NCBI RefSeq assembly: GCF_028737205.1
Contig: NZ_JAQZAL010000006.1
Span: 124,001 to 188,000, forward strand
DNA: 64,000 bases
Source: Actinomycetospora lutea
GTDB taxonomy: Bacteria; Actinomycetota; Actinomycetes; Mycobacteriales; Pseudonocardiaceae
Direction of reading: 5' to 3'
The notes below the pieces were generated by a model. The model was not told the origin of the DNA. It ran no database searches and saw only the letters and a list, made by a program, of their open reading frames with translations. Within the stretch, counting starts at the first letter, position 1; each line of letters starts with the position of its first letter. Below, piece after piece: positions 1 through 64,000 of this stretch. The position numbers and the translations under genes are program-made.

Positions 1-348
1 GCGGCGGGCGAGCTGAAGCACGGGCCGATCGCGCTGATCGAGCAGGACCTGCCCGTGGTGGTCGTCATGCCCTCGCCCAAGGGCCGGGCGATCCTGCACC
101 AGAAGCTGCTCTCGAACATCCGCGAGATCCAGGCCCGCGGGGCGCGGACGATCGTGGTGGCCGAGGAGGGCGACGAGACGGTGCGCCCGTTCGCCGAGCA
201 CCTCATCGAGGTGCCCGCGGTGTCCACCCTGCTCCAGCCGCTGGTGGCGAGCGTGCCGCTGCAGGTCTTCGCCGCCGAGGTCGCCCGCGCCCGCGGCTAC
301 GACGTCGACAAGCCCCGCAACCTCGCCAAGTCCGTCACGGTGGAGTAG
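1..348 (+). CDS. glmS: Glutamine--fructose-6-phosphate aminotransferase, C-terminal fragment
   Basis: The window opens inside this gene, reading in frame from base 1; 115 residues to the TAG stop are visible. The enzyme makes glucosamine-6-phosphate from fructose-6-phosphate and glutamine for peptidoglycan. The fragment is the end of the second SIS (sugar isomerase) domain: it begins AAGELKHGPIALIE, the conserved stretch with the catalytic Glu, Lys and His, and ends DKPRNLAKSVTVE, the near-invariant GlmS C-terminus that caps the active site. The following nnrDE and alr genes match the usual actinobacterial order. The N-terminal glutaminase domain lies outside the window. Identity is very secure. 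Confidence 0.97.
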   Translation, partial: AAGELKHGPIALIEQDLPVVVVMPSPKGRAILHQKLLSNIREIQARGARTIVVAEEGDETVRPFAEHLIEVPAVSTLLQPLVASVPLQVFAAEVARARGYDVDKPRNLAKSVTVE

Positions 349-354
349 CCGGGT

Positions 355-398
355 ATGTGAGCGGACTTCGGGGCGATAGCCCCGAAGTTCGCTCACAT
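355..398. terminator. Long hairpin between glmS and nnrDE
   Basis: The arms at 355-373 and 380-398 are 19 bases each and complementary except for one G-T position, with a 6-base loop. The hairpin starts six bases after the glmS stop and ends just before the nnrDE ribosome binding site. There is no T-tract, as is common for actinobacterial terminators. It could end glmS transcripts or protect the 3' end. Confidence 0.65.
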
Positions 399-416
399 GG
401 GGCGGAGGGAGCGATC

Positions 417-1880
417 GTGTACGGCGTGTGGACGCCCGAGCAGGTGCGCGCGGCCGAGGAGCCGGTGCTGGCGCGGACCCCCGAGGGTGCGCTCATGCGC
501 CGCGCCGCCCGGGGCGTCGCCCAGGTCGCGCTGGCCGAGCTCGCGCGCCGCACCGGGGGTGTTCCCGGCCGCCGGGTCGTCGTGCTCGCCGGGGCGGGCA
601 ACAACGGCGGCGACGGGCTGTGGGCCGGCTACGAGCTGCGCCGCCGCGGGGTCGCCGTCACCGCGGTGCTGCTGAGCCCGCACCGCGCCCACCCCGACGG
701 CCTGGCGGCCCTGCGCCGGCAGCGGGGCCGCGTCGTCACCGACGTCGAGCACGGCGTCGCCGCCATCGACCGCGCCGACCTCGTGCTCGACGCCATCGTC
801 GGCACCGGCGCGCAGGGCGGCCTGCGCCCCGAGGCCGCGACCCTCGCCGACGCCGCGGCCGGCGCCCGCGTCCCGGTCCTCGCCGTCGACACCCCGAGCG
901 GCGTCGACCCGCTCACCGGCGTCCCCGCCGAGGCCTCCGTGCGGGCGGCCGCCACCGTCACCTTCGGCGCCCGCAAGCCCGTCCACGTGCTCGCCGCGCC
1001 CCGGTGCGGGCCCGTGACGCTGATCGACATCGGGATCGGCCCCGAGCTGCCGCCGGCCCCGGTGCGCGTGCTCGAGGCGGCCGACGTCGGTGCGCGCTGG
1101 CCCGTGCCCGGTCCCGGCGACGACAAGTACACCCAGGGCGTGGTCGGCGTCGCCGCGGGCTCGCGGACCTACCCGGGCGCCGCGGTCCTCGCGAGTGGCG
1201 CCGCCGCGCTGTCCACCAGCGGCATGGTCCGCTACGCCGGCAGCGCCGCCGACGAGGTGCGCGCCGCGTGGCCCGAGATCGTCGCCACCGACACGGTCGG
1301 CGAGGCCGGGCGCGTGCAGGCCTGGGTGGTCGGCCCCGGGCTCGGCACCGACGACGCGGGCGCGCGCACCCTCGGCGACGTCCTCGACGCGGGCCTGCCC
1401 GTGCTCGCCGACGCCGACGCGGTGACGCTGCTCGGGCAGCACGCCGGGCTGCGCGAGCGGGCGCGCGGCGCCCCGGTCCTCATCACCCCGCACGCCGGCG
1501 AGTTCGCCCGCGTCGCCGAGCTGACCGACGACCGCGTCGACTCCGCCCGGCGCGCCGCCGCCGACCTCGGCGTCACCGTGCTGCTCAAGGGCAACGCGAC
1601 GATCGTCGCCGCCCCCGACGGGCGCGTGCTCGTGCACCCCGCGGGCAGCGCCTGGCTCGCGACCGCGGGGTCGGGCGACGTGCTCTCCGGGGTCGCCGGC
1701 GCGCTGCTCGCCGCCGGGCTCGACCCCTGGTGGGCGGGCGGCTGCGCGGCGTTCGTGCACGCGCGCGCCGCCGACGTCGGGGCCGGCGCCACGGACGGCC
1801 CCGGCTCGCCGGTGCCCGCGTCGTTCGTCCAACGGGCCCTGCCACGGGCCATCCGTGAGGTCCGGGAGGCCGTGCAGTGA
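417..1880 (+). CDS. nnr: Bifunctional NAD(P)H-hydrate epimerase / ADP-dependent NAD(P)H-hydrate dehydratase
   Basis: This metabolite-repair enzyme of 487 residues fuses two activities. The N-terminal YjeF_N domain (about residues 1-215) interconverts the R and S forms of damaged NAD(P)H hydrate; it carries GAGNNGGDGLWAGYEL. The C-terminal ribokinase-fold domain (about 225-480) dehydrates the S form using ADP and carries GSGDVLSGVAGALLAAG near its end. The GTG at 417 is chosen because GGGCGGAGGGA lies a few bases upstream and translation then begins MYGVWTPEQVRAAE, typical of the family; a start at 357 would put the glmS hairpin inside the gene. Its stop overlaps the alr start by 4 bases, so the two are probably translationally coupled. 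Function is from family knowledge. Confidence 0.93.
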   Translation: MYGVWTPEQVRAAEEPVLARTPEGALMRRAARGVAQVALAELARRTGGVPGRRVVVLAGAGNNGGDGLWAGYELRRRGVAVTAVLLSPHRAHPDGLAALRRQRGRVVTDVEHGVAAIDRADLVLDAIVGTGAQGGLRPEAATLADAAAGARVPVLAVDTPSGVDPLTGVPAEASVRAAATVTFGARKPVHVLAAPRCGPVTLIDIGIGPELPPAPVRVLEAADVGARWPVPGPGDDKYTQGVVGVAAGSRTYPGAAVLASGAAALSTSGMVRYAGSAADEVRAAWPEIVATDTVGEAGRVQAWVVGPGLGTDDAGARTLGDVLDAGLPVLADADAVTLLGQHAGLRERARGAPVLITPHAGEFARVAELTDDRVDSARRAAADLGVTVLLKGNATIVAAPDGRVLVHPAGSAWLATAGSGDVLSGVAGALLAAGLDPWWAGGCAAFVHARAADVGAGATDGPGSPVPASFVQRALPRAIREVREAVQ

Positions 1881-3046
1881 CGAGTTCCACGAGCACCCGT
1901 CCCCGCGTCGAGGCCCGCATCGACCACGACGCCCTGGCCCACAACGTCGGCCTGCTCGCCGCCCTCGCCCGGAGGTCCGGCGCGGCGACGATGGCGGTGG
2001 TCAAGGCCGACGGCTACGGGCACGGGGCGGTGGAGGTCGCGCGCACGGCGCTGGCGTCGGGCGCGACGTGGCTCGGCGTCTGCACCCTCGAGGAGGCCGC
2101 GCAGCTGCGTGGCGGCGGGATCACCGCCCCGGTGCTGTCGTGGCTGCACCTGCCCGACGACGACTTCGCCCCCGCCGTCGCCGACGGGGTCGACCTCGGC
2201 GTCTCCTCCCGCGCGGAGCTCGACGGCGTCGTCGCCGGAGCCGGGCGCGCCGGGCGGACGGCCCGCGTCCACCTCAAGATCGACACCGGGCTGAGCCGCA
2301 ACGGCTGCCCGCCCGAGGCGTGGGCCGACCTGCTCGACGCGGTCGAGCTCGCCCGCACCGCGGGCGACGTCGAGGTGGCCGCCGTGTGGTCGCACCTCGC
2401 GCACGCCGACGCCCCCGACCACCCCACGATCGACGTCCAGGCCAAGCGCCTCGACGAGGCCTGGCGGGTCGCCGGGGACCGGCTGGGCGGCCCGCGCCCG
2501 TGGCGCCACCTTGCGAACTCCGCCGCCACCCTCACCCGTCCGGACCTGCACCTCGACCTCGTGCGGCCCGGGATCGCCGTCTACGGGCTCGACCCGCTCG
2601 AGGCGGCGGACCAGCACGGCCTGCGGCCGATCATGACCTTCCGCACCCGCGTGGCGCTGGTCAAACGCGTGGCCGCCGGGGAAGGTGTGTCCTACGGTCA
2701 CGAGTGGGTGGCCCCCGACGACCGGGTGCTGGCGCTGGTGCCGACGGGGTACGCCGACGGGGTGCCGCGACGGCTCGGAGGGACGATGACGGTGCAGCTC
2801 GCCGGCGGGCGCCGACCGGTCGTCGGACGCGTGTGCATGGACCAGGTCGTGGTCGACCTCGGTCCCGCCGCCGAGTACACCGACACCGTGACCCCCGGCG
2901 ACGAGGTCCTGCTCTTCGGCCCGGGCGACGCGGGCGAGCCGACGGCGCTCGACTGGGCCCGCTGGCTCGACACGATCCACTACGAGGTCGTCACCGGTGT
3001 CGGGTGCCGGCCCCGGGTGACCCGGACGAGGGGGTCGACGGCGTGA
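1877..3046 (+). CDS. alr: Alanine racemase
   Basis: This PLP enzyme of 389 residues makes D-alanine for peptidoglycan. The N-terminal barrel carries the cofactor lysine in MAVVKADGYGHGAVEVA (about residues 36-52). The C-terminal part has GEGVSYGHEW with the catalytic tyrosine from the opposite subunit, followed by LVPTGYADGVPRRLGG. Length is normal for the family. The GTG start overlaps the nnr stop, and the alr stop overlaps the next GTG, so nnr, alr and the hydrolase form one tight operon. Nothing unusual was seen. Confidence 0.96.
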   Translation: MTSSTSTRPRVEARIDHDALAHNVGLLAALARRSGAATMAVVKADGYGHGAVEVARTALASGATWLGVCTLEEAAQLRGGGITAPVLSWLHLPDDDFAPAVADGVDLGVSSRAELDGVVAGAGRAGRTARVHLKIDTGLSRNGCPPEAWADLLDAVELARTAGDVEVAAVWSHLAHADAPDHPTIDVQAKRLDEAWRVAGDRLGGPRPWRHLANSAATLTRPDLHLDLVRPGIAVYGLDPLEAADQHGLRPIMTFRTRVALVKRVAAGEGVSYGHEWVAPDDRVLALVPTGYADGVPRRLGGTMTVQLAGGRRPVVGRVCMDQVVVDLGPAAEYTDTVTPGDEVLLFGPGDAGEPTALDWARWLDTIHYEVVTGVGCRPRVTRTRGSTA

Positions 3047-4242
3047 GCGCCGAGCACCGTCCCCGTCAGCCCCACCACCTCTCGCCCGGCGCCGTCGCCG
3101 GGGCCGTGGCGGGCACGGTGCTGGGCGGCGCGGCCGCGGCGGGCGCCGTCGGGGCCGGGCGCGCCCGGTCGCGGATCCTGCGCCAGCGCGAACGCCTCTC
3201 CGAGGAGGAGAAGGCCCATCCCTCGATGCTGGGGCTGGTCCCGGCCGGGCGCGAGTCGTCGGTCGCCGCCGACGACGGGGTGCGGCTCTCGGTGGAGGAG
3301 GTCGACCCCGTCGAGGGCGGGACGCCGGAGCTGACCGTGGTGCTGGTCCACGGCTTCGCCCTCGACCGCAAGTGCTGGCACTTCCAGCGCCGCATGCTCT
3401 CCGAGCTCACCGAGCCGTCGGTGCGCACGGTCCTCTACGACCAGCGCCGCCACGGCCGGTCCGCGCAGGCCGGCGCCCGGTCGTGCACGATCGCCCAGCT
3501 CGGCGCCGACCTCGACGCGATCCTGCGCGCCGTCGTGCCCGAGGGTCCGATCGTGCTCGTCGGCCACTCCATGGGCGGCATGACGATCATGGCGCTGGCC
3601 GAGCGGAACCCGAAGCTCTTCCGGGAGCGCATCGTCGGGGTCTCGCTGCTGTGCACCTCGGCCGGCGAGGTCATGGCCGGGGGCCTCAAGCAGGCCGTCC
3701 TGTCGCACCGCAACCCGACGGTCAACGTCCTCGGGCGCATCGCGCACTGGCAGCCCGCCTTCGCCGACCGGGTGCGCCGCGCCGCGGGCAACGTCATCTG
3801 GGCGTTCGTGCAGGGCCTGTCGTTCGGCGACCGCTCCACCGACCCCGCGCTGGTGGACCTCGTCGACCGCACGATCGCCTCGACGCCGCTCGACGCGCTC
3901 ACCTCGTTCGCCAACACCCTCTCGACGCACAACCGGCGCGCCGCGCTGGCCGGGCTGTCGCAGTGCGAGGTGCTGGTGGCCGGCGGCACGCGCGACCGGA
4001 TGATCCCCTACGAGCACTCCGAGCTGATCGCCGCGGAGATGCCGCACGCCGAGCTGCTCCCGCTCGAGGGCGCGGGACACATGGCGATGCTCGAGCAGCC
4101 GGGCGAGTACGACGCCGCCCTGCTCGAGCTGCTGCGCCGCTGCACCCACCGCAGCCAGGTCCTGCGCCGGCTGCGGCCCGGCGGTGCCCCGCGGACCGAC
4201 CGCCCGCGCCGCGGCCTGCGCCGACCCCGCCGCCGGGCATGA
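3043..4242 (+). CDS. Alpha/beta-fold hydrolase with hydrophobic N-terminus
   Basis: A 399-residue protein. Residues about 8-35 form a small-residue hydrophobic stretch (AVAGAVAGTVLGGAAAAGAV), perhaps a membrane anchor, followed by basic residues. The hydrolase core follows: VLVHGFALDRKCW supplies the oxyanion region, VGHSMGG the nucleophile Ser, GGTRDRMIP the Asp and GAGHMAML the catalytic His, so the triad is intact. The C-terminus is very Arg/Pro-rich. The GTG at 3043 overlaps the alr stop by 4 bases, and the gene overlaps tsaE by 4 bases. An alpha/beta hydrolase between alr and tsaE is common in actinobacteria; its substrate is unknown. Lipase, esterase or peroxidase-like roles cannot be separated from sequence. 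Confidence 0.88.
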   Translation: MSAEHRPRQPHHLSPGAVAGAVAGTVLGGAAAAGAVGAGRARSRILRQRERLSEEEKAHPSMLGLVPAGRESSVAADDGVRLSVEEVDPVEGGTPELTVVLVHGFALDRKCWHFQRRMLSELTEPSVRTVLYDQRRHGRSAQAGARSCTIAQLGADLDAILRAVVPEGPIVLVGHSMGGMTIMALAERNPKLFRERIVGVSLLCTSAGEVMAGGLKQAVLSHRNPTVNVLGRIAHWQPAFADRVRRAAGNVIWAFVQGLSFGDRSTDPALVDLVDRTIASTPLDALTSFANTLSTHNRRAALAGLSQCEVLVAGGTRDRMIPYEHSELIAAEMPHAELLPLEGAGHMAMLEQPGEYDAALLELLRRCTHRSQVLRRLRPGGAPRTDRPRRGLRRPRRRA

Positions 4243-4757
4243 GCGCCGACCTGATCGCCGACCGCCGCGTCGCGCTGCCCACCGCCGCGGACACCGCCGC
4301 GCTCGGGCAGGAGATCGGCGCGCGCCTGCGCCCCGGCGACCTCGTCGTGCTCGCGGGTCCCCTGGGCGCCGGCAAGACCTGCCTCGCCGCGGGCGTGGGC
4401 GAGGGCCTGGGCGTCGAGGGGCCGGTCACCTCGCCGACGTTCGTCATCGCGCGCGAGCACCCGCCCCTGCCCGCCGCGCTCGGCGGGCGCGGCGTCGTCC
4501 TCGTGCACGTCGACGCCTACCGCCTCGGGGTCGGCACCGCCGTCACCCCGGACCCGCGCGAGGTCGCCGCGCAGCTCGACGACCTCGACCTCGACACTGA
4601 CCTCACCCGCGCCGCCGTGGTGATCGAGTGGGGCGAGGGCGTCGCCGAGCACCTCGCCGCCGAGCACCTGCTGGTCCGGCTGGACCGCTCGAGCACGGCC
4701 GAGGACCGCGAGGCGCACCTCCACGGGCCCGCGAGGCTGGTCGCCTCCGGTCCGTAA
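4239..4757 (+). CDS. tsaE: tRNA t6A biosynthesis ATPase TsaE
   Basis: A 172-residue P-loop ATPase that works with TsaB and TsaD in making threonylcarbamoyladenosine at tRNA position 37. Visible are the Walker A motif GPLGAGKT, then TSPTFVIAREH, VHVDAYRL and VVIEWGEGV, the family signatures in the correct order. The ATG at 4239 forms a 4-base overlap with the upstream hydrolase stop. The stretch between VHVDAYRL and IEWGE is slightly expanded and Asp-rich. tsaB follows after 9 bases. Confidence 0.94.
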   Translation: MSADLIADRRVALPTAADTAALGQEIGARLRPGDLVVLAGPLGAGKTCLAAGVGEGLGVEGPVTSPTFVIAREHPPLPAALGGRGVVLVHVDAYRLGVGTAVTPDPREVAAQLDDLDLDTDLTRAAVVIEWGEGVAEHLAAEHLLVRLDRSSTAEDREAHLHGPARLVASGP

Positions 4758-4766
4758 GGTCGGACC

Positions 4767-5486
4767 GTGCTCGTCCTGGCCCTCGACACCGCCACCGCCC
4801 GCATCACGGCGGGCGTGGTGGAGCTCCCCGACGACGGCTCCTCGGGGTCGAGCTCCGCTCCGCTCCGTCTCCCGCCGCCCGTCACCCTCGCCGCGCGCGA
4901 CGCCGAGGGCGCCCGCGCGCACGCCGAGCTGCTCGCCCCCGCGGTCGCCGACGCCCTGGCCGAGGCGGGGTGCACCCGCGCCGACCTCGACGCCGTCGTC
5001 GCCGGGCTGGGCCCCGGCCCCTTCACCGGCCTGCGCGTCGGGCTCGTGACCGCCGCGGCGATGGGCGACGGGCTCGGCCTGCCCGTGCACGGCGTCCCGA
5101 CCCACGACGCCCTGGCCGTCGGCGTCCCCGGCGCGGTCCTGGTCGTCACCGACGCGCGGCGCCGCGAGGTCTACTGGAGCCGGTTCGCCGACGGTGTCCG
5201 CACCCATGGTCCCGAGGTCGTCGCGCCCGCCGAGCTCGCCGCGCGCCTCGGTCCCGACGGCGACCTCGGCCCGGTCGACCGGGTCGTGGGCGACGCGGCC
5301 CAGAAGGTCGACGCCGGGCGGGTGGGCGCTCCCGACGGCGCGCCCGGCCCCCGCCCCGAGGGCCTCGTCGCGGTCGCCGCGCCGGCCCTGCGCGCGGGCG
5401 CCGACCCCGGTCCGCTGGTGCCGCTCTACCTGCGCCGGCCCGACGCCGTCCCGCCCGGGGCGCCCAAGGCCGTGACCCGCGCGTGA
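4767..5486 (+). CDS. tsaB: tRNA t6A biosynthesis protein TsaB
   Basis: A 239-residue ASKHA-fold protein, partner and scaffold of TsaD. It starts at GTG with MLVLALDTATARITAGVVE and contains the family block GLGPGPFTGLRVGLVTA (about residues 79-95). The loop after the first beta strands is lengthened by a Ser/Pro-rich stretch (SSGSSSAPLRLPPP) encoded by a short GC-rich repeat at 4847-4872 that recurs elsewhere in the window. The stop overlaps the rimI GTG by 4 bases. Normally TsaB works with TsaD, whose gene is absent from this locus. Confidence 0.93.
   Translation: MLVLALDTATARITAGVVELPDDGSSGSSSAPLRLPPPVTLAARDAEGARAHAELLAPAVADALAEAGCTRADLDAVVAGLGPGPFTGLRVGLVTAAAMGDGLGLPVHGVPTHDALAVGVPGAVLVVTDARRREVYWSRFADGVRTHGPEVVAPAELAARLGPDGDLGPVDRVVGDAAQKVDAGRVGAPDGAPGPRPEGLVAVAAPALRAGADPGPLVPLYLRRPDAVPPGAPKAVTRA
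4847..4872 (-). repeat. Dispersed GC-rich repeat copy inside tsaB
   Basis: Read on the minus strand this 26-base stretch matches the tandem repeat at 40572-40637 and the copy at 32973-33000: GAGACG, runs of NAGCG, then GGAGCTCGAC. It falls in the first surface loop of TsaB and keeps the reading frame. Confidence 0.55.
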
Positions 5487-5983
5487 GCGACGTCGTCCTC
5501 GACGCGCTGACCGAGGCCGACGCCGAACGCTGCGCCGAGCTCGAGGCGATCCTCTTCCCCGGCGACGACCCGTGGAGCGCGCGCGCCTTCCGCGACGAGC
5601 TGCGCGCCGGGCACCGCTACCTCGCGGCCCGGGACGACGGGCGGCTGATCGGCTACGGCGGCGTGGCCCTGCTGCCCGGCCGCCTCGGCCAGCAGGCCGA
5701 GGCCGAGATCCACACGATCGGGGTCGACCCCGCCCACCAGGGCCGGGGCGTCGGGCGGGCCCTGCTCGACGGGCTGCTCGCCGCGGCGGACGAGATCGGG
5801 GCGACGACCTACCTCGAGGTCCGCGTCGACAACGCGCCGGCGCTGGGCCTCTACCGCGCCGCCGGTTTCGCGGTGCTGGGCACCCGCCGGCGCTACTACT
5901 CCTCGGGCGCCGACGCCCATACGATGCGCCGGCCGCCCGGCGGTGTCACGGTCGGGGGCACGCCCGCGGACGCCCCTCGTTGA
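5483..5983 (+). CDS. rimI: Ribosomal protein bS18 N-alanine acetyltransferase, GNAT family
   Basis: A 166-residue GNAT acetyltransferase. The acetyl-CoA loop is seen in IHTIGVDPAHQGRGVGRALLDGLL (residues about 76-99, Q/RxxGxG/A type), followed by LEVRVDNAPALGLYRAAGFAVLG and the RRRYYSSGADAHTM ending typical of RimI. The GTG at 5483 overlaps the tsaB stop. In most actinobacteria tsaD comes next; here the groES control region follows directly. RimI is the usual name, but the exact acetylation target in actinobacteria is not settled. Confidence 0.9.
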   Translation: MSDVVLDALTEADAERCAELEAILFPGDDPWSARAFRDELRAGHRYLAARDDGRLIGYGGVALLPGRLGQQAEAEIHTIGVDPAHQGRGVGRALLDGLLAAADEIGATTYLEVRVDNAPALGLYRAAGFAVLGTRRRYYSSGADAHTMRRPPGGVTVGGTPADAPR

Positions 5984-5987
5984 AGGC

Positions 5988-6014
5988 TTGGCACTCTCGG
6001 CGCTAGAGTGCCAA
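5988..6014. promoter_or_regulatory. CIRCE operator (HrcA site) upstream of groES
   Basis: TTGGCACTC at 5988-5996, exactly nine spacer bases, then GAGTGCCAA at 6006-6014: a perfect 9-base inverted repeat differing from the classic CIRCE TTAGCACTC-N9-GAGTGCTAA at one base per arm. It lies 112 bases before the groES start. It is the binding site of the heat-shock repressor HrcA, so the groES-groEL operon is expected to be heat-inducible. Confidence 0.95.
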
Positions 6015-6126
6015 TCAGCACGGCGTCGGAGCCGCCCCGGCTCCCGCGACGGCGGGGCGGACCCCCGGTGCCGTGAGGACAACAGGACGCATCCGCTCCG
6101 ACTCCAGACAGGTGGAGGTCACCGAC

Positions 6127-6423
6127 GTGGCCAGCGTGAACATCAAGCCGCTCGAGGACAAGCTCGTGGTGCAGGCCAGCGAGGCCGAGACCACGACCGC
6201 TTCCGGCATCGTCATCCCGGACACGGCGAAGGAGAAGCCCCAGGAGGGCAAGGTCCTCGCCGTCGGCCCGGGCCGCGTGGACGACAACGGGAACCGCATC
6301 CCGCTGGACGTCGCCGTGGGCGACGTCGTCATCTTCTCGAAGTACGGCGGCACCGAGGTCAAGTACAACGGCGAGGACTACCTGATCCTCTCCTCGCGCG
6401 ACGTGCTGGCGGTCGTCAACTAG
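6127..6423 (+). CDS. groES: Co-chaperonin GroES
   Basis: A 98-residue Hsp10 that caps the GroEL chamber. [21 protein letters not shown] is the typical N-terminus and [15 protein letters not shown] the mobile-loop region. The GTG at 6127 is preferred over the ATG at 6073 because AGGTGGAGG lies just upstream and family proteins begin here. CIRCE lies upstream, and a strong hairpin separates it from groEL. Confidence 0.97.
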
Positions 6424-6448
6424 GACCCGCGCGCACCGCAGGACACGA

Positions 6449-6488
6449 ACGCCGCCCCGGTGGCCCCCACGGGGCGCCGGGGCGGCGT
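6449..6488. terminator. Intercistronic hairpin between groES and groEL
   Basis: Perfectly complementary 12-base arms at 6449-6460 and 6477-6488 surround a smaller GCCCC/GGGGC hairpin. It lies in the 115-base gap inside the chaperonin operon. It could attenuate read-through or set the groES:groEL transcript ratio by blocking 3' decay. No T-tract follows. Confidence 0.55.
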
Positions 6489-6538
6489 CGTTCCCCGCGT
6501 GAGCCCGTGAGGAAGACTCTGCCGGAAAGGTTGGCTCA

Positions 6539-8170
6539 GTGCCCAAACAGATCACCTTCGACGAGACCGCCCGCCGCGCGCTCGAGCGCGGGGTCGACCA
6601 GCTGGCCAATGCGGTCGTGGTGACCCTCGGGCCGCGGGGCCGTCACGTCGTCCTGGAGAAGAAGTTCGGTGGTCCGACGATCACCAACGACGGCGTCACC
6701 ATCGCCCGCGAGATCGAGCTCGACGACCCGTTCGAGAACCTCGGCGCGCAGCTGGCGAAGAACGTCGCCACGAAGACCAACGACGTCGCGGGCGACGGCA
6801 CGACGACGGCCACCGTCCTCGCGCAGGCGCTCGTGTGCGAGGGTCTGCGCAACCTCGCGGCGGGCGCCAACCCGACCGCGCTCGGGGCCGGCATGCTCGC
6901 CGCCACTGAGAAGGTCACCGAGATCCTGCGGTCGAAGGCCACCCCGGTGGACGGCCGCCAGGGCATCGCCGCCGTCGGTGCGGTCGCCTCGCGCGACCAG
7001 ACGATCGGCGACCTCATCGGCGAGGCCATGGAGAAGGTCGGCGAGGACGGCGTCATCACGGTCGAGGAGGCCTCGACGCTGGCCACCGAGCTGGAGATCA
7101 CCGAGGGTCTGCAGTTCGACAAGGGCTACATCTCGCCCTACTTCGTCACCGACAACGACTCGATGGAGGCCGTGCTCGAGGACGCCCAGATCCTCCTGCA
7201 CCGCGAGAAGATCAGCTCCATCCAGGACCTGCTCCCGCTGCTGGAGAAGGTCGTGGAGTCGGGCAAGCCGCTGCTGATCGTCGCCGAGGACGTCGAGGCC
7301 GAGGCCCTGTCGACCCTCGTCGTCAACTCGATCCGCAAGACGGTGAAGGTGGCCGCGGTCAAGGCGCCGTTCTTCGGCGACCGCCGCAAGGCGTTCCTCG
7401 ACGACCTCGCGGCCGCCACCGGCGCCACGGTGGTCAACCCCGAGGTCGGCATCAAGCTCGCCGAGTCGGGCCCCGAGGTGCTCGGCAGCGCGCGCCGCGC
7501 CGTGATCACCAAGGACGCCACCACCCTCGTCGAGGGCGGCGGGCGCCGGGAGGACGTGGACGCCCGCGTCACCCAGATCCGGCGTGAGATCGAGGAGACC
7601 GACTCCGACTGGGACCGCGAGAAGCTGCAGGAGCGGCTGGCGAAGCTCGCCGGCGGCGTCGCGGTCATCAAGGTCGGTGCGGCCACCGAGACCGAGATGA
7701 AGGAGCGCAAGCACCGCATCGAGGACGCCATCGCCGCCACCCGCGCGGCGGTGGAGGAGGGCATCGTCCCCGGCGGCGGCAGCGCGCTGCTGCACGCCGC
7801 GGCGGAGCTCGCCGACGGCCTCGGCCGCACCGGCGACGAGGCCACCGGGGTGGCCCTCGTGCGCCGCGCGCTCGCGGCGCCGCTCAAGGCGATCGCCCAC
7901 AACGCCGGGCTCGAGGGTGCCGTCGTCACGGCCCGGGTCGCCGAGTCGGGCTGGGGCCACGGGTACGACGCCGCGGCCGAGGAGTACGGCGACCTCATGG
8001 CCGCCGGCATCATCGACCCGGTGAAGGTGACGCGCTCCGCCCTGGAGAACGCCACCTCCATCGCCCGCATGGTGCTCACCACGGAGAGCGCCATCGTGGA
8101 CAAGCCCGAGGAGGAGGAGCCGGCGGGCGCCGCCGGTGGCCACGGGCACGGCCACGGCCACGGTCACTAG
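6539..8170 (+). CDS. groEL1: Chaperonin GroEL, His-tailed GroEL1 type
   Basis: A 543-residue Hsp60. [15 protein letters not shown] carries the ATP-binding/catalytic Asp, and [23 protein letters not shown] belongs to the apical domain. The C-terminus is [13 protein letters not shown] instead of the Gly-Gly-Met tail, the hallmark of the actinobacterial GroEL1 found beside groES; a second, GGM-tailed GroEL2 is expected elsewhere in such genomes. The start is GTG with [18 protein letters not shown]. The histidine tail can bind metal ions in relatives. Confidence 0.96.
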
Positions 8171-8183
8171 TCCGCACGACAGA

Positions 8184-8220
8184 ACGACGGGCCCCCGGCC
8201 GCCGGCCGGGGGCCCGTCGT
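8184..8220. terminator. Bidirectional terminator between groEL1 and whiB
   Basis: Perfect 17-base arms at 8184-8200 and 8204-8220 with a 3-base loop. It begins 13 bases after the groEL1 stop and ends 19 bases before the end of the convergent whiB gene, so it can serve both. Confidence 0.88.
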
Positions 8221-8239
8221 CGTCCGTGGCCGTGCTGTG

Positions 8240-8530
8240 TCAGCCCAGGCGGCGGGGCCGGCCGGTGGCGGCCGCGACGCGCTCGGACTCCGACATCCCG
8301 CCCCAGATGCCGTAGGGCTCGCCGGCGGCGATCGCGTGCCGGCGGCACGGCTCGATCACCGGGCAGTCGCGGCAGACCGCCTTGGCGCGCCGCTCCCGGT
8401 GCGCCCGCGCGGGGCCCCGCTCACCGTCCGGGTGGAAGAAGAACGTGCTGTCCATGCCACGGCAGGCCCCGAGGCGCTGCCAGTCCCACACGTCAGCGTT
8501 GGGTCCCGGCAGCCGGCGGACGTCCGCCAT
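8240..8530 (-). CDS. whiB3: WhiB-family iron-sulfur transcription factor (WhiB3/WhiD type)
   Basis: A 96-residue Wbl protein, a small 4Fe-4S-binding regulator that works with the primary sigma factor. Four cysteines are visible: one in GACRGMD and three in AVCRDCPVIEPCRRHA. The turn motif PYGIWGGMSESER follows, then a basic C-terminus GRPRRLG for DNA contact. The ATG at 8530 is chosen because GGAGGTGG lies just upstream. Position beside groEL1 and before the bldM/sigD genes matches whiB3 in mycobacteria and whiD in Streptomyces, where it affects redox response or sporulation; that role is inferred here. Confidence 0.94.
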   Translation of the reverse strand: MADVRRLPGPNADVWDWQRLGACRGMDSTFFFHPDGERGPARAHRERRAKAVCRDCPVIEPCRRHAIAAGEPYGIWGGMSESERVAAATGRPRRLG

Positions 8531-9167
8531 GTGCCACCTCCACGTCGCGAGGACCCGCGGGTCCGGCTCCACGCACGCCCCGTGCGGACCGCGACCGGCT
8601 CCGCACCGCGCCGTGCACCTGCAGATGGTCACGCTGCGTGCGCTTCTCGGCGCGCACCGCGACCACCGTGGTTGGACCCTATGGCGGTTGTGCACGACCC
8701 GACAAGTACATGCGACGTGCGCCATTCCTCGATGTATTCATCGGTGAGCGGTCGCCTACATGTCGGGGTGCTTGCCGAACCGGCTCCGATCCGTGATCAT
8801 TCCCCGCACGCGGAGTACACGGGAGTGTCGCCGGACGGTCGTCATCGGTGGATCTCCGGTCGTCACCGTAGGGTCGCCCGCACGTTGAACAGGGGGAGGG
8901 TCGCCACACCGGCCGGTCGGTCCGCCGACCGGCGCCGATTCGGCCGTGGAGGGCCCTCGGCCCCATCGAGGCGTGGCACGTCCTGCGCCCGTCGTACAAG
9001 GAGAGCGCATGGACCGGCACGCCGAGCGGCCAGCCGACCGCGGACGCGAACCGGCCGGACGTCGTACCGAATTCGCTCCGGGCGGCGGGTCAAGCTCGTC
9101 GGTCGGCGCGCCGATGGGGGAGAGTGCTCGCTCATCGGCTGCAGGGTCGCTGCAGAAAGGAGCTCCC
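8531..9167. other. Intergenic control region between divergent whiB3 and bldM-like genes
   Basis: 637 bases without a confident separate gene. It is less GC-rich than its flanks, especially near 8690-8830, and must hold divergent promoters. A possible upstream start for the bldM-like gene lies at 9009, with AAGGAG at 8998-9003. A short inverted repeat CGATG-TATT-CATCG lies near 8730-8745. No RNA gene was recognised. Confidence 0.5.
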
Positions 9168-9764
9168 GTGACCACGGTGCTGATCTGCGACGACCGTCGC
9201 AGCGTCCGTGAAGGCCTCACCAGGGTGATGTCCGCGGTCCCGGGTGTCCACCGCATCGACTGCGTCGCCCACGGCGACGAACTGCTCACCCGCTTCTCGC
9301 GGCAGACGGTCGACGTCGTCCTGGTCGGCACCCAGCGCGCCGTGCCCACCGGCGTGGAGGCCACCCGGCGGCTCGTCGCCGCGCACCCGCAGGCCAACGT
9401 CATCGTCTTCGGCGCCCCCGACGACTCGGGCAGCATCGCCGCCGCCATCGCCGGCGGGGCCCGCGGCTACCTGCGCTGGGACGCGTCCCGCCCCGAGCTC
9501 GTCGCCGCGCTCGCCCACACGCTGGCCAGCACCTCGGTGCCGGCGCCGCGCACCCCCGCCGACTCGGGTGTCCAGCTCACCGAGCGGGAGCTGCAGGTGC
9601 TGCGCGGGATGGCGCAGGGCAAGAGCAACGGCCAGATCGGCCGGGAGCTCTACCTGTCCGAGGACACGGTGAAGACCCACGCCCGGCGCCTGTTCCGCAA
9701 GCTCGGCGTCCGCGACCGTGCGCAGGCCGTGGCGCACGGCTTCCGACGGGGCCTGGTCTCCTGA
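9168..9764 (+). CDS. bldM: BldM-like atypical response regulator, LuxR-type DNA-binding
   Basis: A 198-residue regulator: receiver domain about 1-115 and LuxR helix-turn-helix about 135-190 (LTERELQVLRGMAQGKSNGQ, then LSEDTVKTHARRLFRKLGV). The HTH end and synteny (groEL1-whiD-bldM-sigD-guaB) match Streptomyces BldM, which controls development. The receiver keeps the acidic pair Asp8-Asp9, but the phosphoacceptor position is Gly54 (VVLVGTQR) and the conserved Lys is Trp104 (GYLRWDAS), so normal phosphorylation is unlikely. Two in-frame starts each have a strong ribosome site: GTG 9168 (AAAGGAG) and ATG 9009 (AAGGAG); the longer form adds 53 low-complexity residues. The short form is annotated because homologues start there. 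Confidence 0.85.
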   Translation: MTTVLICDDRRSVREGLTRVMSAVPGVHRIDCVAHGDELLTRFSRQTVDVVLVGTQRAVPTGVEATRRLVAAHPQANVIVFGAPDDSGSIAAAIAGGARGYLRWDASRPELVAALAHTLASTSVPAPRTPADSGVQLTERELQVLRGMAQGKSNGQIGRELYLSEDTVKTHARRLFRKLGVRDRAQAVAHGFRRGLVS

Positions 9765-10078
9765 CCGCCTCCCGGAACGACGGCCGTTCGGGCGGTTCGG
9801 TCGGCCCGCCCCACGGGGTCCACGCCGACGACGTCCCGACGCCGGTGATCGGTATCCCGCGGGCGGTCCACCGCGCCGCGGACCGGTGGCGTGCCCCGGA
9901 TCGGGCGAACGCCGCCCCGCGGCCCGCGCCGGACCCCGGGACCGCCCGCTACGCTGAGACGACCTTGACGGCGCCCGGCCCCCTCACCTCGGCCGGGGCG
10001 CCGGACCGTCCGGCGGTGGCCCCGACCCCGATGCACCCGGCGCCACCGCCCCGCGTAACACCGGGGCCACGTGGAGCG

Positions 10079-10657
10079 ATGACTGACGCAGGGAACGATC
10101 TCGAGGGCCTGGTGGCCGCCGCCAACGACGGCGACCGCTCGGCCCTCAACCGCGTTCTCGCGATCATCCGGCCGCTGGTCGTGCGGTACTGCCGCGCGCG
10201 CATCGGTCGGCAGGAACGGTCGTCGGTCTCCGCCGACGACGTGGCCCAGGAGGTGTGCTTGGCCGTGCTCACCGCGCTGCCGGGATACCGCGACCAGGGC
10301 CGTCCGTTCCTCGCCTTCGTCTACGGCATCGCGGCCCACAAGGTCGTCGACGCGCACCGGTCGGTCGCGCGCAGCCGGTCCGAACCCGTGGACGAGCTCC
10401 CCGAGGAGCTCGATCACCGGGACGGGCCCGAGCAGCGGGCACTCAACGGAGCGCTGTCCGTCCAGATGGGTCAGCTCCTCGACACGCTGCCGCCCAAACA
10501 GAGGGAAATCCTCGTGCTGCGTGTCGTCGTTGGACTGTCGGCGGAGGAAACCGCGGAAGCGGTCGAGTCCACCCCCGGGGCGGTACGGGTGGCCCAGCAC
10601 CGGGCGTTGTCAAAGTTGCGGACCGCGGTGTCCGCGATCTCGGAAGAGGTGAGTTGA
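10079..10657 (+). CDS. sigD: RNA polymerase sigma factor, SigD-like ECF type
   Basis: A 192-residue sigma-70 family factor with regions 2 and 4 only. Region 2 spans about 30-105, including ADDVAQEVCLAVLTALPGY (core binding) and FLAFVYGIAAHKVVDAHR (-10 recognition). Region 4 spans about 135-185 with LPPKQREILVLRVVVGLS and the TPGAVRVAQHRALSKLR recognition helix. The ATG at 10079 has GTGGAG upstream; longer in-frame starts give non-conserved Pro/Arg-rich sequence. The next gene begins directly after the stop and looks like its membrane anti-sigma factor. Synteny matches mycobacterial sigD. Confidence 0.9.
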   Translation: MTDAGNDLEGLVAAANDGDRSALNRVLAIIRPLVVRYCRARIGRQERSSVSADDVAQEVCLAVLTALPGYRDQGRPFLAFVYGIAAHKVVDAHRSVARSRSEPVDELPEELDHRDGPEQRALNGALSVQMGQLLDTLPPKQREILVLRVVVGLSAEETAEAVESTPGAVRVAQHRALSKLRTAVSAISEEVS

Positions 10658-11536
10658 GTGGGCGGCCACAGGGCGTCGGGCGGGTCCGAGGGTGACCTCG
10701 TCGACGGCCCCGTCGACCTCGCGGCGGTCCGGGCGGACGACGCCCTGATCGACGCGCTCGCCGGCGGTGCCGGCGGTGCGGGTGACACCGGCGCGTACGG
10801 CTTCGGCGGCGGCACCGATGACGACCGGCTCGCGGCGATCCTCGCGGCGTGGCGGGCCGACATCGAGGCCGATCCGATGCCCGAGCTCGTGACGCTGGAC
10901 GAGGCGGCCGAGGCCGTGACCGCGGGCCACGAGAGCCGCGACCGGCTGCGCTCGCGCGGGCGTCGGCGGATGCCGTTCGCCATCGCCGCGGTCGCCGCCG
11001 CGGTCGCGTGCGCGGGCCTCACGGTCGCCGTCCACGGCGCCATGCCCGGCGACACCCTCTGGGGCGTCTCCAAGGTCTTCTTCTCCGAGCGCGCGGCCGG
11101 CGTCGAGCGCGTCGAGGAGGTCCGCAACCGGATCGAGGCCGCCAACGGCGCCCTCGCCCGGGGCGACACCCAGGCCGCCCGCAACGAGCTGGCCCAGGCC
11201 AACGTCGCCATCCCGCAGGTCGCCCCCGAGCAGCGGGCGCCGCTGGTGGCCGAGCGCGACCGGGTGCAGACCTCCCTGTCGAGCGACCCGTCGCCCACCC
11301 GCGAGCCCACCGCCGGCTCCTCGCCGCGCTCGTCGGAGCCCACGTCGCCGCCGGCGCCGGAGGACACCGCCACGGTCAGCCCGGCCGAGCCCGCGGCCCC
11401 GCCGGCCGAGGACCCCGCGGGTCCGGAGCCGCAGACCGTCGACCCGAGCACGCGCGGTACCGAGGACCCGGCCGGGACCCCGACGCCGAGCGGGATGTCG
11501 TCGAGCTCGGGATCCACGTCGCCCACCACGGGCTGA
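10658..11536 (+). CDS. rsdA: RsdA-like anti-sigma-D factor, single-pass membrane protein
   Basis: A 292-residue protein. The N-terminal cytoplasmic part contains DLAAVRADDALIDALAGG, resembling the short sigma-binding segment of RsdA. One transmembrane helix (about 107-125, FAIAAVAAAVACAGLTVAV) follows a basic RSRGRRRMP stop. Outside lies a helical region (SERAAGVERVEEVRNRIEAA) and then a Pro/Ser/Thr-rich tail to the end. The GTG start sits immediately after the sigD stop with no gap, so the two are coupled. In mycobacteria RsdA holds SigD inactive until it is degraded; the same pairing is inferred. Confidence 0.83.
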   Translation: MGGHRASGGSEGDLVDGPVDLAAVRADDALIDALAGGAGGAGDTGAYGFGGGTDDDRLAAILAAWRADIEADPMPELVTLDEAAEAVTAGHESRDRLRSRGRRRMPFAIAAVAAAVACAGLTVAVHGAMPGDTLWGVSKVFFSERAAGVERVEEVRNRIEAANGALARGDTQAARNELAQANVAIPQVAPEQRAPLVAERDRVQTSLSSDPSPTREPTAGSSPRSSEPTSPPAPEDTATVSPAEPAAPPAEDPAGPEPQTVDPSTRGTEDPAGTPTPSGMSSSSGSTSPTTG

Positions 11537-11550
11537 CACCCGCCGAACGC

Positions 11551-11586
11551 CGACCGGCCCGGCCCCCTCGGGGGCCGGGCCGGTCG
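11551..11586. terminator. Bidirectional terminator between rsdA and DUF5319 gene
   Basis: A hairpin with about 16-17-base perfect arms (11551-11567 and 11570-11586) lies between two convergent genes ending at 11536 and 11602, so it can terminate both. Confidence 0.85.
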
Positions 11587-11595
11587 TCTGTGTGA

Positions 11596-13617
<2,022 letters not shown>

Positions 13618-13634
13618 CAGGAGAGGACCGCCGC

Positions 13635-14771
13635 GTGCGCGAGCAGGTCGAGATCGGGCGGAACCGCAGCGCCCAGCGCAGCTACGTCTTCGACGACCTC
13701 GACATCGTCCCGTCGCGGCGCACGCGGTCGTCGTCGGCGGTGTCCACGGCCTGGCAGCTCGACGCCTACCGCTTCGAGCTCCCGCTGCTGACCCACCCCA
13801 CCGACGCGGTCGTCAGCCCGGCCACGGCGGCGCGCGTCGGCGAGCTCGGCGGCCTGGGCGTGCTCAACGCCGAGGGGCTGTGGGCCCGCCACGCCGAGGC
13901 GGAGAAGGCGCTGGGCGAGGTGGTCACCCGCGCGGCCACCGACCCCGCCGAGGCCGTCGCGGAGCTGCAGCGCCTGCACGCCGCGCCCGTGCAGCCCGCG
14001 CTGCTCACCGAGGCGCTCGACCGCGTCCGCACCGCCGGCGCCACGGTGGCCGCGCGCGTCAGCCCGCAGCACGCCCGCGAGCTCACGCCCACGCTGCTGG
14101 CGGCCGGTGTCGAGGTGCTGGTCGTGCAGGGCACGATCATCTCGGCGGAGCACGTCCCGGGCGACCACGCCGAGACCGACGGCCCGCTCGACCTCGAGGA
14201 CTTCATCGAGGGGCTCGACATCCCCGTCGTCGCCGGCGGGGTGGGCGACTACCGCACCGCGATGCACCTCATGCGCACCGGCGCCGCCGGCGTCATCGTC
14301 GGCTACGGGCAGTCGGCGGCGACCACCACCGACGACGTGCTCGGCATCGGGGTCCCGATGGCGACGGCGCTCGTCGACGCGGCCGCCGCGCGCCGCGACT
14401 ACCTCGACGAGACCGGCGGGCGCTACGTCCACGTCATCGCCGACGGCGCGATGAGCACGTCCGGCGACATCGCCAAGGCCATCGCGTGCGGCGCCGACGC
14501 GGTGATGCTCGGCGAGCAGCTCGCCGCGGCCGAGGAGGCTCCCGGCGGCGGCTGGTACTGGACGCCGTCGGCGGCCCACCCCTCGCTGCCCCGCAGCGGC
14601 ATCACGCGCGTGCCCACCGTCGCCGCCGACCTCGCGACCGTGCTCACCGGCCCCGCCCGCTCCGGCGCGGGCACGATGAACCTCTTCGGGGCGCTGCGCC
14701 GCGCGATGGCCAAGACCGGCTACTCCGACCTCAAGGAGTTCCAGCGCGTCGGGCTCTCCGTACGCCGCTGA
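13635..14771 (+). CDS. guaB3: GuaB3 family IMP dehydrogenase-like protein
   Basis: A 378-residue barrel protein without CBS domains, always paired with guaB in actinobacteria. It starts at GTG with MREQVEIGRNRSAQRSYVFD and contains FDDLDIVPSRRTRSS and, near the end, MSTSGDIAKAIACGADAVMLGEQLA. It lacks the GSICTT catalytic-cysteine loop of GuaB, so it is not a standard IMPDH. Some GuaB3 proteins have been linked to GMP reductase or other purine roles; which applies here cannot be read from sequence. A GGAGAGG-like ribosome site precedes the start. Confidence 0.92.
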   Translation: MREQVEIGRNRSAQRSYVFDDLDIVPSRRTRSSSAVSTAWQLDAYRFELPLLTHPTDAVVSPATAARVGELGGLGVLNAEGLWARHAEAEKALGEVVTRAATDPAEAVAELQRLHAAPVQPALLTEALDRVRTAGATVAARVSPQHARELTPTLLAAGVEVLVVQGTIISAEHVPGDHAETDGPLDLEDFIEGLDIPVVAGGVGDYRTAMHLMRTGAAGVIVGYGQSAATTTDDVLGIGVPMATALVDAAAARRDYLDETGGRYVHVIADGAMSTSGDIAKAIACGADAVMLGEQLAAAEEAPGGGWYWTPSAAHPSLPRSGITRVPTVAADLATVLTGPARSGAGTMNLFGALRRAMAKTGYSDLKEFQRVGLSVRR

Positions 14772-14856
14772 CCAGGCCGGACACGCAGCGCTACCGCGCC
14801 GTCTCCCACGGAAGTGCTCCTGGACAGACCGCGAGGGGTGCGCTTCGTTCTGAATC

Positions 14857-17631
14857 ATGACGACGCGCCCCGACCCCGCGTGGTCGCGGCGCGCCGTGAC
14901 CGGCCCGGTCTTCGTCGGGCGCCGGGGTCCGCTCGCGGAGGTCGACCAGGCCTGGGAGGACGCGCGGGCCGGTCGCCCGGCCGTCGTGTGGGTCGAGGGC
15001 GAGGCCGGCGCGGGCAAGACCGCGTTCCTGGCGCGCGCCGCCGCCGGCCGGCGCGCGGCCGCCGTGCTCACCGCCACCGGCGACGCCGCCGAGTCCGCGC
15101 TCGCCCACGGCCTGCTCGACCAGGTGGTCGCGGGCCTGCCGCCCGGGCTCCTCGACCGCTTCCCGCTCCTGCGCCCCGACCGCGCGCCGCGGGCCGACCC
15201 GCTGGCCGTCGGCGCGGACCTCCTCGGGGCGCTGGGCGCGGTGCCCGACGACGACCCGGTGCTCGTCGTGCTCGACGACGTGCAGTGGGCCGACCCGGCG
15301 TCGGTGCGCGCGCTGGTGTTCGCGCTGCGCCGCCTGCGCCACGACCGGGTGCTCGTCCTCGCGGGCATCCGCCACCCCGCGGTCGGGCCGGGCGACGCGG
15401 ACGAGGGGGACCGGCCGGTCGCGCCACGGTGGTGGGAGCGGCTGCCCGCGACCGGGGACACGGTGCGCCGGGTCCGGCTCGAGGGCCTGGACCCCGGCGA
15501 GCTCTCCGAGCTGGCGGCGGCGCTGGGGCGTCCGCTGGGCTCGACGGGCGCCGCCGAGCGGCTCTGGCGCCACACCCGCGGGCACCCGCTGCACGCCCGG
15601 ACGCTGCTCGAGGAGCTGCCGCCCGAGGTCCTCGCCGGCACCGCCGACGTCCTGCCCGCCCCGCGCAGCCTGCCCTCGGTGCTGCTCGTGCGGCTGTCGC
15701 GGGCGGCGCCGGGCACCGAGGCGCTCGTCGTCGCGGCGGCCGTGCTGGGGGAGAGCGCCCCGCTCGCGCTCGCCGCCGCCGTCGCGGGCCTCGACGACCC
15801 CTCCGCCGCGCTCGACGAGGGCGTCGGGCTCGGGCTCGTCGAGGAGCTCCCGGGCGGGCCGCCGGTGCGGATCGGGTTCGTCCACCCCCTCGTGCGCGCC
15901 GCGGTCCGCGGGGACCTGCCCCCGGCGCGGCGCCGGGCCCTGCACGCCGCCGCTGCCGCGCGGCTGGCCGGGCGGGCCGCCCTCGACCACCGCATCGCGG
16001 CCGCCGCCGGGCCCGACCCCGCGCTCGCCTCCGAGATCGAGGAGCTGGTCGCGGCGCCGGGCGCCCTCGCCGGCGCGGAGGCCGCCGATCTGCTGCGCGC
16101 GGCCTCGGAGCTGAGCACCGCGCCCGACGACCGCGAGCGCCGGCTGCTGGCGGCGACGTCACGCCTCATCGGCGACGGCGAGATCGGGCGCGCCGTGGCG
16201 CTGGCCGACGCGGTGGAGGGCTGCCGGCCGGGGCCCTGGCGCTCGGCGGTGCTGGGCCAGCTCGCCCTGTTCACGGGGCGGTTCGGCGTGGCACGGGAGT
16301 GGTTCGAGGCGGCGCTGGCGACCGAGCCGAGCGCCCCCGGCGAGGAGCGCCCCGGTGACCGGGCCCGGGCGGGCGCCGCCGCACACCTCGCGATCCTGCA
16401 CCTGCTGCACGGCGACCCGGAGCGCGCCGTGGCCACCGCCGGCGTCGCGCTGTCCCAGGGTGCCCGCGGCGCCGACGTGCGCCTGCCGGGCGGGCTCGCG
16501 CTCGTCCTCGGGCTCGCCGCCCTGGGCCGCGGCGCCGACGCCCGCGCCGTCCTCGACCGCGCCTCGGCCGGCGACGGGCGCCCGCCCCTGGTCGACGCCG
16601 TCATCGTGCGCGGGGTGCTCGCCGCGCTCGCCGGCGACGACCCGGCGGCCGCGGTCGATCTCGACGAGGCGGTGCAGCGGGCGCGGGCGGGCGAGCCGGT
16701 GCGCGGCCTGGCGCTGGCGCTGGCGTTCCGGCCCGCGGTCGCCGACCGCACCGGCGCGCCCGACGGCGTCGTCGAGGGCTTCGAGCTGGCCGTCACCCTC
16801 GCCCGCGACGGCGGCACCGCCCTGCCCGGTGCGTTCGCCCACGCCTTCGCCGCCGAGGCCCTGGCCGTGCGGGGTCGCACCGACGAGGCCCGCGCGCACC
16901 TCGCGGCCGCCGCGGCGTCGGGGCCGCGCTGGTGGGGCATCGACGTCTGCGCGGCCATCGCCGCGGCGCGCCTCGCCGAGGTGTCCGACGACCCGGCCGG
17001 CGTCCTCGAGGCCCTCGCGCCGACCCGCGACCCCGGGGTGCGCGCCCTGGCCGACGGGCTGGGGATGCTCGCGCCGCGGGTCCTCGAGATCGAGGCGCTC
17101 CTGGCCCTGGGGCGCACCGACGAGGCGGACGCGGCGCTCGCGGGGCTGGAGCAGCGCGCGGCGGGACGGCACCGGGTCGACGCCGCCCGCCTGCGACTGT
17201 GCCGGGACGGCGGGCGCCCGCGGTCGGTGGCCGAGCTCGGCGTGGACGGGGTCGCGGCGCCGCACGCGCTCGCCCGGCTCGAGACCGAGATCGGGCGCCG
17301 GCTGCTCGCGGGCGGCGAGCGCCGCGCCGGCGTCGACCTGCTCCGCGGCGCTCGCGACACCCTCGCCCGGCTCGGCGCGGCGCCGTGGCGGGCGCGCTGC
17401 GAGTCCCTCCTGCACGGGGCCGGGCTGACCCCGGCGGCCACGGACGAGGCGCTCGGTCTCACCCCGCACGAGAAGGCCGTCGTCGCCCTCGTCGCCCGCG
17501 GCCTGACCAACCGCGAGATCGGCCAGGACCTCTACATCACCCCGCGCACCGTCGCCTACCACCTGTCCAACGTCTACGCGAAGCTCGGCATCGCCTCCCG
17601 GCGCGAGCTGGTGCGCCTGCGCCACCACTGA
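14857..17631 (+). CDS. Large ATP-binding LuxR-family (LAL) transcriptional regulator
   Basis: A 924-residue regulator. The N-terminal AAA/STAND ATPase carries Walker A at residues 48-55 (GEAGAGKT) and a Walker B-like LVVLDDVQWADP at about 135-146. The middle (about 390-850) is Ala/Leu-rich helical-repeat sequence of the kind that binds inducer. The C-terminal LuxR helix-turn-helix (about 867-921) reads LTPHEKAVVALVARGLTNRE then ITPRTVAYHLSNVYAKLGI. It is transcribed in the same direction as, and just before, the 53-residue protein, membrane protein and CYP102 genes, so it is the natural candidate to control them. The ligand is unknown. Confidence 0.92.
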   Translation: MTTRPDPAWSRRAVTGPVFVGRRGPLAEVDQAWEDARAGRPAVVWVEGEAGAGKTAFLARAAAGRRAAAVLTATGDAAESALAHGLLDQVVAGLPPGLLDRFPLLRPDRAPRADPLAVGADLLGALGAVPDDDPVLVVLDDVQWADPASVRALVFALRRLRHDRVLVLAGIRHPAVGPGDADEGDRPVAPRWWERLPATGDTVRRVRLEGLDPGELSELAAALGRPLGSTGAAERLWRHTRGHPLHARTLLEELPPEVLAGTADVLPAPRSLPSVLLVRLSRAAPGTEALVVAAAVLGESAPLALAAAVAGLDDPSAALDEGVGLGLVEELPGGPPVRIGFVHPLVRAAVRGDLPPARRRALHAAAAARLAGRAALDHRIAAAAGPDPALASEIEELVAAPGALAGAEAADLLRAASELSTAPDDRERRLLAATSRLIGDGEIGRAVALADAVEGCRPGPWRSAVLGQLALFTGRFGVAREWFEAALATEPSAPGEERPGDRARAGAAAHLAILHLLHGDPERAVATAGVALSQGARGADVRLPGGLALVLGLAALGRGADARAVLDRASAGDGRPPLVDAVIVRGVLAALAGDDPAAAVDLDEAVQRARAGEPVRGLALALAFRPAVADRTGAPDGVVEGFELAVTLARDGGTALPGAFAHAFAAEALAVRGRTDEARAHLAAAAASGPRWWGIDVCAAIAAARLAEVSDDPAGVLEALAPTRDPGVRALADGLGMLAPRVLEIEALLALGRTDEADAALAGLEQRAAGRHRVDAARLRLCRDGGRPRSVAELGVDGVAAPHALARLETEIGRRLLAGGERRAGVDLLRGARDTLARLGAAPWRARCESLLHGAGLTPAATDEALGLTPHEKAVVALVARGLTNREIGQDLYITPRTVAYHLSNVYAKLGIASRRELVRLRHH

Positions 17632-17714
17632 CTGGAAACCGGACTGGAAGGTCCGGACGGGGTGCACGACCCCTCCGGCGGCGCACGCTCGACCGCGTCG
17701 AGGAGGAGGTCCCC

Positions 17715-17876
17715 ATGCACCTGTCGGTCGATCTCCTCCGCACGTCCGACGGGCGTCTGGAGGGCACCGTGATCACCGAGACCGGCCGTGAGCAGGCGTT
17801 CTCCGGCACGCTCGACCTGCTGCGGATCCTGGAGGATCTGCAGCCCGAGCCGTCCGAGGAGCGGTGGTCGCGGTGA
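17715..17876 (+). CDS. Small acidic hypothetical protein (53 aa)
   Basis: A 53-residue protein starting MHLSVDLLRTSDGRLEGTV with AGGAGGAGG just upstream. It contains a likely beta hairpin (LEGTVITETGREQAFSGT) and a short amphipathic helix (LDLLRILEDL). Its stop overlaps the GTG of the membrane protein gene by 4 bases, which supports it being real and co-expressed. I do not recognise a family. Confidence 0.7.
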   Translation: MHLSVDLLRTSDGRLEGTVITETGREQAFSGTLDLLRILEDLQPEPSEERWSR

Positions 17877-18583
17877 GGCCCGCGACCCCGCGGCTGGCCG
17901 CGGTGCTGGGCATCGTCTTCGCCGCCCTGTTCGTCGCGGCGCTGGTGAGCGTCAACGGCATCCCGCACCTGAACGCGCCCGTCGGCGACTACGCCGCCTT
18001 CTACGACGGGGCCGGCGACACCCTCGTCACCGCGGTCGCGATCTACCTCGTGCCGCTGGCCGGGATCGCGTTCCTCTGGTTCGCCGTCGCGATGCGCTCG
18101 GTGATCGACGCGCTCGAGACGAAGCCCTCGGCGATGGCCGACGGGCTCAACCTGCTCTCCGGGGTCCTGTTCGTGGGGCTGCTGTTCGCCGGCACCGCCG
18201 CGATGGCCACGCCGGTGCTGCTGACCACGATCGGCGGCGGCGCGCCGCTCGACCCCGAGATCGCGCGGGGGCTCTCCGCGCTCGGCTACGGCCTGGTCTT
18301 CCTGTTCTCGGTCCGCGGGGCGGGCATGTTCGCGCTGACCACGACGACGCTGCTGCGCGGTGCGGGCGTCATGCCCCGGGGCGCCGCGGTCGTCGCGTAC
18401 CTGCTCGCGACCTGGCTGCTGCTGACCGCCACCGACCACCCCGCGAGCCTGCTCGTCCTGCCCGCCTGGGTGCTGCTCGTCGCCGTCGTCCTGCTGCGCC
18501 ACGACCGCCACGTCCGTCGGGGAGCCCCGGCACCGTCGCCCGACCCGACCCCCGCCGTCCTGAGCCCGAGGAGCGAGTCATGA
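17873..18583 (+). CDS. Multi-pass membrane protein preceding CYP102
   Basis: A 236-residue integral membrane protein with about six hydrophobic segments, for example AVLGIVFAALFVAALVSV, AIYLVPLAGIAFLWFAVA, LLSGVLFVGLLFAGTAAM and LLVLPAWVLLVAVVLL. The C-terminus is a short Pro-rich cytoplasmic tail. The GTG at 17873 is chosen for its 4-base overlap with the previous stop; an in-frame GTG at 17864 adds three residues. The stop overlaps the CYP102 ATG by 4 bases. No catalytic motif is seen. It could anchor, feed or export for the P450, but that is only context. Confidence 0.82.
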   Translation: MRPATPRLAAVLGIVFAALFVAALVSVNGIPHLNAPVGDYAAFYDGAGDTLVTAVAIYLVPLAGIAFLWFAVAMRSVIDALETKPSAMADGLNLLSGVLFVGLLFAGTAAMATPVLLTTIGGGAPLDPEIARGLSALGYGLVFLFSVRGAGMFALTTTTLLRGAGVMPRGAAVVAYLLATWLLLTATDHPASLLVLPAWVLLVAVVLLRHDRHVRRGAPAPSPDPTPAVLSPRSES

Positions 18584-21500
18584 CCACCACCCCCCGCCCG
18601 CTCTCCGAGGTCCCCGGTCCGAAGCCGCTGCCGGTCATCGGCAACGCGCGCGACATCGACACGCACCGGCTGATCCAGAGCATCATGGAGCTGGCCGACC
18701 GGTACGGCCCGATCTTCCAGCTGCACACGCCCGGCGGCACGACGTTCGTCGTCTCCGGCCTGGAGATGGTCCAGGACCTCTGCGACGACGCCCGCTTCGA
18801 CAAGCTCGTCGGCACCGGCCAGCGCGAGATCCGCAAGACCCACACCAGCGCCGGCCTGTTCACCGCCGACACCGCCGACCCGCTGTGGAAGTCCGCGCAC
18901 GACATCCTGCTGCCGAGCTTCTCGACCTGGGCGATGAAGGGCTACCTCGACCCGATGGTCGACATCGCCCAGCAGCTGATGCTCAAGTGGGAGCGGCTCA
19001 ACCCCGACGAGCCGATCGACGTGGCGGGCGACATGACCCGGCTGACGCTCGACACCATCGCGCTGTGCGGCTTCGGCTACCGCTTCAACTCCTTCTACCG
19101 CGACACCCAGCACCCCTTCGTCGAGGCGATGATGGAGTCGCTCTCGGAGAGCCTCAAGCGCCAGCAGATGCTCCCGATCCAGATCAAGATGCGCCGGGGC
19201 GCCCAGCAGCGCTTCCTCGCGAACGCGAAGTTCATGGACGACACGATCGACAAGATCGTCAAGGAGCGGCGGGCGTCCGGGGATCCCGGCAGCGACCTGC
19301 TCGGGCACATGCTGGTCGGCACCGACAAGCAGGGCAACACGCTGCCCGACCACAACATCGTCGCCCAGTGCGGCACCTTCCTCATCGCCGGTCACGAGAC
19401 CACGAGCGGTCTCCTGTCGTTCGCGATCGCCTACCTGCTCAAGAATCCCGACGTCGTCGCCCGCGCCCAGGAGGAGGTCGACCGCGTGCTGGGCACCGAC
19501 CCGTCCGCGGCGCCGACCGTGGCCCAGGTCGGCCGGCTCACCTACGTCCGCCAGATCCTCGACGAGACGCTGCGACTCTGGCCGACGGCGCCCGCGTTCA
19601 CGCGCCAGGCCCGGAACCCGGGCGAGACCGTCGGCGGCTACGGCCCCTTCGACCCGGGGACGGGGATCGTCGCGCTGACCCCGATGCTGCACCGGCTCCC
19701 GGAGGTCTGGGGCGCCGATGCCCGGGAGTTCAACCCCGACCACATGGCCCCGGAGCGCCTCGACGCGCTGCCCCCGAACGCCTACCGGCCCTTCGGCTCC
19801 GGGCAGCGGGCGTGCATCGGCCGGCAGTTCGCCCTGCAGGAGGCCGTGCTCGTGCTCGGGATGGTCCTGCAGCGCTTCGACCTCGTCGACCACGCGAACT
19901 ACGAGCTGAAGATCAAGGAGTCGCTGACCATCAAGCCCGAGGGCCTGACGATCACCGTCCGGCCCCGGGAAGGACGCACGTGGGGGTCGGCGGCGCGCCC
20001 CGCGGCGGTGGCGGCCGCCGAGCCGCGTCCCGCGGCGTTGCCGGTCACGCCCGCGGACCGGCACGGCACGCCGCTGCTGGTGCTGTTCGGTTCCAACCTC
20101 GGCGCGGCCGAGGACCTCGCCACCCGCGTCGCCCGCGATGCCACGGACCGCGGGTACACCGCGCGGACCGCCGCGCTCGACGAGGCGGTCGGCGAGCTGC
20201 CGACCGAGGGCGCCGTGGTCGTCGTGACCTCCTCCTACAACGGCGAGCCCCCGGACAACGCCGGGAAGTTCTGCGCCTGGCTCGACTCCGCCGCCGCGTC
20301 GGCGACCGGGGTGCGGTTCACCGTCTTCGGCTGCGGCAACCGCGACTGGGCCGCGACCTACCAGGCCGTGCCGACCCGCGTGGACGCCGGCCTCGAGGCC
20401 CGGGGCGGGACGCGCGTGTACCCGCGCGGCGAGGGTGACGCCCGCGGCGACTTCGACGCGCAGTTCGAGGACTGGTACGGCGGGCTGTGGGGCGCGCTGG
20501 GCGCGGCGCTGGGCCTCGAGGCGTCGGCGACCGCGACGGCCGGGGGCGGCCCGCGGCTGGCGGTGGCGCTCGAGCAGCGCCGGACCGCGAGCCCGGTGCT
20601 GCAGTCCTATCGGGGACAGGCGGCGACGGTGCGCATCAACCGCGAGCTCACCGCCCGCGCGGGCACGCCGGGCGGGCGCTCGGTGCGCCACCTCGAGATC
20701 GCCATGCCCACCGGCACGACCTACGGCACGGGCGACCACCTCGGTGTCCTGCCGCGCAACCCGATGTCGCTGGTCAACCGCGTCATCCGGCGCTTCGGCC
20801 TCGACGGCGGCCAGTTCGCGACGCTGACGGCGGGCGGCAGCGCGCCGACCCACCTGCCCGTCGGCGAGCCCTACCCGCTGCTCGCGATCCTCGCCGGCTG
20901 CGTCGAGCTGCAGGACGTGGCGAGCCGCGCCGGGCTCGCGGCGATGGCGGCGGCGATGCCGGAGGGGACGGCCCGCGACGGGCTCGCCGCCCTCGCCGGC
21001 ACCGACGACGAGGCGAAGGCGCAGTACCGGGAGCGGATCGCGAAGCCGCGCCGCACGCTGCTCGAGCTGCTCGAGGCGCACCCCGACTGCGCGCTGACCT
21101 TCGCGGACTTCCTCGACCTCCTGCCCCCGCTGCGCCCGCGCTTCTACTCGATCTCCTCGTCGCCGCAGGCGTCGTCGGACGTCGCGCTGACGGTCGGGGT
21201 GCTCGAGGGCCCGGCCCGCGCGGGCGACGGGTCGACCTTCCGCGGCGTGTGCTCCGGGCACCTCGACGAGGTCCCCGAGGGCGGCACGGTGTTCACGTTC
21301 GTGCGCAGCCCCAGCATCGCGTTCCGCCCGCCGGAGAACCCGCACATCCCGATGATCATGGTGGGTGCGGGGACGGGCATGGCGCCGTTCCGCGGGTTCC
21401 TGCAGGAGCGCGAGTCGCTGCGCGCCAAGGGCGTGCCGATCGCGCGGTCGCTGCTGTTCCTCGGCTGCCGCGACCCCGAGGACGACCTGCTCTACGCCGA

Positions 21501-21819
21501 CGAGCTCGCCGCGTTCGACAAGGCCGGCGTGGCGACCCTGTTCCCGGCGTACTCGCGGGTGTCGGGCTACCCGTACCGCTACGTCCAGCACGCGCTCGAG
21601 GGCGCGGCGGACGAGGTGTGGGCGGCGATGCAGCAGGACGCCGTGGTCTACGTGTGCGGCAACGCCTCGACCATGGCGCCCGGTGTGCGCGCGGCCCTGG
21701 TCGCGGTGTTCCGCGCGAAGACCGGCGCGGGCGAGGCCGACGGCGAGGCGTGGCTCGCCGGCCTGCGGGCCTCGAACCGCTACCTCGAGGACATCTGGGG
21801 CGAGACGGCGGTGGTGTAA
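18580..21819 (+). CDS. Self-sufficient cytochrome P450/NADPH-P450 reductase, CYP102 family
   Basis: A 1079-residue natural fusion closely resembling P450 BM3. The heme domain (about 1-460) has AGHETTSG at 270-277 (oxygen-activating Thr274), the ExxR motif in DETLRLWP, and the heme loop FGSGQRACIG with ligand Cys412. The linker is Ala/Pro-rich. The FMN domain (about 500-645) starts LLVLFGSNLGAAEDLATRVA; the FAD/NADPH domain (about 690-1079) shows RFYSISSSPQ, MVGAGTGMAPFRGFLQER and YVCGNASTMAPGV, and ends at EDIWGETAVV with the conserved C-terminal Trp. CYP102 enzymes hydroxylate fatty acids near the omega end with NADPH and oxygen. Phe of GLFTAD matches the BM3 substrate-channel Phe87. The gene is coupled to the preceding membrane protein. 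Confidence 0.97.
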   Translation: MTTTPRPLSEVPGPKPLPVIGNARDIDTHRLIQSIMELADRYGPIFQLHTPGGTTFVVSGLEMVQDLCDDARFDKLVGTGQREIRKTHTSAGLFTADTADPLWKSAHDILLPSFSTWAMKGYLDPMVDIAQQLMLKWERLNPDEPIDVAGDMTRLTLDTIALCGFGYRFNSFYRDTQHPFVEAMMESLSESLKRQQMLPIQIKMRRGAQQRFLANAKFMDDTIDKIVKERRASGDPGSDLLGHMLVGTDKQGNTLPDHNIVAQCGTFLIAGHETTSGLLSFAIAYLLKNPDVVARAQEEVDRVLGTDPSAAPTVAQVGRLTYVRQILDETLRLWPTAPAFTRQARNPGETVGGYGPFDPGTGIVALTPMLHRLPEVWGADAREFNPDHMAPERLDALPPNAYRPFGSGQRACIGRQFALQEAVLVLGMVLQRFDLVDHANYELKIKESLTIKPEGLTITVRPREGRTWGSAARPAAVAAAEPRPAALPVTPADRHGTPLLVLFGSNLGAAEDLATRVARDATDRGYTARTAALDEAVGELPTEGAVVVVTSSYNGEPPDNAGKFCAWLDSAAASATGVRFTVFGCGNRDWAATYQAVPTRVDAGLEARGGTRVYPRGEGDARGDFDAQFEDWYGGLWGALGAALGLEASATATAGGGPRLAVALEQRRTASPVLQSYRGQAATVRINRELTARAGTPGGRSVRHLEIAMPTGTTYGTGDHLGVLPRNPMSLVNRVIRRFGLDGGQFATLTAGGSAPTHLPVGEPYPLLAILAGCVELQDVASRAGLAAMAAAMPEGTARDGLAALAGTDDEAKAQYRERIAKPRRTLLELLEAHPDCALTFADFLDLLPPLRPRFYSISSSPQASSDVALTVGVLEGPARAGDGSTFRGVCSGHLDEVPEGGTVFTFVRSPSIAFRPPENPHIPMIMVGAGTGMAPFRGFLQERESLRAKGVPIARSLLFLGCRDPEDDLLYADELAAFDKAGVATLFPAYSRVSGYPYRYVQHALEGAADEVWAAMQQDAVVYVCGNASTMAPGVRAALVAVFRAKTGAGEADGEAWLAGLRASNRYLEDIWGETAVV

Positions 21820-21837
21820 GCGCGGTGGCGGAACCGC

Positions 21838-21884
21838 GCGAAGGGCCCCTTCGGTCGACTGGTGCGACCGAAGGGGCCCTTCGC
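21838..21884. terminator. Bidirectional terminator between CYP102 and ptsH
   Basis: Perfect 20-base arms at 21838-21857 and 21865-21884 with a 7-base loop, 18 bases past the CYP102 stop and 37 bases past the convergent ptsH stop. Each arm is itself partly palindromic around GGGCCCC. Confidence 0.9.
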
Positions 21885-21921
21885 TCAACTCGGTGGTGCG
21901 GGTGGTGCGGTGCGGTGCGGG

Positions 21922-22194
21922 TCAGGCGTCGAGGTCCGTGGCGAGGAGCTCGGCGAGGGCGTCGACGCTGGCCCGGGCGTCCTGGTCGCCCGTGTCGGCG
22001 CTCAGGGTGATCTCCTGGCCGCCGCGGACGCCGAGCCCGAGCACCGAGAGCATGCTGCGCGCGTCGGCGGTGGAGCCCTCGGCGGTCCCGATGGTGACCT
22101 TGGCGGGCTGGGCGGCGGCGGCCTTGCAGAAGACCATCGCGGGGCGGGCGTGCAGCCCGATCGGGGTGGCGACGACGACCTGGCGCGTGATCAT
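21922..22194 (-). CDS. ptsH: Phosphocarrier protein HPr
   Basis: A 90-residue PTS phosphocarrier. It accepts phosphate from enzyme I on the His of GLHARPAMVFCKAA and passes it to EIIA. The region ARSMLSVLGLGVRGG corresponds to the Ser46 helix. The ATG at 22194 is chosen because AGGAGACC lies just upstream; an in-frame ATG at 22236 overlapping the fruA stop would add 14 residues and cannot be excluded. It is the last gene of the fructose PTS operon. Confidence 0.95.
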   Translation of the reverse strand: MITRQVVVATPIGLHARPAMVFCKAAAAQPAKVTIGTAEGSTADARSMLSVLGLGVRGGQEITLSADTGDQDARASVDALAELLATDLDA

Positions 22195-22232
22195 GACGGT
22201 CTCCTGGGCCGAGGGGGTGGCGTGCGGGGCGC

Positions 22233-23804
22233 TCATGCGGTGGCCCCGGCGTGGCTGGTCGCGGACGGGCTGGTCGCGGACGGGGTGCTCGCGGACGGGG
22301 TGCTCGGGGCGGCCTCGGCGGGCGCCTCCCCGAGGGCGACGGGGGTGCCGTCGTCACGGCGGCGGGCGACCGTCTTCAGCAGCAGGACCAGGGCGCACGC
22401 GACGAGCGTCCCGGCGACGACCGCCACGAGGAAGCCGAGCGGGTTGCCCATCAGCGGCACCACGAAGACACCGCCGTGCGGGGCGCGCAGGGTCGCGCCG
22501 AAGGCCATGGACAGGGCGCCGGTCACGGCGCCGCCGACCATGATCGAGGGGATGACGCGGAACGGGTCGGCCGCCGCGAAGGGGATCGCGCCCTCGGAGA
22601 TGAACGAGGCGCCGAGCAGCCAGGCGGCCCGGCCGTTCTCGCGCTCGGCCTGGGTGAACAGCGACCTGCGCACGACCGTGGCCAGCGCCATCGCCAGCGG
22701 GGGCACCATGCCGGCGGCCATGACCGCCGCCATGATCGTCAGCGCGGTGGGCGACGCCGTGGTGAGGCCGGCGACGGCGAAGGTGTAGGCCGCCTTGTTG
22801 ACCGGCCCGCCCATGTCGAAGCACATCATCAGCCCGAGCAGCAGGCCGAGCAGGATCGCGTTGGTGCCCGAGAGGCCGTTGAGCCAGGAGGTCAGGGCGT
22901 CGGTGGCCGCCGCGATGGGGCGCCCGACGACGACGAACATCAGCAGGCCGACGACCGCGGTGGACAGCAGTGGGATGACGACCACCGGCATGATCCCGGC
23001 CAGCGCCCGGGGCACGCGCCAGGTCTTGATCCACATGACCAGACCGCCGGCGGCGAAACCGGAGACGAGCCCGCCGAGGAAGCCGGCGCCGGTGGTGACC
23101 GCGATGGCGCCGCCGACGAAGCCGGGCACGAGCGCGGGCCGGTCGGCCATCGCGTAGGCGATGTAGCCGGAGAGGACCGGGACGAGGAAGTTGAACGCCG
23201 CCGACCCGATGCCGAAGGCGAGCGCGCCCCAGGCGGTGAGCGAGCCGACGTCGAAGCCGCCCTCGAGGATCGACTCGTAGAGCGGCGCGTCCTCGGGCAG
23301 GTTGATCTGGTAGCCGCCGAGGGCGAAGCCCAGGGCGATCAGCAGGCCGCCGGCGGCGACGAACGGGATGACGAAGCTGACGCCCGTCATGAGCCAGGCG
23401 CGGACCTTCGACGCGGCGCCCGGACCCGCCGGGGCCTTGGCGCCGGCGGGGGTGGCCGCGGTGCCGGCGGGGGCACCCGTGGTCGCGGGCGCCGGCGCGT
23501 TCGCGGCGGCCTCCTCGGCCTGGCTGATGAGCCCCGGCGCGCCGGAGATGGCCTTCTTGACCCCGACCTGCACGAGCGGCAGGTGGGCGAAGCGCTCCTT
23601 GTCGCGCACCTCGACGTCGGCGGCGAAGATCGCGGCGTCGGCCTCGGCGAGCTGGGTCCCGGTCAGGGGCGTCGAGCCGGCCGAACCCTGGGTCTCGACG
23701 ACGATCGAGTGCCCGGCCTCCTCCGCGGCGGCCTCGAGGGCCTCGGCGGCCATGTACGTGTGGGCGATGCCCGTCGGGCACGCGGTGACGGCGACGATCT
23801 TCAC
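22233..23804 (-). CDS. fruA: PTS fructose transporter subunit EIIBC
   Basis: A 523-residue membrane permease that imports and phosphorylates fructose to fructose-1-phosphate. The EIIB domain (about 1-100) carries the phosphorylated Cys in TACPTGIAHTYMAAEAL. An Ala/Pro linker (about 105-135) leads to EIIC with about eight or more membrane spans, including VSFVIPFVAAGGLLIALGFA and the GASFISEGAIPFAAADPF motif. Only one B domain is present, unlike the E. coli B'BC protein. The start overlaps the EIIA stop by 4 bases. Confidence 0.95.
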   Translation of the reverse strand: MKIVAVTACPTGIAHTYMAAEALEAAAEEAGHSIVVETQGSAGSTPLTGTQLAEADAAIFAADVEVRDKERFAHLPLVQVGVKKAISGAPGLISQAEEAAANAPAPATTGAPAGTAATPAGAKAPAGPGAASKVRAWLMTGVSFVIPFVAAGGLLIALGFALGGYQINLPEDAPLYESILEGGFDVGSLTAWGALAFGIGSAAFNFLVPVLSGYIAYAMADRPALVPGFVGGAIAVTTGAGFLGGLVSGFAAGGLVMWIKTWRVPRALAGIMPVVVIPLLSTAVVGLLMFVVVGRPIAAATDALTSWLNGLSGTNAILLGLLLGLMMCFDMGGPVNKAAYTFAVAGLTTASPTALTIMAAVMAAGMVPPLAMALATVVRRSLFTQAERENGRAAWLLGASFISEGAIPFAAADPFRVIPSIMVGGAVTGALSMAFGATLRAPHGGVFVVPLMGNPLGFLVAVVAGTLVACALVLLLKTVARRRDDGTPVALGEAPAEAAPSTPSASTPSATSPSATSHAGATA

Positions 23805-24259
23805 GCCGACACCTCCTTCGCGATGAAGTCGGCGGCCTCGGCCGCGTCGGTGGCGGACCGCAGGGTGTCCTTGAACGACTGCCGCACCAGGCGGCGGGCC
23901 AGCGCCGCGAGCACGGTCATGTGGGCGTCGCCGCCGCCCGCGGGCGCGGCGATGAGGAAGACGAGGTCGGCGGGGCCGTCCTCGGCGCCGAAGTCGACGC
24001 CGGCGCGGCTGCGGCCGAAGCCGAGGGTGGGTGCGGTGACCGCCTCGGAGCGGCAGTGCGGGATGCCGATGCCGCCCTCGAGGCCGGTCGGCATCTGGGC
24101 CTCGCGGGCCTCGATGTCGGCCAGGAACCGGTCGAGGTCGGTGACGCGGCCGGCGGCGACGAGCCGCTCGGCGAGCGAGCGCACGACGGCGGCGCGGTCG
24201 CCCGCGGGCAGGTCGAGGTCGACGAGGTCGGCGGTGATGAGGGCGGTGCTCGTGGTCAT
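23801..24259 (-). CDS. PTS fructose EIIA component
   Basis: A 152-residue cytoplasmic EIIA of the fructose/mannitol type. The phosphorylated His lies in GIGIPHCRS (about residue 70), followed by VFLIAAPAGGGDAHMTVLA. It relays phosphate from HPr to the EIIB cysteine. Here EIIA is a separate protein rather than fused to HPr or EIIBC. The ATG at 24259 overlaps the fruK stop by 4 bases. Confidence 0.94.
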   Translation of the reverse strand: MTTSTALITADLVDLDLPAGDRAAVVRSLAERLVAAGRVTDLDRFLADIEAREAQMPTGLEGGIGIPHCRSEAVTAPTLGFGRSRAGVDFGAEDGPADLVFLIAAPAGGGDAHMTVLAALARRLVRQSFKDTLRSATDAAEAADFIAKEVSA

Positions 24260-25233
24260 GATGCCTCTCCGGTGAGGTCGAGGGACTCCGGCGGCGCGGA
24301 CGCCGGTTTGACGGACGTGATGTCGACGTCGGCGGGGCCGGGCACCGCGGTGCCGGGCAGTCCGACGGCGGCGGCCCCGCAGGCCACCGCGTGCACCAGG
24401 GCGTCGGCCGGGGACGCGCCGGAGGTGCGGGCGAGCAGGTAGCCGGCCAGGGTCGAGTCGCCGGCCCCGACCGTGCTGCGGACCGCGGTGACGGGCTCGG
24501 CGGCGCAGTGCCAGGTGCCCTCCGCGGTGGCGACCAGGGCGCCCGCGGCGCCCATGCTGACCAGGACGGTCCCGACGCCCCCGGCGCGGATCTCGTCGGT
24601 GGCGGCGAGGACGTCGGCGAGGCGGGGCAGCGGGTGGCCGACGAGCTCGGCGAGCTCGGCGACGTTGGGCTTGACCAGGTCGGGGCACGCGGCGACCGCG
24701 GCGGCGAGCGCGGGCCCGCTGGTGTCCACGGCGACCCGGGTGCCGGGCCCGCCGCGGCGGGCTGCGGAGACGATGCGGGCGTGCAGGTCGTCCGGGGCGC
24801 CGCGGGGCACGCTGCCCGCGCTGACGACCCAGGCCGCCGGGGCGGCGTGCACGGCGACGGTGTCGACGAGGACGTCGACCTCGGTCGCGGCGAGCTCGAC
24901 GCCCGGCTCGTTGACCTTCGTCGTGGTCCCGTCGGGTTCCACGAGCGCGGTGTTGACCCGCGTGACGCCGCGCGCCGGCGTGCTCACCGGCTGGATGCCG
25001 GCTGCCCGCAGCAGCTCGGCGAGCTCCCCGGTGCCGCCCGGCATCACCGCGAGGGTCGGGTGCCCGAAGCGGGCCAGGACGCGCGAGACGTTGACGCCCT
25101 TGCCGCCGGGGTCGACGCGGTGAGCGGTGGCGCGCAGGACCGCGCCGCGGGTCAGCGCGGGGATCTCGACGGTGCGGTCGAGGCTGGGGTTCGGGGTGAC
25201 CGTGACGACGATGTCCCCCGCCGCCCCGCTCAC
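24256..25233 (-). CDS. fruK: 1-phosphofructokinase
   Basis: A 325-residue PfkB-family kinase that turns fructose-1-phosphate into fructose-1,6-bisphosphate. Visible are VTPNPSLDRTVEIP at the N-terminus, DPGGKGVNVSRVLARFG, and the C-terminal signature RSTVGAGDSTLAGYLLA with the catalytic Asp. The GTG at 25233 overlaps the deoR stop by 4 bases. The product enters glycolysis, linking the PTS to central metabolism. Confidence 0.95.
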   Translation of the reverse strand: MSGAAGDIVVTVTPNPSLDRTVEIPALTRGAVLRATAHRVDPGGKGVNVSRVLARFGHPTLAVMPGGTGELAELLRAAGIQPVSTPARGVTRVNTALVEPDGTTTKVNEPGVELAATEVDVLVDTVAVHAAPAAWVVSAGSVPRGAPDDLHARIVSAARRGGPGTRVAVDTSGPALAAAVAACPDLVKPNVAELAELVGHPLPRLADVLAATDEIRAGGVGTVLVSMGAAGALVATAEGTWHCAAEPVTAVRSTVGAGDSTLAGYLLARTSGASPADALVHAVACGAAAVGLPGTAVPGPADVDITSVKPASAPPESLDLTGEAS

Positions 25234-26000
25234 GCGATCACCAGCTCGGGACCCGCGGCCCGCAGCGCCTCGGGGGCCTCCGGGTGGGCGGCGGCCAGGC
25301 GGCCGTCGGTGATCAGCGTGTCGATCGCCTCGAGGGTCGCGAAGCGCGAGAACGAGTCGGCGCCGTACTTGCTGGCGTCGGCGACCACGATCGTGCGGGC
25401 CCCGGTGCGCACCATCGCGCCCTTGACCGCGGCCTCCGCGACGTCCGGGGTCGTGAGGCCCCGGTCGACCGAGAAGCCGTTGGTGCCGAGCACCGCGACG
25501 TCGACGTTGACGCTCTCGAGCGTCTGGAGGGCCCAGCGGTCGACCGCGGAGAGCGTCGTGCCGCGCACGCGGCCGCCGATCATGTGCACCGTGATGCGGT
25601 GCCGGCCGGCCAGCAGGGACGCGATCGGCAGCGCGTTGGTGACGACGGTGAGCTCGACGTCGTCGGGCAGCAGCGCGGCGATCCGGGCGGTGGTGGTGCC
25701 CGCGTCGAGCAGGATCGTCGACGCCTGCCCGAGCTCGGCGACCGCGGCCTTGGCGATGCGGTCCTTCTCCTCCTGGTGCGTGACGTCGCGCGCGGCGACG
25801 CCCGGCTCGACCTCGAGGCGACCCGCGGCGATGGCGCCGCCGTGCACCCGGTGCAGCAGGCCCTGGCGCTCGAGGGCGGTGAGGTCGCGGCGGATGGTCT
25901 CGGTGGTCACCCCGAGCTCCGCGGCGATCGCGGTGACCTCGAGGCGCCCGAGCTCCTGGGCCCGGCGGACAAGGAGCTGGTGACGCTCGGCGGCGTACAT
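25230..26000 (-). CDS. DeoR-family transcriptional regulator of fructose PTS
   Basis: A 256-residue repressor. The N-terminal helix-turn-helix reads VTAIAAELGVTTETIRRDLT (about 22-41), followed by the DeoR signature LERQGLLHRVHGGAIA. The C-terminal sugar-phosphate sensor domain contains LLDAGTTTARIAALL and VVADASKYGADSFSRF. It is the first gene of the fruK-EIIA-fruA-ptsH operon, with GGAGGTGATC just before its ATG, and faces ptsI. By analogy with FruR proteins it probably senses fructose-1-phosphate and controls both directions. Confidence 0.93.
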   Translation of the reverse strand: MYAAERHQLLVRRAQELGRLEVTAIAAELGVTTETIRRDLTALERQGLLHRVHGGAIAAGRLEVEPGVAARDVTHQEEKDRIAKAAVAELGQASTILLDAGTTTARIAALLPDDVELTVVTNALPIASLLAGRHRITVHMIGGRVRGTTLSAVDRWALQTLESVNVDVAVLGTNGFSVDRGLTTPDVAEAAVKGAMVRTGARTIVVADASKYGADSFSRFATLEAIDTLITDGRLAAAHPEAPEALRAAGPELVIA

Positions 26001-26208
26001 GCCCGATCACCTCCGTTCCATGTTGGCTTGGTTGGAAGTTTGTGGTTTTACCTGTGGACTGTCAAGGGGTTCGTCTCGTAGCGTTTCCGGCGGCGACACC
26101 GGGAGGGCGCGACGCCGCACCCCGGAGACCGCCGCAGGGACACCACGAAGAACCACACATCCGGACACGACCGGGCACAGCCGGGGGACACGGGAACGGG
26201 AGCCGACG
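26001..26208. promoter_or_regulatory. Divergent control region between deoR and ptsI
   Basis: 208 bases between divergent starts. Bases 26020-26055 are much richer in T and G than the rest of the window, with spaced repeats of GTTGG, GGTTGG and GTTTGTGG at roughly one helical turn. These could be DeoR-type operator half-sites covering the promoters. No exact -10/-35 pair is certain. Confidence 0.5.
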
Positions 26209-27936
26209 ATGAGCACGACCGAGACGCGCGAGCAGCAGGCCGGCACGCGAGGAGGGGACGGACCCCTGCGCGGGACCCCGGCGAGCCGGGGCGCCGCCGT
26301 GGGCCCCGTGGTGCGCGTCCCGGAGCCGCTCGGCGAGCCGGCCGCCGGCCCCGCGGTGCCCGCCGAGCGCCGCGAGGCCGAGGCCGCGCGCATCGCGCCG
26401 GCCGCGGCCGAGGTCGCCGCGCGCCTCATGGCGCTGGGCGGTCGGCCCGGGCTCGCCCCGGACGTGGCGAACGTGCTGTTCGCGACGTCGATGATGGCCG
26501 AGGACCCGGCGCTGCTCGACGCGGCGACCGCCCTGGTCCGCGAGCACGGCACCCCGCCCGCCCGCGCCGTGCACGAGGCCGCCGCCCGGTTCGTCGCCGC
26601 CCTGCAGGCGGCCGGTGGCTACATGGCCGAGCGGGCCGGCGACGTCGCCGACGTGCGCGACCGGCTCGTGGCCGAGCTGCTCGGCGTCCCCGCCCCGGGC
26701 GTGCCGCCGCTGGACGGCCCGTCCGTGCTCGTCGCCCGCGACCTCGCCCCCGCCGACACCGCGACCCTCGAGCCGGGCACCGCCCTCGCCCTGGTCACCG
26801 AGGAGGGCGGCCCGACCAGCCACACCGCGATCCTGGCCCGCTCGCTGGGCGTGCCCGCGGTCGTCGCGTGCCGCGGCGCCGCCGGGCTCGACGAGGGCAC
26901 GCTCGTGCGCGTCGACGGGACCGCCGGGACGGTGGCGGTCGTCCCGGCCGGGACCCCCGTCGGCGCCGACGTCGCGGCGGCCGGGCCCCGCGCCGTGACC
27001 GGCCCGGTCACCACCACCGACGGGCACCGCGTCGCCGTCGTCGCCAACATCGCCGAGGCCAAGGACGCCGAGCGCGCCGCCGAGGTCGGCGCCGAGGGCG
27101 TGGGCCTGCTGCGCACCGAGCTGACGTTCCTCTCGGCGACGACCGAGCCCACGGCGGCGGACCAGCGCGCCGGGTACGCGGCGACGATGGCCCCGCTCGC
27201 CGGCACCGCGGGTGTCCCGATCACCGCGCGCACCCTCGACGCAGGCGCCGACAAGCCCGTCCCGTTCCTGCACATGCCCCCCGAGCCCAACCCGGCGCTC
27301 GGCGTGCGCGGACAACGGGTGTTCGACCAGGGGACCGCCGATCACGACGGCGTGCTCGACCGCCAGCTCGCCGCCCTGGTCGGGGGCGCCGCCGACGCCG
27401 GGGTCCGGCTCAAGGTGATGGCGCCGATGATCGCCACGGCCGGCGAGGCCGCGCGGTTCGTCGCCCGCGCCCGTGCCGCCGGCGTCGACGAGGTCGGCGT
27501 GATGATCGAGGTCCCGGCCGCGGTGCTCGGGGCGCGCGAGCTGCTCGCCGAGGTCGACTTCGTCTCGGTCGGCACCAACGACCTCACCCAGTACCTCTTC
27601 GCCGCCGACCGCCAGTCGGGCGCGCTCGCCGGGCTCAACGACCCGTGGCAGCCCGCCCTGCTGCGCCTGCTCGACCAGCTCTGCCGCGAGGCGGTGGTGG
27701 CGGCCACCCCGGTCGGCGTCTGCGGGGAGGCGGCCGCGGACCCCGACCTCACCGTCGTGCTCGTGGGGCTCGGCGTGACGTCGCTGTCGGCCTCGCCGTC
27801 GGCGCTGCCCGCGGTCGCCGCCCGGATCGCCGCGCTCGACCTCGACACGTGCCGCCGGGCCGCGAGCGCCGCCCTCGCCGCTCCGGACGCCGAGGGCGCC
27901 CGGGCGGCCGTGCGGGCGGCGGCGGACGCGGGCTGA
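26209..27936 (+). CDS. ptsI: Phosphoenolpyruvate--protein phosphotransferase (PTS enzyme I)
   Basis: A 575-residue enzyme that takes phosphate from PEP and passes it to HPr. GGPTSHTAILARSLGVPAVV carries the active-site His (about 204). The C-terminal PEP-binding barrel shows GVGLLRTELTFLS, NPALGVRGQRVF and VSVGTNDLTQYLFAADRQSG with a conserved Cys in GVCGEAAADP. The ATG at 26209 is the first good family start. It ends four bases before the convergent rtcB gene. Divergence from the fructose operon implies shared control. Confidence 0.96.
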   Translation: MSTTETREQQAGTRGGDGPLRGTPASRGAAVGPVVRVPEPLGEPAAGPAVPAERREAEAARIAPAAAEVAARLMALGGRPGLAPDVANVLFATSMMAEDPALLDAATALVREHGTPPARAVHEAAARFVAALQAAGGYMAERAGDVADVRDRLVAELLGVPAPGVPPLDGPSVLVARDLAPADTATLEPGTALALVTEEGGPTSHTAILARSLGVPAVVACRGAAGLDEGTLVRVDGTAGTVAVVPAGTPVGADVAAAGPRAVTGPVTTTDGHRVAVVANIAEAKDAERAAEVGAEGVGLLRTELTFLSATTEPTAADQRAGYAATMAPLAGTAGVPITARTLDAGADKPVPFLHMPPEPNPALGVRGQRVFDQGTADHDGVLDRQLAALVGGAADAGVRLKVMAPMIATAGEAARFVARARAAGVDEVGVMIEVPAAVLGARELLAEVDFVSVGTNDLTQYLFAADRQSGALAGLNDPWQPALLRLLDQLCREAVVAATPVGVCGEAAADPDLTVVLVGLGVTSLSASPSALPAVAARIAALDLDTCRRAASAALAAPDAEGARAAVRAAADAG

Positions 27937-27940
27937 GCGT

Positions 27941-29152
27941 CTACGCGCCCTTCACGTTCACGATCTGGCGCAGGGTGTGCCGGACCTCGACGAGGTCGGC
28001 GGCGTCGGCCATGACCACGTCGACGTCCTTGTAGGCGGCCGGGATCTCGTCGATGAACGCGTCGGTGTCCCGGAACTCGATGCCCGCCATGGCCTCCCGC
28101 AGCTGCTCGTGGGTGAAGGTCGCGCGGGCCTTCGTCCGCGAGTACGCCCGGCCCGCCCCGTGGGGCGAGCTGCGCAGCGAGTCCGCCTCGCCCTTGCCGG
28201 TCACGACGTACGACGCCGTGCCCATCGACCCCGGGACGAGTCCCGCGCGGCCCGCGGTGGCGTCGATGGCGCCCTTGCGCGAGACCCAGACGTCCTCGCC
28301 CGCGTGGGTCTCCGGCACCGTGTAGTTGTGGTGGCAGGAGATCCGCTCCTCCTCCACGACCTCGGTGCCGACGAACTCGGCGGTCTGCCGCACGACCCGG
28401 TCCATCATCTCCTCGCGGTTGAGCAGCGCGTAGTGCTGCGCCCACCGCAGCTCGCGGATGTAGGTCCAGAACTCGTCGGTGTCCTCGGTGAGGTAGGCGA
28501 GGTCCTGGTCGGGCAGGTCGACGCCCGCGCACGCCTCCCGGGCCACGGCCGTGTGCCGCTGGGCGATCTTGTTGCCGACGCCCCGGGAGCCGGAGTGCAG
28601 GAACAGCCACACCCGGTCGGCCTCGTCGACGGAGACCTCGATGAAGTGGTTGCCGCCGCCCAGCGTGCCGAGCTGCGCCTCCCATCCCTTCTTGTCCCGC
28701 GACGGGTCGAACCCGGCCTCCTCGGCGAGGGTGGTCAGCTCCTCGACCCGCGGCACGGACGTCGCCACGACCTTGCGGTTGTGGTGCCCGGCGCCCAGCG
28801 GGATCGCCCGCTCGATCGCCTCCCGCAGCGGGGCGAGCGACCCCGGCGGCAGCCGTCCGCCTCCGGCGCGGGGGCTCCGCTTCGCTCCGTGCCGCAGGAG
28901 CTCCGCGACGTCGAACTGCGTGCGCACCGCCGCCATCCCGCAGCCGATGTCCACGCCCACCGCCGCCGGCATGATCGCCCGCAGCGTCGGGATCACCGAG
29001 CCGACGGTTGCGCCCCGGCCGAGGTGCGCGTCGGGCATCAGCGCGACGTGCGGGTGGATGAACGGCATCGCCGCGGTCCGCTCGGCCTGCTCGCGGGTGC
29101 TCTGGTCGAGGATCGACGCCCAGTTGAGCAGCCGCTCGTTGATCTTCTCCAT
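27941..29152 (-). CDS. rtcB: RtcB-family RNA ligase
   Basis: A 403-residue RNA ligase that joins 2',3'-cyclic phosphate or 3'-phosphate ends to 5'-OH ends with Mn2+ and GTP. Metal ligands are visible in MPDAHLGRGATVGSVI, GVDIGCGM, GGGNHFIEV and ISCHHNY; VSRKGAIDA precedes the GTP-binding glycine region. A loop after residue about 75 (KRSPRAGGGRLPPG) is encoded by a copy of the dispersed repeat. No archease or tRNA gene lies nearby. Role in actinobacteria is probably RNA repair. Confidence 0.93.
   Translation of the reverse strand: MEKINERLLNWASILDQSTREQAERTAAMPFIHPHVALMPDAHLGRGATVGSVIPTLRAIMPAAVGVDIGCGMAAVRTQFDVAELLRHGAKRSPRAGGGRLPPGSLAPLREAIERAIPLGAGHHNRKVVATSVPRVEELTTLAEEAGFDPSRDKKGWEAQLGTLGGGNHFIEVSVDEADRVWLFLHSGSRGVGNKIAQRHTAVAREACAGVDLPDQDLAYLTEDTDEFWTYIRELRWAQHYALLNREEMMDRVVRQTAEFVGTEVVEEERISCHHNYTVPETHAGEDVWVSRKGAIDATAGRAGLVPGSMGTASYVVTGKGEADSLRSSPHGAGRAYSRTKARATFTHEQLREAMAGIEFRDTDAFIDEIPAAYKDVDVVMADAADLVEVRHTLRQIVNVKGA
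28871..28893 (-). repeat. Dispersed GC-rich repeat copy inside rtcB
   Basis: On the minus strand: GGCACGGAGCGAAGCGGAGC, the core of the repeat also seen in tsaB, guaB and near 33.0 and 40.6 kb. It encodes a variable surface loop and preserves the frame. Confidence 0.45.
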
Positions 29153-29236
29153 GGCTCCGTCGTCCCCCCTCCGCGGCTCGGGTGCCGTGCGGATCGGAGG
29201 TGACGGTAGCCACGGACGGGGCGGCGCACCTCCGGA

Positions 29237-30070
29237 TTACGCGACCCCGAGCTCGGCGGACATCGCCGCCGTCGCCTCCAGCAGCGCCGTCGTGACGTCC
29301 TCGAGGACCCCCGGCGCCGCGGCCCGCTCGGGCAGGGCCAGCGCGACGACCAGCGGCAGCGAGTCACCCGTGGTGAACACCGGCGCCGCGACCGACGCGA
29401 TGCCGGGGATGACCCCGCCGGAGGTCAGCGCGCAGCCCCGCCGGCGGACCTCCTCGGTGATCCGGTCGATCTCCGCGACGGTCGGCTCCGCGCCCTGCGC
29501 GCGCAGGACCGGGTCGGTCAGCGCGCGCGGGAGGTGCGCGAGGTACACCTGTCCCACCGACGAGGTCAGCAGCGGCATCGTCGCCCCGACCCGCACGGTG
29601 ATCGGCAGCGCGTAGGCCCCGTAGTCCCAGCGCACGATCACCGGGCCGTGGTCGCCCCACACCGCGAGGTTGACCGCGTGACCGGTCCGGTCGCGCAGCC
29701 CGGGGATGAACTGCCCGACCAGGCCGACCTCGTCCATGCGCCGCAGCGACTCGGCGCCGAGGCGGCGCAGGGCCGGGCCCATGTCGTAGAGCCCGGAGCT
29801 GGGCGACTGGGCCACCATCCCCGCCCGCCCGAGGCTGACGAGGTAGCGGTGGGCCTTGCTCGCGCCCATGCCGCTGGCGTTCGCGATCTGGGTCAGGCTC
29901 ATCGGCCCGCCGCCCCGCTCGAGCGCGTCGAGGACGGTCATGGCGATCTCGACCGACTGGATGCCCTGGCGGGTGCTGCCCGGCGGGCCGGGGGTGTCGG
30001 TGTCGTCGTCCGTGCCGGCGGGGGCCACGCCGTCGACCCTAGTCATCGCGACGTGGCCCCCGGCGCTCAT
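29237..30070 (-). CDS. IclR-family transcriptional regulator
   Basis: A 277-residue regulator: winged helix-turn-helix about 40-100 (SVEIAMTVLDALERGGGPMS, SGMGASKAHRYLVSLGRAGM) and an effector-binding domain about 110-270 with VAAPVFTTGDSLPLVVALAL. The ATG at 30070 overlaps the transporter stop by 4 bases; an internal ATG at 30046 would give 269 residues. It is the third gene of the hydroxylase-transporter-regulator run. IclR proteins commonly control aromatic acid catabolism, and resorcylate clusters in Rhodococcus are known to use one, so it probably senses the pathway substrate. Confidence 0.9.
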   Translation of the reverse strand: MSAGGHVAMTRVDGVAPAGTDDDTDTPGPPGSTRQGIQSVEIAMTVLDALERGGGPMSLTQIANASGMGASKAHRYLVSLGRAGMVAQSPSSGLYDMGPALRRLGAESLRRMDEVGLVGQFIPGLRDRTGHAVNLAVWGDHGPVIVRWDYGAYALPITVRVGATMPLLTSSVGQVYLAHLPRALTDPVLRAQGAEPTVAEIDRITEEVRRRGCALTSGGVIPGIASVAAPVFTTGDSLPLVVALALPERAAAPGVLEDVTTALLEATAAMSAELGVA

Positions 30071-31337
30071 GCGCTGACCCGCGGGGTGTCCGGGTCGGCG
30101 GTGGGGTCGGCGGTGGGGTCGGCGCTGGGGTCGGCGCTGCGCGAGCGGATCGCGGGCACGGCGGCGGCGAGCAGCGCACCGAGGACGCCGGGGACGGCGA
30201 ACAGGTAGAAGTTCCACTCCACGCCGAGCCCGGACGACAGGATCGCGGCGCCGAGGAGCGGCCCGGCGATCGCGCCGAGGCGGCCGACGGACAGCGCCCA
30301 GCCGATCGCGCGCCCGCGCAGCTCCGCCGGGTGGTGGCCGACGATGAAGGCGTTGGTCAGCACCTGCGAGCCGATGAGCCCGAGGCCGCTGACGAACATG
30401 AGCAGGAAGAGCAGGCCGAGCGCCGGGCGGGCGCTCATCACCAGCAGGCTCGCGGCGCCGGCCAGGACGCGACGGCGACGACGGGCTTGACACCGACCCG
30501 GTCGGCGATCTTGCCGCCGAGCACCATGCCCACGCCCGCACCGACCCACATGGCCGCGGTCTGCAGCAGCGACGAGCCGAGCGAGTAGCCCGCGGTCTGC
30601 ATGATCGTCGGGAGCCAGGTGCTGATGCCGAACACGAGCAGCAGGCCGCAGAACGACATCGCCCAGAACAGGAGGGTCGCGCCGCGCACGCCGGGGGCGA
30701 GCAGGGGGCGCAGGCCCAGCAGGTCGCCGCGGGACCGGCCGCCCGACTCCTCGTGCACCGGGCTCTCGGGCAGCAGCCGGATCGCGAGCGGGAGCAGGAC
30801 GAGCGCCGGGGCCGCGCCGATGACGTAGATCCAGCGCCAGCTCCCGCCGGTCAGCAGCGCGGCGCCCAGCAGCGGCGCGAGCAGCGCGCCCCCGGCGTAG
30901 CCGGACATCATGATCCCGACGTTGCGGGCCCGGCGCTCCGGCGCCGAGAGGTCGGCGACGTAGGCGGTCACCGTCGGGAGCACGATGCCGAGCCCGACGC
31001 CGACGGCGAAGCGGGCGGCGCCGAACAGCGCGAAGCCCGGGGCGACCGCGCACACGAGCATGCCGAGCGAGAACAGGGCCGCGCCGCCGATGAGCAGCCG
31101 CCGGCTGCCGGCGCGCCGGATCGTCGCGGCGCAGATCGCGGCACCGACCAGCATCCCGATGGCCACGAGCGAGCCCACGGTGCCGGCGGAGCCCTTGTCC
31201 GCGCCGACGGCGGGGTCGGCGAGCAGGGAGGGGACGGTCACGCCGTAGCAGGCGAGGTCGTAGCCCTCGAGGGCGGCGAAGCCCGCGGAGAGGACCAGGA
31301 CGAGGCGCTCGGTGGCGCGGGTGGGCGGTGCGGTCAC
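30067..31337 (-). pseudogene. MFS aromatic-acid transporter gene, split by a single-base frameshift
   Basis: The two reading frames together encode one 12-span major-facilitator transporter of about 423 residues, aromatic acid:H+ symporter type. The N-terminal part starts at GTG 31337 (AGGAG upstream) and runs through GFAALEGYDLACYGVTVPSL to KIADRVGVKPVVAVA, then goes out of frame and stops at 30438. The C-terminal half continues in another frame with VLAGAASLLVMSARPALG and ends at 30067. Adding one C near 30470, in the repetitive GTCGCCGTCGCGTC, restores continuity. It is either a real disruption or a sequence error. Context: between an FAD hydroxylase and an IclR gene, probable importer of the aromatic substrate. 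Confidence 0.87.
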
Positions 31338-31369
31338 GGTGGCTCCTGGCAGCGGCGTCGGCGGGAGGG

Positions 31370-33010
31370 TCAGCGGAGGAGGGCGGGCGCGGGCGCGCCG
31401 AGGGCGGCGGCCAGCTCGCGGGCGAGGGTGTCGGCGGCACCCGGGTCGGTCGCGGTGCCGAAGACGTAGAAGTCGGGCCGGACCGCAGCGGCCACGGCGT
31501 CGTGGGCGGCGAGCCACGCGAGGTGCGTGCCCTCGGCGTCGACGACGTGGCCAGGGTCGGGGGCAGCGGGCGACGCGGTGCCGGCCTCGTGCAGCGCGAC
31601 GACGCGGACGCCGGCGTCGGCGAGGACGGCGAGCAGGTCGTCGGCGAGGGTCACGCGCCGGGCGTCGAGCAGGAGGTGCGCCGGGTGCCCGACGACCTGG
31701 TCGAGCCGGTCGCGCCGTGCCCCGTCGTCGACCACGCCCTGCGCGACCAGCTCCCCGCGCCCGGGCCCCGACGACGTCGCGAGCAGGCCCTCGACCAGCC
31801 CCGGGAACCGGATCTCTTCCGGGTGCTGGTGCGCCGCCCGGCGAGCGAGCAGCACGCGGTCGCGCTCGGCGGCCCGCGCCGGGTCGCGGACCGTCTGCTG
31901 GCGGCCCAGCTCGATACCCTTCTCGATCACCGCGCGCACGTGCGGCTCGCGCTCCTGCTGGTAGGTGTCGAGCACCTCGTCGCCGAGGCGCCCGCGCAGG
32001 ACGGCGTCGAGCTTGAAGGCGATGTTCTGCGCGTCGCGGATACCCGAGCACATGCCCTGGCCCAGGAACGGCGGCATTTGGTGCGCGGCGTCGCCGGCGA
32101 GCAGCACGTGCCCGACCCGCCAGCGGTCGGTGACCAGGGAGCGGAACGTGTAGGTGGCGACGCGGATGAGCTCGGCGTCGTCGGGGGAGAGCCAGCGCCG
32201 CGTGCGGGCCCAGACCTTCGCCGGGTCGCGCTCTGCTCCGAAGTCCTCGACCGAGTCGAGCATGTAGCTGAACCGGTGGTGCGCCGGCCCGAGCGAGATG
32301 ATCGAGGTGGGCCCGGCCGGGTCGCCGACCTGGCGCGCCGTCGGCACCGCCGGCGGGGCCGACGGGTCGCGGAACCGGAAGTCGCAGACCATCCACGGCT
32401 CGGAGAACCCGTAGTCGTCCATGGTGCGCCCGAGCGCCTCGCGCACGAAGCTGTTGCCGCCGTCGCAGGCGATCACCCAGCGGGCGCGCACGCGGTCGGG
32501 ACGGCGGCCGCCGGTGAGCAGCTCGACGTGGTCGCCCCCGCCGTCGACGCCGTCGGTCAGGCCCGTGACCGGCGTCCCGAGCCGGACCTCGACCCCGGTG
32601 GCCCGCACGCGCTCGTCGAGCGCCGCCTCGAGATCGGGCTGGTACATCATGTACCACTCCGCCCAGCCGCTGCGGCCGCGCGCGGCGAAGTGGTGCTCGA
32701 TGAGCAGCTCGCCCGCCGCATTGCGCCACTCGTAGTTGCGCTGCACGTGGAGCGCGGGCAGCAGCGCCTCGGCGATCCCGACGCGCGCGAACGTCCGCAT
32801 CGTCTCGTCGTCGAAGATCGCCGCGCGCGGCAGGTTGTAGAGCCCGTCGTAGCGCTCCAGCACGACGACGCGGTGCCCGGCGGCGCCGAGCAGGGCGGCC
32901 GTGACCATCCCGACCGGCCCGTAGCCCACGACGGCCACGTCGACGACGTCGGCGCTGTCGTCGGCCCCGATGGTCGAGCTCCGCTGCGCTGCGTCTCCGT
33001 CCTGGGTCAT
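31370..33010 (-). CDS. FAD-dependent aromatic hydroxylase, MhpA/resorcinol-hydroxylase-like
   Basis: A 546-residue flavoprotein monooxygenase. The dinucleotide-binding fold starts VDVAVVGYGPVGMVTAALLG (about 25-44), the DG motif is VIACDGGNSFVREALG, and the GD motif is HVLLAGDAAHQMPPFLGQGM. The last about 140 residues form the thioredoxin-like domain of phenol hydroxylases (DFYVFGTATDPGAADTLARE). The ATG at 33010 follows AGGAGGAG. Family members add an OH to phenolics using NAD(P)H; with the divergent decarboxylase and maleylacetate reductase, resorcinol to hydroxyquinol is a reasonable guess. A repeat copy lies in the variable N-terminus. Confidence 0.88.
   Translation of the reverse strand: MTQDGDAAQRSSTIGADDSADVVDVAVVGYGPVGMVTAALLGAAGHRVVVLERYDGLYNLPRAAIFDDETMRTFARVGIAEALLPALHVQRNYEWRNAAGELLIEHHFAARGRSGWAEWYMMYQPDLEAALDERVRATGVEVRLGTPVTGLTDGVDGGGDHVELLTGGRRPDRVRARWVIACDGGNSFVREALGRTMDDYGFSEPWMVCDFRFRDPSAPPAVPTARQVGDPAGPTSIISLGPAHHRFSYMLDSVEDFGAERDPAKVWARTRRWLSPDDAELIRVATYTFRSLVTDRWRVGHVLLAGDAAHQMPPFLGQGMCSGIRDAQNIAFKLDAVLRGRLGDEVLDTYQQEREPHVRAVIEKGIELGRQQTVRDPARAAERDRVLLARRAAHQHPEEIRFPGLVEGLLATSSGPGRGELVAQGVVDDGARRDRLDQVVGHPAHLLLDARRVTLADDLLAVLADAGVRVVALHEAGTASPAAPDPGHVVDAEGTHLAWLAAHDAVAAAVRPDFYVFGTATDPGAADTLARELAAALGAPAPALLR
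32973..33000 (-). repeat. Dispersed GC-rich repeat copy in hydroxylase N-terminus
   Basis: On the minus strand it reads GAGACGCAGCGCAGCGGAGC then TCGAC, nearly identical to the units at 40572-40637. It encodes residues about 5-13 of the FAD hydroxylase, in the non-conserved tail. Confidence 0.6.
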
Positions 33011-33030
33011 GCGCTCTCCTCCTGTGAGGT

Positions 33031-33060
33031 TTGACACCGCCGAACCGTAGGATTCATTAT
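33031..33060 (+). promoter_or_regulatory. Candidate sigma-70 promoter for the decarboxylase operon
   Basis: TTGACA at 33031-33036 and CATTAT at 33055-33060 are separated by 18 bases, in an unusually AT-rich patch between divergent genes. It points to the decarboxylase gene at 33103. The IclR operator is expected nearby but was not identified. Confidence 0.55.
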
Positions 33061-33102
33061 TACGCAAGTCAATGCACGATGGTGAAACGGATCGAGGGCA
33101 GG

Positions 33103-34062
33103 ATGCGCACGATCGGCCTGGAAGAGCACTTCGTGACCCCGGAGCTCGCGCCCTACGGCGCCGGGACGGCGACGATCGCGGAGCCGCACGTCTGGGAGGA
33201 GATGTCGCGCCGGCTCCACGACCTCACCGGCGCGCGCCTCGAGCGCATGGACGCCGCCGGGCTCGACGTCCAGGTGCTCTCGCTGAACTCGCCGGGACTG
33301 CAGGCCGAGCCCGACGCCGCACTCGCCGTCTCCCGCGCCACATCCGTCAACGACCTGCTCGCCGCGACCGTCGAGGCGCACCCCACCCGCTTCGCCGGCT
33401 TCGCCGCCCTGCCGCTGCAGGACCCGCAGGCCGCGGCGAAGGAGCTCGAGCGCTCGGTGACCCAGCTGGGCCTGCGGGGCGCGCTGGTCAACGCCCACAC
33501 CCACGGCCGCTACCTCGACGACCCCGAGCTGCGGGTCGTCTGGGAGTACGCGCAGGGCCTGGACGTTCCGCTCTACCTGCACCCGGCCACCGGTGTCGAC
33601 GCCGCGCACGTGCTCTCGGGGCACCCCGAGCTCATCGGGCCGATCTGGAGCTGGGGCACCGACACCGCGTCGCACGCCCTGCGCCTGGTCTTCAGCGGGG
33701 TGTTCGACGACTTCCCCGAGGCCAAGCTGCTGCTCGGGCACATGGGCGAGGCGCTGCCGTTCACCCTGTGGCGCCTCGACTCGCGCTGGGACTTCCACGC
33801 CCACCACGGCATCGAGCTCGCCCGCGGGCGCCCGTCGGAGTACCTGCGGCACAACCTCTACATCACGACCAGCGGGGTGTGCTCCGCCGCGCCGCTGCTG
33901 TGCTCGTTGCTGGCACTCGGCTCCGACCACATCCTCTTCGGCACCGACTACCCCTTCGAGGAGATGGACGTCGCCACCGAGTTCCTGCGCACCGCCCCGA
34001 TCAGCGAGGCCGACCGGGAGAAGATCGCGCACGGCAACGCCGAGCGGCTGCTGCGGCTCTGA
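33103..34062 (+). CDS. Amidohydrolase-superfamily decarboxylase, gamma-resorcylate decarboxylase-like
   Basis: A 319-residue metal-dependent barrel enzyme. IGLEEHFVTPEL at the N-terminus, RFAGFAALPLQDPQAA, LYLHP, LLLGHMGEALPF and ILFGTDYPFEEMD near the C-terminus match the 2,6-dihydroxybenzoate (gamma-resorcylate) decarboxylase group, which removes CO2 from hydroxybenzoates without oxygen. The ATG at 33103 (MRTIGLEEH) is preferred; ATG 33079 would add eight basic residues. It is followed 22 bases later by maleylacetate reductase. Exact substrate is inferred from neighbours; related decarboxylases act on other hydroxybenzoates. Confidence 0.87.
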   Translation: MRTIGLEEHFVTPELAPYGAGTATIAEPHVWEEMSRRLHDLTGARLERMDAAGLDVQVLSLNSPGLQAEPDAALAVSRATSVNDLLAATVEAHPTRFAGFAALPLQDPQAAAKELERSVTQLGLRGALVNAHTHGRYLDDPELRVVWEYAQGLDVPLYLHPATGVDAAHVLSGHPELIGPIWSWGTDTASHALRLVFSGVFDDFPEAKLLLGHMGEALPFTLWRLDSRWDFHAHHGIELARGRPSEYLRHNLYITTSGVCSAAPLLCSLLALGSDHILFGTDYPFEEMDVATEFLRTAPISEADREKIAHGNAERLLRL

Positions 34063-34084
34063 CGCCGGCCGTACCGTGACGCCC

Positions 34085-35140
34085 GTGAGCCTGTCCTTCG
34101 TCCACGACGCGCTGCCGATGCGCGTGGTCTTCGGCCCCGGGCGTCTTGCCGAGCTCGGCGCGGAGGTCGAGCGCCTCGGCCTGCGCCGGGTGCTGGTGCT
34201 CGGCACGCCCGAGCAGGAGGCGACGCTGCGGGCGACGGCGGACGGGCTGGGCGGGCGCGCGGCGGACGTCTTCCCGCAGGCGCGCCAGCACGTGCCGGCC
34301 GCGGTCGCCGCCGCGGCGGCCGACCGGGCCCGCGAGCTGGGCGCCGACGGGTGCGTCGCGGTCGGCGGCGGGTCGTCGGTGGGGCTGGGCAAGGCCGTCG
34401 CGCTGCGCCACGGCCTGCCCGTGGTCGCCGTGCCGACGACCTACGCCGGCTCCGAGATGACCCCGATCTGGGGGCTGACCGAGGACGGCGAGAAGCGCAC
34501 CGGCCGCGACCGCGCGGTGCTGCCGCGCACCGTGGTCTACGACCCGGAGCTGACGCGCTCGCTGCCCGTCGGGCTGTCGGTGACCAGCGGGCTCAACGCC
34601 GTGGCGCACGCCGTCGAGGGGCTGTGGGCGCCGGACGGCACCCCGATCACCGCGCTGATGGCCGAGGAGGGCGCGCGCTCGCTGCTCGCGGCGCTGCCGA
34701 CGATCGTCGAGCACCCCGACGACATCGAGGCCCGGTCCGGGGCGCTGCAGGGCGCGTGGCTGTGCGGCGCGGTGCTCGGGGCGACGACGATGTCGCTGCA
34801 CCACAAGCTCTGTCACGTGCTCGGCGGCTCGTTCGACCTGCCGCACGCCGAGACCCACGCCGTCGTGCTCCCGCACGTCGTCGCCCACAACGGGCCGTCG
34901 GCGCCGGCCGCGGTCGCGGCGCTCGGGCGGGCGCTCGGGGTGGCGGCCGACCCCGGGACGGTGACGACGGCGCTCGCCGACCGCGCCCGCGGCCTCGGCG
35001 CGCCGACCTCGCTCGCGGCGCTCGGGATGCCCCGCGACGGGCTCGCGCAGGTCGTCGAGCGGGTGCTCGCGCAGCCCTACGCGAATCCGGCGCCGGTCAC
35101 GCGCGAGAGCCTGACCGCGCTGCTCGAGGCGGCGTACTGA
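34085..35140 (+). CDS. Maleylacetate reductase, iron-containing alcohol dehydrogenase family
   Basis: A 351-residue enzyme that reduces maleylacetate to 3-oxoadipate with NAD(P)H, the last specific step of hydroxyquinol catabolism. PMRVVFGPGRLAELGAEVER opens the fold, CVAVGGGSSVGLGKAVAL is the nucleotide loop, VPTTYAGSEMTPIWG and MSLHHKLCHVLGGSFDLPHA with AETHAVVLPHVVAHN carry the metal-site positions. GTG 34085 or 34076 could be the start; neither has a strong ribosome site. Its last 44 bases overlap the convergent TetR gene. No hydroxyquinol dioxygenase lies beside it. Confidence 0.9.
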   Translation: MSLSFVHDALPMRVVFGPGRLAELGAEVERLGLRRVLVLGTPEQEATLRATADGLGGRAADVFPQARQHVPAAVAAAAADRARELGADGCVAVGGGSSVGLGKAVALRHGLPVVAVPTTYAGSEMTPIWGLTEDGEKRTGRDRAVLPRTVVYDPELTRSLPVGLSVTSGLNAVAHAVEGLWAPDGTPITALMAEEGARSLLAALPTIVEHPDDIEARSGALQGAWLCGAVLGATTMSLHHKLCHVLGGSFDLPHAETHAVVLPHVVAHNGPSAPAAVAALGRALGVAADPGTVTTALADRARGLGAPTSLAALGMPRDGLAQVVERVLAQPYANPAPVTRESLTALLEAAY

Positions 35141-35720
35141 CCGACCCGAATGCCACGTCGAGGTGCCCGTCGAGGGTCGCCCGCGCGGCGTCGGGCGCGA
35201 GGTGCCCGCCCAGCACGTGCACGGCGAGGCCCTCGACGAGCGCGAGCAGGCCCGTCGCCGCGATCTCGGGATCGAGCGGGCCGGCGTGCCCGGCGGCACG
35301 GATGCGCCCGGCGACCGCGGCGCGCATGCCCTCGGTGTCCTGGCGGAGGCGCGCCGCGACGTCGGGGCGGGTCGCCGCGTAGGCGTGGTAGGCGACGGCG
35401 ACCCGGCCCTCGAGCTCGCGGTCGGCGTCGAGGGGGAGCAGCTGAACCAGCAGGGCGCCGACGAGGCGGCGCGGATCGTCGCCGGTGGCGTCCGGGTCGT
35501 CCTCGAGGCGCGCCTGCACGCGCGCCGCGACGACGTCCAACGCGAAGATCATCATCTCGTCCTTGGTGCGGAAGTAGTGCTGCACCATCCCCGCGGTCAC
35601 GCCGGCCTCCGCCGCGACGTGGCGCAGGCTCACGTCCATCAGTCCGCGGTTCGCGGCCACGCGCAGCAGCGCGTCGGCGAGCAGCGTCCGGCGCTCGTGG
35701 TGGTCGACCTGCTTCGGCAC
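35097..35720 (-). CDS. TetR-family transcriptional regulator
   Basis: A 207-residue repressor. The helix-turn-helix lies in VSLRHVAAEAGVTAGMVQHY followed by FRTKDEMM (about 30-57); the rest is a helical ligand/dimer domain. It is divergent from the P450 gene across 74 bases that hold two copies of TTGC-N4-GCAA, very probably its operators. Its 3' end overlaps the maleylacetate reductase gene antisense by 44 bases. Confidence 0.91.
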   Translation of the reverse strand: MPKQVDHHERRTLLADALLRVAANRGLMDVSLRHVAAEAGVTAGMVQHYFRTKDEMMIFALDVVAARVQARLEDDPDATGDDPRRLVGALLVQLLPLDADRELEGRVAVAYHAYAATRPDVAARLRQDTEGMRAAVAGRIRAAGHAGPLDPEIAATGLLALVEGLAVHVLGGHLAPDAARATLDGHLDVAFGSVSTPPRAARSGSRA

Positions 35721-35737
35721 GGGGACACCTTGTCACA

Positions 35738-35777
35738 TTGCATCTGCAACGCCACCTCCGATACGTTGCGACTGCAA
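35738..35777. promoter_or_regulatory. Paired TetR operators, TTGC-N4-GCAA
   Basis: TTGC-ATCT-GCAA at 35738-35749 and TTGC-GACT-GCAA at 35766-35777 are two inverted repeats with the same arms, centres 28 bases apart, between the TetR start (35720) and the P450 start (35795). Spacing and position suit two TetR dimers controlling both genes. Confidence 0.75.
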
Positions 35778-35794
35778 CGCAAAAGGAGGCCTCC

Positions 35795-36930
35795 GTGGAC
35801 ACGACGCTCCCGCTCGAGCGGCCCGACCCGACGACCCCGCCGGCCGCGTACCGGTGGCTGCAGGAGCACGAGCCGGTGGCCCGCGTCGTCGGCGCCGACG
35901 GGACGCCGGCGTGGCTCGTGACGTCGTACGACCTCGTCGCGGCCGGGCTCACCGACCCACGCCTCGGGCTCACCCCGCCCGGGGTCCCCGTGGACGAGCG
36001 CGCGTCGCTGTTCCGGGACGGGCCCGCGCACACCCGGCTGCGCCGCCTGGTGGCGCGCGCGTTCACCCCGCGGCGGGTCGCCGCGCTCGCGCCCCGGATC
36101 GAGGCCCTCGCCGACGAGCACGTGGCGGCCCTGGTCGCGGCGGCGCAGGACGGGCCCGCGGACCTCGTCGACCTCGTCGGCGCCCCGCTCGCCGTCGGGT
36201 CGCTCGGGCTGCTGCTCGGGGTCGCGCTCGAGGACCACCCGCACTTCCGCGCGCTGGTCGACGACGCCCTGCGCGCCGACCCGATGGCCGCGGCCGGCGA
36301 CCCCGCCTGCTCGCCGAGGCCGAGCGGGCGTGGGGCGCGCTCACGGCGTTCACCGCCGGGCTCGTCGCGGCCGCCCGCGAGCGCCCGGGTGACGACCTGC
36401 TCTCCGCGCTCGCCGCGATCTCCGACGCCGACGACGGGCGCCTCGGCGACGGCGAGCTGATCGCGCTGGTCACCGCCCTGCTCGCGGCGGGGGTGATCAC
36501 GGTGCGGGGCGGGCTGGCGGTGGCGGTGGTGCACCTCCTGGGCGAGGACGGGCTCGCGGACCTGGCGGACCGCCCGGACGTGCCGGGGCTCGTCGACGAG
36601 CTCGTGCGGCGGATGGGCGTCGAGGTGTTCCCGCGGTGGGCGCAGGTCGACCTCGAGCTGGGCGGGGTGGCGGTCGCGGCCGGCGAGAAGGTGCTGCTGC
36701 GCCTCGAGGCCGCGAACCACGACCCGGCGCGCTCCGGTCCGCACCTCGGCTTCGGGCGCGGGCCGCACCACTGCCTCGGGGCCGCGCTGGCCCGCGTCGA
36801 GCTCACCGCCGCGCTCACCGCGCTGTCGCGCCGGGCCCCGCACCTGCGCCTGGCCGTCCCGGTCGCGGAGATCCCGTGGCACCGCGGCGAGGTCGACGCC
36901 GGCCCCCTGGCGCTGCCGGTCCGTCCGTGA
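35795..36930 (+). pseudogene. Cytochrome P450 gene with single-base frameshift and atypical I-helix
   Basis: Two frames join into a P450 of about 378 residues. The first part starts at GTG 35795 (AAAAGGAGG upstream) and shows LFRDGPAHTRLRRLVARAFT; the second, from about 36303, runs RLLAEAERAWGALTAF to the heme loop LGFGRGPHHCLGAALARVEL with the Cys ligand. One extra C in the C-run near 36301-36304 restores the frame. The I-helix reads LLAAGVITVRGGLAVAV where most P450s have AG-x-D/E-T, so the acid-alcohol pair is absent. DELVRRM may be the ExxR motif. Under apparent control of the divergent TetR. Frameshift could be biological or a sequencing error. Confidence 0.85.
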
Positions 36931-36969
36931 GCTCCTGGCCGACAGCCCCGGGACGTGCTCACGTGGCCG

Positions 36970-38316
36970 TCACACCAGCTCGGAGTCGCGCACCTTCTGG
37001 AATCCGCGGGCCATGCGGCGCTTGGCCGGCGGGATGCGGTCGACCAGCCGCATCCCGGTGCGCTGCGCGAACACCGACAGCGGGCCGATCACCGGCCGGC
37101 GCGCGGTGCCGTTGTCGTTCATGAACTCCAGCGACTCGCGGACCGCGAGCGACGAGTAGCGGCGCATGAGGTCCTCGTACTCGCCGACCGCCTCGAGCAG
37201 CGTCATCTCGCCGTCGCGCACCCGGACGAGGCGGTCGCGCAGCTCGCGGGCGTCGCGCAGGGCGGTGTTGGCCCCGGCGCCGCGACCCGGGGTCATGGTG
37301 TGGGCGGCGTCGCCGAGCAGCGTCACCGTGGTCGGGGTCCACGCCGGCACGGGGTCGGCGGTGCGGATGGCCAGGGCCACCGCGGCGCCGGGGTCCGACG
37401 TCGCGATCAGGTCGAGCCAGCGGGGGTCCCAGCCCTCGCTCAGCTCGCCGGCGAGCGTGACGAGCGCGCTGTCGGTGCGGTCGAGCAGGTCGGCGGGCGC
37501 GAGCGTCCGGGACGTCGTGATCGCCCAGGACACGTAGTCGGTGGTGTTGTCGAAGCGCAGGCCGGGCCAGCGGGCGAGCAGCTCGTCGTCGTTCGAGCCC
37601 GGACCGTCGACACCGCCCCACGGCATGCGCATCACGTGCGTGATCCCGAACTGGCCGCGCCGGTCGAAGTACATGCCGAAGCCGTGCCGCACGGGTTCGG
37701 GCAGCAGTGCGAGCGTGCGCTCGGTGAGCAGCGTCTTGCCGCCGATCGCGACCAGCCCGGTCTCGGTGTGCGTCGCGTGCGGCAGGTACTGCCGGCGCAC
37801 CGGCGAGCTCGCCCCGTCGGCGCCGACGAGCAGGTCGCCGGTGTCGGAGCCGCCGTCGGCGAAGTGTGCGGTGACCCGCCCGTCGGGGTGCTGCTCGTAG
37901 TGCGTGAACCGGCGGTCGAACGTGACGACGTCCTCCATGCCCGTGAACAGCACCTGGCGCAGGGTCATGCGGCTGACGTTGTGCTCGCCGTCTTCAGGAG
38001 CACGAGCCCCGGGGCCGTCGCCGGTGTGCGGGAAGTCGGCGAAGTCCAGGCGGAGCAGCGTCCGGTACCGCTCGGTGAGCATGGCGAGCATCTCGTAGGG
38101 CGCCGCGGTCGTGGCCACGAACGTCGCGAACAGCTCGGGGCTCAGGCAGGCCTTCAGCGCGCGCGCCCCGTTCGGCGAGATGCCCACCCGGTAGCCGTGC
38201 AGCCCGCTGCTGCGCGTGCGGTCGCGCTCGTGGACGGCGACGTCGATCCCCGCGTGGCGCAGCCCGTGCGCGAGGCACATGCCGCCCGTCCCGCCGCCGA
38301 TGATGATGACCTTCAT
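36970..38316 (-). CDS. FAD-dependent monooxygenase
   Basis: A 448-residue class A flavoprotein monooxygenase. KVIIIGGGTGGMCLAHGLRH is the N-terminal FAD fold, LLVGADGASSPVRRQYLP the DG motif, and VTLLGDAAHTMTPGRGAGAN the GD motif. No membrane segment. The ATG overlaps the PadR stop by 4 bases, so a PadR repressor and this enzyme form an operon. Such pairs often detoxify or modify phenolic or antibiotic-like small molecules; the substrate is unknown. Confidence 0.9.
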   Translation of the reverse strand: MKVIIIGGGTGGMCLAHGLRHAGIDVAVHERDRTRSSGLHGYRVGISPNGARALKACLSPELFATFVATTAAPYEMLAMLTERYRTLLRLDFADFPHTGDGPGARAPEDGEHNVSRMTLRQVLFTGMEDVVTFDRRFTHYEQHPDGRVTAHFADGGSDTGDLLVGADGASSPVRRQYLPHATHTETGLVAIGGKTLLTERTLALLPEPVRHGFGMYFDRRGQFGITHVMRMPWGGVDGPGSNDDELLARWPGLRFDNTTDYVSWAITTSRTLAPADLLDRTDSALVTLAGELSEGWDPRWLDLIATSDPGAAVALAIRTADPVPAWTPTTVTLLGDAAHTMTPGRGAGANTALRDARELRDRLVRVRDGEMTLLEAVGEYEDLMRRYSSLAVRESLEFMNDNGTARRPVIGPLSVFAQRTGMRLVDRIPPAKRRMARGFQKVRDSELV

Positions 38317-38927
38317 GGTGTGTCCTCCCGCTCGACATCGATCCGGCGTGCGATGTCGAGGAGCTCGGCGCGGTCCCAGGTGAGGGTGCCGGAGCGCAGG
38401 TCGTCGAGGAGGCCGGCGAGGTAGGTGACGTCGGCCTCGAGGTGGGCGATCGCGTAGTCGTCGTCGAGCAGGACGACGCGGGGCAGCACGCCGGCCACGT
38501 GGTCGAGCTCGCGGCGCCGGTGCTCGAGCTCGCCGCGCCGGGCGGACAGGCGCAGGGCGAGCGCGTCGGCGGCGACCTCGGGATCGAGCAGCGGCAGGTA
38601 CGACAGCGCGGCGGCGAACTCACCGAACTCCTGGCGCGGCGCCGTGAGCATGTCGAGGGTCCAGGTGACCGCCAGCTCCCGGCCCGCGTCGGTGGCCGCG
38701 TACACGGTGCGCTCCGGTCGGGTCGCCTCCCGCTCGGTGCCCTGCGCCGCGAGCAGGCCGTCGCGCACGAGCCGGTCGATCGTCTTGTAGAGCTGCGAGC
38801 GCTGCCCGACGTTGACGACCTGGTCCTTGCCGCGTTCCCGCAGGAGCTGCTGCATCCGGTACGGGTGCATGGGCTCCTCCGCGGCGAGGGCGAGGACGGC
38901 GAGGGCGAGTCCGGAGCGCTGAGTCAT
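38313..38927 (-). CDS. PadR-family transcriptional regulator
   Basis: A 204-residue regulator. The PadR winged helix is LALAVLALAAEEPMHPYRMQ, then GQRSQLYKTIDRLVRDGLLA (about 5-65), and the C-terminal helical dimerisation part holds ELEHRRRELDHVAGVLPRVV. The ATG at 38927 is chosen because the region just upstream holds the operator-like palindrome; an earlier in-frame start exists at 38966. Operon with the downstream FAD monooxygenase. Confidence 0.9.
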   Translation of the reverse strand: MTQRSGLALAVLALAAEEPMHPYRMQQLLRERGKDQVVNVGQRSQLYKTIDRLVRDGLLAAQGTEREATRPERTVYAATDAGRELAVTWTLDMLTAPRQEFGEFAAALSYLPLLDPEVAADALALRLSARRGELEHRRRELDHVAGVLPRVVLLDDDYAIAHLEADVTYLAGLLDDLRSGTLTWDRAELLDIARRIDVEREDTP

Positions 38928-38936
38928 GGTGTGATG

Positions 38937-38948
38937 GACACTAGTGTC
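38937..38948. promoter_or_regulatory. Palindromic operator candidate upstream of padR
   Basis: GACACTAGTGTC is a perfect 12-base palindrome nine bases upstream of the chosen padR start, followed at once by another half site GACACTATC. It lies between divergent padR and guaA and is likely bound by PadR for autoregulation. Confidence 0.6.
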
Positions 38949-39004
38949 ATCGACACTATCTGGCAAGCGTCAGCTCGCGAGCCGCCGTCGGGCACGATGG
39001 GGGC

Positions 39005-40567
39005 GTGACCGCCAGTGGTGACCGCCCCGTCCTCGTCGTCGACTACGGCGCCCAGTACGCGCAGCTCATCGCCCGCCGGGTGCGCGAGGCGCAGGTGTAC
39101 TCCGAGGTCGTGCCGCACACGACGCCGGTCGACGAGATGCTCGCCAGGGACCCCGCGGCCATCGTGCTCTCGGGCGGGCCGGCGAGCGTCTACGCCGAGG
39201 GCGCCCCGGGCATCGACGCCGCGCTGTTCGACGCCGGCGTGCCGGTGTTCGGCATCTGCTACGGCTTCCAGCTCATGGCCGGCGCGCTGGGCGGCACGGT
39301 CGCGCACACCGGCGACCGCGAGTACGGCCGCACCGCGCTCTCGGTCGCGGGCGACGCCGGACGGCTGCACGGCGACCTGCCCGACGCGCACCCGGTGTGG
39401 ATGAGCCACGGCGACGGCGTCACCAAGGCCCCCGAGGGCTTCACGGTCACCGCGTCCTCGCCGGGGGCGCCGGTGGCCGCGTTCGAGGACGTCGCGCGGC
39501 GGTTCGCGGGCGTGCAGTACCACCCGGAGGTCGGGCACTCGCCGCACGGCCAGGAGGTGCTGCGCCGCTTCCTGCGCGACGTCGCCGGCGTCCCCGCCGA
39601 CTGGAACGTCGCCAACATCGTCGAGGAGACCGTCGAGGCCGTGCGCCGGCAGGTCGGCCCCGAGGGCCGCGCGATCTGCGGGCTCTCGGGCGGCGTCGAC
39701 TCGGCCGTGGCCGCCGCGCTCGTCCAGCGCGCGATCGGCGAGCGTCTGACCTGCGTCTTCGTCGACCACGGCCTGCTGCGCGAGGGCGAGCGGGGCCAGG
39801 TCGAGCGCGACTTCGTGGCCGCCACCGGGGTCGACCTCGTCACCGTCGACGCCGCGGAGACCTTCCTGCGCGAGCTCGACGGCGTCGTCGACCCGGAGGA
39901 GAAACGCAAGATCATCGGACGCGAGTTCATCCGCGCGTTCGAGGGTGCCGCGAGCGAGATCGCCAAGGGCGAGGGCGCGGACTTCCTCGTGCAGGGCACG
40001 CTCTACCCCGACGTCGTCGAGTCCGGCGGCGGGTCCGGCGCGGCGACGATCAAGTCGCACCACAACGTCGGCGGGCTCCCCGACGACCTGCAGTTCTCGC
40101 TGGTCGAGCCGCTGCGCGCGCTGTTCAAGGACGAGGTGCGCCGCGTCGGGGCCGAGCTCGGGCTACCGGAGACGATCGTGCGCCGCCAGCCGTTCCCCGG
40201 GCCGGGGCTCGCGATCCGGATCATCGGGTCGGTCGACGCCGGGCGGCTGGCGACCCTGCGGCGCGCCGACGCGATCGCGCGCGAGGAGCTGACGTCGGCC
40301 GGGCTCGACGAGGTGATCTGGCAGTGCCCGGTGGTCCTGCTCGCCGACGTCCGCTCGGTCGGCGTGCAGGGCGACGGCCGCACCTACGGGCACCCGGTGG
40401 TGCTGCGGCCGGTCTCCAGCGAGGATGCGATGACCGCGGACTGGACGCGCCTGCCCTACGACGTGCTCGAACGCATCTCCACCCGCATCACCAACGAGTG
40501 CGCCGAGATCAACCGCGTCGTCCTGGACGTGACGAGCAAGCCGCCGGGGACGATCGAGTGGGAGTAG
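39005..40567 (+). CDS. guaA: GMP synthase (glutamine-hydrolysing)
   Basis: A 520-residue enzyme that aminates XMP to GMP with ATP and glutamine. The class I glutaminase domain (about 1-200) has the nucleophile Cys in [10 protein letters not shown] and the His/Glu in [13 protein letters not shown]. The ATP-pyrophosphatase loop [14 protein letters not shown] starts near 228. The C-terminal dimerisation domain ends [13 protein letters not shown], typical. Start is GTG. It completes the guanine nucleotide branch begun by guaB at 12.1 kb. Confidence 0.98.
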
Positions 40568-40571
40568 GCGC

Positions 40572-40637
40572 GAGACGCGGCGGAGCAGAGCTCGACCCAT
40601 CGAGGAGACGCAGCGGAGCGGAGCTCGACACAGCGAG
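40572..40637 (+). repeat. Two tandem 33-base units of the dispersed GC-rich repeat
   Basis: Units 40572-40604 and 40605-40637 match at most positions: GAGACGCNGCGGAGCNGAGC, then TCGAC and a GAG end. They fill the gap between guaA and the aminotransferase, ending just before its GTG. The GAGGAGGG at the second unit's end may act as the aminotransferase ribosome site. Confidence 0.75.
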
Positions 40638-40646
40638 GAGGGCGTA

Positions 40647-41768
40647 GTGGCCGAGACGATCTTCAGCGAGATGTCGCGGCTCGCGCTGGAGCACGACGCG
40701 ATCAACCTCGGCCAGGGGTTCCCCGACACGCCGGGCCCCCGCGAGGTCGTGGACGCCGCGGTCGCCGCGATGCACAAGGGCTGGAACCAGTACCCGCCCG
40801 CGGTCGGCATCGCGTCGCTGCGCGCGGCGATCGCCGACCACCAGCGCCGCTGGTACGGCCTGGACGTGGCCGCCGACGGCGGGGTCGTGGTGTGCTCGGG
40901 CGCGTCGGAGGCGCTCTCGTCGGCGATGACCGGGCTGCTGCGCCCGGGCGACGAGGTGATCGCGCTCGAGCCGTACTACGACCTCTACGGCGCGACCGCG
41001 GCGCTGCTCGGCGCGACGCTGGTGCCGGTGCGCATCCACGCGCCCGACTACGCGCTGGACGCCGCGGCGCTACGGGCGGCGGTGACCGAGCGGACGACGA
41101 TGATCGTCCTGAACACGCCGCACAACCCGACCGGCGCGGTGCTCTCGCGCACCGAGCTGCAGGCGATCGCCGACGTCGCGATCGTGCACGACCTCGTCGT
41201 GCTGTCCGACGAGGTCTACGAGCACCTGGTGTTCGACGACAACGTGCACGTCCCCATCGCGACGCTGCCCGGGATGTTCGAGCGCACGATCACGGTGGGC
41301 TCGGGCGGCAAGACGTTCTCGGTCACCGGCTGGAAGATCGGGTGGGCGACCGGGCCCGCTCCGTTGGTGGAGAAGGTGCTCGGCGTCAAGCAGTGGTTCT
41401 CGTTCGCCGCCGGCACCCCGCTGCAGCACGGCATCGCCACCGGCCTCGAGCTGCCCGACGAGCGCCTCGCGCACCTGGGCGACGACCTCGCCCGCAAGCG
41501 CGACCTGCTCACCGACGGCCTGCGCGAGCTGGGCCTCGACGTGTTCCACTCCAAGGCGACCTACTTCGTCACCGCGGACGTGGCGCCGCTCGGCGTCACC
41601 GACTCCCTGGAGTTCTGCCGCTCGCTGCCCGAGCGCGTCGGCGTCGCGGCGGTGCCGAACCAGGTCTTCCACGCCTCCCCGCAGGGCGTGGAGACCCAGG
41701 TCCGCTTCGCGTGCTGCAAGCGCGACGAGATCCTCGCCGACGCCCTCCTGCGACTGCGCAAGCTCTAG
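40647..41768 (+). CDS. Class I/II PLP aminotransferase (DapC/kynurenine-type)
   Basis: A 373-residue fold-type I aminotransferase. NLGQGFPDTPGPREVVDAA is the N-terminal signature, VLNTPHNPTGAVLS the PLP-phosphate region, and SGGKTFSVTGWKIGWATGP holds the PLP lysine. The same group contains N-succinyldiaminopimelate aminotransferase (lysine pathway), methionine- and kynurenine-oxoglutarate aminotransferases; sequence alone does not decide. Start GTG lies after the tandem repeat. It overlaps the convergent 49-residue ORF by 4 bases at its stop. Confidence 0.9.
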   Translation: MAETIFSEMSRLALEHDAINLGQGFPDTPGPREVVDAAVAAMHKGWNQYPPAVGIASLRAAIADHQRRWYGLDVAADGGVVVCSGASEALSSAMTGLLRPGDEVIALEPYYDLYGATAALLGATLVPVRIHAPDYALDAAALRAAVTERTTMIVLNTPHNPTGAVLSRTELQAIADVAIVHDLVVLSDEVYEHLVFDDNVHVPIATLPGMFERTITVGSGGKTFSVTGWKIGWATGPAPLVEKVLGVKQWFSFAAGTPLQHGIATGLELPDERLAHLGDDLARKRDLLTDGLRELGLDVFHSKATYFVTADVAPLGVTDSLEFCRSLPERVGVAAVPNQVFHASPQGVETQVRFACCKRDEILADALLRLRKL

Positions 41769-41914
41769 GTGCCCGTGTCTGTCCGGCGACGCCGGCGTTC
41801 GGCGTCAGCGGATCCCCCGCGATCCTCGACGCTGCGGAGCGCCGCCTGCACCTCGGCGCGCAGGCGCCGGAGCCGATCGATGATCGCGGCCATCTCCGCG
41901 TCGATGCTGTGCAT
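41765..41914 (-). CDS. Small helical hypothetical protein (49 aa)
   Basis: A 49-residue ORF with GGGAGGACG seven bases before its ATG. Residues 5-30 form an amphipathic, coiled-coil-like helix (AEMAAIIDRLRRLRAEVQAA), and the C-terminus is strongly basic. It is convergent with the aminotransferase and divergent from the FAD monooxygenase. The strong ribosome site supports it, but no family is recognised. Confidence 0.5.
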   Translation of the reverse strand: MHSIDAEMAAIIDRLRRLRAEVQAALRSVEDRGGSADAERRRRRTDTGT

Positions 41915-42018
41915 GGCGTCCTCCCTGACGTGACCCGGCGGGACCGCCATTGCGCACCGTGCCGTCGCGGCACGGTCAAGACCTCGCCGGCGCCGTGGGA
42001 GCCGCGCCACCACCGAGA

Positions 42019-42039
42019 TATCTCTATCATCAAGAGGTA
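42019..42039. promoter_or_regulatory. Operator-like inverted repeat before FAD monooxygenase
   Basis: TATCTCT and AGAGGTA form 7-base arms (one mismatch) around a 7-base centre, ending 10 bases before the monooxygenase ATG in an AT-rich patch. It overlaps the probable ribosome site AAGAGG, so a bound repressor would block initiation. No adjacent regulator gene is obvious. Confidence 0.45.
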
Positions 42040-42049
42040 CGATGGCGGA

Positions 42050-43273
42050 ATGAGTGACGTGGTGGTCGTCGGCGGCGGGCCCGGAGGGGTGCTCCTGACC
42101 TATCTGCTCGCGCGGGGCGGCGCGTCGGTGACGCTGCTGGAGTCGCGGCACGACTTCGCCCGCCGCTTCCGGGGCGACACGCTCGCGCCGGGTGTCCTCG
42201 AGTACCTCGACACCCTCGGGCTCGCCCGCCCGCTGCTCGACGAGGTGCCCCACACGCGCTCGGACGCCTTCCGCTGGCACACCGCCGAGCGCACCTGGAC
42301 CCTCGTCGACTACCGCGGCGCGAGCCGCCGGTTCCCCTTCTACGCCCTGATCCCGCAGGCGGCGTTCCTGCCGTGGCTCGCCGACCGGGCCCGCGCGCAC
42401 GGCGCCCGCGTGCTGATGGGGTCGCGGTTCTCGTCGCTGCTGACGGACGCCGCGGGCCGGGTGAGCGGCGTCGAGTACACCGTCGACGCCGAGAAGCACC
42501 GGCTCGAGGCCGCGCTCGTCGTGGGCGCCGACGGGCGGAACTCCAAGGTCCGCGCCGCGTCCGGGCTCGCGGCCACCGAGCTCGGGGCGAGCCTCGACAT
42601 CCTCTGGCAGGCCTTCCCGCGCCGCGCCGAGGACCCGTCGTACTCCGGGCTCGACCTCTTCGGCACCCCGACCGGCAGCGTCGCGCTGCTCGACCAGCGC
42701 GGCGACTGGCAGCTCGGGTGGACGATCCGGGCCGGGACGCTGGCCGAGGTGAAGGCGCGCGGCATCGACGCGCTGCGCGACGCCGCGGTCGGGGCGCTGC
42801 CGTGGCTCGCGGGGCGGCTCGACGACCTGCGCGACGTCGCCGACCTGACGCTGCTGCCCGTGCGCATCACCACCGTGGAGCGCTGGTCGCGCCCCGGCCT
42901 CGTGCTGCTCGGCGACGCGGCGCACGTCGTGTCGCCGGTGGGCGGCAACGGGATCAACCTCGCGCTCGCCGACGCCGCCGACCTCGCGAACCGGCTCGTC
43001 GGCCCCCTGCGGCGCACGCCGCCCGACCCGGCGCAGCTCGACGACGCCGCCGCGGGCCTCGAGACGGCGCGCCGGCCGGGCGTCGAGCGCGAGCAGCAGG
43101 CCCAGGTGCGCACCGAGCGCCTCGCGGCGCAGCGGATCGACGCGGGCGACGCCGGGCCGCCGACCGCCCTGCGCACGCTCGCCCGCGTGCCGGGGTTCCC
43201 GCGCTTCGCGGGCCGGCGCAACCGCGTCGAGGTGCCGGCGCCGGTGCCGGTGATCGCCGCCGGCGCGCCGTGA
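42050..43273 (+). CDS. FAD-dependent monooxygenase, PHBH-like fold
   Basis: A 407-residue flavoprotein. VVVVGGGPGGVLLTYLLARG (FAD fold), VVGADGRNSKVRAASG (DG motif) and LVLLGDAAHVVSPVGGNGIN (GD motif) are in the usual order. It resembles p-hydroxybenzoate-hydroxylase-type oxidoreductases acting on aromatic or polyketide substrates. The ATG at 42050 has AAGAGG upstream. It is monocistronic and convergent with the MHS transporter gene 15 bases away. Substrate unknown. Confidence 0.88.
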   Translation: MSDVVVVGGGPGGVLLTYLLARGGASVTLLESRHDFARRFRGDTLAPGVLEYLDTLGLARPLLDEVPHTRSDAFRWHTAERTWTLVDYRGASRRFPFYALIPQAAFLPWLADRARAHGARVLMGSRFSSLLTDAAGRVSGVEYTVDAEKHRLEAALVVGADGRNSKVRAASGLAATELGASLDILWQAFPRRAEDPSYSGLDLFGTPTGSVALLDQRGDWQLGWTIRAGTLAEVKARGIDALRDAAVGALPWLAGRLDDLRDVADLTLLPVRITTVERWSRPGLVLLGDAAHVVSPVGGNGINLALADAADLANRLVGPLRRTPPDPAQLDDAAAGLETARRPGVEREQQAQVRTERLAAQRIDAGDAGPPTALRTLARVPGFPRFAGRRNRVEVPAPVPVIAAGAP

Positions 43274-43288
43274 GGCCGCCACGCCGGC

Positions 43289-44620
43289 TCACCCCGTGCG
43301 TCCGGCGACCCCTGCGGTGGTCAGTTCGGTGTCCGGGACGTAGAGCCGCGGCGCCGCGAGCCCGCTGACGACGGTGACCAGGGCGATGCCGACGAGCAGG
43401 AGGCCCGGCGCCCAGGAGGCCCCGCCGGCCGCGGCGAGGACCGCGGTCGCGGCCAGGGGCACGAACCCGGACGCGATCCCGGCCAGGTTGGCGGCGAGCG
43501 CGATGCCGCTGTAGCGCACGCGGGCCGGGAAGAGCCGGGCCAGGAGGTCGCCCGAGACGGCGTAGGGGATCGAGAGCGCCGCCACGCCGAGCGTGACCCC
43601 GAAGATCACGGCGACGGCGTTGCGCGTGTCGAGCAACCAGAACATCGGCAGCGCGACGAGGGCGGACGCGACGCCGCCGACCACCGTCACCCGCGCGGAC
43701 CCGAACCGTTCCGCGAGCCGGCCGCCCAGCACGAGCACGCCGATCTCCACGACGGCGGCGACGAGCGTGGCCCCCAGCGCCAGCGGTCGCGGGAGGTCGA
43801 GGTCGCCGGTGGCGTAGCTGATGACGAACGTGGTGGCGAGGTAGAAGCCGCCGACCCCGAGGAACGCCGACCCCGCACCGACGAGCAGCGCCGGCCACGC
43901 GTGCGCCACGACGTCGCGCACGGGCGCCGAGGCGCGCGCGTCCTCGGCGAGCAGGCGGTCGAACAGCGGCGACTCCTCGACCCGGCGGCGCAACCACAGG
44001 GCCACGCCGAGCAGGGGGAACGCCGCGAGGAAGGGCAGGCGCCAGCCCCAGGTGTCGAAGTCCTCGGGCGGCAGCAGCGCGACCAGCAGGAACGCCCCGG
44101 ACGACAGCAGCGTGCCGACCGGCGACCCGATCTGGGGCATCGCGGCGTAGCGCCCGCGCTTGCCCGGCGGGGCGTGCTCGACGGCGAGGGTGATCGCCCC
44201 GCCCCACTCGCCGCCGACCGCGACGCCCTGCAGCAGCCGCAGCAGGGTGAGCAGCACCGGCGCGGCGACCCCGATGTCGGCGAAGCCCGGCAGCACGCCG
44301 ATGAGCCCGGTGACCGCGCCGATCATCACCACCGTGATCAGCAGGCACGCGCGGCGGCCGACGCGGTCGCCGAGGTGGCCGAACACGATCCCGCCGAGCG
44401 GGCGGGCGGCGAACCCGACCGCGAACGACGCGAACGCGGCGAGGGTCGCGACGACGGGGTCGCCGGTCGTGAAGAACAGGCGGTTGAACACCAGCGACGC
44501 GGCGGTGCCGTAGAGGAAGAAGTCGTACCACTCGAGCGCGGTGCCGACGAACGCCCCGACGGCCACGCGGCGGGCGTCGGCCTCGGTGGGGATGGAGCTC
44601 GGTTGCGGTGCAGTGCTCAT
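43289..44620 (-). CDS. MHS-family MFS transporter
   Basis: A 443-residue, 12-span transporter of the metabolite:H+ symporter group (shikimate, 2-oxoglutarate, proline/betaine relatives). GTALEWYDFFLYGTAASLVF at the first span and FGHLGDRVGRRACLL in loop 2-3 are diagnostic; LLQGVAVGGEWGGAITLAVE lies in span 4. The start overlaps the amidohydrolase stop by 4 bases, making it the last gene of the urease-like operon. It probably imports the operon's substrate. Confidence 0.92.
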   Translation of the reverse strand: MSTAPQPSSIPTEADARRVAVGAFVGTALEWYDFFLYGTAASLVFNRLFFTTGDPVVATLAAFASFAVGFAARPLGGIVFGHLGDRVGRRACLLITVVMIGAVTGLIGVLPGFADIGVAAPVLLTLLRLLQGVAVGGEWGGAITLAVEHAPPGKRGRYAAMPQIGSPVGTLLSSGAFLLVALLPPEDFDTWGWRLPFLAAFPLLGVALWLRRRVEESPLFDRLLAEDARASAPVRDVVAHAWPALLVGAGSAFLGVGGFYLATTFVISYATGDLDLPRPLALGATLVAAVVEIGVLVLGGRLAERFGSARVTVVGGVASALVALPMFWLLDTRNAVAVIFGVTLGVAALSIPYAVSGDLLARLFPARVRYSGIALAANLAGIASGFVPLAATAVLAAAGGASWAPGLLLVGIALVTVVSGLAAPRLYVPDTELTTAGVAGRTG

Positions 44621-46290
44621 TGTGTGTCTCCGTCGGGCGGCAGGCCCAGGACGTCCGCGCCGTGGGTGGCGCGCCCGTCCCGGAGGGTGGCGACGACCTC
44701 GATGTCGCCGATGCGGTCGGGATCGGTGCGGGTGGGGTCGTCGCCGAGGACGACGAGGTCGGCGGCGAAGCCGGGGGCCAGGCGCCCGCGGGCGTCCTCG
44801 TCGCCGGCCACCCACGCGGCGTCGACGGTGGAGGCGCGCAGGGCGGTCGCGGCGTCGACGGCCTCGTCGGCGCCGAGCGTGCACCCGGCCGCCGTGCGCC
44901 GCTGCACCATCGACCGCATCCCGCGCAGGGGGTGGCCGTCGGCGACGCACGGCCGGTCCGAGCTGGCGGGCACGCGCAGCCCGGCCCGCAGGAACGACGC
45001 GTGGCGGTAGAGCCGGTCGACGCGCTCGTCGCCGACGGCGGCGGCCATCGAGTCCCCGATCTCGAACAGGAACCGGGCCTGGGGGACGGGGGTGACGCCC
45101 AGGGCGGCCATCCGCGCCAGCGCGGCGTCGTCGACGACCCCGGCGTGCTCGAGGCGGTGCCGCGGCGGGCGGACACCGGGCCAGGGCCGGCGGGCCGTCT
45201 CCTCGAACGCGTCGAGCGCGGCGTCGACCGCGCGGTCGCCGATGGCGTGCGCGGCGACCGACCACCCGCCGGCGACGGCCCCGACGAGGGCGTGCCGCAG
45301 GGCGTCGGGATCGTCGCCGAGGTAGCCGGCGTGGTCCCGGTCGGCGTAGGGCTCGCGCATCGCGGCGGTCCGCGAGCTCAGGGCGCCGTCGAAGAAGATC
45401 TTCATGGGGCCGACGCGGAGGTGCCGGTCGCCGAGCCCCGGGCGCAGGCCCAGATCGAGGCCGCGTCCCGGCCCGCCGGCGGTGTCGTGCAGGACGGAGG
45501 TCTCGGGCATGAGGTCGACGCGCACCGCGAGGTCCCCGCGCTCGCGGGCGAGCTGGTAGGCGGCGAGCTCGCGCGGGGAGCGCCCGATCCAGCCGCCGCC
45601 GATGCCGGCCTCGGTGACGTGCGTGATGCCCTGCCGGGCGAACACCGCGGTGGCCGCGGCGATCGCGTCGGCCAGGTCCTCGACGGAGTACGGCCGCAGC
45701 AGGTCGCCCGCCAGGGCCTGGGCGGCCTCGAGGAGGACGCCGGTCGGGTCGCCGGCCTCGTCGCGCACCACGACGCCCCCCGCGGGGACGACCGCCTCCC
45801 CGTCCAGCACCCCGGCCCGCCGCAGCACCTCGCTGGACACCGCGCAGACGTGCGCGGACCGGTGCTTGAGCCACACCGGGCGCCCGCCGCCGGCGCGGTC
45901 GAGCGCCCGCCGGTCCGGGGAGCCGCCCAGCGCGACGTCGTCGTAGCCGCTGCCGACGACGAACGCGTCGGCCGCCAGCTCGGCGGCCCGCGCCGCGACG
46001 GCGTCGTACACGGCGTCGAGGTCGCGCAGCCCGCCCAGCGGGATCTCGGCGAGCGACTGCCCGAACCAGGCGGTGTGCTGGTGGGCGTCGTCGAACCCGG
46101 GCACCACGGTGGCCCCGCCGGCGTCGACGACGCGGCGGGCGCGGACCCCGGCCGGCAGCTCGTCGTCGTCCAGCACGGCCAGGACGTGGCCGTGGTGCAC
46201 GGCCACGGCACGGCCCCGTGGGCGCGCGTCGTCGAGGGTCAGGACGTCGGCGTCGCGCAGCAGCAGGTCGATCTCCACGATGGTCCTCAC
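44617..46290 (-). CDS. YtcJ-like amidohydrolase family protein
   Basis: A 557-residue metal-dependent hydrolase of the amidohydrolase superfamily. VVPGFDDAHQHTAWFGQSL has the HxH-type metal motif, GPMKIFFDGALSSRTAAM the middle lysine/aspartate region, AAHAIGDRAVDAALDAFE a metal His, and VASSDRPC-like sequence (RVPASSDRPCVADGHPLRG) the final Asp. The group hydrolyses C-N bonds in formamides, hydantoin-like or amide substrates. GTG 46290 overlaps the ureC stop by 4 bases. Probable partner enzyme of the divergent urease. Confidence 0.88.
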   Translation of the reverse strand: MRTIVEIDLLLRDADVLTLDDARPRGRAVAVHHGHVLAVLDDDELPAGVRARRVVDAGGATVVPGFDDAHQHTAWFGQSLAEIPLGGLRDLDAVYDAVAARAAELAADAFVVGSGYDDVALGGSPDRRALDRAGGGRPVWLKHRSAHVCAVSSEVLRRAGVLDGEAVVPAGGVVVRDEAGDPTGVLLEAAQALAGDLLRPYSVEDLADAIAAATAVFARQGITHVTEAGIGGGWIGRSPRELAAYQLARERGDLAVRVDLMPETSVLHDTAGGPGRGLDLGLRPGLGDRHLRVGPMKIFFDGALSSRTAAMREPYADRDHAGYLGDDPDALRHALVGAVAGGWSVAAHAIGDRAVDAALDAFEETARRPWPGVRPPRHRLEHAGVVDDAALARMAALGVTPVPQARFLFEIGDSMAAAVGDERVDRLYRHASFLRAGLRVPASSDRPCVADGHPLRGMRSMVQRRTAAGCTLGADEAVDAATALRASTVDAAWVAGDEDARGRLAPGFAADLVVLGDDPTRTDPDRIGDIEVVATLRDGRATHGADVLGLPPDGDTQ

Positions 46291-47975
46291 CCCAGGTGGT
46301 GCAGGCGGGTCAGGGGCAGGTCGGCAGCGTGGTGCAGCGGCACCTCGCGGCCGTCGATCCGCACCGGTGCCGGCTCGCCGGGGATCTCGACGTGCGGCGT
46401 CGCGGTGTTGAACAGCATGTCGGCCGACCCGAGGCCCCGGCTCCCGGCCACGGGCGTGTAGCGCGGCCCGGAGGGCAGGGCGGCGCGGGCCGCGGGGTCG
46501 TCCAGGCACGCCGCGGCGACGAACTGGTGCGCGAGACGGGCCGGCGCGCCGCCGCGCGCCCCGTGGAAGCCGCGCATCCGGCGGGGCTGCGTGAGCCGGG
46601 TCGACCCCGATCCCGACCCGGCCGCCCCCCAGGCGACGAACCCCGACTTGATCACCAGCTCGGGGGTCGCGCCGAACCACGCCGGCGACCACAGCACGAT
46701 GTCGGCGATCCGCCCGGCCCGCAGCGAGCCCACGTGGCCGGCGAGACCGTGCGCGACCGCCGGGTTGTGCGTGAGCTTGGCCAGGTAGCGCAGCACCCGG
46801 GCGTTGTTCGCGACGTCGGGGCCGGTCTCGCCGGCGAGGTGGGCCTGCACGTGGGCGAGCTGCCAGGTGCGGCGCACGGTCTCGCCGATGCGGCCCATGC
46901 CCAGCGCGTCGGAGTTGACGATCGCGATGGCGCCGTCGTCGTGCAGCCGGTTCTCCGCGGCGATGGCGTGCTCGCGGATGCGGCTCGCGGCGATGCTGCG
47001 GTCGCTGGGCAGGTCGGGGTGCCCGCGGTGCACGGTCATCGTCATCGGTCCCAGCTCGCGCACCGTCGCCGCGGTCAGCGGGAGCGTGGGCGTCGTGGAG
47101 GACGTCAGCACGGAGTCGAGCCCGACGATGCGCAGCAGGTCGGGGTGCCCGCCGCCGCCCTCGACGTGGTAGGCGTGCACCGTGCGTCCGCCGATCGCGT
47201 CGAGCGTGTCGTCGAGGTAGCCCGACTCGTTCAGGGTGTCGGTGTGCAGGGCGACGGGCAGGTCGGCCCGGTCGGCGACGCCGAGGCAGGTGTCGACGGC
47301 GTCCGGGCCGGCGCCCCAGTCCTCGTGGACCTTGAACCCGCCGGCCCCGGCGAGCACCGCCCGCTCGAGCAGCTCCGCCGAGCCGGACGAGCCGCGGGCG
47401 AGGAACGCGGCGTTCACCGGCGCGCCGGTCCAGGAGGCCATCAGCGTGTGCAGGTTGGGCGCCGGGTTGGCGCCGACGTCCCAGACACCGCCGATGCCCA
47501 TGCCGACCAGCGTCGTCACCCCGGTGGACAGGGCCACCGGCGCCAGGTCGGCGTTCGAGAGGTGCACGTGGGAGTCCACGGCGCCGGGCGTCGCGAGGAG
47601 GCCCTCGCCCGGCACCATCGCCGTGTGGGCGTCGACGACGAGCTCGACGCCGTCCTGCACGTCGGGGTTCCCGGCACGGCCCACGCCCACGATCCGCCCG
47701 TCCTTGACCCCGATCGACGTCTTCCGGATGCCGAGCACGGGGTCGAGCAGCAGGACCCCGAGCACGACGAGGTCGAGGGCGCTGTCCCGGGGTGCGCGGT
47801 CGGCGACGAGCGCGCCCTGGCGGGCGGTCTTGCCGCAGCCGCCGAGCATCTCCTCGCCCGGTTCGGTGTCGTCGGCGGTGACCTCGACCCAGAGGTCGGT
47901 GTCGCCGAGGCGCACGCGGTCGCCGGTGGTGGGGCCGTAGAGGCGGGTGTACTCGGCGCGGTCCATGGCGGTCAT
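46287..47975 (-). CDS. ureC: Divergent urease alpha subunit (UreC-like)
   Basis: A 562-residue nickel urease alpha homologue. MDRAEYTRLYGPTTGDRVRL is the standard opening; metal ligands are present: DSHVHL, the carbamylated Lys and a His in GFKVHEDWG, VALHTDTLNESGY, HAYHVEGGGGHPD and the Asp in NSDALGMGR, plus the SRIR arginine. The mobile flap differs: the usual CHHL is replaced by VHRGH, losing the Cys. The strand after the first HxH also differs from ordinary ureases. The ATG at 47975 overlaps the ureAB stop. No ureDEFG accessory genes are in the window. True urea hydrolysis or a related amide activity cannot be distinguished. Confidence 0.9.
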   Translation of the reverse strand: MTAMDRAEYTRLYGPTTGDRVRLGDTDLWVEVTADDTEPGEEMLGGCGKTARQGALVADRAPRDSALDLVVLGVLLLDPVLGIRKTSIGVKDGRIVGVGRAGNPDVQDGVELVVDAHTAMVPGEGLLATPGAVDSHVHLSNADLAPVALSTGVTTLVGMGIGGVWDVGANPAPNLHTLMASWTGAPVNAAFLARGSSGSAELLERAVLAGAGGFKVHEDWGAGPDAVDTCLGVADRADLPVALHTDTLNESGYLDDTLDAIGGRTVHAYHVEGGGGHPDLLRIVGLDSVLTSSTTPTLPLTAATVRELGPMTMTVHRGHPDLPSDRSIAASRIREHAIAAENRLHDDGAIAIVNSDALGMGRIGETVRRTWQLAHVQAHLAGETGPDVANNARVLRYLAKLTHNPAVAHGLAGHVGSLRAGRIADIVLWSPAWFGATPELVIKSGFVAWGAAGSGSGSTRLTQPRRMRGFHGARGGAPARLAHQFVAAACLDDPAARAALPSGPRYTPVAGSRGLGSADMLFNTATPHVEIPGEPAPVRIDGREVPLHHAADLPLTRLHHLG

Positions 47976-48562
47976 CGCGAGGCACCTCCGAGTCGGACCG
48001 CGCTCGCCGCCCGCGTCGCCCCGACCTCGACGCGCACGGCGGTGCCCGCGGCGAGGTCGAGGCGCAGGTGCGCGGGGTCGGTGCCGTCGGCGACGTCCAC
48101 CCGCAGCCGGCGGTTGAGCCGGTCGAGCGGGACGTGCGAGCTCACCCAGACCGCCTGGTCGCCGTCGTTGCACAGCACGACGTCGTGGCGGTCGCGGCCC
48201 GGCGCGAGCTCGATCGTCCCGGTCGCGGGGCGCACGGCACCGGGAGCGTCGGCCTCCGGCGGGCCGAACGGGCGGTCGACGTGCACGAGCGTCGTGCCGT
48301 GCGGGAAGAGCGCCTCGACCTGCAGCGACGGCACGGCGGCGGTGACGCCGTCGACGAGCTGGTCGGGGGTGACGACCTCGCGGGCGCGGCGCACCACGTC
48401 GTCGAGGTCGTGGCCGTCCCAGGCCAGCTCGCAGATCTCGTCGCAGACCAGCGCCACCGCCTCGGCGGCCCCCAGCACGGCATGGCGCGCCAGACGCCGG
48501 CGCGCGAGCTCGGCCGCGCTGTGCAGCAGCACTCTCTCCTGCTCGCGCGGGGTGAGGTGCAC
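47972..48562 (-). CDS. Fused urease gamma-beta subunit (UreA-UreB), divergent
   Basis: A 196-residue protein. The N-terminal about 100 residues are UreA-like (MHLTPREQERVLLHSAAELA, AEAVALVCDEICELAWDG); the rest is UreB-like (TIELAPGRDRHDVVLCNDGD, WVSSHVPLDRLNRRLRVDV, LDLAAGTAVRVEVG). The UreB His-rich HYHFFEVN motif is absent. Gene fusion resembles Helicobacter UreA, but this protein is shorter. It is the first gene of the operon, starting with GTG, 100 bases from the divergent PucR gene. Confidence 0.86.
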   Translation of the reverse strand: MHLTPREQERVLLHSAAELARRRLARHAVLGAAEAVALVCDEICELAWDGHDLDDVVRRAREVVTPDQLVDGVTAAVPSLQVEALFPHGTTLVHVDRPFGPPEADAPGAVRPATGTIELAPGRDRHDVVLCNDGDQAVWVSSHVPLDRLNRRLRVDVADGTDPAHLRLDLAAGTAVRVEVGATRAASAVRLGGASR

Positions 48563-48662
48563 GGTGTCCTCCCGGTGCAGCGGTCGGCTGACCAGCGTGC
48601 CCGGGCGGACGTGGTCGACGGAAGGCGTGTTCGCCGCGTCCTGCCGGCTCTAGCTTGGGCAC

Positions 48663-49808
48663 GTGCACAATTGGGAGGACCTCGTGGCGCGGGTCGGCGA
48701 CGACACCGACGCGCTGCGGACGGCGTTCCTGCGCCGGCTGCGCGACGTCCCCGCGTACGCCCGCGGCCTGGTGCCCGCCGCGCGCCTCGAGGCCGACGCC
48801 GACGAGACGTTCGCCTACCTGCTCGGGCGCCTCGCCGGGCGTGCGGTGCCCGACCGGCTGGTCGCGGTGGGGCCGGCGATCGGCCGCGACCGGGCCCGGC
48901 GCGGCGTGCCGCTCGACGATCTGCTCACCGCGGTCCGCCAGGACTTCCGGGTGCTGTGGGAGGCGTTCCGGGCCCGCGCCGACCCGGACGAGGCCGCGCT
49001 GCTCGTGGACCACGTGCAGACCGTGTGGTCGGTGGTCGAGGAGTACTCCACGCGCATCCGGGTCGCCTACCAGGAGGAGCAGGCGATCCTGGCCCGGGAG
49101 CGCCAGGGCGAGCGGACCGCGCTCGTCGCCGCCCTGCTCGCGGCCGACGACCCCGCGCCCGAGGACGTGACCCGGGTGGCGATCGCGCTGCAGGTGGCGG
49201 AGGACGCCGACGTCCTGGTCGTCGCGGCGGCGGGCGAGGACGGCGCGGCGCTGCGGCGGGCGGCCGACCGGTTCGCCGGCGACGGCCGGCCCGTCCACGT
49301 GCAGCCCACCGGCCGGCACAGCGTGCTGCTCGCGCGGTGGGACGGGCCGGAGGGCGCGCCGGTGCGCGCGGCGCTCGAGGGGGTGCGCTGCGGGGTGGGC
49401 CCGACGGCGCACGGGCTCGCCGACGTCCCGCGCAGCGCGCGGCTGGCCGCGGAGCTCGCCGACGTCACCGCGGGCGGCCCCGTCGTACCGCGGACCCTCG
49501 CCTCGGTCTGGCTCCCGCTCGCGGCCGCGCGCCTCGGGGACGTCCGCGCGGACCTGGTGACCGCCGAGCTCGGCGGCCTCGCGGACGTGACGCCCGCGGA
49601 GCGGGAGCGCCTGGTGGCGACGGTGCGGCGGTTCGCCGTGGACGGCTCGGTGCGGGACACCGCGGCGGCGCTCTACTGCCACCGCAACACGGTGCTCAAC
49701 CGCCTGCGGCGCGTCGCCGAGCTCACCGGACGCGACGTCACCGTGCCGGCCGACGCCGCGGTCCTGCTGCTGGCGCTGGCGAGCGATCGTGGCGGCCCTG
49801 ACGTCTGA
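48663..49808 (+). CDS. PucR/CdaR-type transcriptional regulator
   Basis: A 381-residue regulator with the C-terminal PucR helix-turn-helix at about 325-370: VRDTAAALYCHRNTVLNRLR then VAELTGRD. The N-terminal about 1-150 is a helical RsbRD-like sensor region and the middle a GGDEF-like CdaR fold. PucR proteins often control purine or nitrogen-compound use. It faces the ureAB operon across 100 bases, so it is the probable regulator. Start is GTG. Confidence 0.88.
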   Translation: MHNWEDLVARVGDDTDALRTAFLRRLRDVPAYARGLVPAARLEADADETFAYLLGRLAGRAVPDRLVAVGPAIGRDRARRGVPLDDLLTAVRQDFRVLWEAFRARADPDEAALLVDHVQTVWSVVEEYSTRIRVAYQEEQAILARERQGERTALVAALLAADDPAPEDVTRVAIALQVAEDADVLVVAAAGEDGAALRRAADRFAGDGRPVHVQPTGRHSVLLARWDGPEGAPVRAALEGVRCGVGPTAHGLADVPRSARLAAELADVTAGGPVVPRTLASVWLPLAAARLGDVRADLVTAELGGLADVTPAERERLVATVRRFAVDGSVRDTAAALYCHRNTVLNRLRRVAELTGRDVTVPADAAVLLLALASDRGGPDV

Positions 49809-49887
49809 CGCCGGCGTGGCCGCCGGGCTGGAACACCCCGGTCGGCGTGTCGCGCGAGCGAGGATGTGGCGATCCTGGCGTCACATG

Positions 49888-49908
49888 CGAGCGATGCCGC
49901 ATCGCTCG
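49888..49908. terminator. Hairpin between convergent PucR and IclR genes
   Basis: Perfect 9-base arms at 49888-49896 and 49900-49908 with a 3-base loop, 9 bases before the end of the iclR gene and 80 bases after the pucR stop. It could terminate one or both transcripts. Confidence 0.6.
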
Positions 49909-49916
49909 TACCGGGG

Positions 49917-50645
49917 CTACGCCAGGAGCGGGGCCAGTTCGGCGGCGTGGTCGCGCAGGAGGTCGATGAGTTCGGCGTTCGGGGCCGCGACGCGGTCGGC
50001 GGGCCCGGTGAGCGCGAGGCCCGCGACGAGGCGCCCGTCGCCCGGCGCGCGGATGGCCACGGCGAGGCAGCCCAGGGCGGCGTGGAACTCCCCGCACTGG
50101 CGGGCGACGCCCGACTCGCGCACCTCGGCGAGCAGCGTGCGCAGGCGCTCCGGGTCGACGGTGGTGTGCGGGGTCAGGCGGGCCAGGGGGCCGTCGGGGA
50201 GGTCGTGCTCGGCGAGCAGGAGGCGCCCGAGACCGGTCGCGTGCGGGTGGCGGGAGAGCTCGTCGGCGTCGGTCGGGGGGTGGTCGGGGTCCGGGTCGAG
50301 GAACTGCAGGCGGTGGCGGTCGAACGCGACGAGATGCGCGCCCCAGCGCACGCGCTCGCGCAGGCGGCGCATCACCGTGCGCGCGGCGGTGGGCGTGGCG
50401 AGGGGGAGCGGGGCGAGGTTGGCGCTGCGCCGGCCGAGGGCGAAGCCGCCCAGGTCGGGCAGGCGCACGAGGTACTCCTCGGCGACCAGCAGGTTGAGCA
50501 GCCGGTAGGTCGTGGCGGGCGGGATGCGCAGCGCGGTCGAGATCTCCTTGGCGGTGATCCCGACGCCGGCGGCCGCGACCTCCTCGAGGATGAGCAGCGC
50601 GCTGCGCACCGCCTGGGGCTGGCGACCGCTGATCGGCGAGGTCAC
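49917..50645 (-). CDS. IclR-family transcriptional regulator
   Basis: A 242-residue regulator. The winged helix-turn-helix is AVRSALLILEEVAAAGVGIT then ISTALRIPPATTYRLLNLLV (about 12-60); the effector domain follows with HATGLGRLLLAEH and CLAVAIRAPGDGRLVAGLAL. The GTG at 50645 overlaps the APC permease stop by 4 bases. It probably controls its permease and the divergent permease/amine oxidase operon; inverted repeats at 52177-52297 are candidate operators. Confidence 0.9.
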   Translation of the reverse strand: MTSPISGRQPQAVRSALLILEEVAAAGVGITAKEISTALRIPPATTYRLLNLLVAEEYLVRLPDLGGFALGRRSANLAPLPLATPTAARTVMRRLRERVRWGAHLVAFDRHRLQFLDPDPDHPPTDADELSRHPHATGLGRLLLAEHDLPDGPLARLTPHTTVDPERLRTLLAEVRESGVARQCGEFHAALGCLAVAIRAPGDGRLVAGLALTGPADRVAAPNAELIDLLRDHAAELAPLLA

Positions 50646-52120
50646 CGCGGCGGTGCGGACGTCGGGGCGCCGAGGACGTCGGCGGTGGTGGTCTCGTCGT
50701 AGACACCCATGCCGCGCAGGGCGGCGGCGCGGCGGACCCGGAGCACGAGCCACCCGCCGGCCCCGACGGCGACGAGCGCGGCGACGGTGATCAGGAGCCC
50801 GGTGCCGGCGTTCGCCAGCACCACGACCAGGATCGCGACGAGCGCCGCCGACGCGAGCACCGCGGCCACCACGATGCCGCGGGTCAGCTCGCCGATCCGG
50901 GCCAGGAAGCGGGGCGCGGCGACGCACACGAGCAGGTAGGCGGCGAGGAAGCCCAGGGTCGCCACCGACACCAGCGCGCCGAAGACCGTCGCGGGCGGCA
51001 CCCCGGCGAGGGTGCCGACGACCACCACGGCGGCGATGACGGGCACGGCGACCGTGACCGCGACCGCGGGCGTGAGGTGGCGCCGGTGGGTCCGCCCCAG
51101 CACCGCGGGCGCCACGCCCTCGCGGGCCAGCGAGAACAGCACGCGCACCAGCGTGTTCAGCGCCGCCAGCGCGCACGCGCCGAAGGAGGCGACGATCCCG
51201 AGGTCCATGAGCACCGACGCCCAGCTGAGGTCGTCGACCCCGCCCACGCCGGTCGGCGGGCTCGTGGCCCCCTCGGTGGCGCCGGGGGCGGCGAGGACCA
51301 CGAGGGTCGCCACCAGGTAGAGCACCGCGGTGACGCCGGCCGTCGCGAGGATCGCGCGGGGCACCGACGCGAACGGCCGCCGCGCCTCCACGCCCAGCGA
51401 GGCGGCGCTGTCGAACCCGATGAACGCCGCGAGCGCCGGGAGCACGCCGACGGCCACACCGCCGACACCGCCGACACCGCCGACCCCGCCGCCCGCACCG
51501 CCGCCGACCGGTGGGGCCGGCACGGTCGGGGCCGTCGTGAGGGCGAGCGCGACGAGCACCACCAGGATGAGGCCGATCGAGGCCGCCTCGATCACGAGCA
51601 TGACGCGCCCGGCCAGCCGCACCCCGCGGATCGCGCACACCGCGGCGGTGATCGCCAGGGCGACGACGAGCACCACGCCGGTGCCGGCGGCGACCGCGCC
51701 GGTGTCGGCGGCGGGGCCCGAGAGCAGGCGCGCGAGCAGGGCGCCGCCGTACCAGGACGCCCCGGAGAGCGCGACGGCGACGAGCACCCCGTAGCCGACG
51801 ATCATCGCCACCGCGCACGCGTAGGCGCCGCCGGCCCCGAGCCCCTTGGCGGTGAAGCTGTACAGGCCGCCGGCCGCGGCCATCCGCCGCGCGAACGCCG
51901 TGATGCACGCAGCGACCAGCCCGACCACCACCGCGGCGATCGCGAACGACCACGGGGCCCCGCTGCCCGCGACGGCGATGACGAGCAGGGGCGTCGAGGC
52001 CATCGCGCCGGCCGGGGCCGTCGTCGCCACCGACTGCGCGAACACCCCGAGCGGACGCAGCGCGCGACGGTGCAGGCCGGCGACGGGCGAGCGCGAGCGC
52101 AGCCCGGGAATGCGCGCCAT
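50642..52120 (-). CDS. APC-superfamily amino acid/amine permease
   Basis: A 492-residue, roughly 12-span transporter. VFAQSVATTAPAGAMASTPL is the first-span APC motif, GGLYSFTAKGLGAGGAYACA follows in loop 2-3, and AFIGFDSAASLGVEARRPFA is the conserved span-6 region. A Gly-rich loop (GGGAGGGVGGVGGVGGVAVG) near residue 270 is unusual. ATG 52120 is chosen; GTG 52138 is also possible and neither has a clear ribosome site. Co-transcribed with an IclR gene. Substrate probably an amine or amino acid, from context. Confidence 0.86.
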   Translation of the reverse strand: MARIPGLRSRSPVAGLHRRALRPLGVFAQSVATTAPAGAMASTPLLVIAVAGSGAPWSFAIAAVVVGLVAACITAFARRMAAAGGLYSFTAKGLGAGGAYACAVAMIVGYGVLVAVALSGASWYGGALLARLLSGPAADTGAVAAGTGVVLVVALAITAAVCAIRGVRLAGRVMLVIEAASIGLILVVLVALALTTAPTVPAPPVGGGAGGGVGGVGGVGGVAVGVLPALAAFIGFDSAASLGVEARRPFASVPRAILATAGVTAVLYLVATLVVLAAPGATEGATSPPTGVGGVDDLSWASVLMDLGIVASFGACALAALNTLVRVLFSLAREGVAPAVLGRTHRRHLTPAVAVTVAVPVIAAVVVVGTLAGVPPATVFGALVSVATLGFLAAYLLVCVAAPRFLARIGELTRGIVVAAVLASAALVAILVVVLANAGTGLLITVAALVAVGAGGWLVLRVRRAAALRGMGVYDETTTADVLGAPTSAPPR

Positions 52121-52176
52121 GCGTGCCACGACCGACACCGTAGAGCCCGGAGGCCGTCGCGCGAAGGACCGGAGAA

Positions 52177-52297
52177 GGGCCGAACGAGAATCGGGCACGA
52201 GCCATTCTCGTTCGGCCCGCGGAAACGATGCACCGTTCTCCGTTCGGAGAATCCCGCAGGTGGGGGCGCGGCGCACCGAGAATGCGGATCTCATTCT
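52177..52297. promoter_or_regulatory. Three inverted repeats between divergent APC permeases
   Basis: IR1: perfect 15-base arms at 52177-52191 and 52204-52218, ending in AGAAT/ATTCT. IR2: TTCTCCG-TT-CGGAGAA at 52236-52251, perfect. IR3: AGAATG-N7-CATTCT at 52279-52297. Centres are about 45 bases apart. IR1 and IR3 share AGAAT...ATTCT, and IR2 has the same elements in the opposite order, suggesting cooperative binding by one regulator, perhaps the IclR protein. Confidence 0.65.
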
Positions 52298-52401
52298 GCC
52301 TCGCGCAGCTCAACGAGGGGTTGACCCCGCGGGAACGGCTCCGCAAACGTGACCCGCGACATTTCCTCGGTCCCCTCCACCGTTCCTCTCCGGGAGTCGC
52401 C

Positions 52402-53874
52402 ATGGCTGCACCCGCCGAATCCGCCGCGCCGGCATCCCGTCTCTCCGGCACCCTCGGCGTGGGTTCGATCGTCTTCATGGTCATCGCCGCTGCGGCGCCG
52501 CTGACCGTCATCGCCGGCACCATCCCCCTGGGCGTCGGCGCCGGGAACGGCGCCGCGTTCCCGATGACCTTCGTGCTCTGCGCCGTCGTGCTGCTGCTGT
52601 TCGCGGTCGGGTTCTGCGCCATGAGCCCGCACGTCCCCGACGCCGGCGCCTTCTTCACCTACATCCGCCACGGCCTGGGCCGCCCCCTCGGGCTCGGCGC
52701 CGCGTTCCTCGCCCTCGCCACCTACACCGCGGTCCAGGCCGCGGTCTACGGCTACATCGGCGCGGCGATCGACGAGCTCGTCGCGAGCCTCGGCGGCCCG
52801 AGCGTGCCCTGGTGGGTCTGGACGCTCGCCGTCGTCGCGATCGTCGGCGTGCTCGGCTACCGCCACATCGAGCTCTCGAGCCGCGTGCTGGGTGTGCTGC
52901 TGCTGGCCGAGATCGCCATCGTGCTGGTGCTCGACGTCGTCGTCTTCGCCAGCGGCGGCGGCCCCGGCGGCCTGTCCACCGCGCTGTTCGATCCCGCGCA
53001 GGTGATCTCCGGCGAGGTCGGCATCGCGATCATGTTCGCGATCGCGAGCTTCATCGGCTTCGAGGCCACCGCGGTGTTCCGCGACGAGGCCCGCGACCCG
53101 CAGCGCACGATCCCGCGCGCCACCTACCTCGCGCTCGTCGTCGTCGGCGTCTTCTACGCGGTGTCGACCTGGGCGATCGTCTCGGCCTGGGGCGACGAGG
53201 CCGCCGTCACCGAGTCGGCCGCGAACCCGGCCACGTTCCTGCTCACCACGGTGACGAACTGGCTCGGCCCGACCGGCGGGCTCATCGTCACGATCCTGCT
53301 GGTCACGAGCCTCTTCGCCGCGATCCTCGCGTTCCACAACGTGGCCGCGCGCTACTGGTACGCGCTCGGCGGGCACGGCGCCTTCCCCGGTGCGGTCGCC
53401 CGCACCCACACCCGGCACGGCTCGCCGCACATCGCGTCGCTGGCGCAAACGATCCTCGCCGCGCTGCTCGTCATCGTGTTCGCGCTCGCCGGGCTCGACC
53501 CCGTCGCCCAGGTCTTCGCCTGGATGGCCGGCACCGCGACGCTCGGCGTCCTCGTCCTCATGGTGCTCACCTGCGTGGCCGTGCTCGCCTTCTTCGCCCG
53601 CAGCCGCGTCGACCGGCGGGTGTGGCACACCCGCATCGCCCCGGCCCTGGGCCTCGTCGGCCTGCTGGTCTGCCTCGTGCTGACCATCCGCAACTTCCCG
53701 ACCCTCATCGGCGGCTCGACCGGCCTCGCGCTCGCGATCGGTGCCGTCCTCGTCGTCGTCTTCCTCGCGGGCGTCGTCGTCGCCCTGGTCCGGCCCGCGG
53801 TGTCCGGCTTGTCCGGAACCGATTCCGTGACTCCCGGCGGTGTCCACGGCGACACTCCCCGCGAGAACGTCTAG
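52402..53874 (+). CDS. APC-superfamily permease upstream of amine oxidase
   Basis: A 490-residue, 12-span transporter. SIVFMVIAAAAPLTVIAGTI is span 1, GAFFTYIRHGLGRPLGLGAA is the substrate-side loop, and ASFIGFEATAVFRDEARDPQ is the span-6 motif. The ATG at 52402 has GGGAG upstream. It lies 45 bases before a copper amine oxidase gene in the same direction, so it likely imports the amine that enzyme oxidises. It is divergent from a second APC permease. Confidence 0.88.
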   Translation: MAAPAESAAPASRLSGTLGVGSIVFMVIAAAAPLTVIAGTIPLGVGAGNGAAFPMTFVLCAVVLLLFAVGFCAMSPHVPDAGAFFTYIRHGLGRPLGLGAAFLALATYTAVQAAVYGYIGAAIDELVASLGGPSVPWWVWTLAVVAIVGVLGYRHIELSSRVLGVLLLAEIAIVLVLDVVVFASGGGPGGLSTALFDPAQVISGEVGIAIMFAIASFIGFEATAVFRDEARDPQRTIPRATYLALVVVGVFYAVSTWAIVSAWGDEAAVTESAANPATFLLTTVTNWLGPTGGLIVTILLVTSLFAAILAFHNVAARYWYALGGHGAFPGAVARTHTRHGSPHIASLAQTILAALLVIVFALAGLDPVAQVFAWMAGTATLGVLVLMVLTCVAVLAFFARSRVDRRVWHTRIAPALGLVGLLVCLVLTIRNFPTLIGGSTGLALAIGAVLVVVFLAGVVVALVRPAVSGLSGTDSVTPGGVHGDTPRENV

Positions 53875-53919
53875 CCAGCGACCCGTCCCGACATCGCCCC
53901 CGACAGGAGGTCTGCCCGC

Positions 53920-55854
53920 ATGACCGCCACCGCACCCGCGAACGTCGACACCGGCGCCGCCACCCATCCCCTCGACCTGGCCACCGCCGACGAGTTCCGC
54001 GCGGTCCGTGAGGTGCTCGACGAGGCCGGCCTGCTCGGCGACGCCGTGCGCTACTGCTTCGCCGGGCTCGAGGAGCCGGACAAGGCCACCGTCCTCGCCC
54101 ACACCGACGGCGACCGGGTCGACCGGCGCTTCCGCGTCCTGCTGCTCGACATGAGCGGGGCGCCCTCGCGCGACGTCGTCGTCTCCGCGTCCCGCCGCGA
54201 GATCGACTCGGCGACCGAGCTCGACCCGGCCACGAGCGGCCAGCTCCCGATCATCGACTCCGAGTTCGAGATCATGGAGGAGATCGTCCTGGCGTCCCAG
54301 GAGTGGTGCGACGCGTTGCGCCGCCGCGACATCGACCCCGCCACGGTGCGGGCCGTGCCGCTCTCGGCGGGCGCGTACTACCCGGAGGAGTCGGGCCGCC
54401 GCATGGCGCGGGTGCTCGGGTTCCGCCAGGACCACGAGAAGGACTCGCCCTGGGCCCACCCGGTGGACGGCGTCGTCGCCTACGTCGACCTGACCCGCCG
54501 CGAGGTCACCCGCGTGATCGACCACGCACCGCTGCCGGTGCCCGACGAGCCCGGCAACTTCGACGACCCCGAGCAGGTCGGGCCGCAGCGCACCACCCTC
54601 AAGCCGATCGAGATCACCCAGCCCGAGGGCGTGAGCTTCCGCCTCGAGGGCAACCGGCTGCGCTGGGAGGGCTGGGACCTGCGCGTCGGCTTCAACGAGC
54701 GCGAGGGCCTGACCCTGCACCAGATCGGCATCCACGGTCGCCCGGTGGTCTACCGGGCCTCGATCGCCGAGATGGTCGTGCCCTACGCCGACCCGTCGCC
54801 GGTGCGGTTCTGGCAGAACTACTTCGACGCCGGCGAGTACATGTTCGCCCGCTACGCCAACTCCCTCGAGCTCGGCTGCGACTGCCTCGGCGAGATCCGG
54901 TACATGGACGTCGTCGTGGCCGACGACGACGGGTCGCCGCGCACGATCACGAACGCGATCTGCCTGCACGAGGAGGACTACGGCATCCTCTGGAAGCACT
55001 CCGACCTGTTCACCAACGCGTCGGAGACCCGTCGCCAGCGCCGCATGGTGATCTCGTTCTTCACCACCATCGGCAACTACGACTACGGCTTCTACTGGTA
55101 CCTCTACCTCGACGGCACGATCGCGTGCGAGTCGAAGCTGACCGGCATCCCGTTCACCTCGGCCTACCCGTCCGAGGGGCACCCGTTCGCCACGCCGGTG
55201 GCGCCGGGCCTCGGGCTGCCCTACCACCAGCACCTGTTCTCGGCCCGCCTCGACATGGCCGTCGACGGCACCCGCAACGTCGTCGAGGAGTGCGAGGCCG
55301 TCGCGCTGCCGGTGGGCGACGACAACCCCTGGGGCAACGCCTTCACCGAGTCCCGCACGCGGCTGACCCGCGAGGCCGACGCCCGGCGGGTCGCCGACCC
55401 GGGCCGCGGGCGCACGTGGCAGGTGGTCAACCCGGGGTCGACCAACCGGCACGGCCGGCCGGTGGCCTACGCCCTGCACGCCGAGGGCAGCCCCACGCTG
55501 CTCGCCGACGACAGCTCGGTCGTCGCCGGACGCGCCGCCTTCGCCACGAAGCACCTCTGGGTCACCGCGTACGACGCCGACGAGCGCTACCCCGCGGGTG
55601 ACTACGTCAACCAGCACGCCGGCGGGGCGGGCCTGCCGACCTGGACCGCGGCCGACCGGTCGCTCGACGAGGGCGGGCAGGGCGCCGACGTCGTCCTGTG
55701 GCACACGTTCGGCCTGACGCACGTGCCGCGCCCGGAGGACTGGCCGATCATGCCCGTCGACTACGCCGGCTTCCGGCTGATGCCCGTCGGGTTCTTCGAC
55801 CGCAACCCCACGCTGGACGTGCCGCCGTCGTCGAACGGGCACTGCCACAGCTGA
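53920..55854 (+). CDS. Copper-containing primary-amine oxidase
   Basis: A 644-residue enzyme that oxidises primary amines to aldehydes, releasing ammonia and hydrogen peroxide. The tyrosine that becomes the TPQ cofactor is Tyr387 in TTIGNYDYGFYW. Copper ligands are HQH in GLPYHQHLFSARLD and the His of FGLTHVPRPEDWPIMP. YFDAGEYMFARYANSLELGC contains the catalytic-base Asp region. No signal peptide, so it should be cytoplasmic. The ATG follows AGGAGG-like sequence (ACAGGAGG). Substrate (for example tyramine, phenethylamine or histamine) is not decided. Confidence 0.96.
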   Translation: MTATAPANVDTGAATHPLDLATADEFRAVREVLDEAGLLGDAVRYCFAGLEEPDKATVLAHTDGDRVDRRFRVLLLDMSGAPSRDVVVSASRREIDSATELDPATSGQLPIIDSEFEIMEEIVLASQEWCDALRRRDIDPATVRAVPLSAGAYYPEESGRRMARVLGFRQDHEKDSPWAHPVDGVVAYVDLTRREVTRVIDHAPLPVPDEPGNFDDPEQVGPQRTTLKPIEITQPEGVSFRLEGNRLRWEGWDLRVGFNEREGLTLHQIGIHGRPVVYRASIAEMVVPYADPSPVRFWQNYFDAGEYMFARYANSLELGCDCLGEIRYMDVVVADDDGSPRTITNAICLHEEDYGILWKHSDLFTNASETRRQRRMVISFFTTIGNYDYGFYWYLYLDGTIACESKLTGIPFTSAYPSEGHPFATPVAPGLGLPYHQHLFSARLDMAVDGTRNVVEECEAVALPVGDDNPWGNAFTESRTRLTREADARRVADPGRGRTWQVVNPGSTNRHGRPVAYALHAEGSPTLLADDSSVVAGRAAFATKHLWVTAYDADERYPAGDYVNQHAGGAGLPTWTAADRSLDEGGQGADVVLWHTFGLTHVPRPEDWPIMPVDYAGFRLMPVGFFDRNPTLDVPPSSNGHCHS

Positions 55855-55864
55855 CCCCGGGAAC

Positions 55865-55905
55865 GACACCGGCCGGTACCGCGCTGTGCGGTACCGGCCG
55901 GTGTC
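55865..55905. terminator. Bidirectional terminator after amine oxidase
   Basis: Perfect 18-base arms at 55865-55882 and 55888-55905 with a 5-base loop, between convergent genes ending at 55854 and 55918. Confidence 0.9.
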
Positions 55906-55917
55906 GTGTGTGCCGGG

Positions 55918-56178
55918 TCAGGACCGGCGACGCAGGGTCATCCAGAGCACGGCGGTGCCGACGCCGACCGCGCCGATGACGAGCACCCAGCGCGGGTCGA
56001 CGCTCGCGAGGGCGCCGGTGAGGGCGAGGACCGCGATGACGATCGCGGTCAGCCCGGCGACGAGCCCCAGCGGGTCGGGGCCGGGACGGGTCGCCGGGGT
56101 GCGCCCGGTGTCCTCGTCCTCGATCAGGTCCACGTCACGGTGGACGGTGTAGGGCTGGTCGGGGGTCTTGTCATCCAC
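55918..56178 (-). CDS. Small two-span membrane protein
   Basis: An 86-residue protein. Residues 1-35 are acidic and cytoplasmic; two membrane spans follow, LGLVAGLTAIVIAVLALTGA and WVLVIGAVGVGTAVLWMTLR, and the tail is RRRS. The GTG start overlaps the end of the PspC gene by 8 bases, so it belongs to that operon. No family function is recognised. Confidence 0.75.
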   Translation of the reverse strand: MDDKTPDQPYTVHRDVDLIEDEDTGRTPATRPGPDPLGLVAGLTAIVIAVLALTGALASVDPRWVLVIGAVGVGTAVLWMTLRRRS

Positions 56179-57403
56179 GGCGCACCTCCACGTCCCCGCC
56201 GCCGCTGACGGCCTGCAGGTCGATCCGGGGTCCCCCGGGCCCGTCGGGCCCGAGGTCGGTCACGGGGCCGGAGCCGCGCCCGAGGCAGTCGGCGTCGCCG
56301 CCGCCGGACTCGCACGTGGCGGTGACGTCCGCGGTCGCGGGCACGATGACGGTGACGTCCCCGGCGCCGCTCTGCACCTGGGTGCGCACGGGCAGCGGGG
56401 CGGGCCCGAGGTCGCGCAGGTCGAGCTCCGCGTCGCCGTAGGCCGTCTCGTAGGCCGGGGCCACCGCGGTCGCCGCCGGGCGCCACCGCGCGTCGCCGAG
56501 GGTCTGGACGGCGCCGGCGCCGTCGGTCTGCTGGTACCCGTCGACCTGGTCGATCCACGGCGGCGGGCCGGTGCGTCCGTCGTCGTTCGCCGCGGCGACC
56601 AGCAGCAGCGCGAGCGGCACGGCGGCCACCACGAGGCTGCGGCCCTGGTGGCGGAACGCGCCGACGACCAGGCCGGCGCCGACCACGGCCAGCGCGGTGC
56701 CGACCACGGCGGTCACCCCGAGGGGGACGAGCCCGAGCAGCCCGAGCCCGGCGACGACCGCGGCCGCGACGAGCGCCGCGGCGAGCGTCAGCGGCACGAG
56801 CTTCGAGCGCGGCGGCTTCGGCGCGGGGGGCGCGGCCGGCTCGGGCAGGTCCCACGCGAACGGCGCGGCACCCAGCGGGTCCCACGACGGCGGGCGGGGC
56901 GTGTCCGCCGTGCCCTCGACGCCCTCGGCGCCCGGCGCCGCGGCGGCGTCACCGGCCACGGCCGGGCGCTGCGGATCGCGCAGGTGCCCGCGGCTGCGGT
57001 GCAGCGCGTACACCAGCGCGAGCACGGTGACCACGGCGATGACCGTGCCGAGGTCGCCGGAGAAGGCCCCGACGACCGCGGCGACCGCCAGCAGGGTGCC
57101 GAGGACGATCGCCCACACCGGCGTCTCGCGCCGGCCCTGCGCGTCGACCCGCGGCAGCACCAGCATGCCGGCCAGGTACACGAGCAGGCCGAAGCCGTAG
57201 AACGCCGACACGACGAACGCGACGCGCACCAGCGTCGGGTCGATGGCGTAGCGCCGCGCGATCGCGGCGCAGACGCCGCCGATCTTGCGGTCCTCCTTGA
57301 GACGCGCGGGACGCGTCGCCCACATCTCGCGCAGGGTCGCGCCGACGTCGGCGCCCGCCGGCGCCGGTGATCCCTGCCCCGGACTGCTCCCCGGACTGCT
57401 CAT
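56171..57403 (-). CDS. PspC-domain membrane protein
   Basis: A 410-residue membrane protein. The PspC domain (about 30-95) reads RLKEDRKIGGVCAAIARRYA, then VAFVVSAFYGFGLLVYLAGM. Several further hydrophobic segments follow, and the C-terminal about 130 residues look like an extracytoplasmic beta-rich adhesin-like domain as in LiaF-type proteins. The ATG at 57403 is chosen over the GTG just before it. It is divergent from a PspC-domain sensor kinase, a common actinobacterial pairing in envelope stress sensing. Confidence 0.87.
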   Translation of the reverse strand: MSSPGSSPGQGSPAPAGADVGATLREMWATRPARLKEDRKIGGVCAAIARRYAIDPTLVRVAFVVSAFYGFGLLVYLAGMLVLPRVDAQGRRETPVWAIVLGTLLAVAAVVGAFSGDLGTVIAVVTVLALVYALHRSRGHLRDPQRPAVAGDAAAAPGAEGVEGTADTPRPPSWDPLGAAPFAWDLPEPAAPPAPKPPRSKLVPLTLAAALVAAAVVAGLGLLGLVPLGVTAVVGTALAVVGAGLVVGAFRHQGRSLVVAAVPLALLLVAAANDDGRTGPPPWIDQVDGYQQTDGAGAVQTLGDARWRPAATAVAPAYETAYGDAELDLRDLGPAPLPVRTQVQSGAGDVTVIVPATADVTATCESGGGDADCLGRGSGPVTDLGPDGPGGPRIDLQAVSGGGDVEVRRG

Positions 57404-57558
57404 CACGCCTCATCCTCCTCGCTCCGGCGATCCGGACACCGAGACTGCGCGAGCGACCGGCCCCGGGAATCCGGGAGCCACCCCGGTCCTGCCCCCGAGA
57501 CGACCCCGAGGACCTCGGGGGTCGAGGCGGGCCCACCGGGGGTCCGTGACGTGTGACG

Positions 57559-58932
57559 ATGGGCGACGTGGACGAGGCGACGACCCTGCGCACCGGCACC
57601 CCGCCGGCCACCGGGGACGCGCCTGCGCCGGCCCCGGAGCCGGCACCGGAGCCGGCCCCCGCGCCGGCCCCGGCGCCGACCGGCCCGGTGATCCACCGCA
57701 TCCGCCGCCGGCGGCAGGGCTCGGTGATCGCGGGCGTCACCGGCGGGGTGGCCGACCACCTCGGGGTCGACGTCCTGCGCGTGCGCCTGGTGTTCGTGCT
57801 GCTCGTCGCGGCCGCGGGCGCGGGCTTCATCGCCTACGCCGCGCTGTGGCTGTTCTGCCCGATCGAGCCGCGGGGCGTGCCGCGCGCGGTGCCGCCCCGC
57901 GAGCGCCGGCAGGGTCTCGGGCTCGCGACGCTCGGCGTGCTGCTCGCCTTCGTGATCTCCGGGCTCGGCGGGCAGCTCTCCGGCTGGGTGATCGGGCCGC
58001 TGGCCGTCGTGGTCATCGGCGTGGCGCTGGTGTGGCGCGAGGCCGACACCGGCGGCGCGGCCGTGGTGGGCGAGACGGGGTGGCGCTCGCGGTGGCTGGT
58101 CGGGCGCCGGCTCGGCCTGCTGCGGCTGCTGGCGGGCGCGCTGCTGGTCGCCATGGGCATCGCGGTGTTCCTGCTCGGCAACGTCGACCTCGGCCAGGTC
58201 CAGTTCGGTGTCCTCGCCGCGCTCGCCACGCTGGCCGGCGTCGTCGTCATCACCGTGCCGTGGTGGATGCGCCTGGTGCGCGAGCTCGGCAGCGAGCGCC
58301 GCGAGCGCATCCGGGGCCAGGAGCGCGCCGACATCGCCGCGCACCTGCACGACTCGGTGCTCCAGACCCTGGCGCTGATCCAGAAGCAGGCCGGCGAGGA
58401 CACCGCGGGCCGCGAGGTGCGCCGGCTCGCGCGCAGCCAGGAGCGCGAGCTGCGGGCGTGGCTCTACGGCCCGCCGGGCGGCGACGCCGGGCGCCCCGCC
58501 GGGTCCGGGGACGCCACGCTGGCCGCCGCGCTGGCGACGGCCGCGGGCGAGGTCGAGGACGACTACGGGCTGCGGGTGGCGCCGGTCGTCGTCGGCGACG
58601 CGGACCTCGACCCCGACACGACCGCGCTCGTCGCGGCCGCCCGCGAGGCGATGGTGAACGCCGCCAAGCACGCCGGCGTCGACGAGGTCGACGTCTACGT
58701 GGAGGTCGAGCCGGACACCGTCGAGGTCTTCGTGCGCGACCGCGGCCGCGGGTTCGACCCCGACGCCGTGCCCGAGGACCGCCGCGGTCTCGCGGGCTCG
58801 GTCCACGACCGCATGACCCGCCACGGCGGGAGCGTGCGCCTGCGCACCGCGCCCGGGGAGGGCACCGAGGTCGGCCTCGTGCTGCCCCGCACCCGGCGCG
58901 GTGCCCCCGTTCCCCAGGAGGAGAGCCGATGA
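57559..58932 (+). CDS. PspC-domain sensor histidine kinase
   Basis: A 457-residue kinase. After an Ala/Pro/Glu-rich tail (about 15-45) comes a PspC domain (IRRRRQGSVIAGVTGGVADH), about five membrane spans, then the HisKA_3 motif DIAAHLHDSVLQTLALIQ with the phosphorylated His (about 268), and an ATPase domain with AAREAMVNAAKHAGV and RDRGRGFDPDAVPEDRRGL. ATG 57559 or GTG 57553 could be the start. The stop overlaps the response regulator ATG by 4 bases. Together they probably sense membrane stress. Confidence 0.92.
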   Translation: MGDVDEATTLRTGTPPATGDAPAPAPEPAPEPAPAPAPAPTGPVIHRIRRRRQGSVIAGVTGGVADHLGVDVLRVRLVFVLLVAAAGAGFIAYAALWLFCPIEPRGVPRAVPPRERRQGLGLATLGVLLAFVISGLGGQLSGWVIGPLAVVVIGVALVWREADTGGAAVVGETGWRSRWLVGRRLGLLRLLAGALLVAMGIAVFLLGNVDLGQVQFGVLAALATLAGVVVITVPWWMRLVRELGSERRERIRGQERADIAAHLHDSVLQTLALIQKQAGEDTAGREVRRLARSQERELRAWLYGPPGGDAGRPAGSGDATLAAALATAAGEVEDDYGLRVAPVVVGDADLDPDTTALVAAAREAMVNAAKHAGVDEVDVYVEVEPDTVEVFVRDRGRGFDPDAVPEDRRGLAGSVHDRMTRHGGSVRLRTAPGEGTEVGLVLPRTRRGAPVPQEESR

Positions 58933-59606
58933 CCGAGCCCGCGCCCGCCGAGGAGGCCGTCAGCGTCGTCCTCGTCGACGACCACGCGCTCTTCCGTCGC
59001 GGTGTCCGCGCCGAGCTCGAGTCGCTGGCCCGGCGCACCGTCAGCGTCGTCGGCGAGGCCGGGTCGGTGGACGAGGCCGTCGCCGTCATCGGCCACCGCC
59101 GTCCCGACGTCGTGCTGCTCGACGTGCACATGCCCGACGGCGGCGGGGCCGCGGTGCTCACCCGCACGCGCCCCGACCACCCGGACGTCGTGTTCCTCGC
59201 GCTCTCGGTGTCCGACGCGGCCGAGGACGTCATCTCGGTCATCCGCGCGGGCGCCCGGGGCTACGTCACCAAGACGATCTCGGGTCGTGAGCTCGCCGAC
59301 GCGATCGTGCGTGTGAAGGCCGGCGACGCCGTGTTCTCGCCGCGGCTCGCGGGGTTCGTGCTCGACGCGTTCGCCGACCGCCCGGGCGCGACGGGCGTCG
59401 TCGACCCCGAGCTCGACCAGCTCACCCGTCGCGAGCGCGACGTCCTGCGCCTGCTGGCGCGGGGCTGGTCGTACAAGGAGATCGCCGCCGAGCTCGTCAT
59501 CTCGGTCAAGACCGTGGAGACCCACGTGTCGAGCGTCCTGCGCAAGACCCAGTCGTCGAACCGCCACGAGCTCTCGCGCTGGGCGAGCGACCGTCGACTG
59601 GTCTGA
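58929..59606 (+). CDS. NarL/LuxR-family response regulator
   Basis: A 225-residue regulator. The receiver (about 1-130) holds VVLVDDHALFRRGV, the phosphoacceptor Asp in VVLLDVHMPDGG, and the Lys in GARGYVTKTISG, all intact. The LuxR helix-turn-helix (about 155-215) reads LTRRERDVLRLLARGWSYKE then ISVKTVETHVSSVLRKTQ. Coupled to the upstream PspC-kinase; the target is likely the kinase's own operon and the divergent PspC gene. Confidence 0.95.
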   Translation: MTEPAPAEEAVSVVLVDDHALFRRGVRAELESLARRTVSVVGEAGSVDEAVAVIGHRRPDVVLLDVHMPDGGGAAVLTRTRPDHPDVVFLALSVSDAAEDVISVIRAGARGYVTKTISGRELADAIVRVKAGDAVFSPRLAGFVLDAFADRPGATGVVDPELDQLTRRERDVLRLLARGWSYKEIAAELVISVKTVETHVSSVLRKTQSSNRHELSRWASDRRLV

Positions 59607-59616
59607 GGCGGCCGGG

Positions 59617-61323
59617 TCAGCCCTCGTCGGCGTGGTCGTCCCCGCCGTGCCCGTCGTCGCCGGACCCGTCGCCGTGGTCGTCCCCACCGTGGTCGTCGCC
59701 GTGGTCGTCGCCGCGTCCCGAGTGGCGGTCCTCGGCCGCGCGTGACGGGGACGCCGAGGTCGTGGGCCCCGCCTCCGCGAGCGGGGTGTCGAGGCGCAGG
59801 CCCGTCGCGGCGGCGCGCGGGCTCGCCCCGTCGACGCTCTCGTCGGTGTCGATCAGCCAGCGGCCGTCGGGGCTGCGGACCATGCCGAGCTCGTGGACCT
59901 CGCGGATGCGCTCGCGGCCCTCGGGCACGAAGTCGAGGGTGGCGCGCACGGTGTCGGCGTCCAGCGCGCTCGCGTCCACGACCTGCACCGACGAGATCGT
60001 CGTCCAGAACGCCTGGTAGCGCGCGAAGCCCCCGGCCTGCGACTGGAGGTTGGGGCCGAGGCGCGCCCAGCCCGCGGCCTCGTTGCCGGTGACGACGCCG
60101 TAGTAGTCGCGGACCGCGGCCACCATGGCGGCCTGCGGGTCGTCCGGCGTCGCGGCGCCGGGGGCGGCCACGCTCGCGCCCGTCGAGTCGGAGCCCGACG
60201 TCGAGAGCAGCGCGACACCGACCACCCCGCCCGCGGCGAGGGCGACGAGCAGGACGAGCACGACGATCGCCGTGGTCGGCCGCCGCCCGCGGCGCCGCCG
60301 CGGCGGGAGGTCCGGGGCGGGCATGCCCTGGCGGGTCGGGGGGCCGGCCGGACCGGAGCCGCCGGATGCCGACCCGGCGCCGCCCGAGCCCGGGCCGGGC
60401 ATCCACGGGTCGGAGGAGTGCCGCGCCTCGGGGACCGACGGCGGGGCGCCGGCGCCGGGGGCACCGAGCGGGACGAGGTTGGCCAGCGGCTCCTCGGCGC
60501 GCCCGCCCGCGTGCGCGATCCGGCCCAGCTCCTGGCGCGCCTCGGCGGCGGACGGGCGCTCGGCGGGGTCGTTGCGCAGCAGGCGCATGAGCAGCGCCGT
60601 GAGCGGCCCGGCCTGCGAGGGCGGCACGACCTTGCCGGCGGCCACCGAGTGCAGCAGCGCGAGCGCGTTGTCGTCGGCACCGAACGGGGGCATGCCCTCG
60701 ACGGCCGCGTAGAGGGTGGCGCCGAGGGAGAAGACGTCCGACGCCGCCGTGGAGTCGTCGCCGCGGGCGACCTCGGGCGCGAGGTAGGCCGGCGTGCCGG
60801 CGAGCATCCCGGTGCGGGTCAGCGTGAGGTCGCCGGTGGCCCGGGAGATGCCGAAGTCGGTGATCTTCACGGTGCCGTCGGCGCCGAGCAGGACGTTGCC
60901 GGGCTTGACGTCGCGGTGCACGATCCCGGCCTGGTGGGCGGCGTCGAGCGCGTCGGCGACCTGGCGCCCGATGCGCGCGACCGTGCGCGGCTCGAGCGTG
61001 GCCTGCTCGCCGAGCACGTTGGCGAGGCTGCGTGAGGGCAGGTACTCCATGACCAGCCACGGCTCGTCGCCCTCGATGGAGGCGTCGAACACCGAGATCG
61101 CGTGCGGGTGCTGCAGGCGTGCGGCGATGCGGCCCTCGCGCAGCGTGCGCTGGCGGACCTCCTCGGCCTCCCGGTCGTCCAGACCCGCGTGCAGGAACAC
61201 CTGCTTGACCGCGACGACGCGCCCCAGGCGCTCGTCGGTCCCGCGCCACACCACGCCCATCGCCCCCGAGCCGATGCGCTCCTCGAGGCGGTACCGCCCG
61301 GCGACCACGCGGGGAGAGCTCAC
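59617..61323 (-). CDS. Ser/Thr protein kinase (PASTA-less PknD/E type) with His/Asp-rich tail
   Basis: A 568-residue receptor-like kinase. The kinase domain (about 10-265) has GSGAMGVV, VAVKQV, HRDVKPGNVLLG, the ITDFGIS activation segment start and GTPAYLAPE, so it looks active. A Pro/Gly-rich linker leads to one membrane span (about 360-380, TAIVVLVLLVALAAGGVVGV) and an extracellular NTF2-like fold (about 395-500). The last about 30 residues are repeats of GDDHGDDHGG type, a probable metal-binding tail. Start is GTG. It is convergent with the response regulator gene 10 bases away. Confidence 0.92.
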   Translation of the reverse strand: MSSPRVVAGRYRLEERIGSGAMGVVWRGTDERLGRVVAVKQVFLHAGLDDREAEEVRQRTLREGRIAARLQHPHAISVFDASIEGDEPWLVMEYLPSRSLANVLGEQATLEPRTVARIGRQVADALDAAHQAGIVHRDVKPGNVLLGADGTVKITDFGISRATGDLTLTRTGMLAGTPAYLAPEVARGDDSTAASDVFSLGATLYAAVEGMPPFGADDNALALLHSVAAGKVVPPSQAGPLTALLMRLLRNDPAERPSAAEARQELGRIAHAGGRAEEPLANLVPLGAPGAGAPPSVPEARHSSDPWMPGPGSGGAGSASGGSGPAGPPTRQGMPAPDLPPRRRRGRRPTTAIVVLVLLVALAAGGVVGVALLSTSGSDSTGASVAAPGAATPDDPQAAMVAAVRDYYGVVTGNEAAGWARLGPNLQSQAGGFARYQAFWTTISSVQVVDASALDADTVRATLDFVPEGRERIREVHELGMVRSPDGRWLIDTDESVDGASPRAAATGLRLDTPLAEAGPTTSASPSRAAEDRHSGRGDDHGDDHGGDDHGDGSGDDGHGGDDHADEG

Positions 61324-61434
61324 TGGCCGCTCCCCGTCGGTGTGTCCACGGGGGTCACAGTAGAGGTCCCGACCGGGTGACGACCACGCGCCCGTGGCTC
61401 GCCACGACCCACCGGACCCGCACCGCAGTGCCGG

Positions 61435-63198
61435 TCAGTCGTCGTCGCCGAGGAGGCCGCCGACGGTGTCGCCGACGGCGTCGGTGGCGTCCTCGACCGC
61501 CTCGCCCGTGTCCTCGACGCCGGAGGACACGGACTCGACCGTGTCGTCCACCGCGTCGCCCACCGCGTCGGTGGTGTCCTCGACGTCCTCGCTCGCGTCC
61601 TCGACCGACGAGGAGACGGAGTCGGCGGTGTCGTCCACGGACTCGCTCACCGCGTCGGTGGTGTCCTCCACGACCCGCGAGGTCGTGCGGCCGACGGCGG
61701 GGACGTCGTCGACGGCGTCCCCGGCGGCCCGGCCGGTGTCGCGCACCGCGCCGGTGACGGTGCCGGTGGCGGGCTCGACGACCTCCTGGGCGGCGTTCCG
61801 CAGGGTCGCGCCGACCGTGTCGCCGGTGTCGCGCACGGCGCCGGTGACGGTGCCGGTGGCCGGGGCGACGACCTCCCGGGCCGTGTTCTGCAGCGTCGTG
61901 CCCACGGTCCGCCCGGTGTCGCGCAGCAGGCCGGACGTCGTACCCCCCAGGGGCGCGACGACCTGGTGCTCGACCGTGCCGACCGTGGTGCCGACGCCGT
62001 CCACCGTGGCGCCCAGGCCGCTCCCCACGTGGCGGACGGTGGTGTCGACGCCGCCGGTGAGCCCTCCGACGGTCGTGCCGACCCCGGCGACGGTGGTGCC
62101 GAGACCCGACCCGACGTCGTCGACCGTGTCCCCGACGCCGTCCCCGAGGTCGGGGACGAGGCCACCGCCGCCCGTGTCGCCGCCACCGCCGCCGCCACCG
62201 CCGGGTGCGCCGCCACCGGTGCCGCCGCCACCGCCGGGGACGAGGACCGGCCCGGCATCGGGAGCTCCCCCGCCGGCGGCACCGGGCGCACCCGCACCCG
62301 GTGCCGCGGCGCCGGGGAGCACGCCCGCCGAGCCGGCCGCGAGGGGACCGGGCGCTCCGGCGGGCCCGGTGCCGCCGGGCGCGCCGAGGCCGAGGTCGCT
62401 GATCGCGGCGCTGAGGGCGACACCACCGGGGACGGCGACGCCGCCGGCCGTGGTGTCGAGCACCGACCCCGCGCCGCCGGGCAGGCCGGGGACCTGGGCG
62501 ACGCCGGGCGGCAGGGCCTGCGGGTCGCCCGGGTAGGGCACGTCCTGGATCGGCAGGCCGGGCAGCGGCATGCCGGCGAGGCTCGCGATCGTGCCCGCCA
62601 CCAGGAACGCGCCCGTGCTCGCGCCCAGCGCCCGGCTGCGGCCGACGCGGAACGGGTTGGTGCGCCGGCGCGCCGTGCGTCCGGGCGTCGGCTGGGGACG
62701 CACCGGCACGGCGCGGGGCGGGCGGGGCCGGGGCGCGGACGGACGGGGACGGGCCGCGTCGGGAGCGGCGGCACCGTCCTGCGCCTCGGCGGCCTCGAGG
62801 GCAGCGGCGAAGGCGAGGGCCCGGAGCTCGTCGGCGTCGGGGGCGGCCCCGGTCGTCGCGGTGACGACCTCCTCGGCGGGCCCGGCCTGCTCCGGCGCGA
62901 CCGCGGGCTGCGGACCGGTCAGCCGGGCGAGGATCTCCGAGACCGGGATGCCGCCGGTGTGGCGGGCCTCGACCCGGGCCGGTACCGGTGGCAGGTCGTC
63001 GGCGGGCCGCCGGGGCACCGGGACGAGGTCGGTCCCGTGCTCGCCGGTGTCCGCGCCCGGGGCCTGCACCGTCTCGACGCCGTCCGAGTCGACGTCATCG
63101 GGCAGCGCGGGCGGGGGGACGGTCGGCGGGACCAGCAAGGTGCCGGTGGTCTCGCCCGGGTCGTCGAACCACGCGTGCCGCCCGCCGCGCTCGTTCAT
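61435..63198 (-). CDS. Large repetitive membrane-anchored protein
   Basis: A 587-residue low-complexity protein. Residues 1-185 are acidic then Pro/Arg-rich and probably cytoplasmic; one hydrophobic segment (about 200-222, LGASTGAFLVAGTIASLAGM) follows basic RRTNPFRVGRSR. A Gly/Pro/Ala-rich linker runs to about 360. From there to the end are degenerate 11-residue Val/Asp/Thr repeats such as VGTTVGGLTGGVDTTVRHVG and DAVDDTVESVSSGVEDTGEA, which would form long amphipathic helices like apolipoprotein or LEA proteins. No enzyme motif. Possibly a surface stalk or envelope-stress protein. Confidence 0.7.
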   Translation of the reverse strand: MNERGGRHAWFDDPGETTGTLLVPPTVPPPALPDDVDSDGVETVQAPGADTGEHGTDLVPVPRRPADDLPPVPARVEARHTGGIPVSEILARLTGPQPAVAPEQAGPAEEVVTATTGAAPDADELRALAFAAALEAAEAQDGAAAPDAARPRPSAPRPRPPRAVPVRPQPTPGRTARRRTNPFRVGRSRALGASTGAFLVAGTIASLAGMPLPGLPIQDVPYPGDPQALPPGVAQVPGLPGGAGSVLDTTAGGVAVPGGVALSAAISDLGLGAPGGTGPAGAPGPLAAGSAGVLPGAAAPGAGAPGAAGGGAPDAGPVLVPGGGGGTGGGAPGGGGGGGGDTGGGGLVPDLGDGVGDTVDDVGSGLGTTVAGVGTTVGGLTGGVDTTVRHVGSGLGATVDGVGTTVGTVEHQVVAPLGGTTSGLLRDTGRTVGTTLQNTAREVVAPATGTVTGAVRDTGDTVGATLRNAAQEVVEPATGTVTGAVRDTGRAAGDAVDDVPAVGRTTSRVVEDTTDAVSESVDDTADSVSSSVEDASEDVEDTTDAVGDAVDDTVESVSSGVEDTGEAVEDATDAVGDTVGGLLGDDD

Positions 63199-63453
63199 CT
63201 CGTCCGTGCTCCTCGTCCGCTGCGTCCGGCGTCCCCGACCGGTGACCTCGTCCCCACTCCGCGTAGGGGAATAGCTACTCGGACGTCACCCGACGGGGGA
63301 GAGGTCGTCCGGGGGACGAGTGGCCATCGTTCGTGTTCCGTCGCCCAACGGGCATGTCGGCAGGGCCGACCGGGGACGGACGAAATCAGCCGTTCGCTGG
63401 ACGGACAGTTGAGCGGTCATGCACCGTCGGGCGCGGTGAGCGGACCGTCCGGC

Positions 63454-63771
63454 TCAGCGTGGGGGCGCGGCGAGGCGCTTGCGGGCGCCCTGGAGCTGGT
63501 TCGTCGCGACGAGGCCGACCCCGCCGCCGACGAGCAGCGCGATGACGTCGAGCGGGATGCCGCCACCCGTGAGGAGTAGTGCGACGAGCGCCCCGAGGGC
63601 GAGGCCGCCCGCGGCGGGCAGCCGCTTGCGCGCGTCGGTCGCGAGGTGCGAGGCCCCCGGGCGCTTGGAGGCCACCGACGAGATCATGAGCAGGTAGCCG
63701 CCGTAGCCGACGGCGGCGAGCAGGCTGAGCACCGTGACGATCGTGGCGATCAGGTCGATGACCGTTCCCAT
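63454..63771 (-). CDS. Small membrane protein
   Basis: A 105-residue protein with three hydrophobic segments: IATIVTVLSLLAAVGYGGYL, GGLALGALVALLLTGGGIP and IALLVGGGVGLVATNQLQ, separated by a basic loop (ATDARKRLP) and ended by basic residues. The ATG at 63771 is the plausible start. It is separated from the repetitive protein by 255 bases in which I saw nothing certain, and follows a partial gene on the same strand. Function unknown. Confidence 0.7.
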   Translation of the reverse strand: MGTVIDLIATIVTVLSLLAAVGYGGYLLMISSVASKRPGASHLATDARKRLPAAGGLALGALVALLLTGGGIPLDVIALLVGGGVGLVATNQLQGARKRLAAPPR

Positions 63772-63874
63772 GACACCAGGGTGCCACCATCGCCGTGTGG
63801 TCGGTGCTCGCCGCGACCCCGGTGTTGTTCGGGGTGGCGGCTCAGGGCCCGGCGGGTCGGGCTCGGGGCCGGCG

Positions 63875-64000
63875 TCAGCTCCGCCCGCCCAGCCGGCCCC
63901 GGCCGAGGCGCAGGAGCAGCATGCCGAGCTCGCGGCCCTCGGCGCCGAGCGCGCGGAAGCGGGCGAGCACGGCCATCTCGCGGTTGTAGACGATGCGCGG
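63875..64000 (-). CDS. C-terminus of an unrecognised protein, cut by window end
   Basis: The last 41 residues of a minus-strand gene are visible in frame from the window edge: RIVYNREMAVLARFRALGAE then leucine- and arginine-rich sequence to the TGA stop. The composition is that of a real coding end and no competing frame is better. Too short to assign; the gene continues beyond base 64000. Confidence 0.55.
   Translation of the reverse strand, partial: PRIVYNREMAVLARFRALGAEGRELGMLLLRLGRGRLGGRS

Follow-up and report, generated by a model that had tools for sequence, protein, structure and literature searches.

The window, a 64,000-nucleotide stretch of Actinomycetospora lutea DNA, encodes a urease-like protein that is a member of a separate, actinobacterial branch of the urease family, which we call the VH-flap branch. 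To judge from its sequences and gene neighbourhoods, this branch probably breaks down substituted ureas rather than urea, and in Streptomyces likely one that derives from agmatine. The branch has been overlooked so far and databases name its members 'urease': no source gave any of the best 120 homologues listed a name other than 'urease subunit alpha', so that the use of urea is probably predicted too often for many soil actinobacteria. As textbooks have it, urease depends on a single substrate, a single metal and assembly machinery of its own. If our reading is true, a branch that has the catalytic core and a changed pocket but lacks this machinery would show how such dependence can be lost, and would provide both a simple system for metal-centre assembly and a new way to open ureido bonds. 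The agmatine link in Streptomyces makes this idea directly testable.

Organization and conservation of the locus

The locus consists of four minus-strand genes, encoding UreAB, UreC, YtcJ and MHS, and a divergent regulator. Its genes, and the active-site features discussed below, are as follows.

48663..49808, plus strand: PucR-type regulator, divergent, 100 bp from UreAB (PF13556 9.1e-16, GGDEF_2)
47972..48562, minus strand: UreAB-like fused gamma and beta subunit, GTG start, 196 aa (Pfam PF00547 and PF00699)
48113..48142, minus strand: UreB loop SSHVPLDRLN, with the second His of the canonical HxH replaced by Pro
46287..47975, minus strand: UreC-like catalytic subunit, 562 aa, with a 4-base ATGA overlap with UreAB
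47454..47504, minus strand: pocket loop 158-174 (GMGIGGVWDVGANP...), 17 residues versus 20-21 in 36 of 38 canonical rows
47139..47168, minus strand: H270-D279 stretch, reading HVEGGGGHPD where canonical H.EGAGGGHAPD is two residues longer
47025..47033, minus strand: flap V315-H316-R317, with Val in place of the Cys and the catalytic His retained
44617..46290, minus strand: YtcJ-like amidohydrolase (Amidohydro_3; PF07969 6.5e-81), with a probable GTG start overlapping the UreC stop
43289..44620, minus strand: MHS-family MFS transporter, with an ATGA overlap with YtcJ (TIGR00883 metabolite/H+ symporter, 367 bits, below the cut-off of 443)

An earlier note on this DNA had proposed that UreA and UreB are fused and that the operon also encodes a YtcJ-like amidohydrolase and an MHS transporter, and both proposals held. 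The single 196-aa reading frame matches Urease_gamma (3.7e-27) and Urease_beta (6.9e-14), and scores 163.6 bits against the NCBIfam bifunctional gamma/beta model NF009671, under its cut-off of 243. Successive 4-base start/stop overlaps join all four minus-strand genes, reading ATGA at UreAB/UreC and YtcJ/MHS, and GTGA at UreC/YtcJ provided that YtcJ starts at the GTG at 46290. UreC matches Pfam Urease_alpha (1.8e-38) and Amidohydro_1 (1.6e-43) and passes the subfamily model NF009686 (652 against a cut-off of 354); its score against the equivalog TIGR01792 (546.7) does not reach the cut-off of 680. The close relatives of YtcJ among solved structures are all uncharacterised. A promoter and terminator scan and an Rfam search returned nothing useful, and no repeat was found in the gap between PucR and UreAB. 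Beside the PucR gene, at 49917-55854, are genes for an IclR regulator, a copper amine oxidase and two amino acid permeases, all four of which were matched in six loci, all from Actinomycetospora; it is conceivable that these permeases and the oxidase could take up and oxidize an amine product.

The association of these genes extends beyond this genome. Among the 53 loci of the subclade to which the window's UreC belongs, the window's proteins found matches to UreAB in 50, MHS in 40, YtcJ in 39 and PucR in 29 (threshold 120 bits, or 60 for UreAB in subclade loci), counts that are lowered by contig ends and the score threshold. Some of the 14 loci without a YtcJ match are short contigs. The partnership of YtcJ, MHS and PucR noted earlier is thus conserved across the subclade, whereas 27 canonical loci yielded no YtcJ, no PucR and one MHS (a 36% match). 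In L010, L023, L039 and L042 the divergent urease, or the MHS gene that goes with it, has a neighbour encoding a TPP-dependent enzyme (NF006052; the three that were scored exceed the cut-off). Such neighbours do not converge on a single pathway: besides the TPP enzyme of these four loci, they include class II aldolases in L012 and class-III aminotransferases in L040 and L053. The most divergent subclade member, from Modestobacter (L053, 1016-9564; 58% identity), has a class-III aminotransferase and two distinct YtcJ-type amidohydrolases as its flanking genes.

The VH-flap branch and its active site

To place the window's UreC we used an unrooted tree of 61 of 112 rows, the window included. One side of a branch with 100/100 support held the 27 canonical rows, from six phyla, and the other held all 34 VH rows, comprising the window's subclade (21 rows), L083 (one), the f17 lineage (three) and the Streptomyces type (nine). 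The window's protein thus lies outside the canonical ureases, which agrees with the divergence that the earlier note had read in it; because the root is not fixed, the tree allows the VH group to be either a clade or a grade. A Val-His flap, Gly359 and a shortened pocket loop are found together in 71/71 VH rows, whereas canonical rows have this Val in 0/38 and this Gly in 1/38; as the group was defined on the same 71 rows, this agreement is a description and not an independent test. The f17 group (L087, L093 and L106) is a VH-flap lineage with a pocket loop seven residues shorter (TAGF...EEP); a PotA-like ABC transporter follows one of its members and an agmatine-deiminase-like gene lies beside one.

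The catalytic core is complete. Sequence alignment places the metal ligands at H136, H138, K215 (the carbamylatable Lys), H244, H270 and D356, all present as the earlier note had stated; they are intact in 53/53 subclade rows, and the catalytic set is also intact in the other 18 VH rows. That note had further described a change of the flap from CHHL to VHRGH with loss of the Cys. The Cys is indeed replaced by Val, but the catalytic His is retained, and it is the residues after it that have changed: His316 is kept in 53/53 subclade rows, and all 109 aligned rows have His here. The preceding position is Val in 53/53 subclade rows and in 14/14, 1/1 and 3/3 rows of the other VH lineages, and C, T or A in 36, 1 and 1 of 38 canonical rows. 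The flap Cys is reported not to be essential for urease, on the evidence of C319 variants. Two otherwise canonical UreC proteins (L068 and L074; Mycobacterium, Micrococcus MAG) have the Cys replaced by Thr and Ala.

Around this core the pocket is altered. Besides the loss of the Cys and the changed UreB loop, which the earlier note had seen, two stretches are shortened. In the H270-D279 stretch 53/53 subclade rows have 10 residues, where the other VH lineages and 38/38 canonical rows have 12, and Trp165 of the pocket loop is present in 53/53 subclade rows. UreB, said earlier to lack HYHFFEVN, reads SSHVPLDRLN instead; SHxP occurs in 48/50 subclade rows (the other two were unmatched by the pattern), and SHxH in 37/37 canonical rows. 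UreC C47 (47835-47837, minus strand), the Cys of a GGCGKT motif, is present in 50/53 subclade rows (the other three have gaps) and in L083, and is Gly in 37/38 canonical rows. A structure model built from 25 close relatives was set aside (pLDDT 51.9) for one from a more diverse alignment (pLDDT 84.9); since the pocket loop is modelled at low confidence, we make no claim on the direction of Trp165. After ureases, the structural neighbours of the predicted UreC model are dihydroorotases, hydantoinases and allantoinase.

The loss of the Cys and of the UreB HxH motif could also be taken to mean that the protein is a catalytically inactive or regulatory relic. We consider this very improbable, because the catalytic residues are invariant in 53/53 rows, the operon is conserved and the genes appear to be under purifying selection. 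UreC, which shares 95% identity with its counterparts in A. cinnamomea and A. succinea, has a dN/dS of 0.10-0.13 when compared with six Actinomycetospora relatives and of 0.26 when compared with L014 and L009; the corresponding values for UreAB are 0.21-0.34, and 0.67 (L014) and 0.45 (L009).

Distribution of accessory proteins

The earlier note had found no accessory genes nearby and proposed a search for a second, canonical ureABC. In the host genome (6.53 Mb, 106 contigs, 96.3% complete) profile searches gave no match to UreD, UreF or UreG, which extends the absence from the window to the whole assembly, and the only UreC is the one described here. Of the outcomes that the note had named as refuting it, a UreC clustering inside canonical ureases and a full ureDEFG set just outside the window, neither was observed, and its interpretation is partly supported. 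We then counted UreD and UreC in the genomes of 50 of the 53 subclade loci, leaving out the fragments L037, L047 and L052. UreD was present in 27/50, each with a UreC scoring at least 168 bits to PF00449, and the 23 genomes without UreD (seven of them MAGs) had no UreC above 144 bits. Second copies among these 23 were of the VH (Streptomyces) type in G024 and G025, two adjoining partial segments in G042 and a 24.5-bit partial match in G037. One of them, Streptomyces sp. SCUT-3 (G025), has a complete chromosome with two VH-type UreC, no UreD and no UreG above cut-off. UreG exceeded its cut-off in 8 of 32 selected genomes, all with UreD, and eight more had weaker matches below it. We surveyed 396 genomes in one sample and 297 in a family sample; in the latter the subclade occurred in 26/297, of which, counted by eye, 17 had UreD and at least two UreC, and nine had no UreD and a single UreC. 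The simplest reading is that the subclade's proteins do not need UreD.

A serious rival, if an unlikely one, is that the protein is a true urea-hydrolysing urease that matures without known accessory proteins, as is reported of Bacillus subtilis urease, or with a different metal, as in the iron urease of Helicobacter mustelae. Against it, the pocket loop, the H270-D279 stretch and the UreB loop are all changed and near-fixed in the subclade, and the operon carries YtcJ, MHS and PucR. The protein is also kept beside a canonical-scoring UreC in 27/50 genomes, which suggests a different job.

Candidate substrates and related systems

Further indications come from the sister lineages. The Streptomyces-type copies take their name from the 85-93% identity of their UreC with copies in Streptomyces G024 and G025. 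In 14/14 motif-checked cases they are followed on the same strand, after 25-141 bases, by an agmatine-deiminase-like gene (PF04371). Such a gene is likewise downstream in G024 and G025 and in G335, which is outside the motif-checked set, and in G057 it lies beside UreAB. Of five genomes of the Streptomyces-type genus without this UreC, four lack PF04371, and the fifth has it at a contig end with the neighbour cut off. All three deiminases scored fall below the TIGR03380 cut-off of 381.8 bits, the one of the Streptomyces type reaching 314. At L122, the locus of the closest outgroup (L083), UreC and UreAB are accompanied by a PotA-like ABC transporter (below cut-off) with a solute-binding protein, by an amidase and an aminotransferase, and by a homologue of YtcJ. 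The deiminase gene of this locus is on the opposite strand at a distance of 7 kb, and it is adjoined by a gene for an AguB-like nitrilase. Among the 37 genomes selected for PF04371 and AguB searches, PF04371 was absent from 10/13 other subclade genomes and from 2/3 genomes of the f17 lineage. The window's genome has no PF04371 match either, and agmatine is thus ruled out as the source of the substrate in it and in those 10 subclade genomes.

Agmatine deiminase produces N-carbamoylputrescine, which AguB converts to putrescine, CO2 and NH3 (PMC9397018). Nitrilases scoring approximately 255-263 bits (cut-off 410) in the AguB search are present in all 14 Streptomyces-type genomes and in the five of the same genus without this UreC, and these might perform the carbamoylputrescine step instead. 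As nitrilases of about 260 bits occur both with and without the deiminase, the absence of AguB is a weak argument for its replacement by a VH urease, and we did not rely on it. In G360, where an AguB-like nitrilase (232 bits) adjoins the deiminase, carbamoylputrescine may be hydrolysed by an enzyme other than the VH urease.

The deiminase linkage supports a mono-substituted urea as substrate, which is sharper than the earlier suggestion of another amide or ureide. We therefore favour, at slightly less than an even chance, a reading in which VH-flap ureases are accessory-independent hydrolases of mono-substituted ureas, with the window's subclade acting on another such compound together with its YtcJ partner. 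The substrate would be an N-carbamoyl amine or amino acid (H2N-CO-NH-R), cleaved by urease-type chemistry to NH3, CO2 and an amine. A urease-type centre would attack its carbonyl as it does that of urea, which fits the deiminase linkage directly, and the changed loops would give room for the N-substituent. The dinuclear metal centre may self-assemble, or may use another metal or other chaperones. In the Streptomyces type the substrate would most likely be N-carbamoylputrescine from the adjacent deiminase. In the window's subclade it would be a different carbamoyl compound, imported by the MHS transporter, sensed by the PucR regulator, and either made or deacylated by YtcJ. Counting against this reading, YtcJ relatives described in papers cleave N-acyl amines and not ureas: they include an epsilon-lysine acylase (PMC10699109), and a bile salt hydrolase and a formamide deformylase (PMC13081902), each a YtcJ-family or PF07969 enzyme. 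Since such enzymes cleave N-acyl bonds, our guess is that YtcJ may release a ureido compound, or the product of one, from its acylated form.

The same N-acyl amine hydrolases are consistent with an amidohydrolase for another class of amide, such as a cyclic ureide, a hydantoin, or an N-acyl or ureido acid in catabolism resembling that of purines or pyrimidines, with YtcJ cleaving before or after it. The PucR regulator, the carboxylate-type MHS transporter, a PF02133 permease (cytosine/purine/uracil/allantoin class) that adjoins the Streptomyces-type copy L112, and the dihydroorotases, hydantoinases and allantoinase that follow ureases as structural neighbours all point the same way. However, the urease-specific flap His and the full ligand set are kept, which points to a carbamoyl substrate, and no ring-opening enzyme was recognized among 13 scanned neighbours of window-subclade loci, a small part of all; we judge this alternative rather improbable. 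Taken more broadly, the preferred reading of mono-substituted ureas would make the VH-flap ureases a second section of the urease family with a function of its own. Its members would be accessory-independent metallo-hydrolases, among them the enzyme that hydrolyses N-carbamoylputrescine in Streptomyces, and the window's subclade would break down one more ureido compound together with YtcJ. This wider proposal is tentative, and we place it somewhat below even chances.

We found no study in the open-licence literature on what VH-flap proteins do, and compared them with four known systems. The canonical nickel ureases of Klebsiella aerogenes, Sporosarcina pasteurii and Helicobacter pylori share the fold, the metal ligands (as listed in PMC3816311 and PMC7547064), the carbamylatable Lys, the flap His and the alpha-beta-gamma plan, at approximately 40% identity; the window's protein differs from them in its Cys-to-Val flap, shorter pocket loops, altered UreB loop, lack of UreD, UreF and UreG, and position outside the canonical branch. 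The second Streptomyces locus, ure(AB)C of the SCO5525-5526 type, shares the fused AB, the V-H flap, Gly359 and the 17-residue loop at 47-48% identity, but its partner is an agmatine-deiminase-like gene and not YtcJ, MHS and PucR. SCO5525-5526 itself, we infer, belongs to the Streptomyces-type lineage. A cluster of ure(AB)C only is described in S. coelicolor and S. avermitilis (PMC2492869); the relevant passages of PMC3293853 list SCO5525-5526 as urea-utilising and SCO5527 among homologues of the ADC pathway and do not link the two, and PMC4991794 uses the name SCO5526 for a different gene. The iron urease UreA2B2 of Helicobacter mustelae has fused small subunits in common with the window's protein and is a structural match (3qga, TM 0.91); described as a urease, it is a precedent for another metal (PMC3919588). 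The N-carbamoylputrescine amidase AguB would have the same proposed reaction and the same position after agmatine deiminase, and it is a nitrilase-fold enzyme unrelated to UreC.
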